A stretch of 64,000 nt of DNA. Origin: Rhizobium rhizogenes. Its GTDB lineage: Bacteria > Pseudomonadota > Alphaproteobacteria > Rhizobiales > Rhizobiaceae. Position 1 is the stretch's first letter, and every line of letters starts with the position of its first letter. The position numbers and the translations under genes are program-made. A model generated the notes under the pieces. It had not been told where the DNA came from. It saw nothing but the letters and a program-made list of their open reading frames with translations, and did not search any database. The DNA is taken from contig NZ_CP019702.2 of assembly GCF_002005205.3 (NCBI RefSeq), forward strand, positions 859,501 to 923,500, written 5' to 3'. Positions 1-64,000 of the stretch are shown here, in pieces.

Positions 1-816
1 AATATCGCCTGCCCCTGCTCCATGGTGGACCGCATCGTTCCCGCAACCACCGACGCGGATCGGGACGCGATATCGGCAGCACTTGGGGTGCGCGATGCCT
101 GGCCCGTGGTGGCGGAGCCCTACTTCCGCTTCGTCATCGAGGACAATTTTCCGCACGGAAGACCGGCGCTCGAGAGATCGGGCGTGGAGTTCGTCAGCAA
201 TGTCGAGCCCTATGAACATATGAAGCTCAGAATGCTGAACGGCTCCCACAGCGCCATCGCCGCCATAGGCCAGATCGCCGGCCTTACGACGGTTGCCGAC
301 GCATGGGGCGAAAAAACCGTGTGTGATTTCATCGATGCCTATTGGCGCGAAGTCGACCGGACGCTCGATCCTGCCGTCGACGGCGCCGAATTCGCAGCCG
401 GCCTCAGGGAACGTTTTGCCAACCCCTCGCTGCAGCACAAGACCATGCAGATCGCTTCCGATGCCTCGCAGAAGGTGCCGCTGCGTATTCTTGGCCCCTT
501 GCGCGAATTGCTGGAAGAAGAGGCCGCCAGTCGCGCCGTTATTTTTGCCGTCGCTTTATGGATCAGATCCTGCGCAGACCGGGATGAAAAGGATCAGCCG
601 ATCACCATACTCGACCCCGCTTTCAAGGAATGGGATGCGCCGGACCAGCTGGCAATGGCGCCGGATGCTGTCGTGGACCGGTTCCTCACCTTCAGGCGCA
701 CATTCGGCGATGACCTGCCGGGCAACGAAAACTTCGTGTCGACACTGAAAGCCGCTTATCGCGACATTCGGGAACTTACTGCGCTGGGCGCCATTGAGCG
801 TTTTTTGAAGTCCTGA
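1..816 (+). CDS. Mannitol dehydrogenase family oxidoreductase, C-terminal part
   Basis: The reading frame is open from base 1, so the gene starts upstream and only about 271 C-terminal residues are present. The family catalyses NAD(P)-dependent interconversion of keto-sugars or ketouronates and polyols or hexonates (mannitol 2-dehydrogenase, fructuronate reductase, arabinitol dehydrogenase). The segment begins in the CSMVDRIVPAT stretch typical of these enzymes. It then carries the KLRMLNGSHS block that holds the catalytic Lys and the Asn-Gly-x-His residues, followed by the all-helical C-terminal domain. Nothing here separates mannitol from fructuronate specificity, and the Rossmann domain lies outside the window. 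The family call is firm; the substrate is not known. Confidence 0.85.
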   Translation, partial: NIACPCSMVDRIVPATTDADRDAISAALGVRDAWPVVAEPYFRFVIEDNFPHGRPALERSGVEFVSNVEPYEHMKLRMLNGSHSAIAAIGQIAGLTTVADAWGEKTVCDFIDAYWREVDRTLDPAVDGAEFAAGLRERFANPSLQHKTMQIASDASQKVPLRILGPLRELLEEEAASRAVIFAVALWIRSCADRDEKDQPITILDPAFKEWDAPDQLAMAPDAVVDRFLTFRRTFGDDLPGNENFVSTLKAAYRDIRELTALGAIERFLKS

Positions 817-842
817 AAATGAGTGGGCGAGAAACGCTCCAT

Positions 843-928
843 CGTCATGCTCGGGCCTGTCCCGAGCATCTGCGCCGTTCCGATTTACGATACGTGCGTG
901 GATCCTCGGGACAGGCCCGAGGATGACG
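843..928. repeat. Inverted pair of REP-like palindromes
   Basis: Two 28-bp units, at 843-870 and 901-928, are inverted copies of each other and differ at only two positions. Each contains a CTCGGG-CCTGT-CCCGAG type palindrome. They lie between the stop of the polyol dehydrogenase gene and the end of the convergent dpp operon. This arrangement resembles the paired REP/BIME-like intergenic elements common in Rhizobiaceae. It may also act as a bidirectional transcription barrier, but no T-run is visible. Confidence 0.7.
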
Positions 929-995
929 TCGCGTGTGAGGGAAGTCTGTCAGCAGGCTAAGCCGGGAGGCTTAGCCTGCAATACAATCCCGCCGC

Positions 996-1837
<842 letters not shown>

Positions 1838-1841
<4 letters not shown>

Positions 1842-2677
1842 TGAACGCCCTCCTTGCCGAAGAAATCGGAAACCGTGGGCAGGCGGTCGCCGGTGGCGTT
1901 TTCCGGCAGGGCCGAAAGCAATGCCTTGGTATAGGGATGCTGCGGGGCTTCAAAGAGGCTCAAGACATCCGCCTCCTCCATCTTGCGGCCCTTATATTGC
2001 ACCACGACGCGGTCTGCGGTTTCCGCCACCACGCCCATGTCATGGGTGATGAGGATCAGCGCCATGCCGTATTCCGCCTGCAGGTTCATCAGGAGATCGA
2101 GGATCTGCTTCTGAATCGTTACATCGAGCGCGGTTGTCGGCTCGTCGGCAATCAGGAGACGCGGTTTGGAAGCAATCGCAATCGCGATCATCACACGCTG
2201 GCACTGGCCACCGGACATCTGGTGCGGATAGGCCTTAAGCTTGGTTTCCGGCTCGGGAATGCCGACAGCGCGGAACAGTTCCAGCGCCCGCGCCCGGGCG
2301 GCCGAGCCGCTCATGCCGAGATTGAGGCGCAGCACCTCCTCGATCTGGAACCCGACCGTGAAGGACGGGTTGAGCGAGGCGACCGGTTCCTGGAAGATCA
2401 TGGTGATCTCGCGGCCGATCACCCTGCGGCGCTCCTGCGGCGACATGGTCAGCAGGTTCTTGCCGTCGAAGGTCATCTCATCGGCGGTGATCGTCGCCGT
2501 ATCGGGCAGAAGCCCCATGACGGCGAGCATCGATACCGACTTGCCGGACCCGGATTCGCCGACAATGGCCAAGACTTCGTGCTTGTCGACGGAGACATCG
2601 ATGCCGTTGACGGCGGTGAAGGCGCCGGTGGCGGTGGCGAATTTAACCGTGAGGTTCTTGATTTTCAGCAGGCTCAT
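1838..2677 (-). CDS. dppD: Dipeptide/oligopeptide ABC transporter ATP-binding protein DppD
   Basis: Second ATPase of the peptide importer (279 aa). Walker A is [11 protein letters not shown], the signature is [11 protein letters not shown], and Walker B is [12 protein letters not shown]. The C-terminal [13 protein letters not shown] block is the oligo/dipeptide transporter extension, which in related transporters sits near an Fe-S or peptide-subfamily motif. It starts three bases after dppC ends and overlaps dppF, so it pairs with DppF as an ATPase heterodimer, the usual arrangement in Dpp and Opp systems. Confidence 0.93.
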
Positions 2678-2680
2678 CGC

Positions 2681-3595
2681 TCAGCTCCGCTTCAGTTTGG
2701 GATCGAGCGCATCGCGCAGGCCGTCGCCCATCAGGTTGATGGCGAGCACCGAGATCAGGATCGTCAGGCCGGGAAGGGTGACGACCCACCAGGCGCGCAG
2801 AATGAATTCACGCGCTTCGGCCAGCATCGTGCCCCATTCGGAGGCGGGCGGCTGCGCGCCCATGCCGAGGAAGCCGAGGGCGGCCGCATCGAGGACCGCG
2901 GACGAGAAGGACAGCGTTGCCTGAACGATCAGCGGCGCAAGGCAGTTCGGCAGGATTGTCTTGAACATCAGCCGGAAATTGCCGGCGCCGGCCACACGCG
3001 CGGCGGTGACATATTCGCGACGCAACTCGCTCATGACAGCAGCACGCGTCAGACGCGCGAAATGCGGCTGGTAAACGATGGCGATGGCGATCATGGCATT
3101 GGTGAGCCCCGGACCGAGGATCGCGACCAGCACCAGCGCCAGAAGCAGCGACGGAAACGCCAGGATGACGTCCATCACGCGCATGATGACGGTATCCACC
3201 CAGCCACCGAAAAAGCCGGCGACGAGGCCGATGACGATGCCGCCGACAAGGGCGATGGAAACAACGACAATGCCGATGAACAGCGAATATTGCGCGCCGT
3301 AGATCAGCCGGGACAGCATGTCGCGACCGACGGCATCGGTGCCGAAGAAGAAGCCGGCGCGGCCGCCTTCCTGCCAGACCGGCGGGACAAGCAGCGCATC
3401 GCGATATTGCTGTGTCGGATCATGTGGCGCGATCAGCGGCGCGAAAACCGCCACCAGCACCAGGAGAATGAAGACGGCAAGGCCGATGACGGCACCGCGG
3501 TTCTGACGGAAGTAGAACCAGAAATCGGCGAGCATCCGGCGGCGGATGGCGGCGTCCGAAAGGCGGACGCCGGGGGTGGTGGTCACATCGCTCAT
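2681..3595 (-). CDS. dppC: Dipeptide ABC transporter permease DppC
   Basis: Inner-membrane permease of the peptide importer (304 aa). It has the N-terminal cytoplasmic segment and first helix of the OppC family (FWFYFRQNRGAVIGL), then an extracytoplasmic stretch with DAVGRDMLSRLIYGAQYSL, and the permease core with the EAA loop EYVTAARVAGAGNFRLMFKTILPN that contacts the ATPase. The start was chosen at the ATG that overlaps the dppB stop as ATGA; a longer frame upstream runs back into dppB and is not used. It forms a heterodimer with DppB. Confidence 0.93.
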   Translation of the reverse strand: MSDVTTTPGVRLSDAAIRRRMLADFWFYFRQNRGAVIGLAVFILLVLVAVFAPLIAPHDPTQQYRDALLVPPVWQEGGRAGFFFGTDAVGRDMLSRLIYGAQYSLFIGIVVVSIALVGGIVIGLVAGFFGGWVDTVIMRVMDVILAFPSLLLALVLVAILGPGLTNAMIAIAIVYQPHFARLTRAAVMSELRREYVTAARVAGAGNFRLMFKTILPNCLAPLIVQATLSFSSAVLDAAALGFLGMGAQPPASEWGTMLAEAREFILRAWWVVTLPGLTILISVLAINLMGDGLRDALDPKLKRS

Positions 3596-4599
3596 TTGTG
3601 ACGGATCCTCGGATTGATGAGGCCATAGGTCAGATCGACAAGCAGGTTGACGACCATTACCAGACCCGCAATCAGCAGCAGGCCGCTCTGCACGACCGGA
3701 TAGTCGCGGCGCGAGATGGAATCGATCATCCACTTGCCGATGCCCGGCCAGGAAAAGATGGTTTCGGTCAGGATGGCACCCGCCATCAGCACGCCAATCT
3801 GCAGGCCGATGGTGGTGATGACCGGGATCATGGCGTTGCGCAGCGCGTGCACGCCGACGACGCGGGACGCAGACATGCCTTTTGCCCGTGCCGTGCGCAC
3901 ATAATCCTCACCCAGAACTTCCAGCATGGCCGAGCGCGTCTGGCGCGCGATGACGGCAAGCGGAATGGTGGCAAGCACCACCGACGGCAGAATGAGATGC
4001 GACAGGGCCGAGACGAAAGCGCCCTTCTGCCCCGAAATCAGGCTGTCGATCAGCATGAAACCGGTGACGGAGGGGAAGAAATACATCAGCGAGATGCGGC
4101 CCGACACCGGCGTCCACTGCAGGATGCCGGAGAACATGATGATCAGCAGCAGGCCCCACCAGAAGATCGGCATGGAGAAACCCACCAGCGCCGTCGTCAT
4201 GGAAATCTGGTCGAACCACGACCCACGGCGGATGGCGGCGATGACGCCGACCGGCACGCCGATCAGGGTGGCGATGATGATGGCAACAAGACCAAGCTCG
4301 ACCGTCGCGGGGAAGAGCGACAGGAACTCGGTCAGAACAGGTTTCTTGGTGACCAGCGAATTGCCGAGATCGCCCTGAAGCAGCCGTCCGAGGAAATGAA
4401 GATATTGCTGCCAGACAGGCTGGGCAAAGCCGAGCTGTTCGGCAAGCTGCGCATGCCTTTCAGGCGATATGCCGCGTTCACCCGCCATCAGCAGCACGGG
4501 ATCGCCCGGCAGGACGCGCACGAAGGCGAAGGCGACAATGGTGATCCCGAGGAATGTCGGAACGAGATAAAGAAGTTTGCCGAGAATGAACCGGATCAT
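3592..4599 (-). CDS. dppB: Dipeptide ABC transporter permease DppB
   Basis: Inner-membrane permease (335 aa) beginning MIRFILGKLLYLVPTFLGIT, the typical DppB/OppB N-terminus, followed by VLPGDPVLLMAGERG. The EAA loop DYVRTARAKGMSASRVVGVHALRN is present near residue 230. The start at 4599 gives the standard family length; upstream codons in frame run into the dppA-dppB spacer. A long perfect hairpin in that spacer, described separately, probably reduces permease expression relative to the binding protein. Confidence 0.93.
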   Translation of the reverse strand: MIRFILGKLLYLVPTFLGITIVAFAFVRVLPGDPVLLMAGERGISPERHAQLAEQLGFAQPVWQQYLHFLGRLLQGDLGNSLVTKKPVLTEFLSLFPATVELGLVAIIIATLIGVPVGVIAAIRRGSWFDQISMTTALVGFSMPIFWWGLLLIIMFSGILQWTPVSGRISLMYFFPSVTGFMLIDSLISGQKGAFVSALSHLILPSVVLATIPLAVIARQTRSAMLEVLGEDYVRTARAKGMSASRVVGVHALRNAMIPVITTIGLQIGVLMAGAILTETIFSWPGIGKWMIDSISRRDYPVVQSGLLLIAGLVMVVNLLVDLTYGLINPRIRHK

Positions 4600-4615
4600 G
4601 GTTTTTTCCTGAAAA

Positions 4616-4648
4616 GACGCGCGGAAGAACAGGGTTCTTCCGCGCGTC
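4616..4648 (-). terminator. Intercistronic hairpin between dppA and dppB
   Basis: A perfect 15-bp inverted repeat (4616-4630 and 4634-4648) with a three-base loop lies between the dppA stop and the dppB start. In the transcribed direction it is followed by TTTTC. Such structures between a binding-protein gene and its permease genes usually act as partial terminators or block 3'-exonuclease decay, which gives excess periplasmic binding protein. The structure is seen directly; the role is inferred. Confidence 0.75.
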
Positions 4649-4661
4649 CGGTTGTTCGGGA

Positions 4662-6266
4662 TTACTCCGCGATGTCGACGTTTTCGAAGGTGAAGTCGCC
4701 AAGCGGGCTCATGGTGAAGCCGGAAACCTTGGCGGACATCGGAACGAACTGGGTGGAGTGCGCAAGCGTCGCCCACGGAGCCTGTTCCTTGAAGATCACC
4801 TGCGCCTGCTCATAAAGCTTGGTGCGCTCGGCAACATCAGTGGTCTGCTTTGCCTTGGAAAGCAGCTCGGAGAACTCCTTGTTGCACCATTGCGCGCGGT
4901 TTGCACCACCTTCGCCGGTTGCGGCGCAGGAGAGCAGAACGCCCATGAAGTTATCCGGGTCACCGTTGTCGCCGGTCCAGCCGAGGATGACGGCGCCGTC
5001 GCGGTTCACTTCGGTCGACTTCTTGAGGTACTCACCCCACTCGAAGGAGACGATCTCGGCCTTGACGCCAACCTTGGCGAAATCCGACTGGATCAGCTCG
5101 GCCGTGCGGCGTGCGTTCGGCATGTAGGGACGCTGAACCGGCATCGCCCAGATCTTCATCGACAGATCCTTGACGCCAGCGGCTTCGAGAGCCTTCTTGG
5201 CGGCTTCCGGATCGTACGGATCGTCCTTGATGCTGTCGTTATAGGACCACATGGTCGGCGGGATCGGGTTCTTGGCAACCTGGCCGGCGCCCTGGAACAC
5301 GGCGTCGATGATCGCCTGCTTGTTCATCGCCATGTTCAGCGCCTTGCGGACTTCCGGCTTGTCGAAAGGTGCAACGGTCGTGTTGTAGGCGAAGTAGGCG
5401 ACGTTCAGACCCGGCTGCTCATCGAGCTTGAGGTTGGAATCGGCGCGGATGGCGGCAAGGTCAGCCGGGGCCGGGTAAGGCATCAGGTGGCATTCGCCGG
5501 CCTTCAGCTTCTGCAGGCGCACGGCGGCGTCAGGCGTGATCGCGAAGATCAGGTCGTCGATCTTCGGCGCTTCGCCCCAATAGTCGGCGTTCTTCTGGTA
5601 ACGGATGACCGCGTCCTTCTGATAGGCGACGAACTTGAACGGACCCGTACCGATCGGCAGGTTGTTGAAGTCTTCCTTGGTGCCGGCCTTATCAAGCGTA
5701 TCGGCATATTCCTTCGATACGATCGATGCGAAAGGCATGGCGATATTGGCGAGGAACGGCGCTTCCGGGCGCGTCAGCACGAACTTGACTGTGTAATCGT
5801 CGACCTTGACGATTTCCTTGATCAGCGATGGCATTTCCATGGAATTGTAATATTCGTAGGTGATGCCTGCGATATACTGGTTCCACGGGTTTTTGGCGTC
5901 GCCCTGGCGGTTGTAGCTGAAGATCACGTCATCGGCGTTGAAATCGCGGCTCGGCGTGAACTTCTCGTTGGAGTGCCACTTCACACCCTTGCGCAGGTGG
6001 AACGTGTATTCGAGACCATCGCTCGAAACATCCCATTTCTCGGCAAGGCCCGGCTCAACTTCGGTCGTGCCCTTCTTGAACTCGGTCAGACGGTTGTAGA
6101 CCGGATGCGCGGAAGCGTCGAAGGTGCCGCCGGCGGTGTAGGGCGACGGATCGAAGCCTTCCGGCGATGCCTCGGAGCAATAAACGAAGGTCTTCGCCAT
6201 GGCAGGCATGGCGGAAGTGATCGCAATCGCAGAGGCGATAAGCAAACTGCGGGTCAGCGTTTTCAT
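4662..6266 (-). CDS. dppA: Periplasmic dipeptide-binding protein DppA
   Basis: Solute-binding protein (534 aa) with a Sec signal peptide (basic MKTLTRSLL, hydrophobic core, cleavage after AMA near residue 24). The mature protein begins [36 protein letters not shown], the DppA signature region of the SBP_bac_5 family. It captures peptides for DppBCDF. A weak hairpin (6302-6318) lies in the 117-bp gap between the upstream M24 peptidase gene and this start, so the operon could have its own promoter there or be read through. Family members in E. coli also bind haem; that is not tested here. Confidence 0.93.
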
Positions 6267-6383
6267 CTGGTGGTCCTTTCCCTCTTTTTCTGAGTTCCTG
6301 CGGCCCCGTTCGGGGGCCTACCTCTTCTGGTCAGCGGCGACGCGCAACCCGTGTCGCCGTTCGGTCCTTTGCCTCCCGACCAA

Positions 6384-7571
6384 TTACCCGGCGACCGGCT
6401 GAAACAGCCGGTCGAGGTTCGTTTCCGGCGGGCAGAACCAGCGCGGTCCCGCCTCCGTCATATATACGATATCTTCGAGACGGACGCCGCATTCGCCATA
6501 AACGCACAGCATCGGCTCGATGGAAAAGCACATGCCCGGTTGAAGAGCCGTGGCATTTCCAGCAACGATATAGGGTTCTTCGTGAATATCCAGCCCAAGC
6601 CCGTGGCCGGTGCGATGCGGCAGGCCGGGAAGCTGGTAATCCGGGCCGAAACCGGCCGCTTTCAGGCTGTCGCGCGCGGCCCTGTCCACATCGGAACAGG
6701 CAGCGCCGATACGGGCCGCCGCGAAGGCCGCAGCCTGCGCGTCGCGCTCGGCGTTCCAGAGGAAACGCTGACGCTCGGTCGGTTTGCCGAAGACATAGGT
6801 TCGGGTGATATCGGAACGATAGCCGTGAAGAATGGCACCGAGATCGACCAGCACCATATCGCCTTCGTTCAGCGTCTGCGCATAGGGCACGCCGTGCGGA
6901 TAGGCCGTCGCCTCGCCGAACTGCACCGCCACGAAAAGCGGCTTCAGGCCAAGCGCGATATGGGCGGCGTTGACGAAATCCGCCACTTCAGTGGTGGAAA
7001 TGCCCGGACGCAGCCCTTCGAACACCGCCTTCTGCACGCCGTAGCTTGCATTCATCGCCGTCTGGATGAGGGCGATTTCAGCGGCGGACTTGACCTGCCG
7101 CTGGGCAACGATCAGCGGCTGGGCGGAAATGATCCGCCCTTCCAGACGCTGCATCAGGGCCGATGCGAAAACGAAGGGTGTTGCGGGATCGATGGCGACA
7201 AGATGACCGGGACAGGCAAGAGAGCCGATACGCCCCGCCATCAGATCGAAAGGACTTTCATCCTCTTCCCAGACAGCGACCTCGCCCGGAATACGGATCA
7301 GGGTCTGGAGTTTCGGCTCTTCAAAAGTCGGGCTGATATAGACCGGCGCGCCTTCGGCCGGCACCAGGGCGCCATGAATGCGCTCCGAAAGGCCAAGCGA
7401 CAGGCCGGTATAATAGGTCAGCGACGATGATGCATCGAGCCAGACCGCCTTCACATTCTGCTGGATCATCCGCGCCTGAAGTCCGCGCAGCCGCAAACTG
7501 AATTCGTCTTCAGCGATCGATGAAACCGCGATCGGCTGAAACCGCTTCAGCGCCTCTTGAAAGTCTGCCAT
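6384..7571 (-). CDS. M24 family metallopeptidase (Xaa-Pro aminopeptidase/dipeptidase-like)
   Basis: A 395-aa creatinase/prolidase-fold enzyme. The N-terminal domain (about residues 1-170) is followed by the pita-bread catalytic domain. Metal ligands are recognisable: Asp in LVDLGA, Asp in GYRSDITRTYVFG, His in HRTGHGLGLDIHEEPY, Glu in SIEPML, and Glu in RLEDIVY. It cleaves Xaa-Pro bonds or related substrates in the cytoplasm. The ATG at 7571 follows a GGGGAGAG ribosome site; the longer upstream frame has no support. Lying directly before dppA on the same strand, it probably processes imported dipeptides. Ectoine-hydrolase-like enzymes share this fold, so substrate identity is open. Confidence 0.85.
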   Translation of the reverse strand: MADFQEALKRFQPIAVSSIAEDEFSLRLRGLQARMIQQNVKAVWLDASSSLTYYTGLSLGLSERIHGALVPAEGAPVYISPTFEEPKLQTLIRIPGEVAVWEEDESPFDLMAGRIGSLACPGHLVAIDPATPFVFASALMQRLEGRIISAQPLIVAQRQVKSAAEIALIQTAMNASYGVQKAVFEGLRPGISTTEVADFVNAAHIALGLKPLFVAVQFGEATAYPHGVPYAQTLNEGDMVLVDLGAILHGYRSDITRTYVFGKPTERQRFLWNAERDAQAAAFAAARIGAACSDVDRAARDSLKAAGFGPDYQLPGLPHRTGHGLGLDIHEEPYIVAGNATALQPGMCFSIEPMLCVYGECGVRLEDIVYMTEAGPRWFCPPETNLDRLFQPVAG

Positions 7572-7883
7572 TCTCTCCCCGCCGCTTTCGGGCGCACAGG
7601 CACAACGTGCCGGCAACCTCCCAAGCGTTCTTTTGCCCATGCTTAACCACAGGCCGGAGGCTAAGCAATGGGCCTGCACCTTCCACCGCCACAAAACTGT
7701 GCATATTTATCTAGACATAACGAAATCGTGATCGACGCGCGTCCGATTCCCGCACTCGTCACCTTGACGGAGGAAACCAAAATCCCCCGGAAATCCAAGG
7801 GGAAGACACCGGAGTCCCCGCGACGCATATCCGGCGCGCGGAAACGCGCGGATGAAAACACTTCAAAAAAGGCCCTGAAAAGG

Positions 7884-8000
7884 AAAAAGCCTGCCGCGGG
7901 AGGAGGTGCGGCAGGCTTCAAACTTGATCGGCGACTGGGAGGAGGAGTGTCACCGATCCACATCGAGCGACGCTGGGAGGAGGAGTGCGTCGCTTCGATG
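7884..8000 (-). ncRNA. Alpha-r14/CcsR-like small RNA with three CCUCCUCCC loops
   Basis: On the minus strand three successive hairpins each display ACUCCUCCUCCC or ACCUCCUCCC in the loop: 7961-8000, 7926-7958 and 7888-7917. The last has a 10-bp perfect stem followed by TTTTT, so it is also the rho-independent terminator. A CTATAT box ends about seven bases before the first hairpin. A transcript of about 117 nt with repeated anti-Shine-Dalgarno loops matches the alphaproteobacterial alpha-r14 family (NfeR1 of Sinorhizobium meliloti). CcsR 'cuckoo' RNAs of Rhodobacter share the motif. Family members pair with ribosome-binding sites of transporter mRNAs and are made under stress or symbiosis. 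The structure is seen; the transcript and its targets are inferred. Confidence 0.85.
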
Positions 8001-8006
8001 GTTGGA

Positions 8007-8012
8007 ATATAG
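8007..8012 (-). promoter_or_regulatory. Minus-10 box (CTATAT) of the small RNA gene
   Basis: The minus strand reads CTATAT, the rhizobial sigma-70 consensus -10, seven bases before the foot of the first small-RNA hairpin. No convincing -35 is found at 17-18 bases upstream, so an activator or an alternative sigma factor may be needed. The rest of the 7572-8122 gap contains no coding frame I can support. Confidence 0.5.
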
Positions 8013-8122
8013 CGACATCGGCGATTTTTAACAGAGCAAGTCTCGCAATGCAGCATTGCATTTCTGCATAGCTTGAGAATTCCTGCTTGGTTTTTCAGCA
8101 CTCCCGCCAAACCCGAAGGAGA

Positions 8123-8872
8123 TCAGCTTTCCCGGTGCACCTGAAAACCGGCAAAGGACTGGTTGACCGGCATGAGTTCGAGACTGTTGATGTTGATATG
8201 CTTGGGCTGCGAGGCGACCCAATAGATCGTGTTGGCGATATCGTCGGCCGTGATCGGGTTCACGCCCTTATAGAGATTGTCCGACACATCCTGATTGCCG
8301 CCGGTGCGCACCAGCGTGAACTCCGTTTCGCACATGCCGGGTTCGATCGAGGTTACCCGCACACCCTTGCCATGCAGGTCGGAGCGGAGGCCGAGCGAGA
8401 ATTGCCGCAGGAAGGCTTTTGTCCCGCCATACACATTGCCGCCGGTATAGGGCCAGTGCGCCGCAACCGACGAAAGGTTGACGACAATGCCCCGGCGTTC
8501 GATCAGCGTCGGCAGAAGATGATGGGTGATGTTCAGGAGACCGGTGATATTGGTGTTCACCATGGTCTGCCAGTCCTTGAGCGGCACCTGCGGCGCAGGC
8601 GCGGTGCCAAGCGCCAGGCCGGCATTGTTGACGAGAATGTCGATATCCCGGAAACCTTCCGGCAAAGCGGAAAGCGCCTTTTCGGTCGCGTCCTCATCCG
8701 TGATATCGAAGGCGGCGCCATAAAAGGCCGAACCGAGTTCAGCCGCCAGCGCCTCCAGCCGTTCCGCGCGCCGGCCCGTGCCGATGACCTTCCAGCCTTC
8801 CTTGACGAAACGCCGCGCCGTGGCCTGTCCGAAACCGGACGTCGCGCCTGTGATAAGGATGGTGCCGCTCAT
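8123..8872 (-). CDS. sdh: Serine 3-dehydrogenase (short-chain dehydrogenase/reductase)
   Basis: A 249-aa classical SDR enzyme. The cofactor motif GATSGFGQ is at residues 8-15, NNAG near 86, and the catalytic Ser plus YGGTK (Tyr-x3-Lys) near 140-157. From memory the sequence is very close to the characterised Agrobacterium tumefaciens NADP-dependent L-serine 3-dehydrogenase, which also acts on 3-hydroxypropionate-like acids; E. coli YdfG is the wider relative. The start overlaps the stop of the upstream deoxyribosyltransferase gene by four bases, so the two are co-translated. Confidence 0.88.
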   Translation of the reverse strand: MSGTILITGATSGFGQATARRFVKEGWKVIGTGRRAERLEALAAELGSAFYGAAFDITDEDATEKALSALPEGFRDIDILVNNAGLALGTAPAPQVPLKDWQTMVNTNITGLLNITHHLLPTLIERRGIVVNLSSVAAHWPYTGGNVYGGTKAFLRQFSLGLRSDLHGKGVRVTSIEPGMCETEFTLVRTGGNQDVSDNLYKGVNPITADDIANTIYWVASQPKHININSLELMPVNQSFAGFQVHRES

Positions 8873-9483
8873 GATGATGCCTCCGCTAGCTTCGTTCTGT
8901 CAGAATCAGTCTGTCCCAATAATCTTTCCGCTGCCGCCGCAAGACAGCGCCTGTAGGCGTCGATATCCGTATACAGGGCCTCTTCAGGCGCATTGCCGAC
9001 AATGATCACGCCGCCGCGCCGCAGGATACCGCCGTGCAGCATCAGATTGTCGACCATGTCGAAATTCTCGATCGACAGCCCGTCCGGCCCGCGATAGCGG
9101 CCCGTCTCATCCATGGCGGCAGCGCCGCCGTAATGCGCCTTGATACGGGCGAAATGATTGGCCGCGACATTGGTGTAGGCGAAAACCGGCTTGCCCAGAG
9201 CGCACATGAAGCCCAGCTCGTAACTCGTTCCGGTATCGGCGGCGATGCCGCGAAACGGCGTGAGATTGGCGATCACCGCATCCGCCTCCAGCATCATCCG
9301 TTCATCGCCTTCATTGATGTTGCAGCCATGGCCGATCCGGGTGTCTGCCGGCGGAATCTGCAAATCGCCCGGCGAAAGCGGCGTAAAACCGGCTTCCCGC
9401 GCAAGCGATGCCTTGAGATCGAGCATTTCCCGCGCGTTCGGGAGGAAGACTTCCGGTCCGGCGAGATAGATTTTCTTTGTCAT
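8869..9483 (-). CDS. Nucleoside 2-deoxyribosyltransferase family protein
   Basis: About 204 aa, starting MTKKIYLAGPEVFLPNA, the conserved N-terminus of the nucleoside deoxyribosyltransferase fold. ADAVIANLTPFRGIAADTGTSYELGFMCALGKP follows, containing the active-site Asp/Glu region. These enzymes transfer 2-deoxyribose between bases or hydrolyse deoxynucleoside 5'-monophosphates in nucleotide salvage. An alternative ATG five codons upstream (9498) is possible; neither start has a strong ribosome site, and the later one fits the family. It is the first gene of a two-gene operon with sdh. Confidence 0.8.
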   Translation of the reverse strand: MTKKIYLAGPEVFLPNAREMLDLKASLAREAGFTPLSPGDLQIPPADTRIGHGCNINEGDERMMLEADAVIANLTPFRGIAADTGTSYELGFMCALGKPVFAYTNVAANHFARIKAHYGGAAAMDETGRYRGPDGLSIENFDMVDNLMLHGGILRRGGVIIVGNAPEEALYTDIDAYRRCLAAAAERLLGQTDSDRTKLAEASS

Positions 9484-9646
9484 CGGGAATTCATGCAATC
9501 TGGAAGAATGGAATTTCCCGAACCTAACCCGGGGGCTTTCGCAAAGGCAAGCCGAAGCAGCACGGAAACAACCTATAAAAGCGGTATCGTCCGGCCGCTC
9601 TTTCCGTTATAGCCGGAGCAACGAACTGGAATTCCTGGAGCAAGAC

Positions 9647-10273
9647 ATGGCCGCACCCATCCGTTACCACGAAGGCGATATTTCCGCCGAAGACGCCGCG
9701 CGTTACACCGGCGCCATCGCAATCGATACGGAAACGCTGGGGCTGGTACCGCGCCGCGACCGTCTGTGCGTCGTCCAGCTTTCGCCGGGCGATGGCACGG
9801 CGGATGTCATCCGCATCGCCGCCGGCCAGAAGGAGGCCCCCAACCTCGTTCGCATGCTTGCCGATCCCGCGCGCCAGAAGATCTTTCATTACGGCCGTTT
9901 CGATATCGCCGTTCTGTTTCACACATTCGGCGTGACGACCACACCGGTTTTCTGCACCAAGATCGCCTCGCGCCTCACCCGCACCTATACCGACCGGCAC
10001 GGGCTGAAAGACAATCTGAAGGAAATGCTGGAGGTCGATATCTCCAAGGCGCAGCAATCATCCGACTGGGCAGCGGAGACGCTGTCGCCCGCGCAGCTCG
10101 AATATGCCGCCTCCGACGTGCTCTACCTGCACGCGCTGCGCGACAAGCTGACCCAGCGCCTTGTGCGTGACGGTCGCCTCGAGCACGCCGACGCCTGTTT
10201 CGCGTTTCTGCCGACCCGCGCGAAGCTCGATCTTCTCGGCTGGGAAGAAACCGACATTTTCGCCCATAGCTGA
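9647..10273 (+). CDS. nrnC: Nano-RNase NrnC (DEDDy 3'-5' exoribonuclease)
   Basis: A 208-aa RNase D-type catalytic domain without the HRDC domains of true RNase D. The DEDDy residues are visible: AIDTETLGL (D, E) near residue 26, FHYGRFDIAVL (D) near 85, and YAASDVLYL (Tyr-x3-Asp) near 155. The length and motifs fit NrnC, which degrades two- to five-nucleotide RNA fragments and replaces oligoribonuclease in many alphaproteobacteria. It stands alone, and a CTATAAA-like -10 sits about 75 bases upstream. Confidence 0.88.
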   Translation: MAAPIRYHEGDISAEDAARYTGAIAIDTETLGLVPRRDRLCVVQLSPGDGTADVIRIAAGQKEAPNLVRMLADPARQKIFHYGRFDIAVLFHTFGVTTTPVFCTKIASRLTRTYTDRHGLKDNLKEMLEVDISKAQQSSDWAAETLSPAQLEYAASDVLYLHALRDKLTQRLVRDGRLEHADACFAFLPTRAKLDLLGWEETDIFAHS

Positions 10274-10356
10274 GCGTTTTCACGCTTCGTTTAAGCTCTG
10301 ATTTACCGAAATTGCCTATTCTCGGCCGCAACTTTGGGCGGCCGGGGACTTTCCAG

Positions 10357-11586
10357 ATGATTACTCCGCTACAGCAGACGGCGGGCATAGCAGTCAGCGA
10401 TCTCATGCGGTCGATGGTGCAAGCCATCGAGGAACGCCAGCGCGAAGAGCAGGAAAAGGCGAACGGCACCAAAAAGGACGATGCGGTCAAGACACAGCCG
10501 CAACCCGACCAAAGCCAGCGGGTCGCCAATGAAAAGATAAGCGCCTATCTGTTCGGCTTCATGAAGCAGGACCCCGATGCCTTCGTCTCGCTTGTCTTCC
10601 GTTTCTCGTCTGCTCTCGGCATCACCCAGGAAGCGGACGAATCGAGCTTCTCCTTCGCGCGGAGGCTTCAGGACGCGCTGACCCTGACCGAAAGTTTCGG
10701 AAAGACCGACGCACAGGGAAAAGCCACGACGATCTCCCTGACATCCTTCGGTGTTTCGGAAGCGCAGGTCGTGGACGTGCTGAACAACGGCGCAACCGCC
10801 AAAACCGATCCCATGGCCGCCCTTGCAGCCCGCATCGCCCAGAGCGCCGGCCTGACGGGCAAGGAAGAGGATTTCGGCGGCGAGATGTCAAAAGCCATCA
10901 TGGACATGCGCGCGACCGCGCCGAAAAACGTGACCGAACTCGAAAAAGCCACCGGCCTCAAGGAACTCGGCATTTCAGCGCAACAGATGATCGCCGCCAT
11001 CGCCAATCCCTTCGGTGACGCGGCGCGTGCGGTCAAGGATGCGCTGAACGATCAGGCGCAGGGCACCCGCTTCATGACGCGCGAGGCCCTGAAGGTCATC
11101 CAGCGGCTGGAAGATGTCGCTGACCCCAAGACCAAGGAAGAATTGCAGGCCGAACGCGGCGAGGATCGCATCGGCGAAATCAACGATGCCGAAGTAAAGG
11201 CCGAGCGGGAACAGGATATCCAGACCCGCGATGCGCAGGGCAAACTCGAGGATGTGCAGGAACTTCAGGACGTCGTGAAGGAGCATATCGACGCTTCCGC
11301 CGATGACAAAACGGATGGTGCCGAAGGGCAGGGCCCGGTCGATATCTCATCGGAAATCACCCTCATCTCCGTGCTTGCCGCCGCACCGGCCGAGGAAGCC
11401 GTCCCGGCTAAAAACGATAACACCCCATCCAAGGCAAACGCAGCCGCCACGCCGGCCGAGGCGGAGGATGACGCAGAAAAGCTGCTCGATGCGCTGGCGG
11501 TTGTCGATGACGCCCGCAACGCCATCGTGCCGATCTCTATCGATGACAATGGTCTTTATGAACTGCTGAAGAAAAAGGCGGCATGA
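10357..11586 (+). CDS. Uncharacterised 409-aa acidic protein with DDNGLY tail
   Basis: I do not recognise this protein. It starts MITPLQQTAGIAVSDLMRSM, followed by a charged, glutamine- and lysine-rich linker (residues 25-60), a helical section (about 60-260) without enzyme motifs, a highly charged coiled-coil-like segment (about 255-320), and an Ala/Glu/Pro-rich low-complexity stretch. It ends DDNGLYELLKKKAA. There is no signal peptide or membrane segment. The start at 10357 was preferred to an in-frame codon 15 residues earlier because the extension looks non-coding. Two more unknown genes follow on the same strand, and the next one shares the DDNGLY tail. Confidence 0.7.
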   Translation: MITPLQQTAGIAVSDLMRSMVQAIEERQREEQEKANGTKKDDAVKTQPQPDQSQRVANEKISAYLFGFMKQDPDAFVSLVFRFSSALGITQEADESSFSFARRLQDALTLTESFGKTDAQGKATTISLTSFGVSEAQVVDVLNNGATAKTDPMAALAARIAQSAGLTGKEEDFGGEMSKAIMDMRATAPKNVTELEKATGLKELGISAQQMIAAIANPFGDAARAVKDALNDQAQGTRFMTREALKVIQRLEDVADPKTKEELQAERGEDRIGEINDAEVKAEREQDIQTRDAQGKLEDVQELQDVVKEHIDASADDKTDGAEGQGPVDISSEITLISVLAAAPAEEAVPAKNDNTPSKANAAATPAEAEDDAEKLLDALAVVDDARNAIVPISIDDNGLYELLKKKAA

Positions 11587-11633
11587 TTGCCGCTTCCAAC
11601 AGTCTTTGAGCGAAACATGATGTGAGTTCAGAC

Positions 11634-11942
11634 ATGTCCGATATTTCCGCCCTATCCGGCAACACCGGCCTCGATGCCGAACCGAATGCGGCACAGGCGC
11701 TGCTCTCCATGGCCGCCCCGCCGCTCGCCCCGGATAACGCTGCCTTCCTTACTTCCGGCGAGGACGACAATCCCGTCGATCCCGTGGAAACCCGCCCGGA
11801 GAGAAGCTTTCCCAAGGCAAGCTGGCTCGATGCCATGCCGCCGGAGGCCCTGGAAGTGACAGTCAGTGAACCCGATCACATTTCCTCGGTCAATTCCGAC
11901 GATAACGGGCTTTACCGCATGTTCATCGGCGTTTCGCCCTGA
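11634..11942 (+). CDS. Small acidic hypothetical protein with DDNGLY tail
   Basis: 102 aa, acidic, Pro- and Ser-rich and probably disordered; I recognise no family. Its C-terminus DDNGLYRMFIGVSP repeats the DDNGLY hexapeptide at almost the same distance from the end as in the preceding gene. An in-frame GTG four codons upstream (11622) is an alternative start; neither has a clear ribosome site. It lies 47 bp after the preceding gene and is probably co-transcribed with it. Confidence 0.6.
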   Translation: MSDISALSGNTGLDAEPNAAQALLSMAAPPLAPDNAAFLTSGEDDNPVDPVETRPERSFPKASWLDAMPPEALEVTVSEPDHISSVNSDDNGLYRMFIGVSP

Positions 11943-12015
11943 GCGAGATGCGCCGGCGCGACTTTATGGTTAGCCAAATATTAATATCTGCACGGCAAGC
12001 TGCGACTTGATGATT

Positions 12016-12060
12016 CTGTATGTGCGGAAAGCCCGGCATTCGCGCCAGCGGCACATACAG
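12016..12060. repeat. 10-bp perfect inverted repeat in the leader of the third unknown gene
   Basis: CTGTATGTGC (12016-12025) is matched by its exact complement GCACATACAG (12051-12060), 25 bases apart, in the 264-bp non-coding stretch 11943-12206. In RNA it would close a long stem-loop. A second small GC hairpin follows. The stretch also holds an AT-rich segment (around 11975-11990). It may be a structured 5' leader or a binding site; no known riboswitch is recognised. Confidence 0.5.
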
Positions 12061-12206
12061 GCGCTCCCGCATGAGCGGGCGAGATGACACCTGTACATCA
12101 CCGGCGCGGCAACCTCCCAACAGACGGGCCAGATACGGATCAAAGAGCCAGCGGAAATGGCCCTTTCGCAGCCAGCGGCGGTAATCGATAGGAATGGAGC
12201 GCACCC

Positions 12207-13733
12207 ATGTTACCGCCTGTACCGAAAATTCCGGCAGCCGATGCCACCTATGGAGCCATGGTTCCGCCGGCGCCGCGCGGGCAGCCGAAAGAAGCCGCAG
12301 TGCCGCAGACGGCCAATCCCGCTCCCGACCATAACGGCAGCATTTTTGCCAGAGCGGCGGTCGCTTCCCTGACCAGCGAATTCCAGCTTTCCCGCGGCAC
12401 CGCCGTCCTTGCGGAAACGCTCGGCAAATTGATGAACCTGCCACGGCGCGACGGCGAGGCGATTGAAACCTATGTGGTACGCCTGACGGATGCCCTGCGC
12501 GCCATGCCCGCCGCACAGCGTCTGGCGCTGGAACAGCAGGTCGGCAAGGCCCTGCAAGGGCTGAGCCTTGCGATGCTGGCCGAAATCCTGAAACAGCCCA
12601 CCGGACCGGAAGCGGCTCGTCTCGCGCTGCTGATCGAGCTTTCCCGCTACAAGGGCACGGATCTCGCGGCAAAGGCGGTGGTTTCTTCCTACCAGCAGAA
12701 TAATCCGGCCAGCCCTGCACCAGCGCAACCGAGACCACAAAACGCCCAAAACCAGAATGCCACGAGCCAGCCGAATGCGACAGCGACCGCTGCTGCGCAA
12801 CCGGCAAACGCCGCAACGGCCAACCGGCTTCTGCCGCTGCTGATCAGCCCGCTTACCCTCGGTGGCGCGGCGATAAAGAGCGTCATCGCGGCGCGGGTGC
12901 CGCTGCCGGATCTGCCGGCGAACCTTCCCGCCCCGGCTGCAGGCAAACCCGGTTCTTCGCCCCAAACCACGAGGCCGGATGGAAAAGCAGAAGGCACGGC
13001 GCCGCAGCCGGCCGCAGGCAGCGTGGCGAAAGATGTTCCGGCGGAAGCGCGCCCGGTGAATTCATCTCGGGTCGAAAACAGCGATATGCGCACCGCACTC
13101 CCGCATCGGGAGATGATGAAGGCGGAACAGAAGGAGATGCGTGCCGTCCTGACCTCCCCTTCAGGCCAGCCCGCAGGTGATGCCAAGACCGTGGAAAACC
13201 TGCTTCTTGCCACCCTTGCCGGAAAGCTTCCCGCCAGAGCCGCAACCGGTGCACAGCCATTCGCCGCGCCTGAGGCCATACCACCGCAACAGACAGAGCT
13301 TCGGCCGGCCGAAAAAACCCCGATGGCGACGCCTGCCCCCGCATCCGACGAAGAAACGGAAGCGACCGCCGCTCGCCCCGAACCGCTGCCCCTCCCCCGC
13401 ACCGCGGTCGATCCGGAAACGAGGATGGCGATGCTCGAACAATCGGCTTCGCAATCGCTGGCCGCCGCCGCGCTCGTCAAAGACGGCACGCCGCTGCCGC
13501 TCGTCGCCTATCCGCCGGCGGACGAAGACTATGAATCGGAAACACCGCCGCGCGGAGGCGGCCCTTTTTCCGAAGACGAGGCAGAAAGCGAGGCGGAGGG
13601 CGAAAATGCCGAAAGCCCGGAAGAGACGGAGGAACGGGTGGAGGCCGATGGCGAGCCGGAAACCCTTCTGCACGTGGCTGCCGACGACGACAATGCGGAA
13701 AATTACTACCTCAAAATGAGCGGGATGCCCTGA
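12207..13733 (+). CDS. Uncharacterised Pro/Ala-rich 508-aa protein
   Basis: I do not recognise the family. After a short Pro-rich N-terminus there is a compact helical domain at about residues 45-155 (ARAAVASLTSEFQLSRGTAV through LIELSRYKGTDLAAKA). The next 300 residues are Pro/Ala/Gln-rich and look disordered. A very acidic tail ends DDDNAENYYLKMSGMP, reminiscent of the DDNGLY tails of the two preceding genes. The overall plan, a short folded part and a long disordered region, resembles flagellar hook-length-type proteins but no specific motif supports that. The ATG follows GGAG at eight bases. Confidence 0.65.
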   Translation: MLPPVPKIPAADATYGAMVPPAPRGQPKEAAVPQTANPAPDHNGSIFARAAVASLTSEFQLSRGTAVLAETLGKLMNLPRRDGEAIETYVVRLTDALRAMPAAQRLALEQQVGKALQGLSLAMLAEILKQPTGPEAARLALLIELSRYKGTDLAAKAVVSSYQQNNPASPAPAQPRPQNAQNQNATSQPNATATAAAQPANAATANRLLPLLISPLTLGGAAIKSVIAARVPLPDLPANLPAPAAGKPGSSPQTTRPDGKAEGTAPQPAAGSVAKDVPAEARPVNSSRVENSDMRTALPHREMMKAEQKEMRAVLTSPSGQPAGDAKTVENLLLATLAGKLPARAATGAQPFAAPEAIPPQQTELRPAEKTPMATPAPASDEETEATAARPEPLPLPRTAVDPETRMAMLEQSASQSLAAAALVKDGTPLPLVAYPPADEDYESETPPRGGGPFSEDEAESEAEGENAESPEETEERVEADGEPETLLHVAADDDNAENYYLKMSGMP

Positions 13734-13783
13734 ATTCCAGAGGGCTGCGCCGCGCCATGCGGTCAAAATCGACGCAAATAAAA

Positions 13784-13809
13784 AACCCGCCGGAAAATTC
13801 CGGCGGGTT
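13784..13809 (-). terminator. Rho-independent terminator of rpsA
   Basis: A perfect 12-bp stem (AACCCGCCGGAA and its complement) is followed on the minus strand by TTTTATTTG, 24 bases beyond the rpsA stop. The flanking A and T tracts could also let it stop transcription from the convergent gene ending at 13733. Confidence 0.88.
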
Positions 13810-13832
13810 CTTCATTTCGAATGATCGAGCGA

Positions 13833-15533
13833 TTATTCGCCGCGGTTCTTCAGAGCCGCGCCGAGGATGTCGCCGAGCGAAGCGCCCGAGTCGGAAGAAC
13901 CGAACTGTGCGACGGCTTCCTTCTCTTCAGCGATTTCCAGAGCCTTGATCGAAAGCATGACCTTGCGGTCCTTCTTCGAGAAGTTGACGACGCGGGCGTC
14001 GACAACCTGGCCAACCGAGAAGCGCTCGGGGCGCTGCTCGTCGCGGTCACGGGAAAGGTCAGCGCGACGGATGAACGAGGTGAGGTCTTCGTGGTTGACG
14101 AGCTTCACTTCGATGCCGCCATCGTTGACGCCGATGACTTCAGCGGAAACGACTGCGTTCTTGCGCAGATCGCCGGAAGAAGCGGCTTCGCCGACAGCAT
14201 CCTTGCCGAGCTGCTTGATGCCGAGCGAGATGCGTTCCTTCTCGACGTCAACGTCGAGAACGACTGCCTTGACGACGTCACCCTTGTTGTACTCTTCGAT
14301 GACCTGCTCGCCCGGACGGTTCCAGTCGAGATCCGACAGGTGAACCATGCCATCGACATCGCCTTCGAGGCCGATGAACAGACCGAATTCGGTCTTGTTC
14401 TTGACTTCGCCTTCAACTTCAGTGCCGGCCGGATGGCTGTAGGCGAATGCCTGCCACGGGTTTTCCAGCGTCTGCTTGAGGCCGAGCGAGATACGGCGCT
14501 TGGACGGATCGACTTCGAGAACGACAACGTCGACTTCCTGGCTCGTGGACAGGATCTTGCCGGGATGTACGTTCTTCTTGGTCCAGGACATTTCGGAAAT
14601 GTGGATCAGGCCTTCGATGCCCGGCTCCAGCTCGACGAATGCACCGTAGTCGGTGATGTTCGTGACCGTACCGGAGATCTTCTTGCCAACCGGGTACTTG
14701 GCGGAGATGCCATCCCACGGATCGGACTCGAGCTGCTTCATGCCGAGCGAGATACGGTGGGTTTCCTGGTTGATGCGGATGATCTGAACCTTGACCTGCT
14801 GGCCAATGTTGAGGATTTCCGAAGGATGGTTGACGCGGCGCCATGCCATGTCGGTAACGTGCAGCAGGCCGTCGATGCCGCCGAGGTCAACGAACGCACC
14901 GTAATCGGTGATGTTCTTGACGACGCCGTCAACAACCTGGCCTTCTTCGAGGTTCTGAACGATTTCAGAACGCTGCTCGGCACGCGACTCTTCGAGAACC
15001 GTACGGCGCGAAACAACGATGTTGCCGCGACGCTTGTCCATCTTGAGGATTTCGAAGGGCTGCGGGTTGTGCATCAGCGGGGTCACGTCGCGGATCGGAC
15101 GGATGTCGACCTGCGAACGCGGAAGGAAGGCAACAGCGCCGTCCAGATCGACGGTGAAACCACCCTTGACCTGGTTGAAGATAACGCCTTCGACGCGCTC
15201 GCCAGCTTCGAACTTGGCTTCGAGCTTGACCCAGCTTTCTTCGCGGCGAGCCTTCTCGCGCGACAGAACGGCTTCGCCGAGAGCGTTTTCGATGCGCTCG
15301 ACGTAAACTTCGACTTCGTCGCCGACCTTCAGCGTGCCGTCCTTGGACTTCGCGCCGAATTCCTTCAACGGTACGCGGCCTTCAACCTTGAGGCCGACGT
15401 CGACGATGGCAACGTCCTTCTCGATTGCCGTTACGATACCCTTGGCAACATAGCCTTCGGCAAGATCGTTAGAGGCAAAGGATTCTTCGAGAAGCGCTGC
15501 GAAATCTTCGCGCGTGGGGGTAGATACTGACAT
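13833..15533 (-). CDS. rpsA: 30S ribosomal protein S1
   Basis: A 566-aa protein with six consecutive S1/OB-fold RNA-binding repeats: two divergent ones at about residues 28-95 and 112-180, then four canonical ones with the GxxxxxxxYGAFVDL-type motif (for example DYGAFVDLGGIDGLLHVTDM, DYGAFVELEPGIEGLIHISEM). It binds mRNA leaders and delivers them to the 30S subunit. The start at 15533 follows an AGGAG site and gives the expected MSVSTPTREDFAALLEESF N-terminus. It lies downstream of cmk, the usual bacterial order, with a structured 171-bp leader between them. Confidence 0.97.
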   Translation of the reverse strand: MSVSTPTREDFAALLEESFASNDLAEGYVAKGIVTAIEKDVAIVDVGLKVEGRVPLKEFGAKSKDGTLKVGDEVEVYVERIENALGEAVLSREKARREESWVKLEAKFEAGERVEGVIFNQVKGGFTVDLDGAVAFLPRSQVDIRPIRDVTPLMHNPQPFEILKMDKRRGNIVVSRRTVLEESRAEQRSEIVQNLEEGQVVDGVVKNITDYGAFVDLGGIDGLLHVTDMAWRRVNHPSEILNIGQQVKVQIIRINQETHRISLGMKQLESDPWDGISAKYPVGKKISGTVTNITDYGAFVELEPGIEGLIHISEMSWTKKNVHPGKILSTSQEVDVVVLEVDPSKRRISLGLKQTLENPWQAFAYSHPAGTEVEGEVKNKTEFGLFIGLEGDVDGMVHLSDLDWNRPGEQVIEEYNKGDVVKAVVLDVDVEKERISLGIKQLGKDAVGEAASSGDLRKNAVVSAEVIGVNDGGIEVKLVNHEDLTSFIRRADLSRDRDEQRPERFSVGQVVDARVVNFSKKDRKVMLSIKALEIAEEKEAVAQFGSSDSGASLGDILGAALKNRGE

Positions 15534-15573
15534 GAAATCTCCTGATTGCATCCGCACGAGGGCGAATACAAAA

Positions 15574-15640
15574 GCGCCGGTGGGCTGGTGTTGTTGATAC
15601 CCGAACCCATGCCCGCCTTTTCAAAAAGGCTTTCCGGCGC
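15574..15640 (-). promoter_or_regulatory. Structured leader RNA upstream of rpsA
   Basis: Between cmk and rpsA, a 7-bp outer stem (GCGCCGG at 15574-15580 with its complement at 15634-15640) encloses a 6-bp inner hairpin (GCCTTT-TCAA-AAAGGC, 15615-15630). The element ends about 40 bases before the rpsA start. S1 is known to repress its own translation through leader structures in E. coli. A similar role here is inferred from position only. Confidence 0.5.
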
Positions 15641-15704
15641 AAGGACATGTCTTCGGGCAATTCCGGACTAAACGCGGACCGGATGAACGGGTTCCGCGAA
15701 AAAC

Positions 15705-16337
15705 CTATTTCTCCAGGGCGGCGTCGATGATCGCCCGCGCGGCCTGAAACGCCGCCTCTATACTCATTTCCGACGTATCTAGCAAGTGCGCGTCTTCCGC
15801 GGGCTTCAGCGGGCTGTCGGCGCGGCCCATGTCACGCTCGTCGCGCTTCTTCACCTCGGCGAAGATGGCCTCGTAATCGGCTTCCCCGCCATTGGCGAGA
15901 ATCTCGTCATAACGGCGTCGCGCCCGCACGTCAGGCGAAGCGGTGACGTAAAGCTTCACCGGCGCATCCGGGCAGACCACCGTTCCGATATCGCGGCCAT
16001 CCAGCACCGTGCCCGGCTCCTTTGCGGCAAAACGCTGCTGGGCCTTGACGAGCGCGCGTCTTACCGGCGTCATCACCGCAATCCTCGAGGCGGCCTCGCC
16101 GATATCATGCCGGGCAAGCACCGAACGGTCGAGGCCGGCAAGGTTCAGCTCCAGCGCCACCTTTTCGGCGACCGCCTCGTCATCGAGCGGCAATCCCGCA
16201 TCCAGAAGGGCCTTGGCCGTGGCCCTGTAGGTCAAGCCGGTATCGAGATGGTGGAACCCGTAGGTCTGCGCTATCTTGCGCGACAGGGTTCCTTTACCCG
16301 CCGCAGCAGGTCCGTCTATGGCGATCGTGAATGTCAT
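15705..16337 (-). CDS. cmk: Cytidylate kinase
   Basis: A 210-aa kinase that phosphorylates CMP and dCMP with ATP. The P-loop GPAAAGKGT is at residues 8-16. The CMP-binding region includes [10 protein letters not shown], and the [14 protein letters not shown] segment carries the conserved Arg-Asp pair, with a lid rich in Arg (RARRRYDE). The start at 16337 gives the standard [17 protein letters not shown]-terminus; a longer frame upstream is spurious. aroA, which often precedes cmk in alphaproteobacteria, is absent here. Confidence 0.95.
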
Positions 16338-16367
16338 TAAGCTTTCTGCCCGTGTGTCTGTCGATTC

Positions 16368-16396
16368 ATATAATATGGCGCGAGAGGGTCTTCCAA
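16368..16396 (-). promoter_or_regulatory. Sigma-70 type promoter of cmk-rpsA
   Basis: The minus strand has TTGGAA (16396-16391), a 17-bp spacer and TTATAT (16373-16368), about 30 bases before the cmk start. Spacing and hexamers fit a housekeeping promoter. Confidence 0.6.
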
Positions 16397-16565
16397 TCTT
16401 TATCAGCAGCCCGGCATATAAGCGCAGCAGCCGGGGCCAACGGCCGAAGTTTGTCTTTGACACGAAAGACCGCAACGATTAAGGGGACCGGCTAGAAATT
16501 TTACAGTCTATGCCGGTTTCACGGCGTACACACCGAAACTCATTCGACAATTTGAGGCTTAGACA

Positions 16566-16952
16566 GTGGCAAAAGCGGAACTTGGTACCAAGCGCACAGA
16601 CCCCGATACCGGCAAGAAGTTCTACGATCTGAACCGGGACCCGGTCGTTTCTCCCTACACCGGCAAGTCCTGGCCGCTCTCCTTCTTCGAGGAAAGCACG
16701 GCGCAGGCAAAGCTCGAGCAGGCTGAAGAAGAGGATGTGGCGGAAGTCGATACCGAAAACACGGAAGTCGAACTCGTATCGCTGGAAGATGCCGATGGCG
16801 ACAACAGCGGCGACGAGATTCCGGATATGGGCGATGACGACGACGTTGAAATCGACGACGATGACGACACCTTCCTTGAAGCCGACGACGAAGATGACGA
16901 CGACGACATGTCCGGCATCATCGGCGTAACGGGCGACGACGAAGAAGCTTGA
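16566..16952 (+). CDS. TIGR02300 family protein (FYDLNRDPVVSPYTG)
   Basis: 128 aa. The N-terminal 45 residues (GTKRTDPDTGKKFYDLNRDPVVSPYTGKSWP) are the conserved core of the alphaproteobacterial TIGR02300 family, function unknown. The rest is extremely acidic, with Asp/Glu runs near residues 95-125 that are probably disordered. Many family members have CxxTG and CPYTG zinc-ribbon-like cysteines; here both positions are replaced (DPDTG, SPYTG), so no metal site is likely. The gene is next to tRNA-Ala, a conserved neighbour in Rhizobiales. Confidence 0.85.
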   Translation: MAKAELGTKRTDPDTGKKFYDLNRDPVVSPYTGKSWPLSFFEESTAQAKLEQAEEEDVAEVDTENTEVELVSLEDADGDNSGDEIPDMGDDDDVEIDDDDDTFLEADDEDDDDDMSGIIGVTGDDEEA

Positions 16953-16967
16953 TCTTATTGAATAATT

Positions 16968-17006
16968 CAGCCCGGCGACAAAAAAATGACGCCGGGCTGT
17001 TTTTTA
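16968..17006 (+). terminator. Rho-independent terminator after the TIGR02300 gene
   Basis: A perfect 10-bp stem (CAGCCCGGCG and complement) with a 12-base A-rich loop, followed by seven T residues, sits 15 bases after the stop codon. Confidence 0.92.
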
Positions 17007-17104
17007 TGCTTGCACTCGTCGGAAAGCCGCAGTAGTAAGCCGCCACCGAACGGAACAACAACCGCTTCGGTTCCCGGAACCGGACGAAATGCCGGAACCC
17101 TTAT

Positions 17105-17180
<76 letters not shown>

Positions 17181-17230
17181 AATCTTCCCGGACAACGACA
17201 ATCATTCACAGACAGACATCCCCGGACGCC

Positions 17231-17758
17231 CTATCGGCTGACTAACGGCATAACCGTCTCCTGCAATAGCGCCCGCACGTCCCGCCCCCTGATCAGGCAC
17301 TCTACCGCACGAACGCCATCACTCTCCTCCGCCACCCGGCATTCGAGATATTTGCCACGCAACCGGTTCTCCAGTGCCTTGAAGGCATTCAGGCCGCAGG
17401 CATAGCGGCGGCCATCGGTGCCGGTGCAGACGCGGTTGCGATCGACATCTTCCACCCCGGCGAGACGGAATTCCTGCCCCTTGAAGGTGAAGCTGTTGCT
17501 GGCGATCACGCGCAGGCGCTGATCCGCATGCATTTTGAGCGGATAGGGATCGGGCGGGGTCGGGATGCGTTCATAATTCTGGCGGCGGACATCGATCCTT
17601 ACCGGGGATGTCGTCCACAGCATCTCGGTGTTCGCCGCAAGGCCGGAGGCTTCGTAGGCATTCTCGCCGGTGAAAAACGAGGCGATGCGTATGCCGGCAA
17701 TGCCAAGCCCCGTGACCAGCACGATCTGAAACAGCAAAATTGCAATCTGCCGGACCAT
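17231..17758 (-). CDS. Membrane-anchored SNase-like (thermonuclease family) protein
   Basis: 175 aa. An N-terminal hydrophobic helix (about residues 5-27) acts as a signal anchor. The C-terminal 100 residues follow the staphylococcal-nuclease OB-fold pattern (FKGQEFRLAGVEDVDRNRVCTGTDGRRYACGLNAFKALENRLRGKYLECR). The usual DGDT calcium-site motif before the first strand pair is replaced by SNSF, so nuclease activity is doubtful. Two pairs of Cys could form disulfides outside the cytoplasm. It is a single gene after the tRNA. Confidence 0.65.
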   Translation of the reverse strand: MVRQIAILLFQIVLVTGLGIAGIRIASFFTGENAYEASGLAANTEMLWTTSPVRIDVRRQNYERIPTPPDPYPLKMHADQRLRVIASNSFTFKGQEFRLAGVEDVDRNRVCTGTDGRRYACGLNAFKALENRLRGKYLECRVAEESDGVRAVECLIRGRDVRALLQETVMPLVSR

Positions 17759-17822
17759 GTCACCGAAACATAAAAGAGCTGAAACAGGACCCTGCCGCGC
17801 GCCGGAGCAGGAGAGAGATGCA

Positions 17823-18197
17823 TTACATCAACAGAAGCCTGCGCGCACTGACATCACGCACCGTACCCATGGCCATGACCGGAACGCCGTCACGATCGTT
17901 GATGACCCTTCCCGTCGTCCTCAGCCAACGAAAGCCACCGGCCTTGAGCCCGATGCGGTATTCCTGATCATAAAAATCACCGCTTGTCAGCGAATTATGC
18001 ACCGCCCTTGCCACGCGAGCCCGGTAACAGCCGTCCACCTGGGCGATAATGGCTTCCACCGGCATGCCGCGAGACGCCTCCTCAAAGGAAAAATCGCGCA
18101 GACGCGACGCCACGGCATCCAGATAGACCAGATTCTGCCCGATGTTCCACGTATAATAACCAACAAGCGTCTCTTCTAGAGATATATCTTCCAACAT
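17823..18197 (-). CDS. Stand-alone PAS domain protein
   Basis: 124 aa consisting of one PAS_3-type domain: WNIGQNLVYLDAVASRLRDFSFEEASRG, then ARAVHNSLTSGDFYDQEYRIGLKAGGFRWLRTTGRVINDRDGVPVMAMGTVRDVSARRL, the typical strand-final segment. There is no output domain (no kinase, HTH or GGDEF), so it probably senses a ligand or redox state and acts through a partner. An AT-rich 207-bp region separates it from the divergent nadQ. Confidence 0.75.
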   Translation of the reverse strand: MLEDISLEETLVGYYTWNIGQNLVYLDAVASRLRDFSFEEASRGMPVEAIIAQVDGCYRARVARAVHNSLTSGDFYDQEYRIGLKAGGFRWLRTTGRVINDRDGVPVMAMGTVRDVSARRLLLM

Positions 18198-18242
18198 CGG
18201 CTTTCTACACTATATGAGTGCTTATAACGTTTTTATAACATA

Positions 18243-18283
18243 ACAAAAGATGCATGACTAACCACAAGAATTCATGCTTTTGT
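18243..18283. repeat. Inverted repeat in the AT-rich gap between the PAS gene and nadQ
   Basis: ACAAAAG-AT-GCATGA and its complement TCATGC-TTTTGT flank a 14-base loop. It lies in the 18198-18404 divergent intergenic region, which is markedly more AT-rich than its surroundings and must hold promoters for both genes. The role is unknown. Confidence 0.4.
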
Positions 18284-18404
18284 CTGACGAAGCCCTACTT
18301 TAGATTTTACGCAGATATTGAAAGCACTTTCACCACCCCTTGTTGGCGAAGCGGTTTTCCTGTGCCAAAGAAGGTTGATATCGCCACCGAAGACAGGAGT
18401 CGCC

Positions 18405-19307
18405 GTGACCATCGGGCTTGCCCATGCCGAACTCATCGCCGTCGTCACAGCCATTACCGGAGACGAACCGCGGGTGATGACCGTGCGGGCGGGCGCGGCG
18501 CTTCCCTCGGGCCCATTCGAATTCGGCCACAGGACGCTGCAAAGCGGGCTGCGGGAATGGATCCATGAACAGACCCATCACCCGGTCGGTTATCTCGAAC
18601 AGCTCTACACATTCGCGGATCGTGACCGGAACAACGACATTCCCGGCGGCAGAACCATCTCCATCGGTTATCTCGGGCTGGTCCGCGAGCAGGAATCCTC
18701 CGGCAATGCGCATGCGCTGTGGCACGGCTGGTATGAATATTTCCCCTGGGAGGATCATCGGCAGGGCCGCCCGGCGGTTCTCGGCACCATCATCGACAGG
18801 CTGCGCGCCTGGGCGGATTCCGACCCCGCCTGCAGGAACCAGCGCCACCTGCGCGCCGATTTCACCTTCGGCCTCGATGGCGGCGGCTGGAATGAGGAGC
18901 TGACCCTGCAGCGTTATGAGCTGCTGTATGAAGCCGGGCTGGTCGAGGAGGCACAGAACGAAAACCGGATCAATTTCGGCCGGCCGATGTTCGCCGATCA
19001 CCGCCGCATCCTCGCCACGGGCATCGCGCGTCTGCGGGCCAAGATCAAATATCGCCCCGTGGTGTTCGAACTGATGGCGGATGCCTTCACGCTGCTGCAG
19101 CTGCAGCGCGCCATCGAGGCGCTAGCCGGACTGACCCTGCACAAGCAGAATTTCCGACGGCTGATCGAACAGCAGCAGCTGGTGGAAGAAACCGGCGACA
19201 TGGCGACCGAAACCGGCGGCCGCCCGGCGAAGCTTTTCCGCTTCCGCCAGACCGTCCTTGATGAGCGCGCCCTTTCCGGAACGAAACTGCCCCTCTCCCG
19301 CAATTGA
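18405..19307 (+). CDS. nadQ: Transcriptional regulator of NAD synthesis NadQ
   Basis: 300 aa. The N-terminal two thirds is a Nudix-like domain without the catalytic Nudix box (LAHAELIAVVTAITGDEPRVMTV, then the HHPVGYLEQLYTFADRDR region). The C-terminal third is a winged-helix (FELMADAFTLLQLQRAIEALAGLTLHKQNFRRLIEQQQLVEETG) as in NrtR-type regulators. NadQ orthologues in Rhizobiales repress nadABC and sense NAD-related compounds or ATP. The GTG start at 18405 follows AGGAG at five bases; an in-frame TTG upstream is not used. It lies 69 bp before nadA, with two palindromes between. Confidence 0.88.
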   Translation: MTIGLAHAELIAVVTAITGDEPRVMTVRAGAALPSGPFEFGHRTLQSGLREWIHEQTHHPVGYLEQLYTFADRDRNNDIPGGRTISIGYLGLVREQESSGNAHALWHGWYEYFPWEDHRQGRPAVLGTIIDRLRAWADSDPACRNQRHLRADFTFGLDGGGWNEELTLQRYELLYEAGLVEEAQNENRINFGRPMFADHRRILATGIARLRAKIKYRPVVFELMADAFTLLQLQRAIEALAGLTLHKQNFRRLIEQQQLVEETGDMATETGGRPAKLFRFRQTVLDERALSGTKLPLSRN

Positions 19308-19330
19308 CATATACTCACAATGAGAATATG
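19304..19330 (+). promoter_or_regulatory. nadA promoter region with NadQ operator 1
   Basis: TTGACA (19304-19309) is a good -35 box. It overlaps the palindrome CATAT-N-CTCA-N3-TGAG-N-ATATG (19308-19330), which fills the expected spacer and -10 area. A bound dimer would block RNA polymerase. The match in pattern to operator 2 supports a common regulator, most simply the adjacent NadQ. Confidence 0.75.
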
Positions 19331-19343
19331 TCTTTGCCTTAGA

Positions 19344-19362
19344 TATACTCAAAAAGAGTATA
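19344..19362 (+). promoter_or_regulatory. NadQ operator 2
   Basis: A perfect 7-bp inverted repeat TATACTC-N5-GAGTATA ends two bases before the nadA ribosome site (AGGAG at 19366-19370). Its half-site resembles that of operator 1, 34 bp upstream centre to centre, close to three helical turns, so dimers on the two sites could cooperate. Confidence 0.78.
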
Positions 19363-19376
19363 AATAGGAGAGCGCC

Positions 19377-20348
19377 GTGAACGAACAGATTTCCGCAGCA
19401 AGCCTCTATGACCGGGTCAGCCGCGTCATTCCAAAAGCGGAGTGGATGGGTTTTCAGGACGATGTGGAGGCGATCCTCGAGCTCAAACGCAGGCGCAACG
19501 CCGTCATCCTCGCCCATAATTATCAGACGCCGGAAATTTTCCATGGCGTCGCCGATATCGTCGGCGACAGCCTCGCCCTTGCCCGCAAGGCAATGGAGGT
19601 GGAAGCGGATATCATCGTTCTGGCCGGTGTGCATTTCATGGCCGAGACGGCAAAGCTGCTCAATCCGGAAAAGACCGTGCTCATTCCGGATATGGGTGCG
19701 GGCTGCTCGCTGGCCGATTCCATCACACCTAAGGACATCGCCCTTCTGCGCAAGGCCTATCCCGGTGTTCCCGTCGTCACCTATGTGAACACGTCTGCGG
19801 CAGTGAAAGCGGCGTCCGACATCTGCTGCACGTCGGGCAATGCCCGCCAGGTGGTGGAATCGCTCGGCGTACCGCGCGTTTTGATGCTGCCGGACGAATA
19901 TCTGGCAAAGAACGTGGCGCGTGAAACCAATGTCGAGCTGATCGCCTGGCGCGGCCATTGCGAGGTGCACGAGCTTTTCACCGCCGACGACATTCGCGAA
20001 TTGCGCGAAAGCCATCCCGGCGTCACCGTTCTCGCACATCCCGAATGTCCGCCCGATGTCGTGGAAGCTGCGGATTTCTCCGGCTCCACCGCCGTCATGT
20101 CGGACTATGTCGGCCGCGAACGCCCTGCCCGCGTGGTGCTTTTGACAGAATGCTCGATGAGCGACAATGTCGCCGTGCATCACCCGGATGTCGAATTCAT
20201 CCGCCCCTGCAATCTCTGCCCGCATATGAAGCGCATCACGCTCGGCAATATCCGCGTGGCATTGGAGGAAAACCGCCATGAAGTGACGGTGGATCCAGCC
20301 ATTGCCGTCGCCGCCCGCCGCGCCGTGGAAAGGATGCTGCGGATATGA
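19377..20348 (+). CDS. nadA: Quinolinate synthase NadA
   Basis: 323 aa. It condenses iminoaspartate with dihydroxyacetone phosphate to quinolinate. Three cluster-binding Cys positions are recognisable: MGAGCSLAD near residue 110, DICCTSGNA near 145 or the following RGHCEVHE, and [10 protein letters not shown] near 285. The N-terminal [10 protein letters not shown] and [10 protein letters not shown] motifs bind substrate. The GTG start lies seven bases after AGGAG. First gene of the NAD operon, under the two palindromes. Confidence 0.96.
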
Positions 20349-21913
20349 GCGAGCGTCTTCCCCCGCCGCAGGACTGGACGGCCATTGTCGGCAGCGGCAT
20401 TGCAGGCCTGATGGCGGCGCTGGCGCTTGCGCCGCAACCCGTACTGCTTCTGACACGCGGGGCGCTCGGCGGTGAAACCTCAAGCGCCTGGGCGCAGGGC
20501 GGCATTGCCGCAAGTCTCGGCCCTGACGACAGCGTTGCACTGCATCTTGCCGATACGCTCGCCGCGGGCGACGGCCTCTGCGATGCGGAAATGGCTGCGG
20601 ATATCGTCTCCGCCGCCCCCGCCGTCATCGATGCGCTGGAGCGGGCCGGCGTGCGCTTCGACCGCGATGCCGAGGGAAAGCCCGTCTTCGGGCTGGAAGC
20701 GGCCCATAACCGCCGGCGCATACTGCATGCGGAAGGCGATGGCTCTGGTGCGGCCATCGTCAGGGCTCTCGCCGCCGCCGTTCTTCGCACGCCGTCCATT
20801 ACGGTTCTGGAAGGCACGGAGGTACGCCGCCTGCTGACGGAAGACGGCGCGATCACCGGCCTCGTCTGCATCGGCCCCAAGGGCGGCTTCACCCTGCCGG
20901 CCACACAGGTGGTTCTGGCCACCGGCGGTCTTGGCGGGCTTTACGAGGCAACGACCAATCCATCCGGCAATTATGGACAGGGCATCATGCTCGCCGCGCG
21001 CGCCGGTGCCGTCCTTGCCGACATGGAATTCGTCCAGTTTCACCCGACGGCGCTTTCCTCGCCCAGACGGCCGCTGGCGCTGGTCAGCGAGGCGGTGCGG
21101 GGCGAAGGCGCGCTGCTTCTCAACGAAAACGGCGAGCGTTTCATGGCAGCCGTCCCGGGCGCGGAGCTTGCGTCGCGCGATATTGTCGCCCGCGCCATCG
21201 ACCGCGAAATCCTGCGCGGCGGCGCGGTCTTCCTCGATGCCCGCAAGGCGCTCGGCCCCGGCTTTTCCAGCCGTTTCCCCTCGATAGACCTGCTCTGCCG
21301 CGAGGCCGGAATAGACCCCGCCCGGGAACTCGTGCCGGTTCGCCCCGCCGTGCATTACCATATGGGTGGCGTCGCCACGGATGGCAGAGGCCGAAGTTCG
21401 GTGCCGGGCCTCTGGGTTGCCGGCGAAACCGCCTGCACGGGTCTTCACGGTGCCAACCGGCTTGCCAGCAACTCCCTGCTGGAAGCGGCCGCGCTGGGCA
21501 TGCGCGCCGCGCAGGATATCGCCGGCAGACAGCCACCCACCACAAGACCGGCAGCTGCGGCGTCGCGCACAGCCCCCGGTTTCGTGGCCGCCGATCCTGC
21601 CATCATCCGCCCCATCGTTTCCCGCCATCTCGGCATTTCGAGACATGCCGCAGGGTTGAGCGAAGCGATCCGGGATCTGCTGCCGTTTGCCGAACAGGAA
21701 GGCCCGGCATCCGATCCCGCCCTTGTCGGCCTCGCCATCGCCGTCTTCGCATTCCTGCGCACGGAATCACGCGGTGCGCATTTCCGCGACGATTTTCCCG
21801 GAAAGAACGCAGCAGCCTCACGGCGCAGGCTGGGCCTGACCGAAGTGATCGCCATTGCCCATGACCTGTCCTCATCCAGCCTTTCCCCTTCCAGCATTGC
21901 GCGGAGCGCCTGA
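20345..21913 (+). CDS. nadB: L-aspartate oxidase NadB
   Basis: A 522-aa flavoprotein that oxidises aspartate to iminoaspartate for NadA. The FAD-binding motif [14 protein letters not shown] is near residues 15-28, [11 protein letters not shown] near 43, the active-site stretch [33 protein letters not shown] near 350-385, and [24 protein letters not shown] in the capping domain. The start overlaps the nadA stop by four bases. The C-terminal helical domain is rather divergent, as in other rhizobial NadB proteins. Confidence 0.95.
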
Positions 21914-21914
21914 C

Positions 21915-22772
21915 ATGACCCCTGCCCCCCTGCCACACCTCGTCATCGAACCGCTCGTGCGCAACGCGCTTCTGGAAGATCTGGGACTTGCGGGCGACAT
22001 CACCTCCGCCGCCGTCATCCCCGCCGACCATCGCTCAGTCGTCGTCATGGCGGCGCGGGAACCGGGTATCATCGCCGGTCTCGATGCCGCGGAACTTGCC
22101 TTCCGGCTGGTGGACCCGGCAATCGTCATGAAACGGCATGTGCAGGATGGCGCCGCCGTGGCGCCCGGCGATATCATCGCAACGATCGAAGGTCCCTCGC
22201 GCGGGCTTCTGACAGGGGAGCGAACGGCGCTGAATTTCCTCGGCCACCTGTCGGGCATCGCCTCCGTCACCGCCAGAATCGTTGCAGCCATCGCCGGTAC
22301 CGAAGCCTCGGTCGCCTGCACCCGCAAGACGACACCCGGCCTCAGGGCGCTGGAAAAATATGCCGTGCGCGCCGGCGGCGGCATGAACCATCGTTTCGCG
22401 CTTTACGATGCGGTTCTCATCAAGGACAACCATATAGCCGTGGCCGGCGGCGTGCGTGAAGCCATCCGCCGCGCAAGGCAGGGCGTGGGCCATCTCGTCA
22501 AGATCGAGGTGGAGGTCGATACGCTCACTCAATTGCGCGAGGCCATGGACGAAGGTGTGGACGCGGTTCTTCTCGACAACATGACACCGGAACAGTTGCG
22601 CGAGGCGGTAGGAATCGTTGCGGGCCGTGCCATCACCGAAGCTTCCGGCCGCATCAATCCGCAGACGGCGGCGGCCATCGCCGCAAGCGGTGTCGATCTC
22701 ATCTCCGTCGGCTGGCTGACCCACAGCGCGCCGGTTCTGGATATCGGACTGGATTTTCAGAGCCAGCGCTAA
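21915..22772 (+). CDS. nadC: Nicotinate-nucleotide pyrophosphorylase (carboxylating) NadC
   Basis: 285 aa. It converts quinolinate and PRPP to nicotinate mononucleotide, closing the de novo branch to NAD. Signature residues: ALLEDLGLAGDITSAAVIP at the N-terminus, GERTALNFLGHLSGIASVT, CTRKTTPGLRALEKYAVRAGGGMNHR, KDNHI, and DAVLLDNMTPEQL. The start at 21915, one base after the nadB stop, gives the standard length. Confidence 0.96.
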   Translation: MTPAPLPHLVIEPLVRNALLEDLGLAGDITSAAVIPADHRSVVVMAAREPGIIAGLDAAELAFRLVDPAIVMKRHVQDGAAVAPGDIIATIEGPSRGLLTGERTALNFLGHLSGIASVTARIVAAIAGTEASVACTRKTTPGLRALEKYAVRAGGGMNHRFALYDAVLIKDNHIAVAGGVREAIRRARQGVGHLVKIEVEVDTLTQLREAMDEGVDAVLLDNMTPEQLREAVGIVAGRAITEASGRINPQTAAAIAASGVDLISVGWLTHSAPVLDIGLDFQSQR

Positions 22773-22799
22773 AGAATAGAAGGCCCGGCCCACCCGCAC

Positions 22800-22824
22800 G
22801 GAACCAATCGCCCGCATCTTCGTT
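22800..22824 (+). promoter_or_regulatory. EcfG (general stress sigma) type promoter
   Basis: GGAAC (22800-22804), a 16-base spacer, and CGTT (22821-22824) match the GGAAC-N16/17-CGTT consensus of EcfG/RpoE2/SigT sigma factors in alphaproteobacteria. It lies about 95 bases before a GlsB-family gene, a typical general-stress target. No other intergenic region in the window gave me this match. Confidence 0.7.
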
Positions 22825-22920
22825 ATCAACCCGCCTGGGGTCTATTCAAGGCGGGGGGATCAGTGCGCGCAAAAGCCTGTCCATATGCCTTTGACCTCTC
22901 TCACAAAGGAAAGGCCTGTT

Positions 22921-23172
22921 ATGGAAGACGCACAAGTTGGCTGGATTGCAGCAATCATCATCGGCGGCGTAGCCGGTTGGCTCGCCGAACAGTTCATGAA
23001 AAGCAATATGGGTGTTTTCATGAACATCATCCTCGGTATAGTCGGCGCCATCGTCGCCAATTTCCTTCTGGGGCTCGTGGGCATCTCGCTCGGAGGCTGG
23101 ATTGGCTATCTCATCGCCGGTTTCATCGGAGCCTGCATTCTCATCGCCGTAGGGCGTGCATTTCGCCGATAA
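22921..23172 (+). CDS. GlsB/YeaQ/YmgE family stress membrane protein
   Basis: 83 aa, almost entirely three hydrophobic helices with glycine-zipper stretches (IIIGGVAGWLAEQFMKSN, MNIILGIVGAIVANFLLGLVG, GWIGYLIAGFIGACILIAVGRAF). This is the transglycosylase-associated/GlsB family, inner-membrane proteins induced by general stress in many bacteria. The start follows AAAGGAAAGG. It is first in a three-gene operon behind an EcfG-like promoter. Confidence 0.88.
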   Translation: MEDAQVGWIAAIIIGGVAGWLAEQFMKSNMGVFMNIILGIVGAIVANFLLGLVGISLGGWIGYLIAGFIGACILIAVGRAFRR

Positions 23173-23184
23173 GGAGAGGACACA

Positions 23185-23604
23185 ATGAGCTTTTTCGACA
23201 AGATCAAAAACGCGATTTTCGGCAAGGCCGAGGCCGCTCCGCAGACTTCTGCTCCGGCCGGGACACCGACGACCACCGCAAGCCCGGCCGCACCGGCCGA
23301 ACCCGCAGCACCTGCTCCGACAGCCGGCGCCGCACCATCCGCCGGCAGCGTCGACGTCGCCTCCATTCTGGATGCGGCTGTCAAGAAGAACGGCCAGAAG
23401 CTCGACTGGAAACATTCGATCGTCGACCTTCTGAAAGCGCTCGATCTCGACAGCAGCCTCAATGCCAGAAAGGAACTGGCGGGCGAGCTCGGCTATACCG
23501 GCGACACCTCGGATTCGGCGACCATGAACATCTGGCTGCACAAGGCCGTCATCAAGAAGCTGTCGGAAAATGGCGGCAAGGTTCCAGCCGAACTGCTGCA
23601 TTGA
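23185..23604 (+). CDS. DUF3597 domain-containing protein
   Basis: 139 aa. A short N-terminal segment MSFFDKIKNAIFGKAEA precedes a 45-residue Ala/Pro/Thr-rich linker. The C-terminal 85 residues (VDVASILDAAVKKNGQKLDWKHSIVDLLKALDLDSSLNARKELAGELGYTGDTSDSATMNIWLHKAVIKKL) are a clear DUF3597 domain, a LysM-like helical fold of unknown function often in stress-induced loci. A strong AAGGAGAGG site lies before the ATG, 12 bases after the preceding gene. Confidence 0.85.
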   Translation: MSFFDKIKNAIFGKAEAAPQTSAPAGTPTTTASPAAPAEPAAPAPTAGAAPSAGSVDVASILDAAVKKNGQKLDWKHSIVDLLKALDLDSSLNARKELAGELGYTGDTSDSATMNIWLHKAVIKKLSENGGKVPAELLH

Positions 23605-23626
23605 CCATCGGACCGGGAGAGCCGCA

Positions 23627-23815
23627 ATGGACGACTATTCGAGCTTGAGAGAACAGATCGGACAGGATCTCGACACCCTGCAGGGCACCGAGAATCCGAA
23701 GTCGATTTTCGAGATTGCCGACGACTATCTTCTGGGAAATCCAAATCTCAAGAGAGCCATCGTCGAAGACATCATCAAGGAAGAAGCGGACAGGCGCGGC
23801 ATCGCGATCCACTGA
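23627..23815 (+). CDS. Small hypothetical protein (62 aa)
   Basis: I do not recognise the family. The protein is acidic and predicted helical (IFEIADDYLLGNPNLKRAIVEDIIKEEADRRGIAI), without signal or membrane segment. GGGAGA lies before the ATG. It is 22 bases after the DUF3597 gene and before a hairpin, so it is the last gene of the putative stress operon. Confidence 0.7.
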   Translation: MDDYSSLREQIGQDLDTLQGTENPKSIFEIADDYLLGNPNLKRAIVEDIIKEEADRRGIAIH

Positions 23816-23843
23816 ACCGCCCTCGTGAGCGCGGTAACTTTAT

Positions 23844-23878
23844 CAAGGGGCGGCGTCTGGTTCTGACGCCGCCCCTTG
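23844..23878. terminator. Hairpin between convergent stress operon and cyd operon
   Basis: A perfect 14-bp stem (23844-23857 with 23865-23878) and a 7-base loop lie between the end of the plus-strand operon (23815) and the end of the minus-strand cydX (23892). T-runs on either side are short, so it probably serves as a shared, imperfect bidirectional terminator. Confidence 0.75.
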
Positions 23879-23891
23879 ATTGTCTGAAGCC

Positions 23892-24014
23892 CTATTTTTC
23901 CAGCTTTGCTTCAGCCTTTCTGGCATTTTCCTCCATCAGCTCATACCACATGGCGTTCATGACGGCGAAGATGGCGGCGAGAGGCAGGCCGAGCAGCCAG
24001 GCGAAATACCACAT
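23892..24014 (-). CDS. cydX: Cytochrome bd oxidase small subunit CydX
   Basis: A 40-residue protein, MWYFAWLLGLPLAAIFAVMN followed by an AMWYELMEENARKAEAKLEK tail, ending in TAG. It has the single transmembrane helix and WYFAW N-terminus diagnostic of CydX/YbgT. CydX stabilises the haem groups of cytochrome bd. A GGAGAT ribosome site precedes the ATG, 81 bases after cydB. The gene is easily missed because of its size. Confidence 0.9.
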   Translation of the reverse strand: MWYFAWLLGLPLAAIFAVMNAMWYELMEENARKAEAKLEK

Positions 24015-24095
24015 GTCGATCTCCTTCTATCGATGTCCTGTTTTTTCGGACGCAGGTGCGGACGAAAAACCGCGTCCTGCTCTTTTGCAGTTGCT

Positions 24096-25253
24096 TCAGT
24101 ATGCATGACCGCTGTCGTCGCGGATCGCCTTTTCATCCACCTTGCCCCACAGCACGCGATAGACCCACGAGGTATAGGCAACAATGATGGGGACGAAGAT
24201 GAGGGCGACGACCAGCATGATGAACAGCGTCATATGGCTGGACGAGGCATCCCACACCGTCAGGCTCGACTTCGGATCGACCGAGGACGGCAGGATGAAG
24301 GGAAACATCGAAAGCCCGACGGTGGCGATGATGCCGAAAATGGCGAGCGAGCTGGACAGCAGCGCCAGCACCTCCCGGCGAGCCCTGAACAACAGGAGGG
24401 CGACGAGCGGGAAGGCAAGACCAAGCGCCGGCGCCAGCATCATCCACGGATGCGCGGCATAATTCGAGAACCAGACGCCGGTTGCGACTTCGACCGTTTT
24501 CGACAAGGGATTGGACGGCCCGTCGGTGACGATTTCCGAGGTGAAACGATAACCATCGACGCCGAGCCACAGCAGGATGCCCCCCAGCGCGAAGAGAAGG
24601 GTGGTGGCAAGTGCCGCAATGCTGCCGAAGTTGCGGGCGCGGGCGGCCACGGGGCCTTCGGTTTTAAGCACCAGCCAGGCCGCACCGTGCATCACCAGCA
24701 TGGCAACGGAAACGAGGCCGCACAGAAGGGCATAGGGATTGAGAAGCTCGAACAGCGTCGTGCCGTCATAGAAAATCCTGAGGTCGTCGTTGAAGTAGAA
24801 GGGGACGCCCTGCAGCACATTGCCGATCGCCACGCCGAAAATCAGCGCCGGCACGAAGCCGCCAACGAACAGGGCCCAGTCCCAGCCGCTGCGCCATGCC
24901 GCACTTTCACGCTTGGAACGGTATTTGAAACCGACCGGCCGCAGGATCAGCGCGAACATGATCGCCGCCATCGCCAGGTAGAATCCTGAGAACGACACGG
25001 CATAGAGCGGCGGCCAGGCGGCAAAGATCGCACCGGCACCAAGGATGAGCCAGACCTGGTTGCCCTCCCAGACCGGGCCGACCGCATTGATGACGACACG
25101 CCGCTCTATGTCGGTCTTTGCCACGAAAGGCAGCAGCGCACCCGTGCCGAGATCGAAACCGCCGGTAATGGCAAAACCGATGAGCAGAACGCCAAGCAGC
25201 AGCCACCAGATGATGCGGAGGATTTCATAGTCGATGAGTTGGTGCAGGATCAT
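24096..25253 (-). CDS. cydB: Cytochrome bd ubiquinol oxidase subunit II
   Basis: A 385-aa polytopic membrane protein: LRIIWWLLLGVLLIGFAITGGFDLGTGALLPFVAKTDIERRVVINAVGPVWEGNQVWLILGAGAIFAAWPPLYA is the characteristic CydB N-terminus with the conserved quinol-oxidase Gly-Asn-Gln-Val-Trp stretch. The C-terminus has SHMTLFIMLVVALIFVPIIVAYTSWVYRV. It pairs with CydA to form the oxygen-reducing quinol oxidase and starts six bases after cydA ends. Confidence 0.96.
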   Translation of the reverse strand: MILHQLIDYEILRIIWWLLLGVLLIGFAITGGFDLGTGALLPFVAKTDIERRVVINAVGPVWEGNQVWLILGAGAIFAAWPPLYAVSFSGFYLAMAAIMFALILRPVGFKYRSKRESAAWRSGWDWALFVGGFVPALIFGVAIGNVLQGVPFYFNDDLRIFYDGTTLFELLNPYALLCGLVSVAMLVMHGAAWLVLKTEGPVAARARNFGSIAALATTLLFALGGILLWLGVDGYRFTSEIVTDGPSNPLSKTVEVATGVWFSNYAAHPWMMLAPALGLAFPLVALLLFRARREVLALLSSSLAIFGIIATVGLSMFPFILPSSVDPKSSLTVWDASSSHMTLFIMLVVALIFVPIIVAYTSWVYRVLWGKVDEKAIRDDSGHAY

Positions 25254-25259
25254 GATGAT

Positions 25260-26837
25260 TTACTCCGCAGCGACGAGTTTTTCAGGAACGAGGGGCGCTT
25301 CCGGCTCATGGTCCGGGTCAGGCCCCTTGCGGATCGCCTTCAGCATCAGCCCCATTTCGACGATGAACAGCACCGTGTAGATGGCGATGAAACACAGAAG
25401 CGTAATCAGGACCGTCGAGGCGCTGAGGCTGGAGACGGCGGCGGCCGTGGGCAGCACGCCCTCGATGATCCATGGCTGGCGGCCGAATTCGGCCACCACC
25501 CAGCCCATTTCCGCCGCGATCCACGGCAGCGGGATGGCGAAGACCGCCACTTTCAGCAGCAACGGATAATGATCCAGCCGGCGGCGGGCCGAGAGATAAA
25601 AGAAGGTCGCCGTCAAGAGGATGAAGAACATGCCGAGGCCGACCATGATGCGGAACGCCCAGAACAGCGTCGGCACATGCGGGATGGTATCCGCCGCCGC
25701 CTTGGCGATCTGCTCTTCGTTCGCCTGACGCGGATCGTCGACGTAACGCTTCAGCAGCAGGGCGTAACCAAGTTCATGGCCGAGTTCGGCAAAAGTGCCG
25801 CGCACTTCCTCGGGCAACTCGGCGCCCTTGCCGGTGGCGCGTATCTGCATCAGCGCATCATAGGCCTTGATGCCATCGCGGATACGGGTCTTGGCCTGTT
25901 CCACGAGATCGTTGATACCGGGAATTTCCGTATCGAGCGAGCGGGTGCCGATAAGGCCCATCACCCACGGAATCTTAACCGCAAAATGCGTCTCGCGCGC
26001 TTCCTGATCGGGAAAACCTATTGCCGTGAAAGGTGCCGGCGCCGGCTCCGTTTCCCACATGGCCTCGATGGAGGCGAGCTTCATCTTCTGGTGTTCGGTG
26101 GAAAGATAACCGCTTTCGTCACCCAGCACGACGACGGACAGGGCGGACGCCAGACCGAAGGAGGCGGCGACCGTCATCGACCGCTTGGCGAGATCGACGT
26201 GGCGGCCTTTCAGCACATACCAGGCGGAAACGCCCAGCACGAAGATGGAGGCCGTGACATAACCCGCGGAAACCGTATGAACGAATTTCGCCTGCGCGAC
26301 CGGATTGAACAGGACCGCTGCGAAATCCGTCACTTCCATGCGCATGGTCTGGGGATTGAAAGCCGATCCCGTCGGGTTCTGCATCCAGCCATTGGCGATC
26401 AATATCCACAGCGCCGAGAAATTCGAGCCGAGAGCCACGCACCAAGTCGCGACGAGATGGCCGAGTTTCGACAGCTTGTCCCAGCCGAAAAAGAACAGAC
26501 CGACGAAGGTGGCCTCCAGGAAGAAGGCCATCATGCCCTCGATCGCCAGCGGCGCGCCGAAAATATCGCCGACATAATGGCTGTAGTAACTCCAGTTCAT
26601 GCCGAACTGGAATTCCATGACGATGCCGGTGGAGACCCCCAGCACGAAGTTGATGCCGAACAACGTGCCCCAGAATTTCGTCATCTGCCGCCAGATCGCC
26701 CGGCCGGTCATGACATAGACCGTTTCCATGATGGCGATCACCACCGACAGCCCGATCGTCAGGGGAACGAACAGGAAGTGATATAAAGCCGTCACTGCAA
26801 ATTGCAGGCGCGACAGCGCCACTATGTCGAGTTCCAT
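25260..26837 (-). CDS. cydA: Cytochrome bd ubiquinol oxidase subunit I
   Basis: A 525-aa haem-bearing subunit. MELDIVALSRLQFAVTALYHFLFVPLTIGLS contains the haem b595/d His ligand (ALYHFLF) near residue 19. KFVHTVSAGYVTASIFVLG carries the haem b558 His, and the GRQPWIIEGVLPT motif is present near residue 445. The Q-loop (residues about 250-380) is of the long E. coli-like type. ATG at 26837 is preferred to an in-frame GTG four codons earlier because the AAGGTGG site is better spaced. High-affinity terminal oxidase for low oxygen. Confidence 0.95.
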   Translation of the reverse strand: MELDIVALSRLQFAVTALYHFLFVPLTIGLSVVIAIMETVYVMTGRAIWRQMTKFWGTLFGINFVLGVSTGIVMEFQFGMNWSYYSHYVGDIFGAPLAIEGMMAFFLEATFVGLFFFGWDKLSKLGHLVATWCVALGSNFSALWILIANGWMQNPTGSAFNPQTMRMEVTDFAAVLFNPVAQAKFVHTVSAGYVTASIFVLGVSAWYVLKGRHVDLAKRSMTVAASFGLASALSVVVLGDESGYLSTEHQKMKLASIEAMWETEPAPAPFTAIGFPDQEARETHFAVKIPWVMGLIGTRSLDTEIPGINDLVEQAKTRIRDGIKAYDALMQIRATGKGAELPEEVRGTFAELGHELGYALLLKRYVDDPRQANEEQIAKAAADTIPHVPTLFWAFRIMVGLGMFFILLTATFFYLSARRRLDHYPLLLKVAVFAIPLPWIAAEMGWVVAEFGRQPWIIEGVLPTAAAVSSLSASTVLITLLCFIAIYTVLFIVEMGLMLKAIRKGPDPDHEPEAPLVPEKLVAAE

Positions 26838-26905
26838 CGTCTTATCCACCTTTTCCGGAAGGCCGGCCGCCCGTTTTCGGAGCGAAACCGGCTCTCAAAA
26901 AATAC

Positions 26906-28597
26906 TCAGTCCCGGCGTAATGTTTGCAGCAATACGTCGTATTCCGGTGTCCCGCTTTGACATTCATCAAATTGGCGCCCGTCTTTCAGCATGATGATGC
27001 GATCAGCAAATTCCGCCTCACGGCGATTATGGGTGATCATCACGACAGTCTTGCCCTCGGCCCTGGCAAACAGCCGGAAGAGCACGTCGCGCGCCGTCTC
27101 GCCGTCCAGTCCTTCCGTCACCTCGTCGAGAAGCCAGAGCGGTTTGTCGATGAGCAGAAAACGGGCAAGCGCCAGCCGGCGCGACTGGCCGCCGGAGAGG
27201 CCCTGCCCGGCTTCGCCAAGCCTCGTTTCCAGCCCTGCCGGCAGGCTCCTGACGTGTTCGGCAAGACCCGCGGCTTCAAGGGCGCCCCACAATTCACGCT
27301 CGGTGGCGGCGGGTTTCGCCAGCCTCAGATTATCGGCGATGCTGTCGCGGAAAAGCTGGCTGCGCTGCGTCATGGGTAAGGACGGAAGGGCACTGACCGT
27401 GCCGGCGGCCGGCCGCAATTCACCCGCCAGAAGCTGGATGAGGCTGGTCTTGCCGGCACCGCTCGGGCCGATGATCGCGACCCTCTCTCCTGCTGCAACC
27501 GCAAGATTGATATTCGTCAGGACCGGCTGGTCGTTACCGTCCCGCTCCAGACGCACGCCTTCAAGTTCCGCAGCCATACCAAGGCGGGGCAAAGCCGGAC
27601 AGTAGGTCTGGGCCGGCGCCGAAAGGCGTGGCGCGATGCGCCTTGCGGAAAACAGGGTACGGCCGAGTTCCATGGCGCCACGCCGCAATGCCGTGAAAGG
27701 TTCCAGCGCGGCAAAACAGACGAGCAGGCCGAGCGCGGCGGCCGGCGCGCTCACCGTTCCCTGCTCCGCAAGCCAGGCCATGCCGAGCAGGGCCGCACTC
27801 AGAAGCACCGCCGTTGCAAGCCCGAAGGAAAAACCGGCATTCGTTTCAATGCGGTTCAAGGCTTCGTCGCAGGAAAGCAGATAATCATCGGCCTGTTTCA
27901 CCGCCGAAACCTGGGCGGACAGACGGGCGGTGGTCAGCAATTCCGCCTGCCCGTTGACGAGATCCGCCGTGCGTGCACGCAGCGCTTCAAGCCCGACGGC
28001 CCGGCGGCGCGAAAATTTTTCCGCCTTCAATGCGGAACGCACTGGAATGCAAAGCCCTGCCGCAACGAGAAAAAGCGCCGCCAGAATGCCCGCGAGCGGA
28101 TCAAGGAAAGCAAGGCCGATGCCCGTTGCAACAGCCGCAAGGACCGCAACGGCTGCGGGCACCAGCACACGCAGATAAAGCGAATCCAGCGCGTCGATAT
28201 CCGCAGTCAGCCGGTTCAGCAGGCGGGCAGGCCGTGCCTGCAGATTTTTCGCCGCCTGTGGCGCGGCAAAACCGCGAAACAGCTTTTCACGCAGCGCCGC
28301 GAGCACGGAAAGCGTGGCTTCATGGGTGGTCATGCGCTCGCCATAACGGGCGGCGGTACGCGACAGAGCGAGGAGGCGAATGGCCGCCGAGGGCGCAAAA
28401 ACATCGAACGCATAGGCCGTCGCCGGAAGCAGGCCGGCGATTGCGGTGGCGGTGATGAACCAGCCGGACACCCCGAGAAGGCCGATGCCGGCCAGCACCG
28501 TGGTGGCGGCCAGAACCGCACCGGCAAGCAACATGCCGCGACGGGCCGACCAGAAGAGGGCAATGACAGGTTTCAATATGGCAAAACGTGCGATCAT
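26906..28597 (-). CDS. cydC: Thiol reductant ABC exporter subunit CydC
   Basis: A 563-aa ABC half-transporter with six membrane helices in the first 300 residues and a C-terminal ATPase: Walker A GPSGAGKTSL, signature LSGGQSRRLALARFL, Walker B LWLLDEVTEGLD. With CydD it exports cysteine and glutathione to the periplasm, which is needed for cytochrome bd assembly. Its ATG overlaps the cydD stop by four bases, and cydA follows after 68 bases. Confidence 0.92.
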   Translation of the reverse strand: MIARFAILKPVIALFWSARRGMLLAGAVLAATTVLAGIGLLGVSGWFITATAIAGLLPATAYAFDVFAPSAAIRLLALSRTAARYGERMTTHEATLSVLAALREKLFRGFAAPQAAKNLQARPARLLNRLTADIDALDSLYLRVLVPAAVAVLAAVATGIGLAFLDPLAGILAALFLVAAGLCIPVRSALKAEKFSRRRAVGLEALRARTADLVNGQAELLTTARLSAQVSAVKQADDYLLSCDEALNRIETNAGFSFGLATAVLLSAALLGMAWLAEQGTVSAPAAALGLLVCFAALEPFTALRRGAMELGRTLFSARRIAPRLSAPAQTYCPALPRLGMAAELEGVRLERDGNDQPVLTNINLAVAAGERVAIIGPSGAGKTSLIQLLAGELRPAAGTVSALPSLPMTQRSQLFRDSIADNLRLAKPAATERELWGALEAAGLAEHVRSLPAGLETRLGEAGQGLSGGQSRRLALARFLLIDKPLWLLDEVTEGLDGETARDVLFRLFARAEGKTVVMITHNRREAEFADRIIMLKDGRQFDECQSGTPEYDVLLQTLRRD

Positions 28598-30390
28598 GAC
28601 CGGTCTCCCGAATGGATCGCCGTCATATCCACGATCCTGTCCATGCGCGCGGCCAGCACGGGATCATGGGTTGCGACGATCAAGGTTCTGCCCTTTGCGA
28701 GTTGCAGCAGGTTTTCCGTAATGAGCGCGGCGGTTTCCCGGTCGAGATGCGCTGTCGGCTCGTCAGCCAGAATGAGGCATGCCGCAGGATCGGCGACGGC
28801 GCGCGCAATGGCCAGCCGCACCGCCTCGCCGCCGGAAATGCCATGACCGCCATCGCCGACGATGAGGTGCTGCCGGGCGGAGGACAATCTGTCGAGCCCG
28901 GTCTGTTCAAGCGCCGTTCCGACCATATCCCGCTTGATGCCGGTGCGGCCGAAACGGATATTCGCCGCAAGCGAACCGGCAAAAAAGAACGGCTTCTGGC
29001 CGATCCAGCCGATCGATTTGCGCAGCCTGTCCGCCGTTTCGTTATCGAGGGCAATTCCACCGATTTTTATCGTGCCGCTTCTTGCCGGAGCCAGACCGGC
29101 AATCAGCGACAGCACGGTGGATTTGCCGCAGCCCGACGGCCCCAGAAGGGCAATCGTCTCGCCCGCCCGAATGTCGAGGTCGAAATTTCGCAACACGGGC
29201 GACGCGCCGGGATAAGCGAAGGACAGATCGCTCATCTCTACCGTCGCGGGGCCGGGCAACCCAGCCGGCATCACATCCTCGCCCTTGCCCACAATGGCCG
29301 CGCCGGCCTGCGCCAATTTGTCGAGCGCACCGAGCGCCGCCTCACCGGCCGCCCGGTCATGCCAGACCGCGGATAGTTCCCGCAGCGGCTCGAAAAAAGC
29401 CGGCGCGAGAAGCAGGATGAACAGACCTTCCGCGAGGGTGAGCTTTTGGCCCCAGGCACCGAAGTCAAGAAAACCGAGAAGGTGGAAGCCGATATAGACC
29501 GCCGTCATGGCAACGCCGAGCGCGGCGAAAAGCTCCAGCACCGCCGAGGAGAGAAAGGCGATCCGCAGCACCGCCATGGTTCGCTTCTTAAGGTTCTGCG
29601 CATCGGCGCTGAGACGCCCGGCGGTCAGATCGACGGCCTCCAGCGCGCGGATCGTTTCCAATCCGCGCAGACGATCCAGCAGGAAAGCGTTCATATTGCC
29701 CGTCTCGGCCAGCTGCTTCTCGCTGGCCGCCTTGGCCTGCCAGCCGATCAGCGCCATGAAGAGCGGGATGGTGGGCATGGCAAGCAGGAGCACCAGCGCC
29801 GCAATCCATGTAAACGGCAGGATCACCAGCACGAAAACCAGGGGAATGATGGTGGCCTTCATGCGTGCCGGCTGGAAACGGGAAAGATAGGGCACCAGCG
29901 CTTCCGCCGTCTCGGCAACGACGCCTGCGGCCTCGCCGGACGCGGTTCTTGAGAGATCAAGCGGGGAAACCTTCGCCACGGCCTGCAACACGTCCAGCCG
30001 CCGCCGCGAAAGGGAGGCGCGTGCAGCCCTGAATGACAGCCGCGCCGCCATCTTTTCGAGGAAAGCCTTGATGAGACCAAGGATGAGAACCGCAACGGCG
30101 GCCGGGACGATCGCCATCATCGGCTGGCCATCAGCGATTTTTCCGACTGAAAAGGCAAGCAGGCCCGCCTGCGGCAGCCAGAGCAGGCCCGCCAGAACAT
30201 GCAGCAGGGCCACGGACCGTCCCACCACTGGCGCTCGTGTCGTTTTCACGGCGCCCTTGTCACGCGCGCTCCTGCGGTTGGCGCTGCCGAAGAAGCGTCG
30301 CCGCGCCGTATCGGGCGAAATCGCGGCGGGCGCGGGACAGCCTGCACCATTGCTATCGGCCGACTGGCGGATCTGTGCGGACATGTTCAT
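28594..30390 (-). CDS. cydD: Thiol reductant ABC exporter subunit CydD
   Basis: 598 aa. An unusually long N-terminal cytoplasmic stretch (about 60 residues, basic) precedes six membrane helices (first near ALLHVLAGLLWLPQAGLLAFSVG). The ATPase has Walker A GPSGCGKST, signature GISGGEAVRLAIA and Walker B CLILADEPTAHLD. The start at 30390 follows GAGGAG; it begins 11 bases after the regulator gene ends. Forms a heterodimer with CydC. Confidence 0.92.
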   Translation of the reverse strand: MNMSAQIRQSADSNGAGCPAPAAISPDTARRRFFGSANRRSARDKGAVKTTRAPVVGRSVALLHVLAGLLWLPQAGLLAFSVGKIADGQPMMAIVPAAVAVLILGLIKAFLEKMAARLSFRAARASLSRRRLDVLQAVAKVSPLDLSRTASGEAAGVVAETAEALVPYLSRFQPARMKATIIPLVFVLVILPFTWIAALVLLLAMPTIPLFMALIGWQAKAASEKQLAETGNMNAFLLDRLRGLETIRALEAVDLTAGRLSADAQNLKKRTMAVLRIAFLSSAVLELFAALGVAMTAVYIGFHLLGFLDFGAWGQKLTLAEGLFILLLAPAFFEPLRELSAVWHDRAAGEAALGALDKLAQAGAAIVGKGEDVMPAGLPGPATVEMSDLSFAYPGASPVLRNFDLDIRAGETIALLGPSGCGKSTVLSLIAGLAPARSGTIKIGGIALDNETADRLRKSIGWIGQKPFFFAGSLAANIRFGRTGIKRDMVGTALEQTGLDRLSSARQHLIVGDGGHGISGGEAVRLAIARAVADPAACLILADEPTAHLDRETAALITENLLQLAKGRTLIVATHDPVLAARMDRIVDMTAIHSGDRS

Positions 30391-30401
30391 GGCCGGTCTC
30401 C

Positions 30402-30980
30402 TCACCCGTCCTTCTTCGCGCCGCGGGGTCTGGCGAGAGAGACGATCTTGTCCTTGGCCTCCAGAAGCTTCGTAACCTTCGAGCCGAGCGCCAGGAGCGA
30501 CGCCAGCCTTTCCGTCTCCAGCCGCTTCACATCATCATACCAGCCGGTGAGCTGCTCGATCAGCGTCTTCATCTCGTCTATGCGCTTTTGCGCGTGCCGC
30601 TCGCCCTCGTTTTCCGGTGTCTCCATCAGAATCTCACGCAGCACGCTGAGCGTCGGATCGATCTCACGCTTCTTGCGCTCTTCGGCAAGCGTGCGGAGAA
30701 TTTGCCAGACATCTTCCGGTGTCGTGAAGAAATCGCGCCTGTCGCCGGGGAAATGCTTGAGAATTGCAAGGTTCCACGCCTGAAGCTCCTTCAGGCTCAT
30801 CGACACGTTGGAACGGGAAATGCCGAGCGCCTCCACAATATCGTCCGCGCAGAGCGGCTGCGGCGAAATATAAAGCAAAGCATAGACTTGGCCGACAGTG
30901 CGGTTGATTCCCCAGCGGCTGCCCATCTCGCCAAAATGCAGCACGAAGGACTGAACGAGCGGGGAGAGCGTGGTCGGCAT
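30402..30980 (-). CDS. GbsR/MarR-like transcriptional regulator of the cyd operon
   Basis: 192 aa. A winged-helix domain (FGEMGSRWGINRTVGQVYALLYISPQPLCADDIVEALGISRSNVSMSLKELQAWNLAILKHFPGDRRDFF) matches the GbsR branch of MarR-like regulators. The C-terminal half is a long helical, probably coiled-coil, dimerisation region. The ATG at 30980 follows AGGAAG; the longer upstream frame crosses the promoter region. As first gene of an operon with cydDCABX it probably controls its own operon, likely through the inverted repeats just upstream. Confidence 0.82.
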   Translation of the reverse strand: MPTTLSPLVQSFVLHFGEMGSRWGINRTVGQVYALLYISPQPLCADDIVEALGISRSNVSMSLKELQAWNLAILKHFPGDRRDFFTTPEDVWQILRTLAEERKKREIDPTLSVLREILMETPENEGERHAQKRIDEMKTLIEQLTGWYDDVKRLETERLASLLALGSKVTKLLEAKDKIVSLARPRGAKKDG

Positions 30981-30991
30981 TTCTTTGCTTC

Positions 30992-31014
30992 CTGAATTTT
31001 CAGTAATTTCTGAA
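30992..31014 (-). promoter_or_regulatory. Overlapping TTCAG/CTGAA inverted repeats before the regulator gene
   Basis: CTGAA-TT-TTCAG (30992-31003) overlaps a second inverted pair TTCAG-N6-CTGAA (30999-31014). Both lie 12-34 bases before the regulator start. This suits an autoregulatory operator for the GbsR-like protein. The symmetry is seen; binding is inferred. Confidence 0.5.
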
Positions 31015-31055
31015 ATTTCGATAACGCAAAAAACGAAAAGCGGCAAATCACCTTT

Positions 31056-31069
31056 TTGACCTGCGTCAA
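31056..31069 (-). promoter_or_regulatory. FNR/FixK-type box of the cyd operon
   Basis: TTGAC-CTGC-GTCAA matches the TTGAY-N4-RTCAA consensus of FNR/FixK/FnrN activators and is symmetrical. It lies 76 bases before the regulator-cydDCABX start. This suits class II activation at low oxygen, consistent with cytochrome bd being a microaerobic oxidase. Confidence 0.72.
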
Positions 31070-31153
31070 AATGTGCAGTCCGTTCGGGGAAGACGTCGGC
31101 GGATCGGGACCGGCTCGCCGGGGAGCAGGAGGAAACCTCTCGCAACCAAATTT

Positions 31154-31169
31154 ATGATACCGATAACAT
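31154..31169. promoter_or_regulatory. Second idn-type palindrome, beyond the end of idnD
   Basis: ATGATACCGATAACAT differs at two positions from the perfect palindrome ATGTTATCGATAACAT at 32462-32477. It lies between the idnD terminator (31208-31235) and the cyd control region, 1.3 kb from the main site, with idnD between them. It may be an auxiliary LacI-type operator, or it may belong to the cyd promoter. Confidence 0.5.
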
Positions 31170-31207
31170 CGGCAGCTATCGGCCGAGACTGAAATCCCGC
31201 GATAAAA

Positions 31208-31235
31208 ACCGGCGGCGGAACCATCCGCCGCCGGT
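31208..31235 (-). terminator. Rho-independent terminator of idnD
   Basis: A perfect 12-bp GC-rich stem (ACCGGCGGCGGA and its complement) with a 4-base loop is followed on the minus strand by TTTTA, about 30 bases past the idnD stop. Confidence 0.88.
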
Positions 31236-31266
31236 CAAAGGACCGCACACAAATACGGGAAGGCGC

Positions 31267-32298
31267 TCAGGAAAAAGCGATCTGGACCTTCATGGCGCGG
31301 CTTCGATCAGAAGCGAATTCGAAGGCCGAGATGGCATCGTCGAGATCGACGGTCTGGGTGATGAAGGGCTTGACGTCGATCAGGCCCTTGCGCATCAACT
31401 CGACACCGGTGGCGAATTCCTCGTGGAAGCGGAAGGAGCCGCGCAGATCGAGTTCCTTGGCGGTGATCGCCATCATCGGCAGGCTCATGTCGCCACCCAA
31501 TCCAAGCTGGACGATGATGCCGCGCGGCCGCAGCGCGGCAATGCCGCCGGCGAGCGCCACGGCGGCACCCGAGCATTCGTAGAGAACGTCGAAAGTACCC
31601 TTGTTCGCACCATAGGCGGCAAGCGCATCGGGCTCATCCTTGCTGTTGATGACACGATCCGCACCGGCTTCGCGCGCCTTGGCAAGCGTGAAATCCGACA
31701 GATCGGTCGCGACGATTTCAGCCGCACCCGCCCGGCGGGCGGCGAGAATGGACAGGATGCCGATGGGGCCGCAGCCGGTGACGAGCACGCGCTTTCCCAG
31801 CAGATCTCCGGCGCGGCGGGTGGCATGCAGCGTCACCGCCAGCGGTTCCGCCATAGCCGCCTCACCGGCGCTCAGACCGTCGGCCGGCACACATTGCAGC
31901 GCATCCGCCACCAGAACCTCACGGAAAGCACCCTGAATATGCGGGAAAGGCATGGCGCTGCCATAAAAGCGCATGTTGAGGCACTGGTTGTGCAGGCCTT
32001 CCTGGCAGAAGCGGCAGGTCCGGCAAGGACGCGACGGCGACACCGCCACCAGACCGCCGACCTTCAGCCCTTCCACGCCTTCGCCCAGCTCTTCGACGAT
32101 GGCGGAGACCTCATGACCAAGCACCATGGGTTCACGAAGCCGCACGGCACCGAAACCGCCATGATTGTAATAGTGGAGATCGCTGCCGCAAATCCCGCCG
32201 CGGACCAGACGAAGCCGCACTTCTCCCGGTCCCGGCGCTTCCTCCGGCCGCTCCTCGATGCGCACATCCTTTGCCCCATGGGCGACAATCGCTTTCAT
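31267..32298 (-). CDS. idnD: L-idonate 5-dehydrogenase (zinc-dependent)
   Basis: A 343-aa medium-chain dehydrogenase. The catalytic zinc site is GGICGSDLHYYNHGG (Cys near 37) and GHEVSAIVEE. The structural zinc cluster CRTCRFCQEGLHNQC holds four Cys near residues 92-106, and the nucleotide-binding motif is GCGPIGIL near 175. The HYYNHGGFGAVR stretch resembles E. coli IdnD, which oxidises L-idonate to 5-ketogluconate. It is divergent from idnO, which would reduce that product to gluconate. GGGAG precedes the ATG. Confidence 0.87.
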   Translation of the reverse strand: MKAIVAHGAKDVRIEERPEEAPGPGEVRLRLVRGGICGSDLHYYNHGGFGAVRLREPMVLGHEVSAIVEELGEGVEGLKVGGLVAVSPSRPCRTCRFCQEGLHNQCLNMRFYGSAMPFPHIQGAFREVLVADALQCVPADGLSAGEAAMAEPLAVTLHATRRAGDLLGKRVLVTGCGPIGILSILAARRAGAAEIVATDLSDFTLAKAREAGADRVINSKDEPDALAAYGANKGTFDVLYECSGAAVALAGGIAALRPRGIIVQLGLGGDMSLPMMAITAKELDLRGSFRFHEEFATGVELMRKGLIDVKPFITQTVDLDDAISAFEFASDRSRAMKVQIAFS

Positions 32299-32435
32299 AA
32301 ACAACTCCCGTTCAACCGCGCGCCACTGCGGCGCGCCAAAATTTCCGCATCCAGATCGTGGCCGCACGGCGCACATTTCCCCGCCCTGCGGCCTCCTCCC
32401 GCGCCGGGTCCGTACCGAAACCGGGCGTTTAAGCC

Positions 32436-32477
32436 TTGACATCCACGTCTGAAAGGGATGAATGTTATCGATAACAT
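32436..32477 (+). promoter_or_regulatory. idnO promoter with 16-bp perfect operator
   Basis: TTGACA (32436-32441) is a good -35. The perfect palindrome ATGTTATCGATAACAT (32462-32477) overlaps the expected -10 and start of transcription. The ATAAC half-sites are typical of LacI/GntR-family gluconate and idonate regulators. No such regulator gene is in the window, so it acts from elsewhere. Confidence 0.72.
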
Positions 32478-32517
32478 AAACCTGTACGAATGCAATGTCG
32501 AGAGACTGGAGGAAACA

Positions 32518-33273
32518 GTGGGCCTTAATTTGTTCGATCTTTCCGGCCGCCGCGCCCTGATCACGGGTTCGTCCCAGGGCATCGGCTTCGCGCTGGCGCA
32601 AGGGCTGGCGGAAGCGGGAGCGGAAGTGGTGCTGAACGGGCGTGACGAAGCCAAGCTGAAGGCAGCCGCCGCCGATATCAAGGGTGCGAAAACGCTTGCC
32701 TTCGATGCTACCGACCACGGCGCGGTGCGCGAGGCCATCGACCGTTTTGAAGCCGAAGTCGGCCCCATCGATATTCTGGTCAACAATGCCGGCATGCAGC
32801 ACCGCACGCCGCTTGAGGATTTTCCGGCGGATGCCTTCGAGCGCCTGTTGCAGACCAACATCGCCTCGGTGTTCCACGCCGGACAGGCCGCCGCGCGCCA
32901 TATGATTTCCCGCGGACGCGGCAAGATCATCAACATCGCCAGCGTTCAGACCGCCCTTGCCCGTCCCGGCATCGCGCCCTACACCGCCACCAAGGGTGCT
33001 GTCGGAAACCTGACGAAAGGCATGGCGACGGACTGGGCAAAATACGGCCTGCAGTGCAACGCCATCGCGCCCGGCTATTTCGACACGCCGCTGAACGCAG
33101 CCCTGGTCGCGGACGAAACCTTTTCGGCATGGCTTGAAAAGCGCACGCCGGCCGGCCGCTGGGGCAAGGTCGAGGAGCTTGTCGGTGCCTGCATCTTCCT
33201 GTCGTCCGACGCTTCGTCCTTCGTGAACGGCCACATTCTCTATGTCGACGGCGGCATCACCGCCTCGCTATAA
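32518..33273 (+). CDS. idnO: Gluconate 5-dehydrogenase (SDR family)
   Basis: A 251-aa short-chain dehydrogenase: TGSSQGIG cofactor motif near residue 17, NNAG near 91, catalytic Ser in NIASVQT near 145, and YTATK near 157. The N-terminus GLNLFDLSGRRALITGSSQGIGFALA is the IdnO/Gno pattern, which reduces 5-ketogluconate to D-gluconate. The GTG start at 32518 follows GGAGG. It forms a divergent pair with idnD around a shared operator. Confidence 0.87.
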   Translation: MGLNLFDLSGRRALITGSSQGIGFALAQGLAEAGAEVVLNGRDEAKLKAAAADIKGAKTLAFDATDHGAVREAIDRFEAEVGPIDILVNNAGMQHRTPLEDFPADAFERLLQTNIASVFHAGQAAARHMISRGRGKIINIASVQTALARPGIAPYTATKGAVGNLTKGMATDWAKYGLQCNAIAPGYFDTPLNAALVADETFSAWLEKRTPAGRWGKVEELVGACIFLSSDASSFVNGHILYVDGGITASL

Positions 33274-33353
33274 AAACGTCCATTCCGGAATGGCAGGCTG
33301 CGGCCGCCATCCGGAATGAACTGACGACACCGCGATCAGCCTGGGAGGAGGCC

Positions 33354-34256
33354 GTGAACACCATGACCGAGAAGAATAAAGTCGCCCTCATCGGCGCGGG
33401 CGCCATGGGCGGCGCGATCGGCACCCGGCTCATCGAAACAGGCAATCAGCTGACGGTTTTCGATCTGGATGCGGAAAAGGTGGCGGCACTGACCAGCCTC
33501 GGCGCGCAGAGCGCCGGCACGGCGGCGGAAGCGGCGGCTGTCTCCGATGTCGTGATCCTCAGCCTCAATTCGCCGAAGATCGTCCGTATCGCCGTCTTCG
33601 GCAAGGATGGCGTGGCGGCAGGGGCACGGCCCGGCACGCTGATCATCGACATGTCCTCCATCGATCCGGAAGCGACCAGGGAACTAGCCGCCGATGCCGC
33701 CGAGAAGGGGCTGCGCTGGGTGGACAGTCCCCTTTCGGGCGGCGCGCCCAAGGCACTCATCGGGCAATTGACGCTGATGGCGGGCGGCAGCGAGAAGGAT
33801 GTGGCCGATGCCCATCGCGTGCTGCAGCACGTGGCCAGCAACTACACCCATATGGGACCCTGCGGCGCCGGGCAGACGACCAAGCTGATCAATCAGGTTC
33901 TCTGCGGCCTGAATTTCCTTGCTGTCGCGGAAGCAACGCAGCTTGCGCTCGACGCGGGCGTCGATGCCGCCAAAATCCCGCAAGCGCTGAAGGGCGGCCG
34001 GGCGGACAGCGCCATCCTGCAGGAATATATGCCGCGTTATGTGGCGAAGGATTACCGCCGCACCGGCCGCATCGACAATATGGTGAAAGACCTGAACGGC
34101 GCGCAGGATCTTGCCCGGCGCACCAACACCGCCATGCCGCTGACGACGCTTTGCGCCGAGGTGCACCGCATGCTGACGGCTGCGGGACTAGGCGGCGAGG
34201 ATCAGGCCGCGCTGATGGAATTTTTCAGCGGCGCGAAACGCACCTTCCCGGACTGA
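33354..34256 (+). CDS. NAD(P)-dependent beta-hydroxyacid dehydrogenase (HIBADH/GarR family)
   Basis: 300 aa. N-terminal Rossmann motif GAGAMGGAIGTRLIE (residues about 13-27), substrate-binding DSPLSGGAPKALIGQLTLMAGG near 125-146, catalytic Lys in GQTTKLINQVL near 178, and a C-terminal helical domain. The family includes 3-hydroxyisobutyrate dehydrogenase, tartronate semialdehyde reductase and relatives. It follows idnO after 80 bp with a GGGAGGAGG site, so it probably works in sugar-acid breakdown. GTG at 33354 or ATG at 33363 could start it. Confidence 0.82.
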   Translation: MNTMTEKNKVALIGAGAMGGAIGTRLIETGNQLTVFDLDAEKVAALTSLGAQSAGTAAEAAAVSDVVILSLNSPKIVRIAVFGKDGVAAGARPGTLIIDMSSIDPEATRELAADAAEKGLRWVDSPLSGGAPKALIGQLTLMAGGSEKDVADAHRVLQHVASNYTHMGPCGAGQTTKLINQVLCGLNFLAVAEATQLALDAGVDAAKIPQALKGGRADSAILQEYMPRYVAKDYRRTGRIDNMVKDLNGAQDLARRTNTAMPLTTLCAEVHRMLTAAGLGGEDQAALMEFFSGAKRTFPD

Positions 34257-34270
34257 TTGCGGCCACGGAC

Positions 34271-34320
34271 CAGAGCATTTTCGGCAAAAATGCGTAGCGG
34301 TTTTACGTCTGGAAAATGCG
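34271..34320. repeat. Rhizobial intergenic palindromic element
   Basis: CATTTTC at 34275 and GAAAATG at 34312 bracket a GCG-AGCGGTTTT core, a layout I know from a very common short intergenic repeat of Agrobacterium and Rhizobium. It lies in the 266-bp gap 34257-34522, in which I see nothing else except an unremarkable leader for the next gene. Confidence 0.5.
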
Positions 34321-34522
34321 GAAAAATAAAAGGCTCGAGCACGTTCGACGCTTCCGCCAGACCGGACGTGCTCAACGCTGACACATCGCAGCGGCGGCAG
34401 CCCTGCTGATGCAGCCCGTTATCGCCATTGCGAAATCGTCCCGCAGCGAAGATGATCGGGCGAATCGGCGCGGCAACTGCCCCGGCGACCGCAGATACAC
34501 GCATGCAGAGGATAATTTCCCG

Positions 34523-35506
34523 ATGACCACCTCCGCGACAGGCACGGGGATTACAGGTATAGCCGTTTCCGGCAAGGGTTTCAGCGCCGAGATCGCTTAT
34601 GAGGGCGCAACGCTTCTGAGCTGGCGGCCGCAGCCTGCCGATGGCGGCAAAGGCGAAAACCTTGTCGATGGTTATCTGACGTCCGCCGAGCTGCAATCAC
34701 AGAATGGCGTCAGAAACGGCATTCTGGCGCCTTTCACCAATCGCATCCCGGACGGCCAATATGGCTTCGGCGGTGAAACGCACCATCTCGAACCCGTCCT
34801 TTCCCATGAGGCCCTCGTCTTCCACGGATTTGCCAGGGCCCTGCCCTTCGCGCTTGTGCAATCTTTCGAAGAATCCGGTGCACATATCCTCGTTTTCCGT
34901 GCCGAAATATCGCCGACCGATTTCAGGGGTTATCCCTATCGGCTTGCCATCGAGGTGGAATATCGCTTTGCCGGCCACGAGGTCACCCTCGACATACGCG
35001 GCATCAATCGCGGCGACCGGCCCCTGCCTTTCGCCGCCGGCTGGCATCCCTATTTCCGCCTGCCCGGCATAACGTCCATCGACGATCTCCTTCTGACGCT
35101 GCCCTCGCGAACGGCGATTGAAACGGACGAGGATTTGATCCCTCTGCGGGCTCCTCAGACGGGAATAATCAAACGGGACGATCCCCGCTTTCTCCATGCG
35201 CCGCTGGCAGGCCATGTACTCGATGTCTGCTTCACCGACCTTGTCGCATCCGAAAACGGGCTTTACGAGACGGTACTGGAGAACCGCCACGACGGTTCGA
35301 GCCTCACGGTCTGGCAGGAGCGTGGGCACATGCATGTCTTTACCGGCGACACGCTGGCCCGCGACCGGCGACAATCCATCGCGCTCGAACCGGTGGAGAC
35401 GCCCACCAATGCCTTCAACCATCAGGAACTTGCGGATGCGATGACGCTGCAACCGGGCGAGACGCGAAGTTTCCGCTTTGGCGTCCGTTTCGTGGCGGCG
35501 CGCTGA
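34523..35506 (+). CDS. Aldose 1-epimerase family protein
   Basis: A 327-aa galactose mutarotase-like beta-sandwich. Expected residues are present: NGILAPFTNRIPDG (Arg near 73), LVFHGFAR (His near 97), AGWHPYFRLPG (catalytic His near 175) and IALEPVETPTNAFNH (catalytic Glu near 290). It interconverts anomers of hexoses or hexose phosphates in the cytoplasm. It stands alone; the start at 34523 follows a weak GAGG site, and the longer frame upstream is poor. Confidence 0.85.
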   Translation: MTTSATGTGITGIAVSGKGFSAEIAYEGATLLSWRPQPADGGKGENLVDGYLTSAELQSQNGVRNGILAPFTNRIPDGQYGFGGETHHLEPVLSHEALVFHGFARALPFALVQSFEESGAHILVFRAEISPTDFRGYPYRLAIEVEYRFAGHEVTLDIRGINRGDRPLPFAAGWHPYFRLPGITSIDDLLLTLPSRTAIETDEDLIPLRAPQTGIIKRDDPRFLHAPLAGHVLDVCFTDLVASENGLYETVLENRHDGSSLTVWQERGHMHVFTGDTLARDRRQSIALEPVETPTNAFNHQELADAMTLQPGETRSFRFGVRFVAAR

Positions 35507-35524
35507 TCAGGGTTCGATGAACCC

Positions 35525-35986
35525 TCAGATATGCGTCGTCGGCAGTGACGACGATAGTTTCACCGTCTCCATGGAGATATAGGCTGACATGTCGTAAAGC
35601 TGCACGCGGCGCAGGATCTGTTTGTAGATCGTGTCGTAATATTCGACATTCGGCAGCACGAGTTTCAGAATATAGTCGAAATTGCCGGTGAGCCGGTGAA
35701 CCTCGACGATTTCCGGTATGGTGCTGACGGCGGCATGAAACCGGTCCAGCCAGTCCTCCGCGTGCAGGCCGGTTCTCACCAGCAGGAAAACCGTGGTCGG
35801 CAGGTTGATCTTCCGCCGGTCGAGCAACGCCATCGTGCCGGTCACGTAACCTTCCGCCCGCAGCCGCGTGATGCGGCGCGAGCACGCGGATAACGACAGC
35901 GAAACCTCCTCCGCGATGTCAGTGAGCGGCGTTTCGGCATTTTCCTGGAGAATCGCAAGGATTCGGCGGTCACGGTCATCAATCAT
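35525..35986 (-). CDS. Lrp/AsnC family transcriptional regulator
   Basis: 153 aa. N-terminal helix-turn-helix ([48 protein letters not shown]) and C-terminal RAM ligand-binding domain ([50 protein letters not shown]). It is divergently arranged with an amino-acid racemase gene, so it probably controls that gene in response to an amino acid. An ATG five codons upstream is possible. Confidence 0.92.
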
Positions 35987-36016
35987 CCGCCGACAATGCA
36001 CCGGTTAACGCAATGG

Positions 36017-36031
36017 CGCAAGAAATTTGCG
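36017..36031. promoter_or_regulatory. Candidate Lrp/AsnC operator
   Basis: A 15-bp interrupted palindrome CGCAA-GAAAT-TTGCG lies between the AsnC-type regulator and the racemase, 31 bases before the regulator start. Size and AT-rich centre fit Lrp-type sites. Confidence 0.5.
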
Positions 36032-36153
36032 ATATTTTCTCATAAGGCGCGTCATGTTTGCATCATTGCTGCGCAATCCCTTAAAAAACGCATGCCGTTT
36101 TCGTGCCCGTGATGGCATTCTTGTCTTCAATCAAACTTGATAAGGGAACTCTT

Positions 36154-36867
36154 ATGAAACGAATCGGCCTGATCGGCGGCATGAGCTGGGAATCCACCGC
36201 AACCTATTACCGCATGATCAACGAGGCCGTGCGCGACAGCCGCGGCGGGCTGGTCTCGGCCGATATCGTCATGCATTCGCTCGATTTTTCCGAAGTCGTC
36301 GCCCTTCAGAAGGCTGACCGCTGGGACGAGGCCGGCGCGCTTCTGGGTGCTGCCGGTGCGCGCCTTGCCAATGCGGGTGCCGATTGCGTGCTGATCTGCA
36401 CCAACACCATGCATCTCGTCGCTGAACAGGTGGCGAAAATGTCGGGCGTGGCGCTGATCGACATCATCGACGAAACCGCCGCAGCCCTGAAGGCGGACGG
36501 ACGCCGCAAGCCGCTGCTGCTCGCCACCCGCTACACGATGGAACATGGCTTCTACACCGACCGCATGCGCCGCCACGGTGTCGAGGTGGTCGTGCCCGAT
36601 GCGGAAGACAGGGCTGCGATCCACGACATCATCTTCGGTGAACTCTGCCAGGGCGAGATCAAGTCCTGCTCGCGCGAGCGCTATCTCGCGGTCATCGAGA
36701 AGGCCCGCGCACTCGGCGTCGATTCCGTCATTCTCGGCTGCACCGAAATTTCCCTGCTGATCGACCCCGACGCCCTGCCGCTGCCGGGTTACGATTCGAC
36801 CGCCATTCACGCGAAGGCCGCCGTCGGCTTCGCGCTCGGAAACAAGGCCCTGAACAGAGCCGCATGA
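36154..36867 (+). CDS. Aspartate/glutamate racemase family protein
   Basis: 237 aa. MKRIGLIGGMSWESTATYYRMINE is the conserved N-terminus. The two catalytic Cys are visible in LICTNTMH (near residue 83) and LGCTEI (near 194). Enzymes of this cofactor-independent family (aspartate racemase, E. coli YgeA) interconvert L- and D-amino acids, often with broad specificity. AAGGGAA precedes the ATG. Its stop (TGA) directly abuts the ATG of the next gene. Confidence 0.87.
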   Translation: MKRIGLIGGMSWESTATYYRMINEAVRDSRGGLVSADIVMHSLDFSEVVALQKADRWDEAGALLGAAGARLANAGADCVLICTNTMHLVAEQVAKMSGVALIDIIDETAAALKADGRRKPLLLATRYTMEHGFYTDRMRRHGVEVVVPDAEDRAAIHDIIFGELCQGEIKSCSRERYLAVIEKARALGVDSVILGCTEISLLIDPDALPLPGYDSTAIHAKAAVGFALGNKALNRAA

Positions 36868-37638
36868 ATGTGCCGACTCTTTGCCTATTCCGGTAAACCG
36901 GTCTGGCTCGACAGCCTGCTGATCGAGCCGGAAGCATCGCTGGTCAGCCAGTCCATGGCCGCAAGGGAAGCGAAAACCGTCGTCAATGGCGATGGTTGCG
37001 GCCTTGGCTGGTATGGCGAACGCGGAACGCCCGGCGTTTTTCGCGATACCAGACCCGCATGGTCCGATGCCAATCTGGCGGCACTTTGCCATCAGCTCCG
37101 CTCGGGCATGTTCATGGCCCATGTCCGCTCCGCCACATCAGGCGAGGTTTCCCGCGCCAATTGCCACCCCTTTTCCCATGGCCAATATCTGTTCATGCAT
37201 AACGGCCAGATCGGCGGTTACGAACAGATAAGGCGCGATATCGATTCCCTCATTCCCGACGATATCTATGCATCCCGGCGCGGCACCGGCGACAGCGAAG
37301 CGATCTTCCTCATCGCCGCCGGCCTCGGCCTCGATGCCGATCCGGTGCGCGCCATTTCCACCGCCCTTCGCCTCTGTCAGGAAAAGATGATCGCAGCTGG
37401 CGTCTCCTCCGCGCTGCGGTTCAGCGCCGTGCTGATGGATGGCGATTGCGTGCACGCCTTCCGCTGGTCGAGCGATGACAAGCCGCCGACACTCTACTGG
37501 CGCGGGCTGGAAGAAGGCATTGCGTTGAGTTCCGAACCCTTTTCCTTCGATTGCACTCCCTGGTGCGCCGTTCCACCGAATACCAGCGTGACGATCCGCG
37601 CCGGGGAAATGACGGCACAACCTTTTTGCCTGCCGTAA
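36868..37638 (+). CDS. Class II glutamine amidotransferase (YafJ-like)
   Basis: A 256-aa Ntn-hydrolase with catalytic Cys2 (MCRLFAYSG), GDGCGLGWYG, HVRSATSG and MHNGQIGGYEQ, the full active-site set of YafJ/EgtC-type class II amidotransferases. It probably releases ammonia from a gamma-glutamyl compound; the acceptor is unknown. Start and preceding stop are contiguous (TGAATG), so translation is coupled to the racemase, suggesting a joint role in D/L-glutamate or gamma-glutamyl metabolism. Confidence 0.87.
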   Translation: MCRLFAYSGKPVWLDSLLIEPEASLVSQSMAAREAKTVVNGDGCGLGWYGERGTPGVFRDTRPAWSDANLAALCHQLRSGMFMAHVRSATSGEVSRANCHPFSHGQYLFMHNGQIGGYEQIRRDIDSLIPDDIYASRRGTGDSEAIFLIAAGLGLDADPVRAISTALRLCQEKMIAAGVSSALRFSAVLMDGDCVHAFRWSSDDKPPTLYWRGLEEGIALSSEPFSFDCTPWCAVPPNTSVTIRAGEMTAQPFCLP

Positions 37639-38132
37639 ACATCCGCTTTCACCACCGTATTTTCCGGTTTTCACACCGCCGCCGGCCGCGACCGGCGCAG
37701 CCGCGGCAACGCCCCATTTATTTTCATTGAATTTTCGCAGCCGCGAAGGCTAGTGTGTGATCCATGGCGTCGGATCGAGATATGCACGATTTTCGGTTCG
37801 ACGCGGAAAACAGAATATTAGAGCGAAACAGATTTCAGGACCGGTGAACCATTTAAAAGTGTTGCAGCCCCTCTCCCTTTCTTGAACGATGCCCGCCATC
37901 GCAACGACTATGCAGACCCGTTCGGGAACGGCGCATAATGGGCCGGCAATGCCTTCGGCGATCCTTGGAACGCAGAAGAAAAAGTCTTATTTTTCATAAA
38001 CCTACGCTCTTCAACTTTCCGGAAAAATTGCTGTTGCCACACCTCCATATCGATGCATAAACTGGCATCAGCAAAGGCAACACGGATCGACCTCATCAGA
38101 CCCTCTCCTCCCACCAAGGTGCTGACCGACCA
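37639..38132. other. Non-coding region upstream of glgP
   Basis: A 494-bp gap, relatively AT-rich, which must hold the glycogen operon promoter. I see no clear -35/-10 pair. On the minus strand a 62-codon frame (38096 to 37908) starts eight bases after GGGAGGAG; its coding status is uncertain and it is treated as a finding. Confidence 0.6.
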
Positions 38133-40594
38133 ATGATCAATAATCTCAACGCCGCCGATCTTCCCCGCCCCGCCCCGCGCAGTTCCAACCCGGAAATCAT
38201 GGCGTCGGAAATCATCGAACGCCTGACCTACCGCATCGGCAAGGACGTCAAGGTTGCAAAACCGCACGACTGGCTGACCGCAACCATCCTCGTCGTGCGC
38301 GACCGCATCATCGACAAGTGGATGGAATCCACCCGCAAGGCCTATGCCAACAATTCCAAGCGCGTTTATTACCTGTCGCTGGAATTCCTGATCGGCCGCC
38401 TGATGCGCGACGCCATCTCCAATATCGGCCTGATGCATGAAATCCGCGATGCCCTCTCCTCGCTCGGCGTCGACCTTGACGTCATCGCCGGGCTGGAGCC
38501 GGATGCCGCGCTTGGCAATGGCGGCCTTGGCCGTCTCGCCGCCTGCTTCATGGAATCCATGGCGACCGTCGACATCCCCGCCTATGGCTACGGCATTCGT
38601 TACGTGCACGGCCTCTTCCGCCAGCAGATGGCGGATGGATGGCAGGTGGAACTGCCGGAAACATGGCTGGCGCACGGCAACCCCTGGGAATTCGAGCGCC
38701 GCGAAAGCTCCTATGAAATCGGCTTCGGCGGATCGGTGGAGACAATCGGCGGTTATGAAGATCCGCAGCGTTTCGTCTGGAAACCGGCCGAACGCGTCAT
38801 CGCCATGGCTTACGACACACCGGTCGTCGGCTGGCGTGGCACCCGCGTCAATACGCTTCGCCTCTGGTCGGCGCAGCCGATCGACCCCATTCTGCTGGCC
38901 GCCTTCAATGCCGGCGACCACATCGGCGCCCTGCGCGAGAGCAACAAGGCGGAAAGCCTGACGCGGGTTCTCTACCCTGCGGATGCGACGCCCGCCGGTC
39001 AGGAACTGCGCCTCAGACAGGAGTTCTTCTTCTCCTCCGCCTCACTGCAGGACATTCTGCGCCGCCATCTGCAGCAGTACCCGGATTTCACCTCGCTGCC
39101 TGAGAAGGTCTCGATCCAGCTCAACGATACGCATCCGGCCATTTCCATCGCCGAAATGATGCGTCTTCTGTGTGATGTCCACGGGCTGGAATTCGAGGAA
39201 GCGTGGAAGATCACGCAGGGCACCTTCTCCTACACCAACCACACGCTTCTGCCGGAGGCGCTGGAAAGCTGGCCGGTGCCGCTGCTCGAGCGTCTTCTGC
39301 CAAGACATATGCAGATCGTCTACGCCATCAACGCCAATACGCTGCTCTTTGCCCGCAAGGAAAAGAAGATGGCTGATCAGCAGATCCGTTCGATCTCGCT
39401 GATCGACGAAGGCGGCGAGCGCCGCGTGCGCATGGGCAACCTCGCTTTCATCGGCTCACATTCCATCAACGGCGTTTCCGCCCTTCATACCGACCTGATG
39501 AAGGAAACGGTCTTTGCCGACCTGCACAGCCTTTATCCTGACCGTATCAACAACAAGACCAATGGCATCACGCCGCGCCGCTGGCTGATGCAGTGCAATC
39601 CCGGCCTCACCGGCCTGCTGCGCGAGACGATCGGCGACGATTTCCTCGACGATGCGGAAAAGCTCACCGCACTCGACCGTTTCGCCGACGATGCCGGTTT
39701 CCGCGAGAAATTCGCCGAGGTGAAGCGTCTGAACAAGGTGCGGCTGGCAAACACGGTGGCGCAGCGCATGGGCATTCGCGTCGATCCCTCGGCCATGTTC
39801 GACATCCAGATCAAGCGTATCCATGAATATAAGCGCCAGCTTCTGAACCTCGTGGAAACGGTCGCGCTTTACGACCAGATCCGTTCCCACCCGGAACTGG
39901 ATTGGGTACCGCGCGTTAAGTTCTTCGCAGGCAAGGCGGCGCCGAGCTATCACAACGCGAAGCTGATCATCAAGCTTGCCAACGATATTGCCCGGGTCAT
40001 CAACAACGACCCGGCCGTGCGCGGGCTTCTGAAGGTGGTGTTTATTCCGAACTACAACGTTTCGCTTGCGGAAATCATGGTTCCCGCCGCCGATCTTTCG
40101 GAACAGATTTCGACCGCCGGCATGGAAGCCTCCGGCACCGGCAACATGAAATTCGCGCTAAACGGCGCGCTGACCATCGGCACGCTCGATGGCGCCAATG
40201 TGGAAATGCTCGAACATGTCGGCGCTGAAAACATCGTCATCTTCGGCATGACGGCGGATGAAGTGGCCAAGGCGCGTGCCGAAGGCCACAATCCCCGCGC
40301 GATCATCGAAGGATCAGCCGAGCTGTCGCAGGCGCTGTCTTCCATCGCCTCCGGCGTCTTCTCGCCGGATGACCGCTCACGTTTCGCCGGCCTGATCGAC
40401 GGTATTTACAACAGCGACTGGTTCATGGTCGCCGCCGATTTCGACGCCTATGCCAATGCACAGCGCGAAGTGGACGCGATCTGGAGCGATCCGGATAGCT
40501 GGTATGCCAAGACAGTGCGCAACACGGCGCGTATGGGCTGGTTCTCGTCCGACAGGACGATCCGCCAATATGCCACCGAGATCTGGAGAGCCTG

Positions 40595-40595
<1 letters not shown>
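38133..40595 (+). CDS. glgP: Glycogen phosphorylase
   Basis: An 820-aa family 35 glycosyltransferase that removes glucose 1-phosphate from glycogen. Typical blocks are YYLSLEFLIGRLM, EPDAALGNGGLGRLAACFMESMAT, NDTHPAISIAEMMRLL, and the pyridoxal-phosphate Lys in GMEASGTGNMKFALNGALTIGTLDGANVEM (near residue 665). Length is standard. First gene of glgPBCA-pgm-glgX; the last base of its TGA is the first base of the glgB ATG. Confidence 0.97.
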
Positions 40596-42802
<2,207 letters not shown>

Positions 42803-42823
42803 CAGACAGAGAGGGAGGACACC

Positions 42824-44086
42824 ATGTCGGAAAAAAGAGTTCAGCCTTTGGCACGTGATGCAATGGCCTATGTCCTCGCAGGCGGCAGAGGAAGCCGCCT
42901 GAAGGAGCTGACGGACCGCCGGGCAAAACCCGCCGTCTATTTCGGCGGCAAGGCGCGCATCATCGATTTTGCGCTTTCCAACGCGCTCAATTCCGGCATT
43001 CGCCGTATCGGCGTCGCCACGCAATACAAGGCGCACTCCCTCATCCGCCACCTGCAGCGCGGCTGGGACTTCTTCCGTCCCGAGCGTAACGAAAGCTTCG
43101 ATATTCTGCCGGCCTCCCAGCGCGTGTCCGAAACGCAATGGTATGAAGGCACGGCCGACGCCGTCTATCAGAACATCGACATCATCGAGCCCTATGCGCC
43201 GGAATATATGGTCATCCTCGCCGGCGACCATATCTACAAAATGGACTACGAATACATGCTGCAGCAGCATGTCGATTCCGGCGCGGACGTGACGATCGGC
43301 TGCCTTGAAGTGCCGCGCATGGAAGCGACCGGCTTCGGCGTGATGCACGTGAATGAAAAAGACGAGATCATCGACTTCATCGAAAAGCCGGCCGATCCGC
43401 CCGGCATTCCCGGCAACGAGGGTTTCGCGCTCGCCTCGATGGGCATCTATGTCTTCCACACGAAATTCCTGATGGAAGCCCTGCGCCGCGATGCCGCCGA
43501 CCCGACCTCCAGCCGCGACTTCGGCAAGGACATCATTCCCTATATCGTCCAGCACGGCAAAGCCGTCGCCCACCGCTTCGCCGATAGCTGCGTGCGTTCG
43601 GATTTCGAGCATGGCCCTTACTGGCGCGACGTCGGCACCATCGACGCCTATTGGCAGGCCAATATCGACCTGACGGATGTGGTGCCGGACCTCGATATCT
43701 ACGACAAGTCCTGGCCGATCTGGACCTATGCGGAAATCACCCCGCCGGCGAAATTCGTGCATGATGACGAGAACCGCCGCGGTTCGGCCGTGTCATCGGT
43801 CGTCTCCGGCGACTGCATCATTTCCGGCGCCTCGCTCAATCGCAGCCTCTTGTTCACAGGCGTGCGCGCCAATTCATACTCCCGCCTTGAGAATGCCGTA
43901 GTACTGCCGAGTGTGAAGATCGGGCGTCATGCCCAGCTCAGCAATGTCGTCATCGACCATGGCGTGGTCATTCCGGAAGGACTGATTGTAGGAGAAGACC
44001 CAGAACTGGATGCCAAACGTTTCCGCCGCACCGAAAACGGCATTTGCCTTATCACCCAATCGATGATCGACAAGCTGGACCTGTAG
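42824..44086 (+). CDS. glgC: Glucose-1-phosphate adenylyltransferase
   Basis: A 420-aa ADP-glucose pyrophosphorylase, the committed and allosterically controlled step. Nucleotide motif [34 protein letters not shown] near residues 18-52, [14 protein letters not shown] with the catalytic Asp near 140, and FIEKP near 190. A C-terminal left-handed beta-helix holds regulator sites. The Agrobacterium enzyme is activated by fructose 6-phosphate and pyruvate. Strong GGGAGG site. Confidence 0.97.
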
Positions 44087-44091
44087 AGCCG

Positions 44092-47167
<3,076 letters not shown>

Positions 47168-47185
47168 GGGCTTGCCGCCCGCTCA

Positions 47186-47212
47186 TGAGGGACGCACTGA
47201 AAGCGTCCCTCA
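47186..47212 (+). terminator. Intercistronic hairpin between pgm and glgX
   Basis: A perfect 10-bp stem (TGAGGGACGC and complement) with a 7-base loop, 18 bases past the pgm stop. There is no T-run, so it is more likely a 3'-end stabiliser or partial terminator than a full stop. It separates the five tightly packed genes from glgX. Confidence 0.6.
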
Positions 47213-47273
47213 CTCGGCCTTGCCTCCCTTTTCCATTCTGGAAGAGAAACACCATTTCCCGGAGAGACAGACC

Positions 47274-49241
47274 ATGCAGACACCTTCCGTTTTCCCCAAA
47301 GGTGCAATCCAGACGGAAAACGGAACGGAATTCACGGTCTATTCCCGGCACGCCTCGCAGATCGATCTCTGCCTTTTCGATGCGAAGGGCGAAAAAGAAA
47401 CGGCCCATTTGCCGATGGCGCGCGGTGAAGATGACGTTCACCGGTTGACCGTCGCCGACGCCGGCCCCGGCAAGCGATACGGCTTTCGCGCTCACGGCAT
47501 TTACGCCCCCGAGCACGGCCTCTGGTTCGATCCTGCGAAACTGCTGCTCGACCCCTATGCCACGGAGATCGACCGCCCCTTCCGGCACGATCCCGCGCTT
47601 TACGTCTTTGGTGCGGAGACCGGCGGGATCATGCCGAAGGCGATCCTTTCGCAGCATGAGCCGGTCCGGCGTCAACCGCCGCTTTTTGCCGAAGGCGGAC
47701 TGATTTACGAACTCGCCGTCAAATCCTTCACCCGGCTGCACCCTGAAGTGCCGGAAGAGATCAGGGGCACCGTTGCCGCACTTGCCCATCCCGCCATTGT
47801 CGCGCACTTGAAAAAAATCGGTGTCGATGCGGTGGAGTTGATGCCGATCACCGCCTGGATCGATGAGCGCCACCTGCCGCCACTCGGCCTTTCCAATGCC
47901 TGGGGTTATAATCCCGTCGGCTTCATGGCGCTCGATCCGCGCCTCTGCCCCGGCGGTGTGCGGGAATTGCGGGATACGGTTGCGGCGCTGCATGCGCAAG
48001 GCATCGGCGTCATTCTCGATCTGGTCTTCAACCATACGGGCGAAAGCGATATCGAAGGTTCTATCCTGTCGTTGCGCGGGCTCGATAACCTCACCGCCTT
48101 CCGCCACCCGCCGGGAAAGCCAGGCGTGCTGGTCAACGATACCGGCACCGGCAACACGGTCGCCTGCGACCATCCCTATATTCGCCAGCTCATCGTCGAT
48201 TCACTCAGGCATTTCGTTCTGACTGCCGGGGTGGACGGCTTCCGTTTCGACCTCGCGCCCGTGCTCGGGCGAACGGCCAATGGCTTCGACATGGCAAGCG
48301 AAACGCTCGCGGCCATGCATTCGGACCCGGCACTTTACGACCGCCTGCTGATCGCCGAACCATGGGATATCGGCCCCGGCGGATATCAGCTCGGCAATTT
48401 CCCCGAAAGCTTTCTGGAATGGAACGACCGCGCCCGCGACGATATGCGCCGCTTCTGGCGCGGCGACGCCGGCACCACCGGGGCGCTGGCCGATGCGCTT
48501 TCCGGGTCTTCGCCGATCTTTTCCCGCCATGGCCGCTTAAACAGCCGCAGCGTCAATTTTCTCGCCGCCCATGACGGTTTCACCCTGTTCGATCTCGTCA
48601 GCCACGAACACAAGCACAATGAAAAAAACGGCGAGAACAATCGCGACGGCCATAATGAAAACCACTCCTGGAACAATGGTTTCGAAGGCCTGACGGATGA
48701 TCCTGCCATTGTCGCCGCCCGCATTGCGGATGTAAAGGCGCTGCTTTCCACCCTGTTCGTCAGCCGCGGCGTCTTGATGCTGACCGCCGGCGATGAGGGC
48801 GGCCGCAGCCAGCAGGGCAACAACAACGCCTATTGTCAGGACAATGACATCACCTGGGTCGACTGGTCATCGCTTGTCCCCGAGCTGATCGATCACACGG
48901 CGTTTCTCGCAGCGCTTCGCAAACGCTTCGGCGTCTTTTCTCAGACCGGTTTCTTCTCTGGTCGCGGCGACGTGACATGGCTTGCCCCGGGCGGGAAACC
49001 CATGACAGTCACCGACTGGGAAAGGCCGGATGGGCCTTCCTTCGCCATGCTGCTTTCCACCCCGGACCGGGAGGCTGGCAAGGAGGCCGAGCTTGCCGTG
49101 CTCATCAACCGCAGCCGGGAAATCGTGCCTTTCACCCTGCCCGGCGACGACTGGCGCGCGATCGGCACGGATTTCGGCAATCCCGCATTCCTTCCGGCCC
49201 GTTCGGTGGTGTTTTATCTGAGAGCAAAACCATCGAATTGA
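47274..49241 (+). CDS. glgX: Glycogen debranching enzyme GlgX
   Basis: A 655-aa GH13 isoamylase-type enzyme that cleaves alpha-1,6 branches after phosphorylase action. N-terminal CBM48 domain, then the catalytic barrel: VDGFRFDLAPVLGR (nucleophile Asp), LLIAEPWDIGPGGYQLG (acid Glu), NFLAAHDGFTLFDLVS (Asp). The start at 47274 follows GGAGAG; the longer frame from 47103 runs back into pgm. Last gene of the glycogen operon. Confidence 0.95.
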   Translation: MQTPSVFPKGAIQTENGTEFTVYSRHASQIDLCLFDAKGEKETAHLPMARGEDDVHRLTVADAGPGKRYGFRAHGIYAPEHGLWFDPAKLLLDPYATEIDRPFRHDPALYVFGAETGGIMPKAILSQHEPVRRQPPLFAEGGLIYELAVKSFTRLHPEVPEEIRGTVAALAHPAIVAHLKKIGVDAVELMPITAWIDERHLPPLGLSNAWGYNPVGFMALDPRLCPGGVRELRDTVAALHAQGIGVILDLVFNHTGESDIEGSILSLRGLDNLTAFRHPPGKPGVLVNDTGTGNTVACDHPYIRQLIVDSLRHFVLTAGVDGFRFDLAPVLGRTANGFDMASETLAAMHSDPALYDRLLIAEPWDIGPGGYQLGNFPESFLEWNDRARDDMRRFWRGDAGTTGALADALSGSSPIFSRHGRLNSRSVNFLAAHDGFTLFDLVSHEHKHNEKNGENNRDGHNENHSWNNGFEGLTDDPAIVAARIADVKALLSTLFVSRGVLMLTAGDEGGRSQQGNNNAYCQDNDITWVDWSSLVPELIDHTAFLAALRKRFGVFSQTGFFSGRGDVTWLAPGGKPMTVTDWERPDGPSFAMLLSTPDREAGKEAELAVLINRSREIVPFTLPGDDWRAIGTDFGNPAFLPARSVVFYLRAKPSN

Positions 49242-49295
49242 CCGGGAGTATGCTGTCCCCGACAAGACGGCGGGAACAGCGGGGTCAGATACGGC

Positions 49296-49721
49296 TCACG
49301 CCGAGGCCGGTGTCGCTGTCGCAATGCCTTCCAGACAAAGCCAATGGTGCATGCGCTCCGGCCAATGCAACATTCTGGGCGGAGGGAAATCCGCCTCCCC
49401 GAAACAGCCAGCGGAAACGGAAATCGCACCGGCCAATGCCTCGGCGCTCATAAAGACGACCGTTCCGCAATCGGTGCAAAAATGCTGCTCCAGCCAGCGT
49501 CCCGATGTTCCCGTGCGCCGCCATGCCTTCGTATCGCCCCTTCGCCTGATGATCGCAGTCTCCGGGTAAATTGCGCGATAGGCGAAGGCCGTGCCGGTGC
49601 AACGCTGACATTCGTTGCAGGCGCAGGCATAGACCGATCGCGGCTCACCATTCAGTTCAAGTTCCACGCTCCGGCAGGAACAGCTTGCCTTGCGCAGCTT
49701 ATGCATTCGCCACACAAACAT
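49296..49721 (-). CDS. GFA family (glutathione-dependent formaldehyde-activating-like) protein
   Basis: About 141 aa, Mss4-like zinc fold: CSCRSVELEL near residue 14, ACACNECQRCTGTAFAYRA near 33, and HFCTDCGTVVFMSAEAL near 80, giving the two CxxC-type zinc sites of the GFA domain. Biochemical role is unknown for most members. A second ATG five codons in (49706) could be the start. It is divergent from the HxlR regulator. Confidence 0.82.
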   Translation of the reverse strand: MFVWRMHKLRKASCSCRSVELELNGEPRSVYACACNECQRCTGTAFAYRAIYPETAIIRRRGDTKAWRRTGTSGRWLEQHFCTDCGTVVFMSAEALAGAISVSAGCFGEADFPPPRMLHWPERMHHWLCLEGIATATPASA

Positions 49722-49859
49722 CTGGTTTCATGATGTCTCTCTTTGTTAGATATCTCTCTCAAGGTTTGGGCGAGCGCTCGCGGTGAAACTATCGTTTTCA
49801 CACGGCGCCATGAAGTACGCACCTTGAGGTTCGTGCCTAAATCTGTCAGGAGGCGACAC

Positions 49860-50219
49860 ATGACCAGCGGCCAGAAGGGCGATACCGAAGAATGCGGCTT
49901 TGCCGGAGCCTTGAAGGCGATCGGTGGCAAATGGAAACCGTCACTCTTGTGGTCCCTGCATATTCGGCCGCATCGTTTCTCCGAACTGCGGCGATCCTTG
50001 CCGGGTATCAGCGAAAAGGTTCTCACCCAGCATCTGCGGCAGATGGAGAGCGACGGGCTGATCAGCCGCCATGATTATGGTGAAGTGCCGCCACGGGTCG
50101 AATATTCAATCACACCGCACGGCTTCAGCTTGAACGACGCTGTCACCGCCATGTCAAAATGGGGTAAGCAGCATGAAAACTGGAAATCGCAGAGAACGAC
50201 CGAACCATTGACGAGGTAA
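49860..50219 (+). CDS. HxlR family transcriptional regulator
   Basis: A 119-aa winged-helix protein: CGFAGALKAIGGKWKPSLLWSLHIRPHRFSELRRSLPGISEKVLTQHLRQMESDGLISR is the HxlR signature, with a single Cys near residue 12 that in several members senses electrophiles or redox. The ATG follows CAGGAGG; the longer upstream frame crosses the promoter. It is one base from the next gene and divergent from the GFA gene, so it probably controls both. Confidence 0.9.
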   Translation: MTSGQKGDTEECGFAGALKAIGGKWKPSLLWSLHIRPHRFSELRRSLPGISEKVLTQHLRQMESDGLISRHDYGEVPPRVEYSITPHGFSLNDAVTAMSKWGKQHENWKSQRTTEPLTR

Positions 50220-50220
50220 C

Positions 50221-50709
50221 ATGGCAAAAGACATAGGGCTGGCGGAGATGAAAAATCTGGTCGGCACGGAAATGGGCGTTTCCGACTGGATCATTGTCGA
50301 CCAGGCGATGATTGACGCCTTCGGAAAAGCGACGCTGGACGAACAGTTCATCCACACCGACCCGGAACGCGCCAAAGCGGAAAGTCCGTTTGGCGGCACC
50401 ATCGCGCATGGGTTCCTGACGCTGTCCCTGCTGTCGGCGCTGAATTACGATGCCCTGCCCCGCATCCGCGAACAGACCATGGGCATCAATTATGGCTTCG
50501 ATGCCGTGCGCTTCGTCACACCGGTCAGGAGCGGCGCGCGGGTGCGTGGCCGTTTCACGCTGGCGGAAGCGCGGTTTCGCGGCGCGGCGATGCTGATGAC
50601 GACCTATGATGTGACGGTGGAAATCGAAAACGAGAAGAAGCCGGCGCTCACCGCCCGCTGGACCACCATCAGCCAGTTCAACCCGGAAGACAGGCCGGAA
50701 GACGGCTGA
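50221..50709 (+). CDS. MaoC family dehydratase (NodN-like)
   Basis: A 162-aa single hot-dog domain. TLDEQFIHTDPERAKAESPFGGTIAHGFLTLSLLSAL is the MaoC/R-hydratase active-site segment with the catalytic Asp/His area and the GFLTLSLL helix. Such enzymes hydrate enoyl-CoA esters; rhizobial NodN belongs to this group. It starts one base after the HxlR gene stop, so the two are co-transcribed. Confidence 0.87.
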   Translation: MAKDIGLAEMKNLVGTEMGVSDWIIVDQAMIDAFGKATLDEQFIHTDPERAKAESPFGGTIAHGFLTLSLLSALNYDALPRIREQTMGINYGFDAVRFVTPVRSGARVRGRFTLAEARFRGAAMLMTTYDVTVEIENEKKPALTARWTTISQFNPEDRPEDG

Positions 50710-50795
50710 GACCGGGCACATGCCCGCCGCCACGCTGCAAATCTGGCAATGCGGCGGGAAGGTCGGGAATGGTGCGAGGGGGGGTAGTTCCGCCA

Positions 50796-50862
50796 GATGA
50801 GGAGGGTTTGCCTCCTCATCCGGCCTTTAGGGGTCTCCTCTCCCCGGCGGGGAGAAGAGAGA
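50796..50862. repeat. Two adjacent palindromes of REP-like type
   Basis: GATGAGGAG-N7-CTCCTCATC (50796-50820) is followed by TCTCCCC-GGC-GGGGAGA (50839-50855). They lie between the convergent MaoC gene and soxG. The second unit is of the CCCC-GGGGAGAAG type seen in rhizobial intergenic repeats. It may also halt transcription from both sides. Confidence 0.6.
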
Positions 50863-50911
50863 AGCCATAAGCTTCGTGCGAGATTGCGCTGCAGGCGGAC
50901 ACGACCCGCGT

Positions 50912-51466
50912 TTAAACCGCTACGTCCGCAGCCGCCTCCTGCAACAGCCCGCCGACATATTCGGCAAAAGAGCGCCAGCATTCCACCCGGAACGTATCGT
51001 CCGCCGTGCGCAGCAACACCACCTCCGCCTTGCCGAAAACAGTTCGCGAGCAGGCGCCGACCGGGAACCTTGCCAGGGAAAGATCCTGCGGGCAGCCGGC
51101 ATTGAGTGCCGCTTCCGCACCGGGACCGGAGACAATGATGGCCGTGTTGCGGTGGGAAATATCGGTTGCCGAAAACAGGCCGGAAACGCCGGAGAGCACC
51201 GCCATCAGGTCGCTTTCACCCTGATCGATCACCAGCCATTCATCCGGGCCGAGCCACAAAGCGGATCGCAGGCCCGAGGTGACGGAGCTTTTCGGGCCGG
51301 TGGGCAGGGCAAGACCGAGCGCTTCCGACAGAGCCGTCACGGCACTTTCCCGTGCACGCAGCGACAACCGCGAGGCGGAGGCGGCCGGCTTCAGCGAAAC
51401 GAAGGGCGAGCCGCCGTGAAAATCCTCAAGCACGGATTTGCGTTTTGCGTGAAGTTTGTCAGCCAT
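50912..51466 (-). CDS. soxG: Sarcosine oxidase gamma subunit
   Basis: 184 aa, SoxG family related to the glycine-cleavage T-protein fold: LWLGPDEWLVIDQGE near residue 72, and DISHRNTAIIVSGPGAEAALNAGCPQDL near 102. It is the structural subunit of the heterotetrameric enzyme, in the cytoplasm. The start overlaps the soxA stop by eight bases. Last gene of the operon. Confidence 0.93.
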   Translation of the reverse strand: MADKLHAKRKSVLEDFHGGSPFVSLKPAASASRLSLRARESAVTALSEALGLALPTGPKSSVTSGLRSALWLGPDEWLVIDQGESDLMAVLSGVSGLFSATDISHRNTAIIVSGPGAEAALNAGCPQDLSLARFPVGACSRTVFGKAEVVLLRTADDTFRVECWRSFAEYVGGLLQEAAADVAV

Positions 51467-54419
51467 TGAGACGGGCTCCTTCCTTGTCGAGGAAGACCAT
51501 ATCGGTCACTTCGACGGCAATGGTTTTATCGGCGAGCGGAATGTAGAGCGTTTCGCCCATGCGCGCCCTGCCATCCGCCACCAGCGCGAAAGCGATGGAA
51601 TGGCCGAGATTTTCCGACCAGTAGGCGGAGGTGACATGGCCGAGCATGGTCATGGGCTTCGGCTGGTTCGGATCGACAACGATCTGGCCACCCTCGTCCG
51701 GAACGGTCAACCGGTCCTTCGTTTTCAGACCCACCAGCTGCTTGCGGCCGGAGCGCGTGAGATCGGGGCGTTTGAGGCCACGAATGCCGACGAAATCCGT
51801 CTTCTTCTTGGAAACGGCCCAGGCAAGCCCGGCATCGTCAGGGGTCACCGTGCCGTCCGTATCCTGTCCGACGATGATATAACCCTTCTCCGCACGCAGG
51901 ATATGCATGGTCTCAGTGCCATAAAGGCAGCCGCCGACGGCTTCCGCCCTTTCGCGGATCGCCGACCAGACGGCTGCGCCGTAATCGGCCGGAACGTTGA
52001 TTTCGAAACCGAGTTCGCCCGTGAAAGACACGCGGAAGAGCCGTGTCGGCACACCGCAGAAGGTGCCTTCGGCCACCGCCATATGCGGGAAGGCCTCCGG
52101 CGAGAGATCGATGCCCTCGACGAAGGGAGCGATAACCTCGCGCGCCTTTGGCCCCTGCACGGCAATCACGGCCCATTGTTCGGTGGCCGAAGTGAGCCAG
52201 ACATTGAGGTCGGGGAATTCGGTCTGGAGATAATCCTCCATGTGCTGGAGAACGCGCGGCGCGCCACCCGTCGTCGTCGTCACATGGAAACGATCTTCGG
52301 CAAGACGGCCGACAACACCGTCGTCGTAAACGAAGCCGTCTTCGCGGGTCATGATGCCGTAACGGCAGCGGCCGGGTTTCAGCGTGTCCCAGGCATTGGT
52401 GTAGATGAGGTTCAGGAACTTCGCCGCATCCGGGCCGACCACTTCGATCTTGCCGAGCGTGGAGGCATCGAAAACGCCGACGCTTGTCCGAACCGTCTTG
52501 CATTCGCGGTTGAGCGCCTCATGCATGTCCTCGCCCGCCCGCGGGAAGAACCAGGCGCGTTTCCAGTTGCCGACATCCTCGAACACCGCACCGGCCGCGA
52601 GCTCTTCCTCGTGCATCGGCGTCTTGCGGGCCGGGTCGAACAGTGCGCCGCGCGAATGATTGATAAGCGTGCCGAAGGTGACCGGCGTATAGGGCTGGCG
52701 GAAGGTGGTGAGACCAACCTTTGGCAGATCCCGGCCGAGCGCCTCCGATGCGATGGCAAGGCCATGCATATTGGACATCTTGCCCTGATCCGACGCCATG
52801 CCATTGGTGGTGAAGCGCTTGATATGCTCGACGGAATGCATGCCTTCACGCACGGCAAGGCGGATATCCTTGGCGCAGACATCGTGCTGGAAATCGATGA
52901 AGGCCTTGACGCCGGTGCCCTCACCCGCGCCTTCGGCCGCACCGATCATGCCGCCTGTCCAAATCCTGGCATTCTCGCCGGAAAACTCCACGCCGCCGCC
53001 GCCGGCAGCCGCAGCCTCGGCGATCAGCGCGGAAAGATCGTCCGTGCCGTTGCAGGCGCCGATGGAAACGCAGTTCTGCACATGGATATCGGGCAGGAAA
53101 CGCTGGTTAGCCGCGTCAAACTTCAGCTTGCCACGCGATTGCGAGAAAAGATGCACCGAAGGCGTCCAGCCGGCCGAAACGACAAGCGCGTCGATGGCGA
53201 TCTTGCGCTTGTTGGAGCCGCCATTGCGACCAACGGTCATGGAAGACACACGCAGGCGGCCGGCGGTGTTGTAAACGCTATGGCCAGCCAGCACTTCGAT
53301 GCCGAGCGCCCGCGCCTCATCCAGCAGGCGCTGATCCGGGTTCTCGCGGCAATCGACGATGGCAGCGATCTTCACCCCGGCCTTTTTCAGATCGAAGGCC
53401 GTCTCATAGGCCGAATCATGGGCGGTGTAGACCCCGACATTATGGCCGACGGCCACACCGTACTGGTTGAGATAGGTGCGTGCGGCCGAGGCCAGCATGA
53501 TGCCGGGGCGGTCATTATTGGCAAAGACCATGTGGCGTTCGATCGCACCCGCCGCCAAAACGACCTTTTTGGCGCGCACCTGCCACAGCCGCTCGCGCGG
53601 CTGGTGTCTGGCGGGCGTGGCGAGATGATCGGTCACCCGCTCGGCCAGCGCCACGAAATTGTGGTTGTAATAACCAAAAGCGGTGGTGCGGGTCAGAACC
53701 CTCACATTGGGCAGGGACTTCAGTTCGGCAAAAACCTTCTGCGCCCATTCGTAACCGGGCAGGCCGTCGATGACAGTACCAGTGTCGAAACGCAGCGCGC
53801 CGCCGACTTCGGCATTTTCATCGACCAGAATGACGCTGGCGCCGGTTTTCGCGGCAGCAAGCGCCGCGGTCAGACCAGCGACGCCGGCACCGGCCACCAG
53901 CACGTCGCAATGGGCGTAACGGCCGGAATAATGATCCGCATCCGGCTCGCCCGGCGCCTTGCCGAGACCGGCGGCGCGGCGGATCAGCGGTTCGTAAATC
54001 TTGTGCCAGGCGGCCTTCGGCCACATGAAGGTCTTATAATAAAAACCAGCCGCGAACATCGGCGACAGGAGATCGTTGATGGCGTTCAGATCGAAGGAGA
54101 GCGACGGAAAGCGGTTCTGCGAGGCGATGATCGCGCCGTCGAACACTTCCTGCACCGTGGCGCGAACATTGGGCTGCTTGCGCAGGCTGTCCCGCGACAC
54201 ATCGATCAGCGCATTCGGCTCTTCCGGCCCGGCGGACAGGAAGCCGCGCGGCCGGTGATATTTGAACGAGCGGCCAATCAGATGCACGCCACTCGCCAGA
54301 AGCGCGGAGGCGACCGTGTCCCCCTCCAGCGCCTGATAAATCTTGCCATCGAAGGTGAAGCGCGCGGTTCTGGCCGGGGTGAGACGACCGGCCCCCTTGA
54401 TACGATAATCGCCGCTCAT
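51459..54419 (-). CDS. soxA: Sarcosine oxidase alpha subunit
   Basis: 986 aa. The N-terminus has a 2Fe-2S-ferredoxin-like fold without its cysteines, typical of SoxA. A dinucleotide-binding domain follows (VLVAGAGVAGLTAALAAAKTGASVILVDENAEVGG near residue 170). The C-terminal 380 residues are a T-protein-like folate domain (HSRGALFDPA through VTDMVFLDKEG). It moves the methyl of sarcosine, after oxidation by SoxB, to tetrahydrofolate. Overlaps soxD by four bases. Confidence 0.95.
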   Translation of the reverse strand: MSGDYRIKGAGRLTPARTARFTFDGKIYQALEGDTVASALLASGVHLIGRSFKYHRPRGFLSAGPEEPNALIDVSRDSLRKQPNVRATVQEVFDGAIIASQNRFPSLSFDLNAINDLLSPMFAAGFYYKTFMWPKAAWHKIYEPLIRRAAGLGKAPGEPDADHYSGRYAHCDVLVAGAGVAGLTAALAAAKTGASVILVDENAEVGGALRFDTGTVIDGLPGYEWAQKVFAELKSLPNVRVLTRTTAFGYYNHNFVALAERVTDHLATPARHQPRERLWQVRAKKVVLAAGAIERHMVFANNDRPGIMLASAARTYLNQYGVAVGHNVGVYTAHDSAYETAFDLKKAGVKIAAIVDCRENPDQRLLDEARALGIEVLAGHSVYNTAGRLRVSSMTVGRNGGSNKRKIAIDALVVSAGWTPSVHLFSQSRGKLKFDAANQRFLPDIHVQNCVSIGACNGTDDLSALIAEAAAAGGGGVEFSGENARIWTGGMIGAAEGAGEGTGVKAFIDFQHDVCAKDIRLAVREGMHSVEHIKRFTTNGMASDQGKMSNMHGLAIASEALGRDLPKVGLTTFRQPYTPVTFGTLINHSRGALFDPARKTPMHEEELAAGAVFEDVGNWKRAWFFPRAGEDMHEALNRECKTVRTSVGVFDASTLGKIEVVGPDAAKFLNLIYTNAWDTLKPGRCRYGIMTREDGFVYDDGVVGRLAEDRFHVTTTTGGAPRVLQHMEDYLQTEFPDLNVWLTSATEQWAVIAVQGPKAREVIAPFVEGIDLSPEAFPHMAVAEGTFCGVPTRLFRVSFTGELGFEINVPADYGAAVWSAIRERAEAVGGCLYGTETMHILRAEKGYIIVGQDTDGTVTPDDAGLAWAVSKKKTDFVGIRGLKRPDLTRSGRKQLVGLKTKDRLTVPDEGGQIVVDPNQPKPMTMLGHVTSAYWSENLGHSIAFALVADGRARMGETLYIPLADKTIAVEVTDMVFLDKEGARLNG

Positions 54420-54730
54420 TGCCCGGCTCCCTTTTCTGCGGAAAGAACCGTCTCAGTATCGGGTTTCGGCTCACCCGCCTTGTAGGTCATCAGGAATTTG
54501 TCGCTGACCGAATCGCGGGCGGCGTTGAAGAAGCGGCCGCAGCCGTGAATATGACGCCAGCGCTCGAAAACGAGGCCCTTGTCATTGTCGCGGATGAAGA
54601 AATAGTCAGCGAAGGCCTCGTCGGAAATATCGGCGATGTTTTCCGGCCGGGCGATATGGGCTTCACCCGCCCAGCGGAATTCCAGTTCGGAACGGTCTTC
54701 CCCGCAATAGGGGCAATGGATCAGAAGCAT
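54416..54730 (-). CDS. soxD: Sarcosine oxidase delta subunit
   Basis: A 104-aa zinc-binding subunit. MLLIHCPYCGEDRSELEF carries CxxC, and HIHGCGRFFNAARDS carries the further His and Cys ligands. The order B, D, A, G is standard for heterotetrameric sarcosine oxidase. It starts 11 bases after the inserted small gene, with a GGTGGAG ribosome site. Confidence 0.95.
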   Translation of the reverse strand: MLLIHCPYCGEDRSELEFRWAGEAHIARPENIADISDEAFADYFFIRDNDKGLVFERWRHIHGCGRFFNAARDSVSDKFLMTYKAGEPKPDTETVLSAEKGAGQ

Positions 54731-54741
54731 CGTCGCTCCAC

Positions 54742-55152
54742 CTAGAGAGAATTTTCCGGAAGCGCTGTTCCGGCGGGTTGGTCACACAGCCGCTTTCCCA
54801 TGGCTACGAAAGGGGAAAGCCGCTTTAAAAGCTGCTCGAAATTATCGAAAGGGCGTAGCGCCGAGGCCCGGCCCATATTGACGATGGCAACCGCCATCAT
54901 GTCGGTGTCGATCGCGAAGGGGTAATCCTGCTCGCCATCCTCCTTCTCGCCGACAAAATAAACCATCTTGTTCGCGAGACTTGGAGCGCAGAGAAGCAGG
55001 CCTTTTTCCGCCATGAAGGGCCAGTCTTTCTCACCCTGCATCTTCGCAATCTTCTGGCTGCGAAAATCCCTGGCCTCGGGAATGACGCTGCCGACGGGCA
55101 CCGCCACGGCCGCGCCTGATATGGTGATCGCAAGCATGGCGGCCGCCAGCAT
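54742..55152 (-). CDS. Secreted DUF2511/YebY-like protein inside the sox operon
   Basis: 136 aa with an N-terminal signal peptide (MLAAAMLAITISGAAVAVPVG). The segment KDWPFMAEKGLLLCAPSLANKMVYFVGEK...YPFAIDTDMMAVAIVNMG resembles the DUF2511 (YebY) family; this is a tentative match. Two Cys may pair in the periplasm. Its ATG shares one base with the soxB TGA (TGATG), so it is a genuine operon member, though not part of the usual sarcosine oxidase set. Function is unknown. Confidence 0.75.
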   Translation of the reverse strand: MLAAAMLAITISGAAVAVPVGSVIPEARDFRSQKIAKMQGEKDWPFMAEKGLLLCAPSLANKMVYFVGEKEDGEQDYPFAIDTDMMAVAIVNMGRASALRPFDNFEQLLKRLSPFVAMGKRLCDQPAGTALPENSL

Positions 55153-56405
55153 CAATGCGCCACCGCGGCAGCGGCAGCCTCATCGATAAGACGGCCGGTG
55201 CGGAACCGGTCGAGCGTCAGCCCCGCCGCCAGACGATGCGGTTCGCCCCGCGCAATGAGATGCGCGAAAAGATTGGCCGAACCCGGCGTCGCCTTGAAAC
55301 CGCCTGTGCCCCAGCCGCAATTGACAAAGAGGTTCGGCACCGGCGTCACGCTCTGGATCGCCGAGCGGTCGGGCGTGTTATCGGTGATGCCGCCCCATTG
55401 CCGCATCATCTTGACGCGGCGGAAGATCGGGAACAGCTCGCAGATGGCGTCCAGCGTATGGGTGATGATCTGCAGTCCGCCGGTCTGGGAATAGGAGTTA
55501 TATTGGTCGGTGCCGGCGCCGATGACCAGCTCGCCCTTGTCGGACTGCGAAATATAGGCATGGACCGTGTTGGACATGACCACGCACGGGAAGATCGGCT
55601 TCAGCGGCTCCGACACCAGCGCCTGCAGCGGGTTGGAATGCAGGGGAACGCGCACATCCGCCATCTTCATGATGACGGAGGAATGACCGGCGGCGGAAAC
55701 GCCGATTTTTTTCGCGCCGATGAAACCGCGATTGGTCTCCACACCCGTCACCGCACCGTCCGGTCCACGGCGAATGCCCGTGACCTCGCAGTTCTGGATG
55801 ATGTGCACGCCGCGGTCGGAGGCCGCGCGGGCATAACCCCATGCAACGGCATCGTGGCGCGCCGTACCGCCGCGGCGCTGGAGGGCAGCGCCATTGATCG
55901 GATACCGCGCATTGCCTGATATATCGAGCGGCGGGCAATAGGCTTTCGCCTGCTCCGGCGTCAGCCACTCATTGTCTATGCCGTAGAGACGGTTGGCATT
56001 GATATGGCGGCTGAAGGACTGCCGGTCATGGATATTGTGCGACAGCATCATCACGCCGCGCGCCGAATACATGACGTTGTAATTGAGATCCTGGCTCAGG
56101 CCTTCCCACAGTTTCAGGGAATGCTCGTAAATATCCATGCTCTCTTCATAGAGATAATTGGAGCGGATGATGGTGGTGTTGCGGCCGGTATTGCCGCCGC
56201 CGAGCCAGCCTTTTTCCAGAACCGCGACATTGGTGATGCCGTGCTCCTTGGCAAGATAATAGGCGGCACCGAGACCGTGGCCACCGCCGCCGATGATGAT
56301 GACATCGTAATCCTTGCGCGGCTCGGGTGAGGACCATTGCGCATCCCACCCCTTGTGACCCCTGAGCGCCTCGCGCGCCACGGCGAAAACGGAATATTTG
56401 CGCAT
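55152..56405 (-). CDS. soxB: Sarcosine oxidase beta subunit
   Basis: A 417-aa flavoprotein of the DAO family: YDVIIIGGGGHGLGAAYYLAKEHG is the FAD motif near residues 33-56, and GWLGGGNTGRNTTIIRSNYL holds the region preceding the covalent-flavin His of SoxB. GWGTGGFKATPGSANLFAHLIARGEPH is the C-terminal FAD/substrate segment. It oxidises sarcosine to glycine with production of hydrogen peroxide. The start at 56405 follows AAGGAGC. First gene of the operon. Confidence 0.95.
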   Translation of the reverse strand: MRKYSVFAVAREALRGHKGWDAQWSSPEPRKDYDVIIIGGGGHGLGAAYYLAKEHGITNVAVLEKGWLGGGNTGRNTTIIRSNYLYEESMDIYEHSLKLWEGLSQDLNYNVMYSARGVMMLSHNIHDRQSFSRHINANRLYGIDNEWLTPEQAKAYCPPLDISGNARYPINGAALQRRGGTARHDAVAWGYARAASDRGVHIIQNCEVTGIRRGPDGAVTGVETNRGFIGAKKIGVSAAGHSSVIMKMADVRVPLHSNPLQALVSEPLKPIFPCVVMSNTVHAYISQSDKGELVIGAGTDQYNSYSQTGGLQIITHTLDAICELFPIFRRVKMMRQWGGITDNTPDRSAIQSVTPVPNLFVNCGWGTGGFKATPGSANLFAHLIARGEPHRLAAGLTLDRFRTGRLIDEAAAAAVAH

Positions 56406-56721
56406 TCGCAGTCTGCTCCTTAAGAACCGGCCTGATGCCGGAAGCATGGTTCCGGCCCGTATCATACACATGGCAAATCGGGATGGGAGGCAATATCCAT
56501 TTTGCGACGCCGCAATGCTTTTGTTTCGACATCGCAGGCACAATGCCGGGGAGGCTGCATTTTACAGGCTGATTATGCGCTACCGGCTGGACTTGCTGCA
56601 AATGATCTGTTATTGCACGTCACCAATCGCCCGGCTCGACAGCCGAACGAACGATTTTCTATTTGCGTGCGAATGCCTTATTCACATAGCAAATTAACCA
56701 AACCAAAGGAACGGGATTCAC
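56406..56721. other. Divergent intergenic region soxB/rpsU, with soxB leader hairpin
   Basis: 316 bp without a supported gene. On the sox side a perfect 7-bp hairpin GCCGGAA-N6-TTCCGGC (56437-56456) lies in the presumed leader, 32 bases before soxB. The rpsU side is AT-rich (56645-56700) and should hold its promoter. No glycine riboswitch pattern is seen before soxB. Confidence 0.5.
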
Positions 56722-56949
56722 GTGCAGGTACTAGTCCGCGACAATAACGTTGATCAGGCGCTCCGCGCCCTGAAGAAAAAGATGCAGCGCGAAGGCATTT
56801 TCCGTGAAATGAAAATGCGCGATTACTACGAAAAGCCCTCCCAGAAGCGCGCTCGCGAAAAGGCTGAAGCCGTTCGCCGCGTTCGCAAGCTGGCACGCAA
56901 GCGTGCACAGCGCGAAGGTCTGGTTGCAGGCCCCCGCGCAGGCCGTTAA
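56722..56949 (+). CDS. rpsU: 30S ribosomal protein S21
   Basis: 75 aa, very basic: [51 protein letters not shown] is the complete S21 pattern, with a rhizobial C-terminal extension. GTG start (56722) after AAAGGAACGGG. S21 helps the 30S subunit engage mRNA leaders. Single gene. Confidence 0.96.
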
Positions 56950-57082
56950 TAGGCCGTCTTTTGGACGTTTTTGAATGCTTGTTGGGCGGGGGCGATCAAT
57001 TCGCCGCCGCTCTTTGTGTTTGTGGCCGGAGAACGCTCTTGAAAACGACCGTGAGACCGGCCTGCGAGGGAACCCACACCGA

Positions 57083-57979
57083 ATGATCGCTGTCGACGCC
57101 TGTGTTGTGAAAAACTCCGATGCCTCCGCGCGCCGGGTGCCATTGAAAAACAACAGAGGGTTCCGCGCTTCTCTGGTCGTCTGTACCGTCCTTGCCGGTC
57201 TTTCCGGCTGTGCGACATCCAACCAGACGGAAGATGTCTTCAGGATCGACCGTGCCCAGGGTTCGCAGGAAAACATCGCCTCGCTCACCTCGGTCATCAA
57301 CGCCAATCCGCAGGATCCAGAAGGCTATAACGTCCGTGGCTCGGCTTACGGCCGCGCCGGCGATTCGCGCCGCGCCATCGAGGATTTCAACAAGGCGCTG
57401 CAGCTCAACCCGCGCTTTTATCAGGCCTATGCCAACCGCGCGCTGGTCTATCGCAACTCCGGGCAGCAGCAGCAGGCCCTGCAGGACTACAACGCCGCCC
57501 TGCAGATCAATCCGAGCTACGATGTGGCGCTGATCGGCCGTGGCAATCTTTACCGCCAGTCCGGGCGTGTGAACGAAGCCTTCAACGATTTCTCCCGCGC
57601 CATCGAGCTTGAAACCACCGATGGACGCGCCTGGCACAATCGCGGCCTGATCTACCAGCTGCGCAACCAGCATGCCCAGGCCATCGAGGACTTCTCCAAG
57701 GCGATCTCGCTGTCATCGACATCGCCGGAGCCCTATAACGGCCGAGGCCTTTCCTATGTCGCGCTGAATGACGACGAAAACGCCTTCGCGGATTTCAACC
57801 ACGCCATTTCGCTTGACGACAAGGTGGCGGAATCCTGGGCCAACCAGGCGCTGGTCTATGAGCGTCGCGGCGAGATGGCCAAGGCCGCCAAGTCCTATTC
57901 GCACGCGGCACGGCTCGATCCAAAATACAAGCCGGCGCTCGATGGCGTTGCCCGCACACGCGGCGCCAGCGCCTCCTGA
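57083..57979 (+). CDS. TPR-repeat lipoprotein
   Basis: 298 aa. A basic N-terminus and hydrophobic stretch end in the lipobox LSGC (Cys near residue 43). Then come six tandem tetratricopeptide repeats of 34 residues (from PEGYNVRGSAYGRAGDSRRAIEDFNKALQLNP to ESWANQALVYERRGEMAKAAKSYSHAARLDP). It is a likely periplasm-facing lipoprotein acting as a protein-binding scaffold, of the NlpI-like type. The start at 57083 follows GAGGGAA; a longer frame is possible. Confidence 0.82.
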   Translation: MIAVDACVVKNSDASARRVPLKNNRGFRASLVVCTVLAGLSGCATSNQTEDVFRIDRAQGSQENIASLTSVINANPQDPEGYNVRGSAYGRAGDSRRAIEDFNKALQLNPRFYQAYANRALVYRNSGQQQQALQDYNAALQINPSYDVALIGRGNLYRQSGRVNEAFNDFSRAIELETTDGRAWHNRGLIYQLRNQHAQAIEDFSKAISLSSTSPEPYNGRGLSYVALNDDENAFADFNHAISLDDKVAESWANQALVYERRGEMAKAAKSYSHAARLDPKYKPALDGVARTRGASAS

Positions 57980-58000
57980 AGCCAGAAAAAGGCTGACAAA

Positions 58001-58035
58001 AAAGCCGGCGGTGCAAGGCACCCGCCGGCTTTTTT
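58001..58035 (+). terminator. Rho-independent terminator of the TPR gene
   Basis: AGCCGGCGG-TG pairs with CA-CCCGCCGGCT (one bulged base), followed by six T residues. A tracts before the stem would let it work for the convergent DUF6074 gene as well. Confidence 0.9.
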
Positions 58036-58053
58036 ATGGGAAAAGCGCAGGCC

Positions 58054-58320
58054 TCAATGGCTGTCGCGGCGCGCCTCGGGGGCGGCAGCGCCCGACCACA
58101 ATTCGGCCTGCACGGCGTTTTGAAATTCCATGACCTCGCGCCGCATGGCAGCATCCTCATAGCCCAATCCCGTCAGATAGGCGGCCAGCTCGCGGCATTC
58201 CCTGCGCCAGAAATCATTCGCCTCCACACCATGCAGACGGTCAAGCATGGTTGCGCACCGTTTTACATCGGCAATGCGGTTCTTTGCCGGAAAGGCGATT
58301 ACTTCTGAACTCGTCGTCAC
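58054..58320 (-). CDS. DUF6074 family small protein
   Basis: 88 aa: SEVIAFPAKNRIADVKRCATMLDRLHGVEANDFWRRECRELAAYLTGLGYEDAAMRREVMEFQNAVQAELW matches the pattern of the Rhizobiales DUF6074 family (VIAFP N-terminus, WRR, and C-terminal F..AVQ.EL), function unknown. It starts with GTG. Soluble and helical. Transcribed towards the shared terminator. Confidence 0.75.
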   Translation of the reverse strand: MTTSSEVIAFPAKNRIADVKRCATMLDRLHGVEANDFWRRECRELAAYLTGLGYEDAAMRREVMEFQNAVQAELWSGAAAPEARRDSH

Positions 58321-58562
58321 GCGGGCACCCTGCTCTTCGAGGAATCAATACCGACTTTTTAAAGGCGAGATGGTTAACGAAGTCTGCAGAGCGATCGAGA
58401 CAGCCGGCAAAGGCCGGCCGGAGAGCGATTCTTCGCCTGTTCGGAGCGCAAAATCATGTTTCAAGGTCGCCCCGACCGGGAGGAATCATCGATTACCAAG
58501 GAATTTACCAATCAAGATTACCGAAATTTCATGCCGCGGCAGATAGAAGAAGTATATGTGTG

Positions 58563-58591
58563 TTGAAACAACACCAGTCTCATCGTATATT
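58563..58591 (+). promoter_or_regulatory. Promoter of exoX
   Basis: TTGAAA (58563-58568), a 17-bp spacer, and TATATT (58586-58591) form a good sigma-70 promoter about 70 bases before exoX. The rest of the 339-bp gap 58321-58659 is AT-rich and shows no gene. Confidence 0.65.
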
Positions 58592-58659
58592 TCTTGCAAA
58601 GAAAAAAAATGCCGCAGCGCAGCCAAAAATGGAGAAATCGTTCTCGGGAGGAGAGCACC

Positions 58660-58938
58660 ATGTATGCACCTCGTGTTTTTTTCAGCATGATCGGTGCATT
58701 GCTTGCCTTTGCGGTTGCCACATACTTCATTCACGGATCTTTCTATACGGCATTCATCCAGACGCTCATCTGTGCCGTCATTCTGCAAATCGGTTATTTT
58801 ATTGCGATTCTCGTGCTCGTTGCCCGCGAGAAGCGGCGGATGCGGGAAACCTTCGCGCGCGAGCGCGGCGCCGAGACACTGCAGGCCGACACGGCCAAGA
58901 GTCCGCCGCCGCATGGCGCCAAACTGACGGATATGTAG
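58660..58938 (+). CDS. exoX: Exopolysaccharide production repressor ExoX (SyrA family)
   Basis: 92 aa. MYAPRVFFSMIGALLAFAVATYFIHGSFYTAFIQTLICAVILQIGYFIAILVLVAREKRR has two transmembrane helices and the YAPRVF start of ExoX/SyrA/PsiA-type proteins. These inner-membrane proteins lower succinoglycan synthesis, probably after translation, by acting on the ExoY glycosyltransferase. The charged C-terminal tail is cytoplasmic. The start follows GGGAGGAG. The exoU-V-W-T neighbours support the call; exoY, its usual neighbour, is not on the other side. Confidence 0.78.
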   Translation: MYAPRVFFSMIGALLAFAVATYFIHGSFYTAFIQTLICAVILQIGYFIAILVLVAREKRRMRETFARERGAETLQADTAKSPPPHGAKLTDM

Positions 58939-59047
58939 GCTTCAGGCGCCGGCTTTTATTGCGTCGCAAAAAAATCGCTTGCATCCACACCCATGACACT
59001 TTCTGCTGGCCAAATCCTGACGGTTCGTCAAAGCAGAAGGACAACAC

Positions 59048-60037
59048 ATGGTGAGCGGTTCACAGCCCATTTGCGTCATCATCGCTGCAAAAAATGCATC
59101 CGAAACGATCGATATCGCCATACGCTCCGCACTTGTCGAGCCGGAGGTCGCCGAAGTCGTGGTCATCGACGACGGTTCCACCGATACGACAAGCGATGTG
59201 GCACATGCGGCCGATGACGGTACCGGCCGTTTGCGGGTCGTGCGACTCGAGGTCAATCGTGGCCCCTCGGCTGCCCGCAACCATGCGATTTCGATTTCAT
59301 CGGCACCGCTCATCAGTATTCTCGATGCGGACGACTTCTTTTTCCGGGGCCGTTTCGCCGCCATGCTGGCCGATGACGACTGGGACCTCGTGGCCGACAA
59401 TATCGCCTTCATCCAGCAGTCGGTTCCGGGCGCCTCCTCCATGCAGCCTGCCCGTTTCGAACCCCAGGCCCGCTATCTGTCACTCACGGAATTCGTGGAA
59501 GGCAATATTTCCAGGCCCGGCATAGAGCGCGGGGAAACCGGGTTTCTGAAACCTGTGATACGCCGCGCTTTTCTCGACAAACATGCGCTGCGTTATGACG
59601 AAGCCATGCGGCTCGGTGAGGATTACGAGCTTTACGTGCGCGCACTTGCCGCCGGCGCCCGTTACAAGGTTATCCGCCATTGCGGTTACGGCGCGATCAT
59701 ACGCGGCAACTCGCTGAGCGGCCGCCACAGCACCGAGGATCTCCGCCGCCTATACGAGGCGGACAAGGCCATACTGGCCGGCTGCGGGCTTTCCGCTACG
59801 GAAACCGCGATCCTGCGCGAACACGAAAAGCACATCCGCGCCAAATTCGAGCTTCGCCATTTCCTTGATGCGAAAAAGCAGAAGGGCATGGGCGGCGCGC
59901 TGAGCCACGCCCTTACGCGGCTGCCCGCCCTGCCCGCCATAACGCGCGGTATCTGGACCGACAAGACCGCCCGATTCCGTAAATCCCCGCCGGTGCGGGA
60001 TGTGCGTTATCTGCTGGACGGTACGCCGGTTTCGTAA
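59048..60037 (+). CDS. exoU: Succinoglycan glycosyltransferase ExoU (family 2)
   Basis: 329 aa with a GT2 domain: CVIIAAKNASETIDIAIRSALVEPEVAEVVVIDDGSTDTTSD at the N-terminus, the metal-binding LDADDFFF near residue 95, and GEDYELYVRALAAG near 195. In the succinoglycan pathway ExoU adds a glucose to the growing octasaccharide side chain on the lipid carrier. Assignment to ExoU rather than another Exo GT2 rests on position between exoX and exoV. Starts after GAAGGA. Confidence 0.8.
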   Translation: MVSGSQPICVIIAAKNASETIDIAIRSALVEPEVAEVVVIDDGSTDTTSDVAHAADDGTGRLRVVRLEVNRGPSAARNHAISISSAPLISILDADDFFFRGRFAAMLADDDWDLVADNIAFIQQSVPGASSMQPARFEPQARYLSLTEFVEGNISRPGIERGETGFLKPVIRRAFLDKHALRYDEAMRLGEDYELYVRALAAGARYKVIRHCGYGAIIRGNSLSGRHSTEDLRRLYEADKAILAGCGLSATETAILREHEKHIRAKFELRHFLDAKKQKGMGGALSHALTRLPALPAITRGIWTDKTARFRKSPPVRDVRYLLDGTPVS

Positions 60038-60088
60038 GGGCAGATTCACTGCTGCAAGAACGACGACAAGTCCGCCTTTCGTTCCTCC

Positions 60089-60219
60089 GTCATGCCGGTC
60101 CCCGGAACTAGCCCGAGGATGATCCGGCATCCAGCCACGGCGCGTCTGCGCCGTGAAAGAGTCTTTCGCGATCAATGACTTGATCGCGCTGGACCCCGGA
60201 TCAAGTCCGGGGTGACGGC
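60089..60219. repeat. REP-like intergenic repeat cluster
   Basis: In the 277-bp gap 60038-60314, between convergent exoU and exoV, several palindromic units occur: GTCATGCCGG...CCGGCAT, CACGGCGCG-TCTG-CGCCGTG, a GCGATCAA-TGAC-TTGATCGC stem, and ACCCCGGAT-CAA-GTCCGGGGT. Such mosaic elements are typical repeated intergenic sequences in Agrobacterium and resemble the unit at 843-928 in style. Confidence 0.65.
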
Positions 60220-60314
60220 CTGCGGATTCTCCGCTTTCGCCAAACACACAGGTACCGCTACACCTTGTCCCTGGCGCGAAAGGAAGCACCACCGCCGACT
60301 ATGTTAGATCATCC

Positions 60315-61283
60315 TCAGAGATAATCCCGCTTCACCGTTTCCAGAACGGCGGCAAAACGCTCCTTGCGCTCCTCCAGCCGACCATCCGGGCTAAGACGCG
60401 GCTCCGCGCGGCTTGCCTGCCAGAGCGCCAGCGTGGAAGGCGCGGCCAGCACCTGCTTGGCCAATTTGCGCAATGACCGGGACTGCGCTTCCTGCGGCCG
60501 CACCAGCACGTCGCCCTCATGCGCCGAGCCCTCATGCGCCGGAACGGAACCGGTCTCGGCAATGACGGGGCCGGGCGGCGGCGGGAAGCTCATGCCCCAG
60601 AAGCGCGAGCCCTTTTTCGCCGCCTCAGCGCGGGTCGAAACCGGCACGTAACGCGGCTGATATTCGACACCCACGCTGCCGGCCCAGTCGCTCCATTTGA
60701 AGCTGTTGATCGACGGCGAGGTGCTGACCGCGACCCATGGCACGCGGAAGGCATCGGCAAGGATTGCGCCATGCATGGATTCTGCGACGATGAATTCCGA
60801 CTGGGCGATGGCGCGGATCACCGCTTTCGCCTCGCCGCGCGGGTCGAGATAGGTCAGCCCCGCCGGTTCGCACACCGTTTCCCACATGCCGAATTCCGCC
60901 GATTCCCAATGGGGAACGAAGGTCTTCTTGTAGAGCTTCGGCAGGCCTTTGAAATCAGGCATCTCGGTGACCATGACGGCCGGGTCGACGATGCCCTTTT
61001 CAGGCGCGAGCCCCAGTTTGGCGGCGGTTTTTTCGCCGCGCACGCAGCGAATATCCCAGAACTCGGTGCTGGTATCCGGCACCGCGCCATAACCATAGCC
61101 GCTGCCGATCACCAGCTTGCGCTGCTTTGCGGGCAAAAGAACGTCGTTCAGCACGGTGCCGACGCCGACGAGCATGACGTCGTCATGCACATCGCGCAGG
61201 CCCGGAAGCAGAAAATCCCACAGCCACAGGTTGAGATCGTCACCGAAATTTCCGTGATGAGATTCCCAGTGGTAAGGTTTCAT
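60315..61283 (-). CDS. exoV: Succinoglycan pyruvyl transferase ExoV
   Basis: A 322-aa polysaccharide pyruvyl transferase domain: HGNFGDDLNLWLWDFLLPGL near residues 9-28, LVGVGTVLN, GSGYGYGAVP, VRGEKTAAKLGL, and FIVAESMHGAILADAFRVPWVAV near 195. ExoV adds the pyruvate ketal to the terminal glucose of the succinoglycan side chain. The start at 61283 follows AGGAG and gives MKPYHWESHHGNFGDD; a longer frame upstream is unlikely. Follows exoW by 52 bp. Confidence 0.88.
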   Translation of the reverse strand: MKPYHWESHHGNFGDDLNLWLWDFLLPGLRDVHDDVMLVGVGTVLNDVLLPAKQRKLVIGSGYGYGAVPDTSTEFWDIRCVRGEKTAAKLGLAPEKGIVDPAVMVTEMPDFKGLPKLYKKTFVPHWESAEFGMWETVCEPAGLTYLDPRGEAKAVIRAIAQSEFIVAESMHGAILADAFRVPWVAVSTSPSINSFKWSDWAGSVGVEYQPRYVPVSTRAEAAKKGSRFWGMSFPPPPGPVIAETGSVPAHEGSAHEGDVLVRPQEAQSRSLRKLAKQVLAAPSTLALWQASRAEPRLSPDGRLEERKERFAAVLETVKRDYL

Positions 61284-61335
61284 GAGGTCACTCCTGGGTG
61301 AAAAAACATATAAATTCTTGCGGGCGAGAATTCGC

Positions 61336-62301
61336 TCATCTGGAGCGCACGATTTTTCCAGCACCGAGTTCAAACGCGGCGCGCAGCAGTGCCGGATCGC
61401 GCATCGCCCATTTCAGGAGCAGCCCGAATTCGGGCGCCTTGCGCCGTTTCAGATTGCCCGCCTGGCTCCACAGCGCCTGTTTGCGCGCCGTGTTTTTATA
61501 GGAAGCGATGGAGGCGACATCGGCCGGCCGGCGTGAAAAACGCCCCTCCAGCGTATCGAGCGCCACCCAGGTATTGAACTGCTGGCGCAGGAATTCCGGC
61601 GAGGTATTGTCGATGCTGTGGAAGATATTGACGCCCATGCCGCGCATCGCGCCGGCGTCGTCACAGAGAAGCGTGCGCTTCGATGCGAGGATGGAATCGC
61701 AGAAAAACAGCACGTCTTCCGCCGCCAGACGAAGCGCCGGGTCGAAGCGGATTTTCTCAAAAAGAGCACGACCGATCACCATGCAGGAGAGATGCAGGAA
61801 GCTCCAGTTGCGCAGCATGACGCTGGCGAGATCCGGCAGTTCGATCACCAGCGGCTTCTCGGAAAGCCGTGCCGCGCCCTCATTCTTCTCCAGCTCGGAA
61901 ATGGCGAAATGATAATAAAATTCGTCACTTGCCTGCATGGAAGCCCAGTAGCACTCACCGCCATAGGTGTTAAGCGCGAAGGCCGCATTCTGTAGATGAT
62001 CGGGTGTCCAGATATCGTCGGAATCGAGAAAAGCGACGTAGTCAGTACCGTCAGGCACATTGTCGAGACCGGTATTGCGGGCGCCGCCCGGGCCGGCATT
62101 GGCCTGTTTAATGACGAGAATCCGGTCTTTCTCACCCTGCGAAAGTTCCGCAAGTTCCTGATCGATCGGGTATGGCGATTCGTCATCGACGATGACAAGA
62201 TCGAAATCCTGGTAAGTCTGCGCAAAAACCGATGCGAGTGCACGTCCAAGGACACCGTGCTGCTTTTGGTAGTAGGGAATGACGACAGTAAATCTTGCCA
62301 T
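61336..62301 (-). CDS. exoW: Succinoglycan glycosyltransferase ExoW (family 2)
   Basis: A 321-aa GT2 enzyme: RFTVVIPYYQKQHGVLGRALASVFAQTYQDFDLVIVDDESPYP at the N-terminus, AGPGGARNTGLD near 77, and FLDSDDIWTPDHL near 95 (metal-binding DxD). ExoW adds the last-but-one or terminal glucose of the succinoglycan repeat. Position between exoV and exoT supports the name. The start at 62301 fits the family; eight more codons upstream are possible. Confidence 0.88.
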   Translation of the reverse strand: MARFTVVIPYYQKQHGVLGRALASVFAQTYQDFDLVIVDDESPYPIDQELAELSQGEKDRILVIKQANAGPGGARNTGLDNVPDGTDYVAFLDSDDIWTPDHLQNAAFALNTYGGECYWASMQASDEFYYHFAISELEKNEGAARLSEKPLVIELPDLASVMLRNWSFLHLSCMVIGRALFEKIRFDPALRLAAEDVLFFCDSILASKRTLLCDDAGAMRGMGVNIFHSIDNTSPEFLRQQFNTWVALDTLEGRFSRRPADVASIASYKNTARKQALWSQAGNLKRRKAPEFGLLLKWAMRDPALLRAAFELGAGKIVRSR

Positions 62302-62419
62302 TGTTTCGCCCCTTGCGTTGATCAAGAAGTGTCGGGCCCGATCCTAAAAGCGGCCCCGATGGTATCGGCAACTCCCAACCGGCTTTCCTCCCGCCGGCCT
62401 CCAGAAACAGGATGCTTGT

Positions 62420-63898
62420 ATGCCCCCAGCGCCAAATGTAAAGACCATCACCACGAATGTCGGCTGGAGCGTTTTATCAAAAACAGGGACATTCGGGCTT
62501 AAATTTGTCACGGTCCCCATTCTCGCAAGACTGCTTTCCCCGGAGGAATTCGGGGTGGTGGCGGTAGGACTAACGGTTGTACAGTTCCTGACGATGATCG
62601 CCGGCGCGGGGCTGACCTCTGCCCTCATCGTCGAAAAGGAAGAGGATATGGAAACGATCCATACCGTCTTCTGGGCCAATCTGGCGATCTCCTGCACCAT
62701 GGCCGCCGCCCTCTACATCTGGGCGGAGTTTTTCGGCGGGCTGCTGGGCGCAGTGGAAAGCGCTTACCTGCTGCGCATCATGGCGTTCCTCATTCCGCTG
62801 CAGCTTGCCGGCGATGTCGCTTATTCGCTGCTCGCCCGGCGCATGAATTTCAGCAAGGACGCGCTCTGGAGCATGGCGTCTGAAAGCATCGCGGCCATCG
62901 TCGCGGTGGCGCTCGCCTTCATGGGCTTCGGCGTCTGGGCGCTGATCATCCAGCTTTTTGCCGCGGCCCTCATCCGGCTTGTCGGGCTTTATGCCGTTTC
63001 CCGCTATTGCCCGCGCTTCGTCATGAAACCGCGCCGGCTGGTGCCGCTTCTCGGCTTCAGCTCGGGGCTGATGGGCTCGGAAATCGCCAATTTCGTTACC
63101 TTCCAGTCGCCGATGGTGGTCATTGCCCGACACCTGGGGCTGGCGGATGCCGGCGCCTATTCCGCCTCCAACCGCTTTGCCAGCATTCCCAATCAGGTGG
63201 TTCTGTCGGCTGTCATGGGTGTCCTGTTTCCCGCCTTCAGCCGCATGATGGACGATCCGCAGCGCCGGCGCGATGCGCTGATGTTCAGTACGCAGGTGCT
63301 GACCGTGCTCTTGGCACCGATGATGTTCGGCCTCTGGGCGGTGGCGGAGCCGGCTATGCTTGTCATCTTCGGGCAGAACTGGGCCTATGCCTGGCCTGTC
63401 CTCGGTCTGCTCGCCCTGTCCAAGGCCATTCTGACGCCGTGCAGCACCTTCATCCCGTATTTGAAGGGTGCAGGTTACGGCCGCGTGCTGTTCTGGTCGG
63501 CGACGATCCGCGCCATCGTCACCACCGTCGCGGTCTGGCTCGCAGCACTTTATGGCACCCTGATCGACGCGATGGTGTGGCTCTGCATCGTCAATGCGGT
63601 AACGCTGGTCGCCTATTCCTGGGCGGTGTTCAAGGCAAGCGACACGCCGTTTTTCCGCGGCCTTTATGTCAGCAGCAGGCCGATGATCGCGGCGCTCATC
63701 ATGGCCGTTGCGGTGCGCTATCTGCTTCACGTTCTGGCTGAGCGCATTCCTAATGCCACCCTTCAGGTCCTCATCGGCGCTGCCGTCGGCGGCCTCATCT
63801 ATGCGGCGCTGATCCTGCTGACCGAACGGGCGCTGCTCGGGAAAATTCTCGGAATGGTCAAATCGCGGCGCATGCGGGATACTGCAACCCAAGGTTAG
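62420..63898 (+). CDS. exoT: Succinoglycan repeat-unit flippase ExoT (PST family)
   Basis: A 492-aa polytopic protein with about 12-14 hydrophobic helices. The N-terminus NVGWSVLSKTGTFGLKFVTVPILARLLSPEEFGVVAVGLTVVQFLTMIAGAGLTSALI is the polysaccharide transporter (Wzx-like) signature. It moves the lipid-linked octasaccharide, or its succinylated form, across the inner membrane before polymerisation. It is divergent from exoW with 118 bp between, which must carry both promoters. Confidence 0.9.
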   Translation: MPPAPNVKTITTNVGWSVLSKTGTFGLKFVTVPILARLLSPEEFGVVAVGLTVVQFLTMIAGAGLTSALIVEKEEDMETIHTVFWANLAISCTMAAALYIWAEFFGGLLGAVESAYLLRIMAFLIPLQLAGDVAYSLLARRMNFSKDALWSMASESIAAIVAVALAFMGFGVWALIIQLFAAALIRLVGLYAVSRYCPRFVMKPRRLVPLLGFSSGLMGSEIANFVTFQSPMVVIARHLGLADAGAYSASNRFASIPNQVVLSAVMGVLFPAFSRMMDDPQRRRDALMFSTQVLTVLLAPMMFGLWAVAEPAMLVIFGQNWAYAWPVLGLLALSKAILTPCSTFIPYLKGAGYGRVLFWSATIRAIVTTVAVWLAALYGTLIDAMVWLCIVNAVTLVAYSWAVFKASDTPFFRGLYVSSRPMIAALIMAVAVRYLLHVLAERIPNATLQVLIGAAVGGLIYAALILLTERALLGKILGMVKSRRMRDTATQG

Positions 63899-63946
63899 TC
63901 AAACCACAGGAAAACGCGCCTCATTTCTGCCGTTAACCAACCTTTT

Positions 63947-63970
63947 CCGCGGTGATTTCCCTCACCGCGG
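63947..63970. other. Hairpin near the window end
   Basis: CCGCGGTGA-N6-TCACCGCGG is a perfect 9-bp stem 48 bases after the exoT stop. On the minus strand the final 66 bases also fit the last 21 codons of an open frame ending in TAA at 63933, so the hairpin may lie inside the tail of a convergent gene. Too little sequence is present to decide. Confidence 0.35.
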
Positions 63971-64000
63971 CAAGGTCGGATAGCCGTTCATTTTGCAGCG

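What the first reader, a model, noticed from the sequence alone, without database searches (positions are those of the whole stretch)
7884..8000. Small RNA with three CCUCCUCCC loops, one of them inside its own terminator
Three hairpins in 117 bases each present the same anti-Shine-Dalgarno loop while their stems are unrelated in sequence; the last stem is also the rho-independent terminator. This is seen directly. Alpha-r14/NfeR1 and CcsR RNAs with this motif are established regulators of transporter mRNAs, and here the gene stands just upstream of a peptidase and dipeptide transporter operon on the same strand. Regulation of that operon in cis or trans is inference. Plausible targets in the window have GGAGG-type sites, for example idnO (32518), glgC (42824) and exoX (58660).
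Basis: partly seen in the sequence, partly recalled or inferred. Interest (0 to 1): 0.75.

Follow-up and report, generated by a model that had tools for sequence, protein, structure and literature searches.

The report
Known ar14 (NfeR1-type) small RNA
This is a member of a well-described bacterial small-RNA family that uses several copies of the same loop to block ribosome-binding sites of messenger RNAs; it is real and conserved, but ordinary.

Summary
Window 7882-8003 (minus) matches Rfam ar14 (RF02344) end to end, 120.1 bits against a 58.8 cut-off, and folds into three hairpins with CCUCCUCCC in each loop; the last is the terminator. "Identical loops, unrelated stems" is the published family definition (PMC10746234, PMC7143759; passages). 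The own genome holds three copies: A, B (this) and C, a four-loop form. B orthologs occur in 24 of 24 same-genus genomes searched; loops never vary and stem 2 covaries. Sister copies A and C coincide with Northern-detected C58 transcripts; transcription of B I could not check. Best mechanism: trans-silencing by masking Shine-Dalgarno sites (inferred). The cis link to the peptidase operon fails: that neighbour is found in 13 of 25 B loci, the upstream SDR in 25 of 25. CcsR1 membership fails. A stronger in-window site than those named lies before 33354/33363. New but unproven: an NtrC-like box in 14 of 25 B upstreams and a terminator hairpin shared by B and C.

The parts
7882..8003 (-). full-length match to Rfam ar14 (RF02344)
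   Evidence: 120.1 bits, gathering 58.8, model 1-123 of 123
7884..7999 (-). predicted transcript, about 116 nt
   Evidence: start by homology: the C58 sister C1_109477F starts at the fifth base of the ar14 match; end read at the U run; this copy's transcript itself not seen
7962..7999 (-). hairpin 1, loop CCUCCUCCC at 7975-7983
   Evidence: fold; 2 of 12 pairs changed on both sides, 91.7% of cells paired in 21 distinct orthologs
7926..7958 (-). hairpin 2, loop CCUCCUCCC at 7937-7945
   Evidence: fold; 6 of 10 pairs changed on both sides, 100% of cells paired
7884..7919 (-). hairpin 3 with loop CCUCCUCCC at 7898-7906, followed by UUUUU: intrinsic terminator
   Evidence: fold; 11 of 12 pairs never vary; core 28 nt identical in 25 of 25 B copies and 27 of 29 C copies
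8007..8012 (-). -10 element CTATAT
   Evidence: read directly; same CTATAT as given for NfeR1 in PMC10746234 (passage); TATAT invariant in the 25 B upstreams. At 17 nt spacing the -35 reads CTCTGTT, not CTTAGAC
8048..8068 (-). LsrB-type box region: TGCA-N5-GCAA at -69 and TGCA-N5-GCAT at -61
   Evidence: TGCA-N5/6-GCA found near -70 in 24 of 25 B, 17 of 25 A and 10 of 29 C upstreams (C starts guessed by a pattern); resembles TGCA-N6-GCAT at -72 to -60 of NfeR1 (PMC10746234 passage); binding not tested
8084..8100 (-). NtrC-like TGC-N11-GCA at -101 to -85
   Evidence: 14 of 25 B upstreams against 0.17 expected from base shuffles; related sequences, so not independent; absent in 11 of 25; binding not tested
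8123..8872 (-). upstream neighbour: short-chain dehydrogenase, linked to the RNA gene in 25 of 25 B loci
   Evidence: Pfam PF00106, tblastn
6384..7571 (-). downstream M24 peptidase, neighbour in 13 of 25 B loci (window included)
   Evidence: Pfam PF00557, tblastn
33341..33351 (+). best candidate target site in the window: CTGGGAGGAGG before a 3-hydroxyisobutyrate-dehydrogenase-type gene (GTG 33354 or ATG 33363)
   Evidence: lowest duplex energy of 51 called starts; TGGGAGGAG kept in 13 of 13 sequences of 94% identity or more, the window's own included

Best explanation
A free-standing small RNA of the ar14 (NfeR1) family, one of three paralogs in an Agrobacterium-like genome. It is transcribed from its own promoter, ends at its third hairpin, and acts in trans: each loop offers CCUCCUCCC, which pairs with purine-rich Shine-Dalgarno sites (GGGAGGAG-type) and blocks translation of several mRNAs, many probably for solute-binding proteins of transporters. 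Shown here: family membership, structure, conservation, promoter-like elements, complementary sites. Inferred: transcription of this copy, control by a LsrB-type regulator, silencing of targets.
For: ar14 match over the full model; fold z -8.5; loops invariant and stem 2 covarying in 25 B sequences; B ortholog in 24 of 24 same-genus genomes searched; ar14 matches in 116 of 121 genomes drawn from the family, 108 over the cut-off; sister copies A and C coincide with Northern-detected transcripts C1_109477F (about 120 nt) and C2_1831446F (about 160 nt) in PMC3738593 (passages); NfeR1 silences mRNAs through these loops in S. meliloti (PMC10746234 passages). In the own genome 10 of 31 genes with GGGAGGAG before the start match solute-binding Pfam families against 2 of 39 for two other SD-like motifs (Fisher p 0.004).
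Against: No transcript of this copy seen: the C58 paper's main text holds no tag beginning C2_12, where the C58 B copy would fall; its supplement could not be read (supplement look-ups are capped at 0) and Wilms 2012 is not held. The target enrichment weakens on one replicon: 10 of 25 against 2 of 12, p 0.26; for any transport protein it is 12 of 31 against 7 of 39, p 0.06. One control motif, TAAGGAGG, is hardly commoner than its reversed pattern (12 against 10), so its 10 frames may include non-genes. The proven NfeR1 target ntrB is not favoured: 22 of 51 window starts pair better. No sigma-70 consensus promoter found by the scan.
Confidence: 0.75

Rival explanations
1. Silent or near-silent duplicate: paralog A does the work and B is rarely transcribed.
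For: In S. meliloti six copies exist and only one was reliably detected by Northern (PMC7143759 passage); in the C58 paper A and C are in the Northern table and no tag at the B position is in the main text.
Against: Loops, pairing and promoter-like blocks of B are kept in 25 genomes.
Confidence: 0.15
2. A general aSD decoy that mimics the 16S rRNA tail and lowers translation broadly rather than acting on a set of targets.
For: The loop contains CCUCC, the core of the 16S anti-SD (recalled).
Against: The loop is longer than that core, and GGGAGGAG sites fall before solute-binding genes more often than two other SD-like motifs do, although not significantly within one replicon.
Confidence: 0.06
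3. The RNA regulates the adjacent peptidase/dipeptide operon in cis, as a leader or attenuator.
For: Same strand, peptidase start about 310 nt downstream, and that start ranks 5 of 51 in duplex energy.
Against: The RNA ends in a strong terminator; the peptidase is the neighbour in 13 of 25 B loci only, while the RNA and its loops are kept in 25 of 25.
Confidence: 0.04

Closest known systems
ar14 / alpha-r14 family, NfeR1 (Smr14C2, SmelC397) of Sinorhizobium meliloti, RF02344
   Same: Length, three hairpins, identical CCUCCUCCC loops, divergent stems, CTATAT -10, TGCA...GCA box near -70.
   Different: ntrB pairing is not favoured here; the NtrC-like box lies at -101 to -85 instead of about -116 to -101; the -35 is not CTTAGAC.
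SmelA099-type four-hairpin RNAs (PMC3927594, passages)
   Same: Same loop motif; paralog C of this genome is a four-loop form (22 of 29 C loci show four exact loops).
   Different: The window copy has three hairpins.
CcsR1 (RF02791)
   Same: Same loop motif in two hairpins.
   Different: 35.3 bits against a 65.3 cut-off.
AbcR1/AbcR2 (alpha-r15)
   Same: aSD motifs aimed at transporter mRNAs (PMC7143759 passage); AbcR1 depends on VtlR, the LsrB ortholog, in A. tumefaciens (PMC7486931 abstract and passages).
   Different: Different family; none of the five matches up to E 1 at this locus is AbcR/suhB.

Membership tests
ar14 (RF02344) | covariance-model score over the gathering cut-off, full length | tested here: met
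   120.1 against 58.8 bits, 1-123 of 123
ar14 (RF02344) | three hairpins with identical unpaired CCUCCUCCC | tested here: met
ar14 (RF02344) | stems of divergent sequence held by pairing | tested here: met
   stem 2 covaries strongly, stem 1 weakly (two outer pairs unpaired in 9 and 10 of 21); stem 3 hardly varies and so says nothing on covariation
ar14 (RF02344) | own transcript of about 115-125 nt | not testable with these tools
   only sister copies have Northern data in what I could read
ar14 (RF02344) | trans-silencing through the loops | not testable with these tools
   complementary sites only
CcsR1 (RF02791) | covariance-model score over the gathering cut-off | tested here: not met
   35.3 against 65.3 bits
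NfeR1-NtrBC feedback loop | favoured pairing at the ntrB start | tested here: not met
   the frame just upstream of the ntrC match (TIGR01818 699.5 bits), taken as ntrB by position, gives -10.6 kcal/mol; 22 of 51 window starts pair better; crude duplex energy without accessibility
NfeR1-NtrBC feedback loop | NtrC site in the promoter | tested here: inconclusive
   TGC-N11-GCA at -101 in 14 of 25 B upstreams; 8 of 25 A upstreams also hold the pattern, but at scattered places; position differs from S. meliloti and binding is untested

The most novel reading that the evidence does not exclude
The three ar14 paralogs of agrobacteria have been split between regulators: copy B carries an NtrC-like box that a published alignment reported as not evident in A. 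tumefaciens, so nitrogen control of aSD RNAs would reach beyond legume symbionts by way of this paralog, acting on a target set other than ntrB; and the terminator hairpins of B and C are held identical by gene conversion or by an unknown function of the stem itself.
Probability: 0.15. Interest if true: 0.4.

Novelty: new member of a known kind. Interest (0 to 1): 0.15.

Why it matters
The family, structure and mode of action were already published.

Tried and rejected
Cis-regulation of the downstream operon: rejected on synteny. CcsR1, Scr3202 and anti-hemB weak matches: below cut-off. ntrB as a conserved target: not favoured here. VrsA as the four-loop paralog C: considered because both lie on the C58 linear chromosome and VrsA is VtlR-controlled; dropped because VrsA is about 300 nt and C about 160 nt. 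Published VtlR box GCAT-N3-TG-N3-T: absent in the window copy, present in 11 of 25 B upstreams. NfeR1 promoter pattern CTTAGAC-N17-CTATAT before a loop in genome contigs: 0 matches. First covariation count used a mis-registered stem 1 and was replaced. Grouping by score put L027 and L056 in the wrong paralog; corrected by sequence and synteny. My gene caller is crude: 51 starts, and it missed the idnO and exoX starts.

Rows dropped: three same-genus ar14 matches under the cut-off (49.1, 35.6 and 33.1 bits) were not grouped; 6 of 25 A rows were left out of the A conservation count; of 43 GGGAGGAG sites 12 had frames under 80 aa; of 58 control sites 17 had such frames and two of the remaining 41 were duplicates. 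Searches used stricter filters that can lose weak matches.

Full report
What is there. The minus strand of 7882-8003 carries three CCTCCTCCC in 86 bases, where 0.50 are expected in the whole 64 kb on both strands. The RNA folds at -59.6 kcal/mol, z -8.5, into three hairpins with the motif unpaired in each loop; the third is followed by UUUUU. Rfam ar14 (RF02344) matches over its whole length at 120.1 bits.

Family. PMC3927594 (passages) describes the same for SmelA075 with three and SmelA099 with four hairpins. So the pattern that drew attention is the published family definition. CcsR1 is not met (35.3 bits against 65.3).

Genome and paralogs. The own genome (5.48 Mb, three contigs) has three ar14 loci: A on C1, B (this) and C on C2. 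Each of the 24 same-genus genomes searched has an A-like and a B-like copy by sequence, B being confirmed by its neighbours. The 28 further copies over the cut-off in these genomes form group C; with the own one, 22 of 29 C loci show four exact loops, the extra one about 40 nt upstream. Of the 16 same-order genomes outside the family, one has matches over the cut-off. In a draw of 121 genomes of the family, 116 have a match and 108 one over the cut-off; in a draw of 289 of the class, 15 have a match and only the own genome is over the cut-off. G006 has replicon lengths that I recall as those of A. fabrum C58; its A and C hits coincide with C1_109477F (109477-109594) and C2_1831446F (1831446-1831607) of PMC3738593, with Northern bands of about 120 and 160 nt (passages). 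This supports both the identification and the transcript start used here (fifth base of the ar14 match, window 7999). The C58 B copy would lie at 1230301-1230418 of the second contig; no tag beginning C2_12 is in that paper's main text.

Conservation. In 25 B sequences (21 distinct) the loop bases are invariant (36 of 36). Stem 2 has 6 of 10 pairs with change on both sides and 100% of cells paired. The covariation score of the whole structure is reached by 0 of 500 shuffles and by none of the slid versions, though relatedness inflates this and one of five measures (further pair types) does not exceed the shuffles. In stem 3, 11 of 12 pairs never vary, and its 28-nt core is identical in 25 of 25 B and 27 of 29 C copies, while A has another sequence. 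In A the stems are slow in general (19 of 25 rows: stem 1 21 of 22 columns invariant, stem 2 16 of 20, stem 3 19 of 22), so slow stems alone are not peculiar to B. Gene conversion between B and C, or a sequence-bound function, would explain the shared hairpin; I cannot tell which.

Promoter. CTATAT stands 7 nt before the start. A block TATGCA-N-GCAATGCTGC lies around -70 to -50 in A and B; TGCA-N5/6-GCA near -70 is found in 24 of 25 B, 17 of 25 A and 10 of 29 C upstreams, like the LsrB site of NfeR1 (PMC10746234, passage). A TGC-N11-GCA element stands at -101 to -85 in 14 of 25 B upstreams (0.17 expected by base shuffling, at most 2 in 1000 rounds); 13 of these 14 are the loci that also have the peptidase neighbour, so they are one clade plus one. 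The same pattern turns up in 8 of 25 A upstreams at scattered places, half of them inside the LsrB-type block. [quoted passage not shown] tumefaciens promoters were added (passage); I do not know which paralog they used. The element sits about 15 nt nearer than in S. meliloti and no binding has been tested, so this is a lead only.

Neighbours. The SDR gene and the nucleoside-deoxyribosyltransferase-type gene upstream are kept in 25 of 25 B loci; the M24 peptidase downstream is found in 13 of 25, the window included (L027 was held only to 1.5 kb downstream, which would have shown it in part). The cis hypothesis is therefore not supported.

Targets. A relative at E 1e-60 or better is found in 16 of 25 genomes; TGGGAGGAG is kept in 13 of 13 sequences of at least 94% identity, own included, and in none of the 4 more distant ones, of which three have other GGAGG-type sites. 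Genome-wide, GGGAGGAG-N3-13-ATG occurs 43 times against 8 for the reversed pattern; of 31 with a frame of 80 aa or more, 10 match solute-binding families. Two other SD-like motifs gave 2 of 39, p 0.004; on C2 alone 10 of 25 against 2 of 12, p 0.26; for any transport protein 12 of 31 against 7 of 39, p 0.06. Of the two control motifs AAAGGAGA is clearly commoner than its reverse (46 against 5) but TAAGGAGG is not (12 against 10). This agrees with the transporter bias published for NfeR1 but is not proof. The ntrB start, a proven S. meliloti target, is unremarkable here.

Verdict. A real, conserved ar14 RNA; mechanism by analogy well founded; not novel in kind.

Noticed in passing
window 58616-58789 (-): Rfam Atu_L1 (RF02504, 215.7 bits) lies antisense over the start of the exoX/SyrA-like gene (ATG 58660, +), so exoX may already have its own antisense RNA.
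   Followed up: partly
window 33341-33363 (+): 11-nt perfect complement of the ar14 loop before a 3-hydroxyisobutyrate-dehydrogenase-type gene; nine of the eleven bases kept in close orthologs.
   Followed up: yes
L003, L057-L084 (paralog C): Four-loop form of the same RNA on the second large replicon; 22 of 29 loci with four exact loops.
   Followed up: partly
G431:C1:3182853-3183288, also G367, G400, G435, G336: Two or three ar14 copies in tandem about 155-180 bp apart in other genera of the family (listing capped).
   Followed up: no
window 7886-7919 and paralog C: Terminator hairpin core identical between paralogs B and C (25 of 25 and 27 of 29), while stem 2 of B drifts with compensation.
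   Followed up: partly
own genome: GGGAGGAG sites before ATG are concentrated on C2 (31 of 43), unlike AAAGGAGA sites (13 of 46).
   Followed up: no
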